21,236 bases of DNA from a bacterium (GTDB taxonomy: Bacteria > UBP7 > UBA6624). Each line of letters starts with the position of its first letter. Positions within the stretch are counted from its first letter, which is position 1. Location of the stretch: the NCBI GenBank assembly GCA_002716355.1, contig PBAU01000004.1:1-21236 (forward strand), written 5' to 3'. The notes under the pieces were generated by a model, which saw only the letters and a program-made list of their open reading frames with translations, was not told the DNA's origin and made no database searches. A program made the position numbers and the translations under genes. Below, piece by piece: positions 1 through 21,236 of the stretch.

Positions 1-83
1 TTTTAAAATTTTGGAATGAAAGCTATGATTACAAAATTATAATAGGTAAAAATAGGTTCAAAATACAAGCATCTGTGGTCTAA
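1..83 (+). CDS. C-terminal end of an unidentified protein (5' end outside window)
   Basis: Frame 3 is open from the left edge to a TAA at 81-83, and it is the only plus frame without a stop in this stretch. It encodes about 26 residues ending in FKIQASVV. The TAA is followed directly by the ATG of the sugar dehydrogenase (TAAATG), as expected inside an operon. The fragment is too short to assign to a family. An open run of this length could arise by chance in AT-rich DNA, so the call rests mainly on the tight junction with the next gene. Confidence 0.5.
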   Translation, partial: LKFWNESYDYKIIIGKNRFKIQASVV

Positions 84-1454
84 ATGTCAAATATGAAAAT
101 TAATATGAATAATCTTGATGATGTTTTAAAATCGCTTAATTCACAAACACTTCGTGTCTGTGTTATTGGAATTGGAAGAATTGGTCTTCCTACTGCATTA
201 TCATTTGCAAAATCTGGCTTAGAAACAATTGGTGTTGATATAAATCAAAAATTAGTTGATAATGTTAACTCTGGAAAATTTCCATTAAAAGATGAACCAG
301 GTTATAATGAAATTTTTGATGACGTGATAAAAAATAAAAAATTCTCTGCAACAACAAATATTGAAAATGCTGTGCCTAATTCTGATTTGATTGTTCTATC
401 CCTTCCTACTCCCATGGATGAAAACAATGTTCCAGATTATTCTGCATTGAAAACTGTGGCATCAAAATTATCTGATATTCTATCTCCAAATTCATTAGTC
501 ATTGTTGAAAGTACAATTGAACCTGGATTCATTGAAGATGAAATGATTTCAATAATATCTAAATCAGGAAGATTAAACGCAGAAAAGAATTTTTTTATCG
601 GCGTATGTCCTGAAAATGCTAATCCTGGAGAAATCTTACATGATTTTACAAATCTTCCAAGATTAGTAGGAGGCATAAATTCAGATATAGCAAAAATAAT
701 CAAGTCAATCTATAATTTTGTTTTTTCAGTTGAATTAGTAGAAATGCCAAATTGCAAAACTGCAAATGCCGTTAAATTAACAACTAATGTTTTTCGTGAT
801 ATCAATATTGCATTTATCAGTGAACTATCTTTAATGTTTGAAAAACTTGGAATAGATACAAACAAAGTTTTAGAGGCTGCAACAAAAAAATATAATTTTC
901 AAGTGCATTACCCTGGTGCTGGAGTAGGTGGTCCTTGTTTACCAATTAATTCATATCAATTACTTAATACCGCAAAACGTATTGGCTCCAATTTGAGTAT
1001 TATTGAATCAGGCAGAAAAATTAATGAAAAAATGCCACAACATGTAATTGAATTAACTATGAATGCATTTGAGGAAATACCTGAATCTTTAAGCACAAGT
1101 CATATCCTGATCCTTGGAGTCTCATACAAACCTAATGTTAAAGATATTCAATTAACTCCTGCAGAAGAAATAATTAAAAAATTACAAGAAAAAAATGTTA
1201 TTGTTCATATCTATGATCCATATTTCACATCAACCGAAGTTTTTGGAATTGTCATCGAAAAGAATATTGAAGATATAATCTCTAAAGTTGATGCAACTAT
1301 TATTGTGACTGCACACAATGAATTTAAAAAATTAGATATTTCTTTATTCAAACAAATGAAACATCCTATTTTGATAGATACTAGAGGAATCATTGATCCA
1401 CTGTTTGCTAAGGAACAAAAATTAATTTTTAGAGGATTAGGTCGTGGAGAATAA
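84..1454 (+). CDS. Nucleotide-sugar 6-dehydrogenase (UDP-ManNAc/UDP-glucose dehydrogenase family, WecC-like)
   Basis: This should oxidise C6 of a UDP-hexose(amine) to a uronic acid in two NAD-dependent steps in the cytoplasm. The N-terminal Rossmann fold has GIGRIG at residues 29-34 followed by GVDIN. The central helix carries NAVKL with the conserved Lys at 231. The catalytic Cys is C285 in GGPCLP. A C-terminal UDP-binding domain follows, with the typical YKPNVKD and DTRGI signatures. At 456 aa it is full length for the WecC/TviB/UGDH superfamily. The motif spacing and the LPTPMDE segment look more like the ManNAc/GlcNAc-type branch than classical UDP-glucose dehydrogenase, but the substrate cannot be fixed from sequence. 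The ATG directly abuts the preceding stop. The next gene overlaps its 3' end by 11 bp, so the two are probably translated from one message. Confidence 0.9.
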   Translation: MSNMKINMNNLDDVLKSLNSQTLRVCVIGIGRIGLPTALSFAKSGLETIGVDINQKLVDNVNSGKFPLKDEPGYNEIFDDVIKNKKFSATTNIENAVPNSDLIVLSLPTPMDENNVPDYSALKTVASKLSDILSPNSLVIVESTIEPGFIEDEMISIISKSGRLNAEKNFFIGVCPENANPGEILHDFTNLPRLVGGINSDIAKIIKSIYNFVFSVELVEMPNCKTANAVKLTTNVFRDINIAFISELSLMFEKLGIDTNKVLEAATKKYNFQVHYPGAGVGGPCLPINSYQLLNTAKRIGSNLSIIESGRKINEKMPQHVIELTMNAFEEIPESLSTSHILILGVSYKPNVKDIQLTPAEEIIKKLQEKNVIVHIYDPYFTSTEVFGIVIEKNIEDIISKVDATIIVTAHNEFKKLDISLFKQMKHPILIDTRGIIDPLFAKEQKLIFRGLGRGE

Positions 1455-2652
1455 TAATCAACTCGATAATTCATCTTTAGTAAATATCTTAACACTTCGT
1501 TATGATCCTGCAATTAATCCAAACTTAATACCAAAAACCTCTCAAGATTTTTCTGAAGACAAAAATTTTATTAATATTCAAAAAATTGAAGATTCCATTT
1601 GTAATGAAATTCAGAATAAAATAAATGAAAATGAAATATCAATTGCACTTAGCGGTGGTGTTGATTCTACACTCATGTTGGGATTACTACGTAAAGTCAA
1701 ACCTACTGAAAAAATTCATGCTGTGTCAATAAAATTTCGTAATAGTGTTGATGAAACCCCTGCTGCATCTAAAATTGCAGAAAAATTTGGTGCTGAACAC
1801 CATGTAATTCATCTTGAAAATTATCTTTCTGAATTACCTAAAGCAATTAGTATAATAAAATTACCATTTTGGGATTTACATTGGTATTATGTTGTAAAAA
1901 AAGCAAAAACACTGTCCAAGATATTAATTTCTGGAGATGGTGGTGATGAACTTTTTACAGGTTATACTTTTAGATACAAAAAATTTTTTTCACTAACTTC
2001 TGAAAATTCTTCTCCTCTTGAAAAAGTTAAAGCGTATTTGGAATGTCATGAGAGAGATCGTGTTCCTGATCAATCTGATATTTTTACCAAAACTTGTAAT
2101 TTCTCGTGGGAAAATATCTATGATAGACTTTTACCATTTTTTGATAATAATCTAACTAGAATAAATCAAGTATGTTTGGCAGATTATAATGGAAAATTAT
2201 TATATAATTTTAATCCAATTAACACTCGAATTATTGATTATTTTCAAATGAATTTATTGACTCCGTTATTGAACAAAGAATTAATTTCTTCAGCATCTCA
2301 CATTCCAAGTTATGTAAAATATAATCAAAAAACCAATCTTGGTAAATTACCTTTACGAACATTATTAGAAAAATGTGATGCCTCTTCATTAGTTGGAAAA
2401 GAAAAATTAGGTTTTAATGTGAATACTCTAGATCTTTGGAAAGAAAATGGTTATGATTTATGTAAATATTACTTTGATAAATCCAGATTAATCGAATCTG
2501 GATTAATAAATAAAGAATGGATTATGAAGCATATTGATTCTTCTGAATTAGACGTAAAATATGTAAATAAATTTTTAGGATTATTGGCATGTGAAATATG
2601 GTACAGATTATTTATTACTAATGATATGAGTAGTAATGATACATTAGATTAA
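1444..2652 (+). CDS. Asparagine-synthetase-type amidotransferase (synthetase domain only)
   Basis: The protein has the ATP-pyrophosphatase domain of class B asparagine synthetase: the PP-loop SGGVDS at residues 70-75, DETPAASKIA near 103-112, SGDGGDE at 163-169, and a KLGF segment near residue 321 matching the conserved lysine region. The N-terminal Ntn-type glutaminase domain, with Cys2, is absent. The first 60 residues contain no such fold, so 402 aa is short against about 500-650 in AsnB. The GTG start overlaps the upstream gene by 11 bp and has a GAGG at 1432-1435, 8 bp before it. Family members in bacterial O-antigen loci (WbpS, WbmE) amidate sugar uronates. Next to a uronate-forming dehydrogenase, a uronamide-forming role is a reasonable inference; plain asparagine synthesis is the alternative. 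The ammonia source is unclear. Confidence 0.85.
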   Translation: MENNNQLDNSSLVNILTLRYDPAINPNLIPKTSQDFSEDKNFINIQKIEDSICNEIQNKINENEISIALSGGVDSTLMLGLLRKVKPTEKIHAVSIKFRNSVDETPAASKIAEKFGAEHHVIHLENYLSELPKAISIIKLPFWDLHWYYVVKKAKTLSKILISGDGGDELFTGYTFRYKKFFSLTSENSSPLEKVKAYLECHERDRVPDQSDIFTKTCNFSWENIYDRLLPFFDNNLTRINQVCLADYNGKLLYNFNPINTRIIDYFQMNLLTPLLNKELISSASHIPSYVKYNQKTNLGKLPLRTLLEKCDASSLVGKEKLGFNVNTLDLWKENGYDLCKYYFDKSRLIESGLINKEWIMKHIDSSELDVKYVNKFLGLLACEIWYRLFITNDMSSNDTLD

Positions 2653-2677
2653 ATTAGTATTATAAAATAAAAATAAA

Positions 2678-3463
2678 ATGAAAAAATATGTTGTAGCAGG
2701 TTTAGGTGAAATTGGAACTCCAATATCCAAATTATTATCTAAAAAACACAATGTAATTGGTTATGATAAAAATCCTAAATTAATGAATATAAATAAATTT
2801 AATAAATCTGAATCAATACCAACTTCCTTTTTGCACATAGCAATTCCAGTCAATAAAAATTTTGATTCAAATATTTTAAAACTGAATAAAAAATTTCTAC
2901 CTGAATGTATTGTGATTCATAGTACTATTAGCCCTGGAACTACTCAAAGAATTCAAAAAAAATTATCGATCCCATTAATTTTTAGTGCAACTAGGGGTGT
3001 TCATAAAAGAATGTTAAAAGATCTTCAAAGATATACCAAATTCTTTGCAATATCATCATCTGCTCCAAGAAAACAATGGGCAATTAAAGAATTTAAAAAA
3101 CAAATGAAAAATTGTGGAATAAAAACTAAACAAATGTCAAAACCTGAAGCTTTAGAATTAGGCAAAATTATTTGTGATACTTCTTATTTGGGTTGGTTGA
3201 TAAATTACTCACAAATCAGTAATACAATTGCTAAATCTTATGGAGTTGATTATGATGAAATGTGGGAATTTTCTGATGAAATTCACAAAATTCTAGGAAA
3301 TCGTCCTAAATTATATCCTGGTTTCATAGGTGGTCACTGTGTGATTCCTAATCTAGAATTAATTCACAATGAAACTCTTGATATAATAAATTCTCTAAAT
3401 AATTCATATCTAAAAAAAGTAAAAAATGCAAAATCCATAAATAAAAAATATCTAAAAAAGTGA
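2678..3463 (+). CDS. Short nucleotide-sugar-dehydrogenase-like protein lacking the C-terminal domain
   Basis: The Rossmann start has GLGEIG at residues 8-13. HSTISPGTT matches ESTIEPGFI of the full-length dehydrogenase at 84-1454. The central helix ELGKIICDTS aligns with NAVKLTTNVF and keeps the catalytic-type Lys (K163). GGHCVIPN keeps the catalytic Cys (C221). The protein stops at 261 aa, just after the helix following the Cys, where relatives continue about 150 residues into the nucleotide-sugar-binding domain. The residue matching Asn in the TTN segment is Asp here. The termination point is a domain boundary, and the minus-strand gene starting 9 bp downstream leaves no room for a lost half, so this looks like a natural short form and not a frameshift. 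The substrate is unknown. It could be a dehydrogenase acting on a different, possibly non-nucleotide, substrate, or a regulatory subunit. Confidence 0.75.
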   Translation: MKKYVVAGLGEIGTPISKLLSKKHNVIGYDKNPKLMNINKFNKSESIPTSFLHIAIPVNKNFDSNILKLNKKFLPECIVIHSTISPGTTQRIQKKLSIPLIFSATRGVHKRMLKDLQRYTKFFAISSSAPRKQWAIKEFKKQMKNCGIKTKQMSKPEALELGKIICDTSYLGWLINYSQISNTIAKSYGVDYDEMWEFSDEIHKILGNRPKLYPGFIGGHCVIPNLELIHNETLDIINSLNNSYLKKVKNAKSINKKYLKK

Positions 3464-3474
3464 TTATATTTTTT
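3454..3474. terminator. Overlapping T-tract terminators for two convergent genes
   Basis: The convergent genes are separated by only 9 bp. On the plus strand a six-T run lies at 3469-3474, directly after the dehydrogenase-like stop. On the minus strand the A-run at 3454-3459 reads as six T just past the GT4 stop. Archaeal intrinsic termination uses such T-tracts without a required hairpin. AT-richness makes chance runs common, so confidence is limited. Confidence 0.35.
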
Positions 3475-4528
3475 ATTTATATTGATTTAAAATTTGAACG
3501 AAGTTTTTCGCTATTTTTTCCCAATTGAAAGTTTCTTTAACAAACTGTTGACCTTCTTCTCCTAATTTTCTTGATAGCTCTTTTTCATTAATTGTGTTAG
3601 ACAAATGCAAAATCCATCCTTCATAGTCTCCTTCTTTTACTAAGAATCCTGTTTTTCCATCTACCATCATTTCTGGTATTCCACCTGCATTTGTTGCAAT
3701 TACCGGTTTTCTCATTAATTGTGCTTCTTTTAATGTTAAAGGTGCAAGATCCATTCCACTTACCAATGCATATACGTCAATTTCATTGAGAAAATCTCTT
3801 ACTTTATCTGGGTAATCTAATCTTCCCAGCCAATGAAAATTTTCAAACTCATCAAATTCATCAGTTATTTTTTCTCGATATGGCCCATCTCCTGCCCAAT
3901 AAAATGATGTCTCTGGCATTTTTTCTAAAACCTTTTTCAGTGTTAACATTTCTTTTGTTTTACCCCACCAATTAGCATCTTGCAATAATCCAACACATGG
4001 ATGTTTTAATTTCATCGAAGATGCATCTTTCCAATGTGATGAACTAATTCCTTCTAGGAATACATGTGTATCTTGTTTTGGATAATAATTCTTTACAATA
4101 TCTTGTAAATAATTGCAAATTGGTAATATTGCTGTTGCATTCTTAAAACATTTTTTTGCAATTCTATCCCTTAGCCAAACTACTATTCTCATTTTTTTTG
4201 TTTTATACAAAGTCTCTTTTGCATATTTTAATTCTGACCAATAATGTCCTCTTAATAAAATGAATAATGGAATATTGGCATCTATAGCAGCAGCCCCAAA
4301 ATGACTTTGTTTATCAACAAAAATTGCATCAGGAGGAAATTCTTTAATTAATTTCTTAAATTCACTATTCCCAAAGAACCAATCTTTGAAGTTTTTATTT
4401 GGAAATCCTCTACTATAATCTGAATCTTTTACTAATTTACATTCCACACCTAATCTTTCTAATGCATCAGAAAATTCTTTCATATGGAAATATTTTCCTT
4501 TACTTCCATAGGCAATCAATAATTTCAA
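3473..4528 (-). CDS. Glycosyltransferase family 4 (GT-B fold)
   Basis: This is a probable cytoplasmic sugar transferase that extends a lipid-linked glycan. The C-terminal nucleotide-sugar-binding half is typical of GT4: AQLMRKPVIATNAGGIPEMM, followed by VDGKTGFLV and an ETFNWEKIA tail. The usual EX7E motif appears as D260-x7-E268, with Asp in the first position. The N-terminal acceptor half starts with LLIAYGSKG, a conserved-looking Rossmann strand and loop. At 351 aa the length is normal, and there are no membrane spans. The start is TTG (4526-4528), chosen because the N-terminal strand begins there and a TATA-like box lies 27 bp upstream. It stands alone on this strand and converges on the preceding operon. 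Donor and acceptor are unknown. Confidence 0.85.
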   Translation of the reverse strand: MKLLIAYGSKGKYFHMKEFSDALERLGVECKLVKDSDYSRGFPNKNFKDWFFGNSEFKKLIKEFPPDAIFVDKQSHFGAAAIDANIPLFILLRGHYWSELKYAKETLYKTKKMRIVVWLRDRIAKKCFKNATAILPICNYLQDIVKNYYPKQDTHVFLEGISSSHWKDASSMKLKHPCVGLLQDANWWGKTKEMLTLKKVLEKMPETSFYWAGDGPYREKITDEFDEFENFHWLGRLDYPDKVRDFLNEIDVYALVSGMDLAPLTLKEAQLMRKPVIATNAGGIPEMMVDGKTGFLVKEGDYEGWILHLSNTINEKELSRKLGEEGQQFVKETFNWEKIAKNFVQILNQYK

Positions 4529-4551
4529 TTATTAAAATTGAAATTATCTAC

Positions 4552-4559
4552 GTATTAAA
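4552..4559 (-). promoter_or_regulatory. TATA-like box for the GT4 gene (leaderless)
   Basis: On the minus strand this reads TTTAATAC. It is centred 27 bp upstream of the TTG start at 4528, the spacing expected for an archaeal promoter whose transcript begins at the start codon. The rest of the 120 bp gap 4529-4648 holds the divergent promoter for the hydrolase gene. A GATATAGAT at 4606-4614 could serve that gene with a leader of about 12 nt, but this is weaker. Confidence 0.45.
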
Positions 4560-4648
4560 TTTCACTTCACATAACTATATTCCTAATTTTTATCATCAGT
4601 GATATTGATATAGATGTCATCGTTATTGTCCAATAATCTAAATTTGAT

Positions 4649-5713
4649 ATGAAATACAAAAAAATGATATTTTTACCTGTAATTATAGGAATTTCCTTAA
4701 GTATTGTATTATATCTGTCACAATCTTCACAAGATCATTCTGAGGAAATTGATGTTAATTCATTAATTGATATTGAAACCTCTCAAGATATTGAATCCAA
4801 AAAAATAATGTTAGAAAGTTACATTTGGAAAGATGATCAAACTTTTAAATCAAAACTACCTTCAGATGTTCAATATTTTTATACTGATAAAAAATTTGAT
4901 GATTTCCAAAATGTAGAACGAATTGATCGAATTTATGTAAAAATGAATTATGATGTAGACTCTACTGCATACATGTTTTTTCCAAAAAACCCCAATAATG
5001 AATTATTAATTTATCATCAAGGTCATAGAGGTGATATTACATTTGGTAAATCTACAATAGAATTCTTTTTGAACAAGGGTTACACAATACTTGCATTCTC
5101 GATGCCATTAATTGGTGAAAATTCAAAACCAATTGTTCATATTGATGAATTAGACGAAAATTTATTTTTAGACAGTCATGACAAATTGAGATTTTTAGAA
5201 AGTAGTACTTTTTCACCAATTAAATTTTTTCTAGAACCTATCTATGTGTCATTAAATTACATTGAATCTGAATTTAACTTTAGTTCTTATAATTTCATTG
5301 GAATATCTGGAGGTGGTTGGACTGCAGTTGTATACTCTTCATTTGACGACCGGATTTCTAAAACAATTTCAGTAGCAGGCTCTCTCCCATTCTATTTGAG
5401 AACTAGTCCTGAAAATTTTGGCGATTATGAACAAAAAATTCCTGAATTTTATGATATTGCTAACTACCTTGAATTGTATATAATGTCTGCATATGGTTTT
5501 GATCGTGGTCTTTTACAAATATTTAATGAATTTGATCCATGTTGTTTTTCTGGAACTGAATATGTAAGCTATGAAAATATTATAAAAAATAAAATTTCTA
5601 AATTAAAATCAGGAACTTTTAAAATTGAACTAGATAAAACTAACAAGGAACATTCTATATCTTCTTCTTCTTTACAAAAATCATTAATTTTTCTAAAAAA
5701 CTCAATTGATTAA
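4649..5713 (+). CDS. Membrane-anchored alpha/beta hydrolase-like protein
   Basis: One N-terminal hydrophobic segment (about residues 5-25, preceded by lysines) predicts a membrane anchor with the catalytic domain outside the cell. No lipobox cysteine is visible. The fold signature is GISGGGW with candidate nucleophile S220, preceded by strands such as LLIYHQGHRGD and TILAFSMP. A late His at about 335 (KEHSIS) is placed like the catalytic His of the family. It may be an esterase or acyl hydrolase working on surface glycans or lipids, but the substrate is not recognisable. At 354 aa it is longer than minimal hydrolases because of inserted segments around residues 160-200 and 250-300. The next membrane protein gene starts right at its stop, so the two are probably co-transcribed. 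Confidence 0.7.
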   Translation: MKYKKMIFLPVIIGISLSIVLYLSQSSQDHSEEIDVNSLIDIETSQDIESKKIMLESYIWKDDQTFKSKLPSDVQYFYTDKKFDDFQNVERIDRIYVKMNYDVDSTAYMFFPKNPNNELLIYHQGHRGDITFGKSTIEFFLNKGYTILAFSMPLIGENSKPIVHIDELDENLFLDSHDKLRFLESSTFSPIKFFLEPIYVSLNYIESEFNFSSYNFIGISGGGWTAVVYSSFDDRISKTISVAGSLPFYLRTSPENFGDYEQKIPEFYDIANYLELYIMSAYGFDRGLLQIFNEFDPCCFSGTEYVSYENIIKNKISKLKSGTFKIELDKTNKEHSISSSSLQKSLIFLKNSID

Positions 5714-5714
5714 A

Positions 5715-6650
5715 ATGAAATTTGATAATAGACTGATATGGATTATAGTGGCCTCTGTTGGCTTATATGGTGTTTTTTTGTTTTTCTCTGATTTTAATCA
5801 AATCTCTCAACAAATTTCTATTTTCAAATATGAATTTCTTCCACTAATTCTAGCTCTTGTATCTATCTCTTGGATTCCGTTATTGGTTAGATGGCAATTT
5901 TTACTTAAAAAAAATAAAATAAACATTCCAACAAAAAATAGTTTTTTAATTTTCTTAGGTGGAATCTCGATGGCTATAACTCCAGGGCATGTTGGAGAAT
6001 TAATCAAATCACAATTGATCAAAAATAATTATAATATTCCAAGAACTAAAACTGCTCCAATTATATTCATAGAAAAATTCTATGATCTCACTGGTGCAAT
6101 CATAGCATCAATTATTGGTATTATAATATTAGAAATGGATACAAATCTAATAATTTTTTCAATACTCGTATTATCTGTAATCATTTTTCTCATTTTTTAT
6201 AAACCGATTTTTGAATTTTTACTAAAAAGAATTTCAAAAACAAAATTATTTTCAAAATATTCTGATAACATTGTAGAATCTTATGAAATTATTCGAAATT
6301 CAACCACCACCAAAACTGCTTCTATATCATTTGGATTATCAATACTTTATTGGATAATAATTTCCATAGCAGTTTATTTCATTTTACTATCATTTGGTAT
6401 TGAATCTGTTTCTCTTCTCAGAACGATTTCCATTTATTCTTCATCTGTGATAATAGGTGCATTGTCATTTATTCCAGGTGGCATTGGAGTAACTGAAGGT
6501 TCTCTTATTGGATTATTTTCTTTAGAGGGTATTGAAATTTCAATGGCAATTTTCCTTAGTGTGATGATCAGAATATTCACTATGTGGTATTCTGTCTGTA
6601 TTGGATTTATTTGTCTAAAATTCACTGGTGGTTTATCAAAAATCAAATAA
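5715..6650 (+). CDS. Flippase-like / LPG-synthase-type integral membrane protein (UPF0104, PF03706)
   Basis: A polytopic membrane protein with about seven or eight hydrophobic spans. It shows the two hallmarks of this family: TPGHVGELIK near residue 90 (re-entrant, followed by a conserved EKFYDLTGA) and FIPGGIGVTEGS near 250-260. Relatives include the membrane domain of bacterial MprF and the C-terminal half of archaeal AglD, so a role in moving or modifying lipid-linked intermediates is plausible. I chose the ATG at 5715, 1 bp after the upstream stop. An in-frame TTG at 5706 would add three residues and overlap that stop. No catalytic domain is attached. It forms a two-gene unit with the hydrolase and ends 7 bp from the convergent SDR gene. 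Confidence 0.82.
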   Translation: MKFDNRLIWIIVASVGLYGVFLFFSDFNQISQQISIFKYEFLPLILALVSISWIPLLVRWQFLLKKNKINIPTKNSFLIFLGGISMAITPGHVGELIKSQLIKNNYNIPRTKTAPIIFIEKFYDLTGAIIASIIGIIILEMDTNLIIFSILVLSVIIFLIFYKPIFEFLLKRISKTKLFSKYSDNIVESYEIIRNSTTTKTASISFGLSILYWIIISIAVYFILLSFGIESVSLLRTISIYSSSVIIGALSFIPGGIGVTEGSLIGLFSLEGIEISMAIFLSVMIRIFTMWYSVCIGFICLKFTGGLSKIK

Positions 6651-6657
6651 TTCTTGA

Positions 6658-7647
6658 TCATTTTGATGGACTTTTGTAATACCAACGTTTGAAAGGTGCA
6701 GAAAATTCTACTTTATTTTTCATAGCCCACTCATATGTGAGTTCCAACCCTTTTTCCATTGAAATTTTTGGTTTCCATTTGAGAATTTTTTTTGCTTTTG
6801 AATTATTACAGTTTAATCTCTGTACGTCATATGGTCTCATTCTACTTTCATCAACTTTAATTTTAATATCTGAGCCTGAAATTTTAATAAGATTTTTTGC
6901 TATATCTGACATCTTAATTTCATTACAACTACCAACATTCAAAATTTCTCCAATTGCACTTTTAGTTTGCGATGCTTTTAGAAATGCCTCTACGGTATCA
7001 GAAACAAAAGTGAAATCTCTTGTCGAATTTACGTTTCCAAGGTGTAACTCTTTATTTCCATTTTTAATCTGACTAATTATTTCTGGAATGATATAAGGTT
7101 CAGTAAATCTTGGACCATATGTATTAAATGGCCTAATCACAATTCCTGGGAATCCATTTTCTTTGTGTAACGTAAAAGTTGCTCTATCTGCAGATAATTT
7201 ACTCACAGCATATGTTGAATATGGTGCTGTTGGATGATTTTCATCCATTGGATGATATTGTGCAGAACCGTAAACTTCACTAGTTGAAATTTGAACAAAT
7301 GCTTCTGCCGTTTTTGATTTAACTGATGACCATGCAACATTCAGGCTTCCTATTGTGTTAACATGAAAGAAATCTACTGGGTAATAATATGAATCTGGTA
7401 TAAAGGGCAATGCAGCAAGATTAAAAATAATTTCTTGATCTTTTACGGTTTTTGCAACAATTTTTTCATCAGTAATATCACCCTTTACAATCTTTATTTT
7501 ATGTTTTGATATGTAATGTCTCTTTCCAGATGAAAAATTATCTAAAACTGTAACTTTTGCACCATGTTTGACTAACTGTGAAACAACTTCGGAACCAATA
7601 AAGCCTGCTCCTCCTGTAACTAATACTCTCTTATCTTTTAATTTCAT
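6658..7647 (-). CDS. Extended SDR, probable nucleotide-sugar 4,6-dehydratase
   Basis: This should convert an NDP-hexose to its 4-keto-6-deoxy form with tightly bound NAD. It has TGGAGFIG at residues 11-18, the catalytic pair Y146/K150 in YAVSK, and STSEVYG at 121-127. The Glu after Ser (E124) is the acid/base residue that separates 4,6-dehydratases from 4-epimerases. The STSEVYG form with a following PMDENHP resembles the LegB (UDP-GlcNAc, configuration-retaining) and GDP-mannose dehydratase branches more than dTDP-glucose RmlB (usually STDEVYG). At 329 aa it is typical. It is the last gene of the three-gene minus operon; its ATG lies 4 bp after the preceding stop. The nucleotide and sugar are unknown. 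Together with the aminotransferase it could make a 4-amino-4,6-dideoxy sugar. Confidence 0.85.
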   Translation of the reverse strand: MKLKDKRVLVTGGAGFIGSEVVSQLVKHGAKVTVLDNFSSGKRHYISKHKIKIVKGDITDEKIVAKTVKDQEIIFNLAALPFIPDSYYYPVDFFHVNTIGSLNVAWSSVKSKTAEAFVQISTSEVYGSAQYHPMDENHPTAPYSTYAVSKLSADRATFTLHKENGFPGIVIRPFNTYGPRFTEPYIIPEIISQIKNGNKELHLGNVNSTRDFTFVSDTVEAFLKASQTKSAIGEILNVGSCNEIKMSDIAKNLIKISGSDIKIKVDESRMRPYDVQRLNCNNSKAKKILKWKPKISMEKGLELTYEWAMKNKVEFSAPFKRWYYKSPSK

Positions 7648-7651
7648 TTTT

Positions 7652-8608
7652 TTACATTCCTAACCTATGTTTATACCAATTAATTGTTTTTTCAATTCCT
7701 ATATCTAAAGATGTTTCTGCTTTAAACCCAATTTTTTCTTCAGCTTTTTTATTTGACAATACTCTACGTTTTTGACCTGATGGTTTATCCATATCGAATT
7801 TTATCTCAGGATCTGTATTGGTAATACTTAGAATTTTTCTTGCTAATTCATCTATAGAAACAAATTCTCCACTAGCTAGATTAATCGGATCTCCAACACA
7901 ATAATTTTCCATTGCAAGTAACATTCCTTTAGCCGCATCTTTTGCATAGATATATTCTCTAATCGGACTACCGTCCCCCCAAATTACAAAAGGATCCATT
8001 TTCTTAATTGCTTTCATTATTAGAGAGCCTAACGCATGTGCTGTTTCAAGATCATCACTATCTCTAGGACCATAAGAATTTGATGGTCTAACAATTGCTA
8101 TGTCCATCCCATATTCTTTGTGAAATGCTATTGCTTGTCTCTCTCCCATACGTTTTGACCATGAATATGATGCATGTGCTTCTGGTGGATTTCCTTTCCA
8201 TGCATCTCCTTCTTCGAGAGTTTTCTCATCATTTGGATAAATACAAGTACAACTCGCATAAAGAAATTTTTCAATTTTTTCATTTTTTGCACTTTCTAAA
8301 ATATTCCCATCCATGATGAGATTAGGGGTGAGTGTACTGGCAGGATGAGTGCTGGTTCTACCTAAGCCGCCTGTATATGCTGCTAAATGAAAAATATAAT
8401 CCATATCCTTCACTACATTATCTGAGAATTTCCTATCAGTCAAATCTCCCCGCATAATATCTAATTCTAATTTCTTTAATTCATCTGGAATCTCTCTTTC
8501 ATGTTCAATAATTCTGACATTTGCTCCTTTTTCTACTAGTAGTTCCACCAAATGAGAACCAATCATACCGGTTCCTCCTGTAACAAGAATTTTTTTATCA
8601 GAATACAT
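7652..8608 (-). CDS. GDP-L-fucose-synthase-like epimerase/reductase (extended SDR)
   Basis: The protein has TGGTGMIG at residues 10-17, SCTCIYP at 119-125, catalytic Y148/K152 in YSWSK, then RPSNSYGPRD and VIWGDGSPIREYIYAKD. The TCIYP segment with Ser and Cys, and the order of blocks, match GDP-4-keto-6-deoxymannose 3,5-epimerase-4-reductase (WcaG/Fcl/TSTA3) very well, including the NPPEAHASYSW region. By family it would epimerise and reduce a 4-keto-6-deoxy sugar to a 6-deoxy sugar such as L-fucose, using the product of the adjacent 4,6-dehydratase. Other WcaG relatives act as simple epimerases, so the exact product is open. It starts with ATG 1 bp after the aminotransferase stop, a translationally coupled arrangement. 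Confidence 0.83.
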   Translation of the reverse strand: MYSDKKILVTGGTGMIGSHLVELLVEKGANVRIIEHEREIPDELKKLELDIMRGDLTDRKFSDNVVKDMDYIFHLAAYTGGLGRTSTHPASTLTPNLIMDGNILESAKNEKIEKFLYASCTCIYPNDEKTLEEGDAWKGNPPEAHASYSWSKRMGERQAIAFHKEYGMDIAIVRPSNSYGPRDSDDLETAHALGSLIMKAIKKMDPFVIWGDGSPIREYIYAKDAAKGMLLAMENYCVGDPINLASGEFVSIDELARKILSITNTDPEIKFDMDKPSGQKRRVLSNKKAEEKIGFKAETSLDIGIEKTINWYKHRLGM

Positions 8609-8609
8609 C

Positions 8610-9716
8610 TTAATCTATAACCAATTTTCTAATAATATCTGTAATGTAGTCTTGTTCTTCTTCTGTCATCTTCAAAAATATTGGTAATCCTAACACTCTT
8701 TCTGAAATATCTTCGCATATTGGAAGCATTCCATTTGAAAAATTATATAATTTTTTATAAATTGGTTGTAAATGTAATGGAGGAAAATTTATTCTTGTTT
8801 CTACTCCATTGTTTTCTAATCCTATTCTAATTTTTTCTCTTAATTTATTATTTTTAAACAGAATTACGTATAACATGAATGTGTGTTTATTATAATTACG
8901 AATCGTTGGCGTAATAATTTCTGAAATTCCTTCCAATTTTTTATTATAATAGTCTGCTAATTGGTTTTTCTTATCTAATATTTCATCTATTCTTTTTAAT
9001 TGAGAAATACCTAGTGCTGCATTAGGATCAGGCATTTTTGCATTCCATCCTATTTCAACATGATGATATCTTCTATCTGCACCGTTTTTTCTTAAAATTT
9101 TACATTTTTCGGCTAATTCATTATCGTTTGTTACAATTAATCCTCCTTCTCCTGTATTCAGATTTTTATCTGGCCCAAATGAGAATCCGGTCATTGTACT
9201 AATTGAACCAACTTTTTTATTTTTATGAACTCCACCTAATGCAGGTGCTGCATCTTCAATTACCGCTAACCCATGTTTTTCGGCTATTTCATTAATCTCT
9301 AAAATCTCTGCGCTCTGTCCACCATAATCAATTGGCATTATTGCTTTTGTTTTTTCTGTTATTACCGCTTCAATCTTTTTTGGATCTAAGTTGAATGTAT
9401 CTGGTTCAATGTCCACAAATATTGGGTGTGCATTTCTTTGAATTATTACATTAGATGTTGCAGCAAACGTAAATGGAGTTGTAATTACTTCATCTCCATT
9501 TCCTATACCTAGTGCGTCTAATGATAAAAGCATAGATGATGTCCCAGAATTTACTGCAATAGCATTTTTTACACCCATATAGTCTGCCATTTTTTCTTCA
9601 AATTCCGTCACAATTGGACCTGGACCCAAATGATTCGTAATTACGGCATCATACATTGCCTGAGCATCTTCTTCTAAAACATTTGGTTGAGCCACCCTAA
9701 TCTTAAATTCAGCCAA
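8610..9716 (-). CDS. DegT/DnrJ/EryC1/StrS-type sugar aminotransferase (PLP)
   Basis: This is a PLP enzyme that would aminate a keto sugar nucleotide with glutamate as donor. It contains VNSGTSSMLLSL (phosphate-binding region), VIEDAAPALGG (Asp contacting the pyridine nitrogen) and FSFGPDKNLNTGEGG with the Schiff-base Lys at about 184. Family members usually read FSFHPTKN. The length of about 368 aa is normal. I place the start at TTG 9716, giving MAEFKIRVAQPN, because family N-termini begin this way. A TATA-like box at 9741-9750 sits about 29 bp upstream. An upstream in-frame TTG at 9761 would add 15 unconserved residues and lie before that box. It is the first gene of the operon; the likely substrate is the 4-keto-6-deoxy sugar made by the third gene. 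Confidence 0.9.
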   Translation of the reverse strand: MAEFKIRVAQPNVLEEDAQAMYDAVITNHLGPGPIVTEFEEKMADYMGVKNAIAVNSGTSSMLLSLDALGIGNGDEVITTPFTFAATSNVIIQRNAHPIFVDIEPDTFNLDPKKIEAVITEKTKAIMPIDYGGQSAEILEINEIAEKHGLAVIEDAAPALGGVHKNKKVGSISTMTGFSFGPDKNLNTGEGGLIVTNDNELAEKCKILRKNGADRRYHHVEIGWNAKMPDPNAALGISQLKRIDEILDKKNQLADYYNKKLEGISEIITPTIRNYNKHTFMLYVILFKNNKLREKIRIGLENNGVETRINFPPLHLQPIYKKLYNFSNGMLPICEDISERVLGLPIFLKMTEEEQDYITDIIRKLVID

Positions 9717-9740
9717 AACTATGTTTTTTAGACTCGTTTT

Positions 9741-9750
9741 GTATAATAAC
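9741..9750 (-). promoter_or_regulatory. TATA-like box for the aminotransferase operon
   Basis: The minus strand reads GTTATTATAC. Its core is about 29 bp upstream of the TTG at 9716, which fits a leaderless transcript and decides that start against the longer one at 9761. Confidence 0.5.
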
Positions 9751-9790
9751 TGTACGAACAATTTGTACCGTTTGTGAACAGTAGTAACGA

Positions 9791-9800
9791 TTATCTTTAA
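9791..9800 (+). promoter_or_regulatory. Weak TATA-like box for the GT2 gene at 9822
   Basis: TTATCTTTAA is centred about 25 bp upstream of the TTG start at 9822. The spacing fits, but the sequence is only weakly TATA-like. It shares the small divergent intergenic region with the aminotransferase promoter. Confidence 0.3.
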
Positions 9801-9821
9801 TCTCGTTAAGTTTTGATATAG

Positions 9822-10514
9822 TTGTCAACTGCAGTACTAATACTCACATTAAACGAAATTGATGGAATAAAGGTAATTTTACCTAAAATTGATAAATCTT
9901 GGGCAGAAGAAATAGTTGTTATTGATGGAGGTTCTACAGATGGAACTATTGAAGAAGCAAAAAAAATGGGTTTTAAGGTAATCGTACAAAAAAAACGTGG
10001 ACATGGTGATGCTATTGTAACTGGTGTTAATGCAACATCATCTGATAATATTGTAATTTTTGGCCCCGATGGGAATCATGAACCTGAAGAAATTCCAAGA
10101 TTAATAAAAAAAATAGAGGATGGTTTCGATCAAGTATTAATATCTAGATTTGGTAAAGGTTCAAAAAATTATGATGCAGTTGGAGTGAAAGGAAAATTAA
10201 TTGATTATTTTGGAAATAAAATGTTTGCATTTCTTGTCAATGTTTTTTTTGGTGGTCATTGGACTGATAGCTTAAATGAAAGTAGAATAATTTCAAGAAA
10301 AGCATTTTTTGATCTAGATTTTGATTCGTTACAAATGGGTTCAACACAATTAATGAGTATTAGAGGACTAAAGAAAAAACAAAAGATATGTGAATTAGTT
10401 GGGAATGAAGGTGCTCGTATTGGTGGTAAAAGGAAAATGCGTCCATTACATGTTGGTGCTGATCTTAGTAGACAAATATTATCTGAATTTTATTTTTGGT
10501 GTAAGAAAAAATGA
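9822..10514 (+). CDS. Glycosyltransferase family 2 without membrane tail
   Basis: A GT-A fold protein with a LILTLNEIDGI start, the nucleotide-binding DGGSTDGT at residues 35-42, a KRGHGDAIVTG helix start, and the metal-binding loop as GPDGNHEPEE at 81-90. The loop has one clear Asp where dolichyl-phosphate mannose synthases read D-x-D. At 230 aa it has the size of the minimal DPMS-like catalytic domain and no C-terminal transmembrane pair, so it should be soluble or only peripherally bound. It probably transfers a sugar to a polyprenyl phosphate or to a growing lipid-linked glycan. The start is TTG, directly where the first beta strand begins. The methyltransferase gene overlaps its stop by 4 bp, so the two are coupled. 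Confidence 0.82.
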   Translation: MSTAVLILTLNEIDGIKVILPKIDKSWAEEIVVIDGGSTDGTIEEAKKMGFKVIVQKKRGHGDAIVTGVNATSSDNIVIFGPDGNHEPEEIPRLIKKIEDGFDQVLISRFGKGSKNYDAVGVKGKLIDYFGNKMFAFLVNVFFGGHWTDSLNESRIISRKAFFDLDFDSLQMGSTQLMSIRGLKKKQKICELVGNEGARIGGKRKMRPLHVGADLSRQILSEFYFWCKKK

Positions 10515-11218
10515 AAACTGATGATTATGAATTTTATAAAGATTCTTTTGATATATTAGATAATAATTATGCTTTATGGATGAAAGAGAAAACTAATTTA
10601 TTGATTAAATTATTTGAAGGAAAAAAAATTGTTGAAGTTGGATGTGGAAATGGCTTATTATTAAAAAATTTTCCGAGAGATAAATTTGATTTTACAGGAA
10701 TTGATTTTTCAAAAGGCAATCTTCAACATGCAAAGAAAAAAAATCCTGATCTAAATTTTTTTCAAGCAGATCTTACAAAAAAATCTTCATGGAATGAACA
10801 TGAAAATAAATTTGATACTGTGCTTTGTTCAGAAGTACTAGAACATATTGAGGATGATGGTCTTGCGTTGACAATTTTAAATTCATTATTAAAAACAAAT
10901 GGTACGTTAGTTGTTACTGTTCCTGCATTTCCATTACTTTTGTCAAAATTTGACATAAAAGAGGGACATGTTCGTAGATATACAAAAAATTCTATATCTG
11001 AAATTGTAACTAACGCTGGCTTTATGATTGAAGAAATTAGATTTTGGAATGTCTTTGGTTTTTTTGGTTGGTTACTTTTTTTCAAAATTCTTAATCGTGG
11101 ATTTGAAGAATCCACTAATTCGTTTCTTTCTTCGTTAATGGGTAATTTTCTTAAAATTGAATCAAAGATAAAATTCCCTTTCGGACAGACAATTATCTTA
11201 AAAGCACGGAAATTATAA
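10511..11218 (+). CDS. Class I SAM-dependent methyltransferase
   Basis: SAM-binding motif I is VEVGCGNGLLL at about residues 41-51. Motif II is GIDFSKGNL, and the acidic FFQADL follows. The post-I strand VLCSEVLEHIED is the usual Methyltransf_11/UbiG-like signature. The C-terminal half has a GHVRRYTKNSI segment typical of this group and a hydrophobic stretch (about 180-195) that may sit against a membrane. At 235 aa it is normal. The ATG overlaps the GT2 stop (ATGA type), so it is probably translated together with that gene. Its substrate is not evident; methylation of the sugar or lipid handled by the neighbouring glycosyltransferases is the contextual inference. Confidence 0.85.
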   Translation: MKTDDYEFYKDSFDILDNNYALWMKEKTNLLIKLFEGKKIVEVGCGNGLLLKNFPRDKFDFTGIDFSKGNLQHAKKKNPDLNFFQADLTKKSSWNEHENKFDTVLCSEVLEHIEDDGLALTILNSLLKTNGTLVVTVPAFPLLLSKFDIKEGHVRRYTKNSISEIVTNAGFMIEEIRFWNVFGFFGWLLFFKILNRGFEESTNSFLSSLMGNFLKIESKIKFPFGQTIILKARKL

Positions 11219-11240
11219 TCAATGAAAAAATGTTCTCTAA

Positions 11241-11248
11241 TTTAAATA
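11241..11248 (+). promoter_or_regulatory. TATA box for the first GT-C gene (leaderless)
   Basis: TTTAAATA is centred about 26 bp upstream of the GTG start at 11271. This fits an archaeal promoter producing a message that starts at or near the GTG, and it supports that start. Confidence 0.5.
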
Positions 11249-11270
11249 GGAATCTAAAATGTGAATCAAC

Positions 11271-12920
11271 GTGTTAGTATCAGATCAGTCAATAAATTTC
11301 TCAAAAAAGAAAATTCTTTCAATATTGGTAATAGTTATGATAATTTCTTTAGGTTTCAAATTATACCTTATAGATTTCTCTTCACTACCTGTTGAAGATA
11401 CATATGGTTATGTGATTCGTGCCATTGCTCATACAAATGGAGATTTTTCTGAAAATGAACGAAAAACTTTGGGTTGGTCGATATTTCTTTCACCATTCAT
11501 GTTACTTTTGGATTCAACTGAACCATTAGATTACATCAATGCAGCTCGAATACTGAGTATTATTGTTTCAACGGTAACCATCTATCCCATGTATCTATTA
11601 GCAAGAAAATTCTTCAATGAAAAATTTTCTATTGCTGCATCTTGTTTGTTTGCATTTCAACCTCATCTAAATTATAATTCTGTACAGGGAATATCTGAAC
11701 CATTATTTATTCTTCTTTCAATTTTAAGTTTTTATTTCATATTGCATCAAGATAATAGAATAAAATATGTGGCATTTCTTACTGCAGGACTAATGTTCTG
11801 GGTAAGATTCAATGGTATTATCGTTTTAATTATTATTTCAATTTTATATTTCTACAATAGTAATTATTCAAAAAAACAAATTTCAAAATTTCTTCTTGCA
11901 TTATTTATTTTTATTCTTGTGCTTAGTCCAACTCTAATTCAACGGTATGATCAATTTGGTGATCCTCTCTATTTTTCTCAATCAAATACTATATTCTTAG
12001 AAAATTATGTTTCAGTTGTTGCAGAAAATACTGATATGGAAAATTATACTGCGTCAGATTATATTGAAGATAATGGAATTTTATCATTTTTTAATAAATT
12101 TGTGCTAAATGGTATTTTTAACATTGCACAATCAATCTATAAAATATTATTTCCTTACATGATTGTCTTATTCCCTATCGGAGTTTTCTTCTCTATTCGT
12201 GCATTTGATCAATCAAAAAAATTTCTTAAAAGTAATTGGATATGGATTTTTGCGTCACTAGGTGTATTTCTCATATATTTTTCAATTGTACCTGAAAAAA
12301 GATTATTGTACTTTCTTATACCTAATTTGATACTATTTTCAGTTATTCCTATTGAGCGATTAATAAAATATGGATTGAGTACATTTTCATTTAACAGAAA
12401 TCAAAAAAATATCTCATTCATAATTGTAATCTTAATAATATTGGTATTGTCTATTGTTTATACTTCTTATTATGAACTAACAGATAAAAAAACTGAAAAT
12501 GAGAAATTATTATTTTCTGAAATAATTAATAAAAAATTAAATGGAAAAATACTTGATGCTGGTTATACATTACAAAGTCTCATGTATGTTTCTTTGAATG
12601 AACCTGATAGTAATTTTAAAGAATTTGGTATATCTAAGAATGTTAACGATTGGTGGATTGGAACAAAAAATCTCAATGTAATCAATTTGTATGCAACTGA
12701 TTTTGAAAATTTTATTTTAGTTTCACAAGAAAATAATCTAAATTATCTATCAATAAATAAAGATGGAGTTAATATGGAATGGTATCCTTACTTAGAAGAT
12801 GTTTATGATAATGAAAATGATTTTCCTCAACTCAAAAAAATTTTTGATTCACAAGAGAATGGATTTGAAAATTTTCATGTAAAAATATTTGAAATACGTA
12901 ATGATGATTTTAAACCTTAA
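11271..12920 (+). CDS. GT-C membrane glycosyltransferase (ArnT/PMT-like, GT39/GT83 type)
   Basis: A polytopic membrane protein with about ten or more hydrophobic spans from residue 15 to about 385, then a soluble C-terminal part of about 150 residues facing outward. The first external loop holds VEDTYGY (E42/D43), the acidic motif expected for GT-C enzymes that use polyprenyl-phosphate sugars. This is followed by GWSIFLSP and the PMYLLARKFF/ASCLFAFQP blocks usual in ArnT-like proteins. Its last residues (FDSQENGFENFHVKIFEI) closely match those of the second GT-C protein at 14999-16609, so the two are paralogues. It likely transfers a sugar from a lipid carrier to a glycan, protein or lipid outside the membrane. 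The GTG start is supported by the TATA box at 11241-11248. Confidence 0.82.
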   Translation: MLVSDQSINFSKKKILSILVIVMIISLGFKLYLIDFSSLPVEDTYGYVIRAIAHTNGDFSENERKTLGWSIFLSPFMLLLDSTEPLDYINAARILSIIVSTVTIYPMYLLARKFFNEKFSIAASCLFAFQPHLNYNSVQGISEPLFILLSILSFYFILHQDNRIKYVAFLTAGLMFWVRFNGIIVLIIISILYFYNSNYSKKQISKFLLALFIFILVLSPTLIQRYDQFGDPLYFSQSNTIFLENYVSVVAENTDMENYTASDYIEDNGILSFFNKFVLNGIFNIAQSIYKILFPYMIVLFPIGVFFSIRAFDQSKKFLKSNWIWIFASLGVFLIYFSIVPEKRLLYFLIPNLILFSVIPIERLIKYGLSTFSFNRNQKNISFIIVILIILVLSIVYTSYYELTDKKTENEKLLFSEIINKKLNGKILDAGYTLQSLMYVSLNEPDSNFKEFGISKNVNDWWIGTKNLNVINLYATDFENFILVSQENNLNYLSINKDGVNMEWYPYLEDVYDNENDFPQLKKIFDSQENGFENFHVKIFEIRNDDFKP

Positions 12921-12946
12921 TTTCATTTATTATTAAAAATCTGTAA
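12921..12946. terminator. Bidirectional AT-rich terminator region
   Basis: A 26 bp spacer between convergent genes. It gives a T-rich tract on the plus strand (TTTCATTTATTATT) and, through AAAAA at 12934-12938, a T-run on the minus strand. It is suitable for archaeal termination in both directions, but the evidence is only compositional. Confidence 0.3.
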
Positions 12947-14938
12947 TTATATTCCCATTGTTGAATGTGTTGATTCAAAACTTTTTCCATCATTTTTATC
13001 TGAATTTCTGTCAACACGTGTATTGTCTATTCTTAGATTTTCAGGGTGACATTTGTAATCACGTGAACGTCTACCATACCAGATTGTTTTATAGCCCCAT
13101 TTTATGGGGTCCGTCTCGTCAATTGGATTTTTATAATTATATGTGGTCTTTTTTCCTATTAAACTAGAATTTTCTTCAGTGAAAAACTTTTTCCAATCAA
13201 ACTCAAAATCTGAAGTTTTTATTTCATCATTATAATCTCGCGTAGTAAGAATGAAAACCTGAAATTTAGCTAAATCTCTTAGTACATTTTCTGACTCGTT
13301 TAATCCACATTCTTTATCAACATAAGTAAGTAAATTAAAAATTGCATCTTGCAGTACATCTTTATCTCTTGTTAATCGTAACCAACTTGCTTCTTCAATT
13401 GGCCAAATTATATCTCCTAGATCTGCATCGTGATGATCCCATCCCTTTCCTGAATATCCATTATCTCTAAATTCAATGACTTTGTTTAATTCATCATTTA
13501 AAATTGAATCAGATTTTCGTGCATATTCTAAAAATTTTTCATAGAATGTAACAAATTGTAAATTATGTGTTTTATTAAAATAACTTGTAACATATTCTAA
13601 AATTCCGAGACTTTGTAATGTTAAAAATGACCACGAATAAAGATAAATTTCTTTTAATTCATCTAAAGAACACATATTATTTTCTGTAGCCAGATATTCA
13701 AATTCTTGAATCCCTCTATTATGAATTGAAGAATGAACTAACATTATTGGGGATTTCACCAATTTTATTCCATATTTTTCTCTGTATTCTGGAACATTCA
13801 TTGGTGCATTTGGCAGAACACTACAATGATAAATAAAAACTGTATCGATTTTTGTATGTGCAATATTTTCTAATCCTTGTTTAAATGTCTCTAGCGTTTC
13901 ACCTGGAAGTCCCATAATTAATTCAGTATATGTTGGAATATTATTTTCCCTAAACGTTGCTGTTAATTCTCCAAATGAATCAAATTTAATATTTGCTCGT
14001 TTCATAATGTTTAATGTATTAGTATCAAGTGATTGTACAGCTAGAGTAACTGCACCTAATACTCCACCTTCTTGTAACTCTTTTGCAATTGGAATGATTC
14101 TATCTGATGAATTCTTTGCCCATGCTGGTCTAATTCTTTCTGGAAAATGTTTTTTTAATGCAACCTCTTTTAATTTTTGTGCAATTTTAAAATCTCTTTC
14201 TTGAAAAATTCCGAAATTTGCATCACAACAATCTATGTATGGTATTTTATTATCGCCAAACCACTCGATTTCTTGAAATAATTTTGATTCTTCCCATTTT
14301 CTAACTCTGCTTTTTGTTGCACTTCCCCAGTCACAAAATGTACATTGATATGGACAACCTCTATTAGTTTCCCACGAAGAAATCCATTTTATTCCATCTA
14401 TTTTATCAACTAGTTCCCAAACTGTATTTGTTAAATATGGTGATGGTAGTTCATCTAAGTTACTAATTCTTTCTTGTGGCGCTGTTCTGAAATCTTTTGT
14501 TTCTATACCTTTAATTTGTGAATAATTTTTGTCTTTCAAATATGCAATAAGAATTTCTTCAAATACATATTCTCCTTCACCGTGGACAATTATATCCACA
14601 AAAGGATTTTCTTTAAAAAAATCTGGAGATAAATCTGGTATCTGTGGTCCGCCAAAAATTATAGTACATTCTGGATTTATCTTTTTTATTTCTCGTGCAA
14701 GATATGTTGTAATTTCCCAATTCCAAACATAACAAGAACAAAGCAAAATATCACTATTCTTACATTCTTGAATGTAATCCTCAACCTTATTTCTAAATAC
14801 AAAACTTTTCTCAAAACTAAAATTTGATGCTAATTCAGGTTTAGACTTGATATATGCTACAAGGGTTGCTATACTATATGGAAAATGAATCTGATCTCCA
14901 TATTGATAATTAAATTGTGAACTGTTAACTTTTATCAT
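12947..14938 (-). CDS. B12-binding-domain radical SAM protein
   Basis: The N-terminal half (about 1-160) resembles a cobalamin-binding Rossmann domain: IATLVAYIKS, ILLCSCYVWNWEITTYLAREIK, IIFGGPQIPDL and VDIIVHGEGEYVFEEIL. The radical SAM domain (about 185-400) has the 4Fe-4S cysteines C195, C199 and C202 in CPYQCTFC, followed by DCCDANFGIF and later TYTELIMGLPGET, both classic for this superfamily. The C-terminal part of about 260 residues, ending in WYGRRSRDYKCHPENL and a hydrophilic tail, is not one I recognise. Members of this class catalyse methylation of unactivated carbon or phosphorus, or ring chemistry. In this locus C-methylation of a sugar, or lipid modification, is only an inference. 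The ATG start has a TATA box 27 bp upstream. No cobalamin riboswitch is visible. Confidence 0.85.
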   Translation of the reverse strand: MIKVNSSQFNYQYGDQIHFPYSIATLVAYIKSKPELASNFSFEKSFVFRNKVEDYIQECKNSDILLCSCYVWNWEITTYLAREIKKINPECTIIFGGPQIPDLSPDFFKENPFVDIIVHGEGEYVFEEILIAYLKDKNYSQIKGIETKDFRTAPQERISNLDELPSPYLTNTVWELVDKIDGIKWISSWETNRGCPYQCTFCDWGSATKSRVRKWEESKLFQEIEWFGDNKIPYIDCCDANFGIFQERDFKIAQKLKEVALKKHFPERIRPAWAKNSSDRIIPIAKELQEGGVLGAVTLAVQSLDTNTLNIMKRANIKFDSFGELTATFRENNIPTYTELIMGLPGETLETFKQGLENIAHTKIDTVFIYHCSVLPNAPMNVPEYREKYGIKLVKSPIMLVHSSIHNRGIQEFEYLATENNMCSLDELKEIYLYSWSFLTLQSLGILEYVTSYFNKTHNLQFVTFYEKFLEYARKSDSILNDELNKVIEFRDNGYSGKGWDHHDADLGDIIWPIEEASWLRLTRDKDVLQDAIFNLLTYVDKECGLNESENVLRDLAKFQVFILTTRDYNDEIKTSDFEFDWKKFFTEENSSLIGKKTTYNYKNPIDETDPIKWGYKTIWYGRRSRDYKCHPENLRIDNTRVDRNSDKNDGKSFESTHSTMGI

Positions 14939-14961
14939 ATAATCTGGACCTCAAATTTATA

Positions 14962-14969
14962 ATTTATAA
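14962..14969 (-). promoter_or_regulatory. TATA box for the radical SAM gene
   Basis: The minus strand reads TTATAAAT, centred about 27 bp upstream of the ATG at 14938. The 60 bp gap to the preceding gene and this box suggest the radical SAM gene has its own leaderless promoter, even though it follows genes on the same strand. Confidence 0.5.
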
Positions 14970-14998
14970 TTTTCATATAATTTATTACTAAATTTCCT

Positions 14999-16609
14999 TT
15001 ATTTTGTTAAATTATCAAATTTCTCATAGTCAATCTTGAATATTTTAACATGGTAACTGAATTTATCTTCTTTTGAGTCATAGACTATTTCTAAAAATGG
15101 ATATTTATGTTCATTTTCTCTAATATCTTTGATAAATTCTGGTCTATTTGGATTATCATCTACTAACAAATATTCTAAATTCTCATCTCTTGCATTATTT
15201 AGAAATTCATTTAATGATCTTGCCTCATAACAACTATCACATCCAATTGTTATTCCTCCACTTGCACCCTGAATTACTTCTATCTGGTTGGGGATATCAG
15301 CAAATAATACAGGAAATTTATCTAGAATTGTTGCTTCTATAATTTTTCCACTAACATAAACTGATTCAGGATCATAATCATTAATTACATTTGTCATCTC
15401 GCTTATTTTTATTCCAATTTTATATGCTTCAATTTCTCGTTCATAATCAATTTTTTTATATTCCAAAAAAATAATTGAGGTAAGAATTATCCCAACAATC
15501 AACAAACCAATTAACAAATTATCTTTTTTTATTTTTCTTGTTATACTCTCAATAAAAGACAGTGAAATCAAAATTAAAATTGGTACAGTTATGAACAAAT
15601 ATTTCACTTCAGAAAATTCTCTCGAAAATGCATAAAATGCTGGAATTATCATTATAATACTAAAAATAAAAATTATCTTTCTATCTGAATTAAAATTTTT
15701 AAAAAATAAAATTAAACCACCAGGAATAAAAAATAATAAGTATGGAATCATTAACCAACCAAATAATTTAACCATGTTTAACATTCCTTTAGTAATCTTT
15801 GTTAGAAAATTATCCTTTGTATCAAACATTGCGTTAGTAACTGGGTCAGATTGATAGAATGTTGACTGTGATATAATATGACTAAATATCCCATCATTGC
15901 CTGTAACTTCTATTCTTAATCCCATTGCAGGAAGTAATATCAGAATAAAAACACCTAGTGCAACAAAATATTTTGGAATATCTTTCTTATGATCTTTAAA
16001 TCTGAAAAATAATAAAATAAAGAAAGGAACAATTAGTAAAATCCCTTCATATCTAATTAATGATAATAATGCTAGTAATCCAAATGAAAGATAAATCATC
16101 TTAAATTTTTTTGATAAAAATAGGTAAACACTAAATGTAAATAGAAAAATAAAAATGGATTCTGGTAACCCTGAAATTGAATTTATCAATAATCTTGGTT
16201 CAAAAACAAAGATACATGCACCAATTAATGCAATTTTGGTCTTAAAAAACCGTTTAGATAATAAGAAAATAGGAATTATTGTAGCAGCTGAAAAAATTAT
16301 AGATGTTAATCTTTGTATAATATGGAAATCTATGAATGTATCTGGATTTGTTATGTTGAAGATTACAGATAAGAATACTGGCCAACCATTATTTGGGAAG
16401 TTATAACCTCTTGGTAATTCTCCTAGAATGCTTGTATCTACTGCATACCAAAAATATAACGAACCATCTAAAGTTATTGGTAATTCAAAAGATGTATAGT
16501 AAATTCTGATAATTATTCCAGCTGTGAATAATAAAATTAATTGAATTCTTATATCCAAAAATATTCTTGAAAAATTACTTTCTTTCGTAGAAGTGAGATC
16601 TTTTTCCAT
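14999..16609 (-). CDS. Second GT-C membrane glycosyltransferase (ArnT/PMT-like)
   Basis: A polytopic membrane protein with about ten or more spans, then an external C-terminal domain of about 140 residues. The first external loop carries TLDGSLYFWYA with an Asp in the GT-C acidic position, followed by GWPVFLSVIF and PIFLLSKRFFKTKIALIGA. These correspond block for block to the first GT-C protein at 11271-12920. The C-terminus (YDSKEDKFSYHVKIFKI) shares a conserved ending with it. The external domain has a CDSC pair (IGCDSCYEA) absent from the other protein, possibly a disulfide. I take ATG 16609 as start; an in-frame TTG at 16621 would add four residues, and no clear promoter sits at the right distance for either. 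It is probably co-transcribed with the MBOAT gene 63 bp upstream. Confidence 0.8.
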   Translation of the reverse strand: MEKDLTSTKESNFSRIFLDIRIQLILLFTAGIIIRIYYTSFELPITLDGSLYFWYAVDTSILGELPRGYNFPNNGWPVFLSVIFNITNPDTFIDFHIIQRLTSIIFSAATIIPIFLLSKRFFKTKIALIGACIFVFEPRLLINSISGLPESIFIFLFTFSVYLFLSKKFKMIYLSFGLLALLSLIRYEGILLIVPFFILLFFRFKDHKKDIPKYFVALGVFILILLPAMGLRIEVTGNDGIFSHIISQSTFYQSDPVTNAMFDTKDNFLTKITKGMLNMVKLFGWLMIPYLLFFIPGGLILFFKNFNSDRKIIFIFSIIMIIPAFYAFSREFSEVKYLFITVPILILISLSFIESITRKIKKDNLLIGLLIVGIILTSIIFLEYKKIDYEREIEAYKIGIKISEMTNVINDYDPESVYVSGKIIEATILDKFPVLFADIPNQIEVIQGASGGITIGCDSCYEARSLNEFLNNARDENLEYLLVDDNPNRPEFIKDIRENEHKYPFLEIVYDSKEDKFSYHVKIFKIDYEKFDNLTK

Positions 16610-16672
16610 ATCTTTATTCAATTTAATAAAAATCCATTTTTCTTCCTAATGAAGGAAACTGATGTTTTATCA

Positions 16673-18145
16673 CTAAAATTCAAAGTAAATAAATTCCTCT
16701 GCACTTCCTCTGTAAAATAAAACTACTAAAAGCATGATGATAGTCAAGAAAATTAACCAATGTTTTACTTGTAATGATGAAATTCTTTCACTCACATTTT
16801 TAATTTTTAATGTAATAATTTGTAATATAAGAAAAATAGGAATTAGTATCACTGCAAATTCATTTTGTTGGATAAAATTAATTGTACCATCTATCTCGAA
16901 ATCCCAAATCAAATATTTCTTCATTGAATAAACCATCTCATCAACATCTCTTACTCTAAACGAGATAAATGCAAAAAATATTAAAAACTGTGTTATTAGA
17001 ATACTAGTTATTTTTCCAATTTTTGTTTTAAAGAATTTATTCTTACTAAAATTTGGGAATTGTTTTCTAACCAAAGTATCTACTGCAACATAGATTCCAT
17101 GAATTATACCAAAAATTATAAAATTCCATCCTGCACCATGCCATAAACCTAGTAAAAAGAATGACGTAAATAAACTAGAGAATAATCTTTGTGACGATTT
17201 CCTATTTTTAAAAATTAATGGAAAATAAAGATAATCTCTAACCCATGTTGACAGGCTAATGTGCCATCTTCTCCAAAAATCTGATGGAGATGTAGAAAAA
17301 AATGGTTTTCTAAAATTCGGTGGAACATTTATTCCAATTATTAGTGCTGCTCCAATTGCTATGTCAGAGTATCCTGAAAAGTCTCCATATACTTGAAAAC
17401 CAAATCCAATTGTACCTAAAATAATTGTAAATGACTCATGTCCTATTGGACTATTGAATACATTATCTACCATTGGAGCAATATTATCTGCAAAAAATAA
17501 TTTTTTTAGAAAACCAATTGCCATCATTGTGATTCCTAATTTTAAATTCCTATTATTGATGAAAAATTGTTTTAGTTTAATTTGTGATTTAAGATTTGAA
17601 ATTTTTTCATTTAGTTGCGGTAAAAAATCACTTGCACGTAATATTGGTCCAGCAACTAAGGTCGGAAAAAATGCTACAAATAATCCATATTGTAAAATAG
17701 ATCGGGTTGGTTTTAATGAACCCCTGTAAATATCAATTATATAACTAATTGACTGGAAAGTATAGAATGAAATTCCTATAGGTAAAATTAAATTCAAAAA
17801 TGGGATCTCTGTAAATCCTAAAACTCCAAAAAGTTCATTAATTTGTGAAATTGCAAAGTCTGTGTATTTAAAAAAACCAAGTAAACCTAAACTTCCGCCT
17901 ATTCCAATACCTAACAGAATTTTTCTATTCTTAGGATCTGTTGATTCTGCTATCTTTTTACCTATGAAGTAATGCAAAATTGTTGTATAAACTAATAATA
18001 AAACTAAGTAGCTATCTGAAAAGTATAGAAAGAAAAAACTAGCAACTACTAATAGCGTATGTTGGAATTTTCGATTTTTATAACACACTATAGCTGTTAA
18101 AACAGCTATAAAGAATACGATGAACTCTACCGTTGTAAATAGCAT
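16673..18145 (-). CDS. MBOAT-family O-acyltransferase (AlgI-like)
   Basis: An integral membrane acyltransferase that would move acyl groups, usually acetyl, across the membrane for attachment to an extracellular polysaccharide. About eleven hydrophobic spans are visible. The family core is intact: PIGISFYTFQSISYIIDIYRG, the long signature FWRRWHISLSTWVRDYLYFPL with H295, and GLWHGAGWNF with the invariant catalytic His at 336. At 490 aa it matches AlgI/DltB-type proteins. Its ATG overlaps the stop of the SGNH-like gene by one base (TAATG). An AAGGAG at about 11 nt upstream, inside the end of that gene, could serve as ribosome binding site. The pairing with an SGNH-like partner is the arrangement known for AlgI-AlgJ and DltB-DltD. 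Confidence 0.93.
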   Translation of the reverse strand: MLFTTVEFIVFFIAVLTAIVCYKNRKFQHTLLVVASFFFLYFSDSYLVLLLVYTTILHYFIGKKIAESTDPKNRKILLGIGIGGSLGLLGFFKYTDFAISQINELFGVLGFTEIPFLNLILPIGISFYTFQSISYIIDIYRGSLKPTRSILQYGLFVAFFPTLVAGPILRASDFLPQLNEKISNLKSQIKLKQFFINNRNLKLGITMMAIGFLKKLFFADNIAPMVDNVFNSPIGHESFTIILGTIGFGFQVYGDFSGYSDIAIGAALIIGINVPPNFRKPFFSTSPSDFWRRWHISLSTWVRDYLYFPLIFKNRKSSQRLFSSLFTSFFLLGLWHGAGWNFIIFGIIHGIYVAVDTLVRKQFPNFSKNKFFKTKIGKITSILITQFLIFFAFISFRVRDVDEMVYSMKKYLIWDFEIDGTINFIQQNEFAVILIPIFLILQIITLKIKNVSERISSLQVKHWLIFLTIIMLLVVLFYRGSAEEFIYFEF

Positions 18146-19104
18146 TATTCTTTTAACTCCTTAATCATCCATTCTTTGATATCATCTGTGTAGATCTGTG
18201 CATTTCTATTAATTGCAACATGATATGGGTCACTCCAAATCTCATTCTCAGCATATTTGTCGTGTAAATATAATATGTCAATATCAAATCTCTGAGAAAT
18301 ATTATCTATTATTTTCTCAAAATTCTCAATCTCACTCTGTTTCACATGTTCAAAAACTAATTCATTGTAAGGTGGTGTGAAAATCAAAACTTTAATTCCA
18401 TTTGATTGAAATGTTTCAATAATTTTGTTTACAGCTAAAAATTCACTGTTTTCAATATCATTATCAATTCCTCTGAATCCTACACCTTCTCCGTAAATAG
18501 ATTTAATCTCATCTTGAGAAAGAATATTGTTTTCTCTGTAATTCATAAATGGATGAGTTGGATAATCTGGTCCTCTCAAAATATATTTGATTGATTGTAT
18601 CATTCTATCTTTTGGTGAAGTTGGAAATTTTTCAGAAAAATCTAAATTAAATATTGAGGATAAGAAATTTACAAAAAATTTGTCAGGCTCTACGATATTT
18701 CCAAATAACCCTCTATTGAAAAACTCACTTCTATAATCTCTTGATTTCTCAAAATCTGTCATACTTATTCCATAAATAATGACTTTTGGTTCTAGTTCTA
18801 CTAAGTGCATCATACTATTCACTCTTCTAGTAGGTGTATCGCTCATATCTGCTAAATTATAAATCTCATAGTCTAATTGATTCATTATCAATTCATCTGA
18901 AATTCTATCCACATCTATTGAATAGACATTACTGGCACCTATGAAAAAAATTGATTCTTTTTTAATGATCTCTTTCTCTGAAAAAATACCATTCCATTCT
19001 GGATCATAAATGTGAAGATATAGATCCATAAATAAATAAAATATTCCACCTGTAAAACAAAATGCAACAAGTAATGCTAAAAGAATTTTAAAATTCAAAT
19101 CCAT
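18145..19104 (-). CDS. SGNH/AlgJ-like membrane-anchored partner of the MBOAT acyltransferase
   Basis: An N-terminal hydrophobic anchor (about residues 6-30) predicts an outside-facing domain. The fold signs are FFIGASN with candidate nucleophile S58 (where SGNH hydrolases usually read GDS), a middle IIYGISMTDF block, and a C-terminal DPYHV with D292 and H295 forming the DxxH of SGNH block V. Such proteins take the acyl group delivered by MBOAT and place it on the polysaccharide. The lack of a classic GDS and GxND makes this divergent, but the triad order and position fit, and the gene is fused by TAATG overlap to the MBOAT gene. An AGAGG lies five bases before the ATG. At 319 aa it is in range. 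True acyl specificity is unknown. Confidence 0.72.
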   Translation of the reverse strand: MDLNFKILLALLVAFCFTGGIFYLFMDLYLHIYDPEWNGIFSEKEIIKKESIFFIGASNVYSIDVDRISDELIMNQLDYEIYNLADMSDTPTRRVNSMMHLVELEPKVIIYGISMTDFEKSRDYRSEFFNRGLFGNIVEPDKFFVNFLSSIFNLDFSEKFPTSPKDRMIQSIKYILRGPDYPTHPFMNYRENNILSQDEIKSIYGEGVGFRGIDNDIENSEFLAVNKIIETFQSNGIKVLIFTPPYNELVFEHVKQSEIENFEKIIDNISQRFDIDILYLHDKYAENEIWSDPYHVAINRNAQIYTDDIKEWMIKELKE

Positions 19105-19117
19105 TTAGGCCTCTATT

Positions 19118-20002
19118 TTATTTATTATTTTCACGAACAACATTAACTAAACTATATAGTAAAATTGCAGATATGAGAAATATCACTGCAATTAAAATTG
19201 TACCTGCAGCAACTACTGTCAAATTAGTATTTAATCTACCAATTTCTGCATAATACTGTATTGAAAAATATGTAAAAGCTATTCCTACAATGAAAAATAT
19301 TACTGATGGTATCCCATAGAATTTTAATGGATGTTCAATAGATGTATATTTTATTGTACTAAAGATCACTGATGAACCATGCGTTACAGGATTCTGTGTA
19401 GATGTATCTCCTTCATACAAAATTTTAATTGGAACTTCTGAAATTTTAAAATTCTTGCTACTTGCTTTAATTAAAATTTCAGTTGATATTCCCATACCTA
19501 ACTCAGATGGATTTAATTCATCAACAACTTGTTTTGAATAAGCTCTAAACCCACTTTGTGAATCAGTTAATTTCTCTTTTATACTTGCGTTTGTTATCTT
19601 TGTAATTACTTTAATTCCAACTCTTCTATAATTGGGTACTTCTTTCTCACTATCATCTAAAAATCTTGAACCTACAACTAAATCAGCATCTTGATTATTT
19701 ATTGGTTCTATAACTTTTTGAACATCTTCGATTCTATGTTGTCCATCAGCATCAAATGTTACTAAAATATCACCTTCGATATTTTTAGCCTTTGTAAAAA
19801 TACTTCTAATTGCTCCGCCATACCCTAAATTTTTTTCATGGTTAACCACTATTGCTCCCATTTTTTCAGCTATCTGTGATGTCAAATCCGTTGAACCATC
19901 ATTGCACACTATCACCTTATCTGCAATTTTTGATAATTTTGTAATGATTGTTGCAATGTTTTTTTCTTCATTAAATGCCGGAATTCCTACAATTATCTTC
20001 AA
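19118..20002 (-). CDS. GT2 polyprenyl-phosphate sugar synthase with C-terminal membrane pair
   Basis: A DPMS/GtrB-like enzyme that would transfer a hexose from NDP or GDP to polyprenyl phosphate, making the donor used by the GT-C enzymes here. It has VGIPAFNEEKNI at the start, NDGSTD at residues 34-39, the metal motif DADGQH at 84-89, VVGSRF near 113-118 and SQSGFRAYSK, all standard in this family. Two hydrophobic helices follow at about 229-249 and 263-286, the tail seen in GtrB-like proteins but not in minimal DPMS. At 294 aa it fits. The start is TTG with a TATA-like TAAAATTT 27 bp upstream. It is the first gene of the minus-strand unit; the SGNH-like gene follows after 13 bp. Confidence 0.88.
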   Translation of the reverse strand: MKIIVGIPAFNEEKNIATIITKLSKIADKVIVCNDGSTDLTSQIAEKMGAIVVNHEKNLGYGGAIRSIFTKAKNIEGDILVTFDADGQHRIEDVQKVIEPINNQDADLVVGSRFLDDSEKEVPNYRRVGIKVITKITNASIKEKLTDSQSGFRAYSKQVVDELNPSELGMGISTEILIKASSKNFKISEVPIKILYEGDTSTQNPVTHGSSVIFSTIKYTSIEHPLKFYGIPSVIFFIVGIAFTYFSIQYYAEIGRLNTNLTVVAAGTILIAVIFLISAILLYSLVNVVRENNK

Positions 20003-20025
20003 TTTTTAACCTTGTGACTGATTTC

Positions 20026-20033
20026 AAATTTTA
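20026..20033 (-). promoter_or_regulatory. TATA-like box for the GT2-SGNH-MBOAT unit
   Basis: The minus strand reads TAAAATTT, centred about 27 bp upstream of the TTG at 20002, consistent with a leaderless message. A stronger-looking TATATTTTATA at 20039-20049 would instead give a leader of about 14 nt. The 138 bp divergent gap 20003-20140 otherwise shows only AT-rich sequence and the promoter of the next gene. Confidence 0.35.
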
Positions 20034-20110
20034 GCCTATAAAATATACTACTCAAAGTTTTTCTGTTTTTTTGAAATTTTTATGATATATTCATTCATTT
20101 GAATAGAAAA

Positions 20111-20118
20111 TATAATTA
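20111..20118 (+). promoter_or_regulatory. TATA box for the 2,3-dehydratase gene (leaderless)
   Basis: TATAATTA within AAAATATAATTAAAG is centred about 26 bp upstream of the GTG at 20141. This supports the GTG as first codon of a leaderless message. Confidence 0.55.
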
Positions 20119-20140
20119 AAGAACCTGTTGAAGATTTCTC

Positions 20141-20890
20141 GTGTTAGTTGATGAAATTAAAGCAATATTGGAAAAAAATGATTATGAGCTAGATCCTGAT
20201 GGAATATCACGAATTCAAACCATGTTAGAATCAATAAGGGATGATAATCAAATAAACAAACTTGACTTCATAATTAACTGGTTTAATAAAAAACGTGAAG
20301 AATCTGATATGGTTGTTGAAGAAATTGGAATTAAAGAATTAGATAAATGGAATGTTGATCATAATTCAGGAAATATTTTTCATGAATCGGGAGGATTCTT
20401 TAGAATCATAGGAATCAAAGCTTCAAATACATTTGATCGTGAAGTTGGCAAGAAAGGATGGACTCAACCAATGATTGCAAAAAACCCTGGAGGGATATTA
20501 GGAATTATCATGAAAAGAATCAATGGCATTCCTCATTATCTTCTACAAGCAAAGGCAGAACCTGGTAACATTGGAAAATTACAATTATCTCCAACACTTC
20601 AAGCAACAACAAGTAATTTGTTAAAAGCTCATGGTGGCGCAAAACCATTATTTGCAGAATATTTTAATGAAGAAAATAATCCAAAAATCATCTATGCAAA
20701 ATGGCAATCAGAAGATGGTGGTAGATTTCATTTAAAATCAAATTATAATATGATTGTAGAAGTAAAAAGTGATGAAGAATTAGAAATTCCAGATTCATTC
20801 ATTTGGGTTACATTATATCAGATAAAACAATTAATGAAGATTGAAAATGTTGTTGGACCACATGTAAGAGGAATTATTTCTTATCTGTGA
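20141..20890 (+). CDS. Single-repeat NDP-hexose 2,3-dehydratase family protein (EvaA/TylCVI-like, PF03559)
   Basis: This should remove water across C2-C3 of an NDP-4-keto-6-deoxyhexose, the first committed step to 2,6-dideoxy sugars. Family motifs are clear: FFRIIGIKA near 86-94, REVGKKGWTQPMI near 100-112, GGILGII, then YLLQAKAEPGN (133-143) and QLSPTLQATTSN (148-159). Actinobacterial enzymes such as EvaA, TylCVI and OleV have about 430-480 aa made of two homologous Nudix-like halves. This one has a single copy in 249 aa plus a helical N-terminal stretch of about 60 residues. The next gene starts 3 bp later, so no second half is missing through a frameshift. It must presumably work as a dimer or higher oligomer. 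The GTG start is supported by the TATA box at 20111-20118. Confidence 0.85.
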   Translation: MLVDEIKAILEKNDYELDPDGISRIQTMLESIRDDNQINKLDFIINWFNKKREESDMVVEEIGIKELDKWNVDHNSGNIFHESGGFFRIIGIKASNTFDREVGKKGWTQPMIAKNPGGILGIIMKRINGIPHYLLQAKAEPGNIGKLQLSPTLQATTSNLLKAHGGAKPLFAEYFNEENNPKIIYAKWQSEDGGRFHLKSNYNMIVEVKSDEELEIPDSFIWVTLYQIKQLMKIENVVGPHVRGIISYL

Positions 20891-20893
20891 AAA

Positions 20894-21236
20894 ATGAATC
20901 CTCTAAAATTTGGTATTATTGGTTGTTCCCGAATTGCAAAACGTTCAGTAATTCCTGCTATCATAAAATCAGAATTTGCAGAACTTGAAATAATTGGTAG
21001 TCGTTCAACAGACAAAGCAAAAGAATTTGCTAGTGAGTTTAACTGTGAAAAATTTGGTACTTATGAAGATGTCATATCCGATGACTCAGTTGATGCCGTA
21101 TACATCTCAACTCCAATTGGTACCCATGAAGAATGGTCAATCAAAGCATCAGAGGCAGGTAAGCATGTTTACGTTGAAAAATCTAGTGCAGTAAATTTTG
21201 ATTCAGCGCAAAAAATGGTTGAATCTGCAAAAGAAA
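20894..21236 (+). CDS. Gfo/Idh/MocA family sugar oxidoreductase (3' end outside window)
   Basis: The first 114 residues are visible. The Rossmann start KFGIIGCSRIAKRSVIPAI is followed by GSRSTDKAKEFASEF, then AVYISTPIGTHEEW and GKHVYVEKSSA. The Lys of the usual EKP motif is kept, but Pro is replaced by Ser. The ATG lies 3 bp after the stop of the 2,3-dehydratase, so they form an operon. In known 2,6-dideoxysugar pathways a Gfo/Idh/MocA 3-ketoreductase (OleW type) reduces the unstable diketo product of the 2,3-dehydratase (OleV type), and this gene is placed for exactly that step. The catalytic C-terminal half is not in the window, so the specific reaction is inferred from context. Confidence 0.85.
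   Translation, partial: MNPLKFGIIGCSRIAKRSVIPAIIKSEFAELEIIGSRSTDKAKEFASEFNCEKFGTYEDVISDDSVDAVYISTPIGTHEEWSIKASEAGKHVYVEKSSAVNFDSAQKMVESAKE

Follow-up and report, generated by a model that had tools for sequence, protein, structure and literature searches.

The short open reading frame at positions 2678–3463 of the window encodes a protein that is an ordinary member of a large, apparently unnamed archaeal family. The family keeps the Rossmann motif and the catalytic-type Lys and Cys of NDP-sugar dehydrogenases, but the UDP-binding domain is absent and much of the remaining active site is uniformly replaced. The protein is probably (estimated probability of about 0.6) a functional, stand-alone two-domain NAD-dependent oxidoreductase that acts in cell-surface glycan synthesis on a substrate that is not UDP-held. 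No name for the family was found in Pfam, NCBIfam or the open-access papers searched, and no Pfam or NCBIfam model claims the window protein above its cut-off.

Genomic context and domain architecture

The window, the whole stretch of DNA analysed, is a complete contig of 21,236 bases (C4; GC content of 0.28) from a bacterial metagenome-assembled genome (MAG G000). The other sampled contigs of this MAG have GC contents of 0.28–0.38, mostly 0.33–0.38, and those inspected encode proteins read as bacterial. The tetranucleotide composition of the window correlates at 0.99 with that of Nitrosopelagicus loci, versus 0.83–0.93 with the other contigs of the MAG. The window is thus probably a thaumarchaeal contig that was misbinned into a bacterial MAG. 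Records named as Nitrosopelagicus or Marine Group I contain the same gene with its neighbours, and the misbinning therefore leaves the finding unaffected. A search for the AmoA family in this MAG was uninformative, as the family matched no control. L005, whose record is titled as a Nitrospina MAG, has this thaumarchaeal locus too and could be another case of misbinning.

Three consecutive genes at the start of the window are relevant to the short protein.

84–1454, (+): full-length NDP-sugar dehydrogenase homologue, 456 residues, with three UDPG_MGDP_dh Pfam domains and TIGR03026 above cut-off
1444–2652, (+): asparagine-synthase C-domain (amidotransferase-type) protein between the two dehydrogenase genes (PF00733, E = 3e-36)
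2678–3463, (+): short NAD-binding, GGHC-containing protein, 261 residues, group A of the archaeal short family

The initial annotation had placed the reading frame, K163 and the GGHC motif with C221 exactly where they are found, and had correctly located the full-length dehydrogenase two genes upstream; the asparagine-synthase-like gene lies in between. A convergent glycosyltransferase-like gene lies 9 bases beyond the end of the short gene, which leaves no space for a remnant of a lost domain. It is followed by epimerase-, aminotransferase- and glycosyltransferase-like genes (labels judged from sequence), and the gene set as a whole looks like a surface-glycan cluster. The asparagine-synthase-like gene is a conserved neighbour of the short gene in loci L004–L007, L066 and L084. 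Its product, for which Pfam lists no glutaminase domain, possibly amidates a uronic acid.

The 84–1454 enzyme is itself non-canonical, with GIGRIG (Arg at the Tyr10 position) and GGPCLPINS at the Cys, where Lys is changed to Ile and the general base Asp to Asn. These motifs are identical in L004, L006 and L084 and nearly so in L008. In L004 and L006, a second, canonical GGSCLPKD dehydrogenase is encoded ∼1 kb upstream on the opposite strand.

The short protein was initially described as lacking the nucleotide-binding half of the enzyme. That description holds for the C-terminal substrate (UDP)-binding domain, which contains Lys320 and is absent, but not for the NAD-binding part, which is kept; in addition, profile–profile comparison reveals that a segment of ∼36 residues inside the Rossmann domain is missing from the short form. 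Only 40 residues separate C221 from the C-terminus of the window protein, compared with about 170 in full-length dehydrogenases. Across the short family, 28–69 residues follow the Cys versus 168–172 in full-length enzymes, total lengths stay within 245–297 residues, and no match to PF03720 (UDP-binding domain) was found in the short proteins.

Conservation of the active site

Residue conservation was counted in 31 diverse short-family members that are 29–74% identical to the window protein. The motifs of the window protein are listed below with their counts.

2699–2716, (+): GLGEIG, Rossmann nucleotide-binding motif; Glu11 occupies the Tyr10 position of NDP-sugar dehydrogenases and is Glu in 31/31
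2921–2926, (+): Ser82-Thr83, equivalents of the invariant Ser117-Thr118, mapped by profile–profile alignment; 31/31
2993–3004, (+): R106-G-V-H109, a motif particular to the short family, located where NDP-sugar dehydrogenases have the Pro-Glu loop; R106 and H109 in 31/31
3155–3166, (+): E160-x-x-K163, equivalents of Glu201 and the catalytic Lys204; 31/31 (K163 codon, 3164–3166)
3329–3340, (+): GGHC, which contains the catalytic-type Cys221 and is where inteins are inserted in relatives; 31/31
3350–3352, (+): Asn225 at the position of the general base Asp264; Asn in 31/31

The residues invariant in all 31 members are G8, G10, G13 and Asp30, which form the Rossmann GxGxxG motif and the equivalent of the NAD-type Asp29, together with Ser82, Thr83, R106, H109, Glu160, Lys163, Thr168, Gln179, the GGHC motif, Asn225 and Asn241. 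By profile alignment, E160, K163, G218, G219 and C221 represent Glu201, Lys204, Gly257, Gly258 and Cys260, respectively.

Eighteen residues are invariant across 229 NDP-sugar dehydrogenases, the general base Asp264 among them (PMC4794789). Eleven of these are kept in the short family (the three Rossmann glycines, Ser117, Thr118, Glu201, Lys204, Gly257, Gly258, Cys260 and Asn287), and seven are not (Thr83, Pro140, Glu141, Asn208, Asn219, Asp264 and Lys320, in NDP-sugar dehydrogenase numbering). The position of Glu141 is filled by Thr, Val, Ile, Ala or Ser, and that of Pro140 is Pro in only 20/31. Asn219 is replaced by Gln, and the Thr83 position of the NDP-sugar dehydrogenases by Val, Ile, Phe, Tyr, Gly or Cys. 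The Asn208 position corresponds to Thr168 by alignment and to Asp167 by an ungapped reading in groups A and B; neither is Asn.

As the replacements are uniform, they point to re-tooling of the site and not to decay. Tyr10 is 98% conserved in NDP-sugar dehydrogenases and is credited with thioester hydrolysis (PMC4794789). Since the equivalents of Asp264, Tyr10, Glu141 and Asn208 are consistently changed, the classical four-electron reaction does not follow from the retention of Lys and Cys. The equivalent Asp-to-Asn change was reported to be detrimental in the human enzyme (PMC3184952), and classical four-electron oxidation is therefore not to be assumed.

An intein interrupts the short gene of L013 (7995–9914) exactly at GGH|C, with PF14890 (46.8 bits) and the endonuclease domain LAGLIDADG_3 (42.1 bits) both over cut-off. 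Four further genomes (G278, G279, G288 and G301) contain a frame of 641–642 residues in which the match is broken at the same point. Strictly conserved active-site motifs are favoured intein sites, and the insertion at GGH|C thus fits a functional GGHC motif.

Distribution and selection of the short family

A search of genome contigs retrieved relatives at 49–75% identity from Nitrosopelagicus, Nitrosopumilus and other Nitrosopumilaceae records. Matches are present in 154 of the 250 genomes of the Nitrosopumilus family (the family of G102, the Nitrosopumilus MAG that contains L009). A phylum-wide profile search matched 137 of 398 genomes, although a minority of these matches are weak and may be other proteins. 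The 97 other genomes from Bacteria, the assigned domain of the MAG, yielded no match that resembles the short family by score and coverage; the profile matches there are partial and lie nearly all in frames longer than 400 residues. A viral or plasmid origin was rejected, as no relatives of the short form were found among the viral contigs, plasmids and phages searched.

The family divides into three groups. Group A, the type in the window (54–75% identity), resides in variable glycan islands with surface-polysaccharide genes. Group B (40–44% identity) exhibits a fixed synteny in 20/20 loci, in which DnaJ-, DnaK- and GrpE-like genes and a Rossmann-like protein are followed by a DUF354 gene with the short gene and by ABC-2-type transporter genes. 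Group C (29–37% identity) occurs elsewhere in the phylum; a DUF354 gene is nearby in 12/20 loci, and several loci include an acetyltransferase of the hexapeptide type.

The DUF354 gene, which is GT-B-like, thus stands beside the short gene in two of the three groups. It is present in 287 of the 398 phylum genomes, and only its adjacency is therefore informative, not mere co-occurrence with the short form. Weak, sub-cut-off matches of this neighbour to MurG and PseG suggest UDP-sugar handling, and it is a matter of speculation that it serves as a partner that processes a UDP-sugar for the short protein. All group B loci also encode, beside GrpE, an unannotated 380-residue protein (8271–9410 in L063) with chance-level Pfam matches and a weak resemblance to the N-terminal part of dehydrogenases (hhalign probability of 65, E = 6e-5).

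The short family is under purifying selection. Of nine pairs compared, eight have dN/dS values of 0.05–0.18; the closest pair, with a dS of only 0.06, reaches 0.26. Two copies are broken. The copy in L009 (8001–8804) has an in-frame stop near codon 65, and its genome (G102) also contains an intact group B copy; the copy in L012 (7989–8769) has a frameshift near codon 77. Both breaks could be real or assembly errors.

The short architecture looks functional, as the initial annotation proposed: the short forms make up a conserved clade in which Lys and Cys never vary and which stops at a common domain boundary. The findings that would have spoken against it, namely close relatives that are all full length and random loss of Lys or Cys among the short forms, were looked for and not found.

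Ancestry, proposed function and comparison with known enzymes

The relationship of the short protein to NDP-sugar dehydrogenases is faint in single-sequence searches and clear in profiles. The best Pfam match reaches 20.7 bits, below cut-off, as are PF03446 (12.3 bits; cut-off of 21) and PF01210 (12.5 bits; cut-off of 23.1). Scores to TIGR03026 (cut-off of 189.8 bits) are 34.6 bits for the window protein and at best 94.6 bits for group C. The initial annotation had aligned the short protein with the full-length dehydrogenase upstream. BLASTP detects only 36 similar residues between the two (E = 0.006), whereas profile–profile alignment by hhalign bears out the claim, matching nearly the whole short protein to residues 20–318 of the 456-residue enzyme (E = 1.8e-15). 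Among solved structures, profiles match UDP-ManNAc and UDP-glucose dehydrogenases (PDB 4r16, 7e-18; Cap5O, 2.5e-16; 7kws, 2e-11) and, at 1e-3, 3-hydroxyisobutyrate dehydrogenase. Judged from these profiles, the short family is derived from, or shares an ancestor with, NDP-sugar 6-dehydrogenases of the UDP-ManNAc/UDP-glucose type. A branch with 99% support splits the short from the full-length forms, but the tree contains only ten full-length proteins, all from related archaea, and the split is thus not dated. Since its catalytic positions are uniformly replaced, the family is a relative rather than a standard member of the NDP-sugar dehydrogenases. By membership, the short protein falls outside the NDP-sugar dehydrogenases, since several of their defining features are absent; it belongs to a homologous, re-tooled two-domain archaeal family, which probably functions in a similar manner.

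An AlphaFold model of the window protein alone, a check proposed in the initial annotation, has a pLDDT of 76.7 and a pTM of 0.75 (an earlier model from 8 sequences, with a pLDDT of 57, was discarded). Its best structural match is UDP-glucose dehydrogenase (1dlj/1dli), over chain residues 1–307 of 402, and residue 307 lies near where the UDP-binding domain begins. The GGHC region (residues 207–224) is modelled with a pLDDT below 50. Moreover, the Z score to UDP-glucose dehydrogenase (15.2) is nearly equalled by those to ketopantoate reductase (14.9) and glycerol-3-phosphate dehydrogenase (14.7), and several members of the beta-hydroxyacid/6-phosphogluconate dehydrogenase superfamily score at the same level (Z of 13–15). 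Chemistry is therefore not readable from the fold, and the model supports the architecture only.

In the proposed function, NAD would be bound by the Rossmann domain of a protein that would homodimerize through its central helix and work in the oxidation direction. Lys163 and Cys221 would line the active site as in homologues, with Lys163 stabilizing charge and Cys221 probably binding the substrate covalently in a thiohemiacetal or thioester intermediate. The absence of the UDP-gripping domain and the replacement of the general base, the hydrolysis Tyr and the loop Glu make a sugar substrate that is not UDP-held most likely; candidates are sugar phosphates, free or lipid-linked sugars and sugars presented by a partner. 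A more specific version, which is improbable, is that a Cys-bound acyl (uronyl-type) intermediate forms without the UDP grip and is passed to a non-water acceptor (e.g. ammonia, an amine or a thiol), with the DUF354 GT-B-like neighbour possibly supplying the substrate. Such a reaction would explain why the UDP domain has disappeared along with the general base and the hydrolysis Tyr, and would define a distinct archaeal enzyme class.

The short protein could instead be a two-electron dehydrogenase or reductase of the beta-hydroxyacid/6-phosphogluconate type, in which Lys163 serves as the acid–base residue, Cys221 has a structural or substrate-positioning role and no thioester is formed. Two domains are the rule in that superfamily, the structural scores of ketopantoate reductase and glycerol-3-phosphate dehydrogenase come close to the best one, and the residues needed for a second oxidation and for hydrolysis (Asp264 and Tyr10) are replaced. 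However, profiles place NDP-sugar dehydrogenases far above 3-hydroxyisobutyrate dehydrogenase (7e-18 versus 1e-3), and the short family has an unvarying GGHC precisely where the catalytic Cys belongs and retains Asn287, which leaves the two-electron enzyme possible but rather unlikely. To our knowledge, neither GGHC nor Asn287 is a feature of the beta-hydroxyacid dehydrogenase superfamily.

It had also been suggested that the short protein may form mixed oligomers with the full-length enzyme, encoded two genes upstream; it would then be an accessory or regulatory subunit. Both dehydrogenase genes and the asparagine-synthase-like gene are syntenic in Nitrosopelagicus-type loci (L004, L006, L007, L066 and L084), and dimerization through the central helix is typical of homologues (PMC4794789). 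Nevertheless, no PF03720 match was detected in 15 of 37 short-form genomes, some of them long single-contig assemblies (e.g. G208, G216, G189, G191, G275 and G117), although 14/14 control genomes have one. The two genes are not neighbours in most of the short family, and G102 and G105 carry the short form with no match to the neighbouring dehydrogenase. A heteromer with the full-length enzyme is therefore not the general function of the family and is very doubtful for the short protein, although it may occur in the lineage of the window, where the genes are syntenic. The idea of a functionless, decaying remnant of a full-length enzyme, to which the missing domain and the broken copies in L009 and L012 could point, is hardly tenable given a phylum-wide family with invariant active-site residues, mostly low dN/dS values (0.05–0.18) and consistent lengths. 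Truncation, frameshift and pseudogene formation were rejected because of the dN/dS values, because the family is conserved and because no room is left downstream of the gene.

The short family would be relevant to how surface sugars are made in archaea. Clearly more than half of the Nitrosopumilus-family genomes sampled contain it, a family to which abundant marine ammonia oxidizers belong, and it recurs across the phylum. It retains the Lys and Cys known from textbook covalent dehydrogenases, while the rest of the active site is replaced and the substrate-gripping domain is dropped, and it thus represents a natural experiment on the separable parts of the dehydrogenase mechanism.

The short family shares GxGxxG with Asp, Ser-Thr, the Glu-x-x-Lys helix, GGxC, Asn287 and a glycan-synthesis context with UDP-ManNAc/WecC-type dehydrogenases (4r16 of Pyrococcus horikoshii and 3ojl, Cap5O) and UDP-glucose dehydrogenase (1dli/1dlj). 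It differs from them in the absence of the UDP-binding domain and Lys320, in a Rossmann domain shorter by ∼36 residues, in the changes of Asp264 to Asn, Tyr10 to Glu, Asn208 to Thr and Asn219 to Gln, and in the loss of Glu141 and Thr83. With 3-hydroxyisobutyrate dehydrogenase, ketopantoate reductase and glycerol-3-phosphate dehydrogenase, it has in common a Rossmann and an all-helical domain, a similar length and a similar fold score, but the sequence profile match is much weaker and GGHC is invariant in the short family. The short protein and the 84–1454 enzyme share ancestry over residues 20–318 and an Asn four residues after the Cys, whereas the latter has the UDP-binding domain, GGPC in place of GGHC and GIGRIG in place of GLGEIG.
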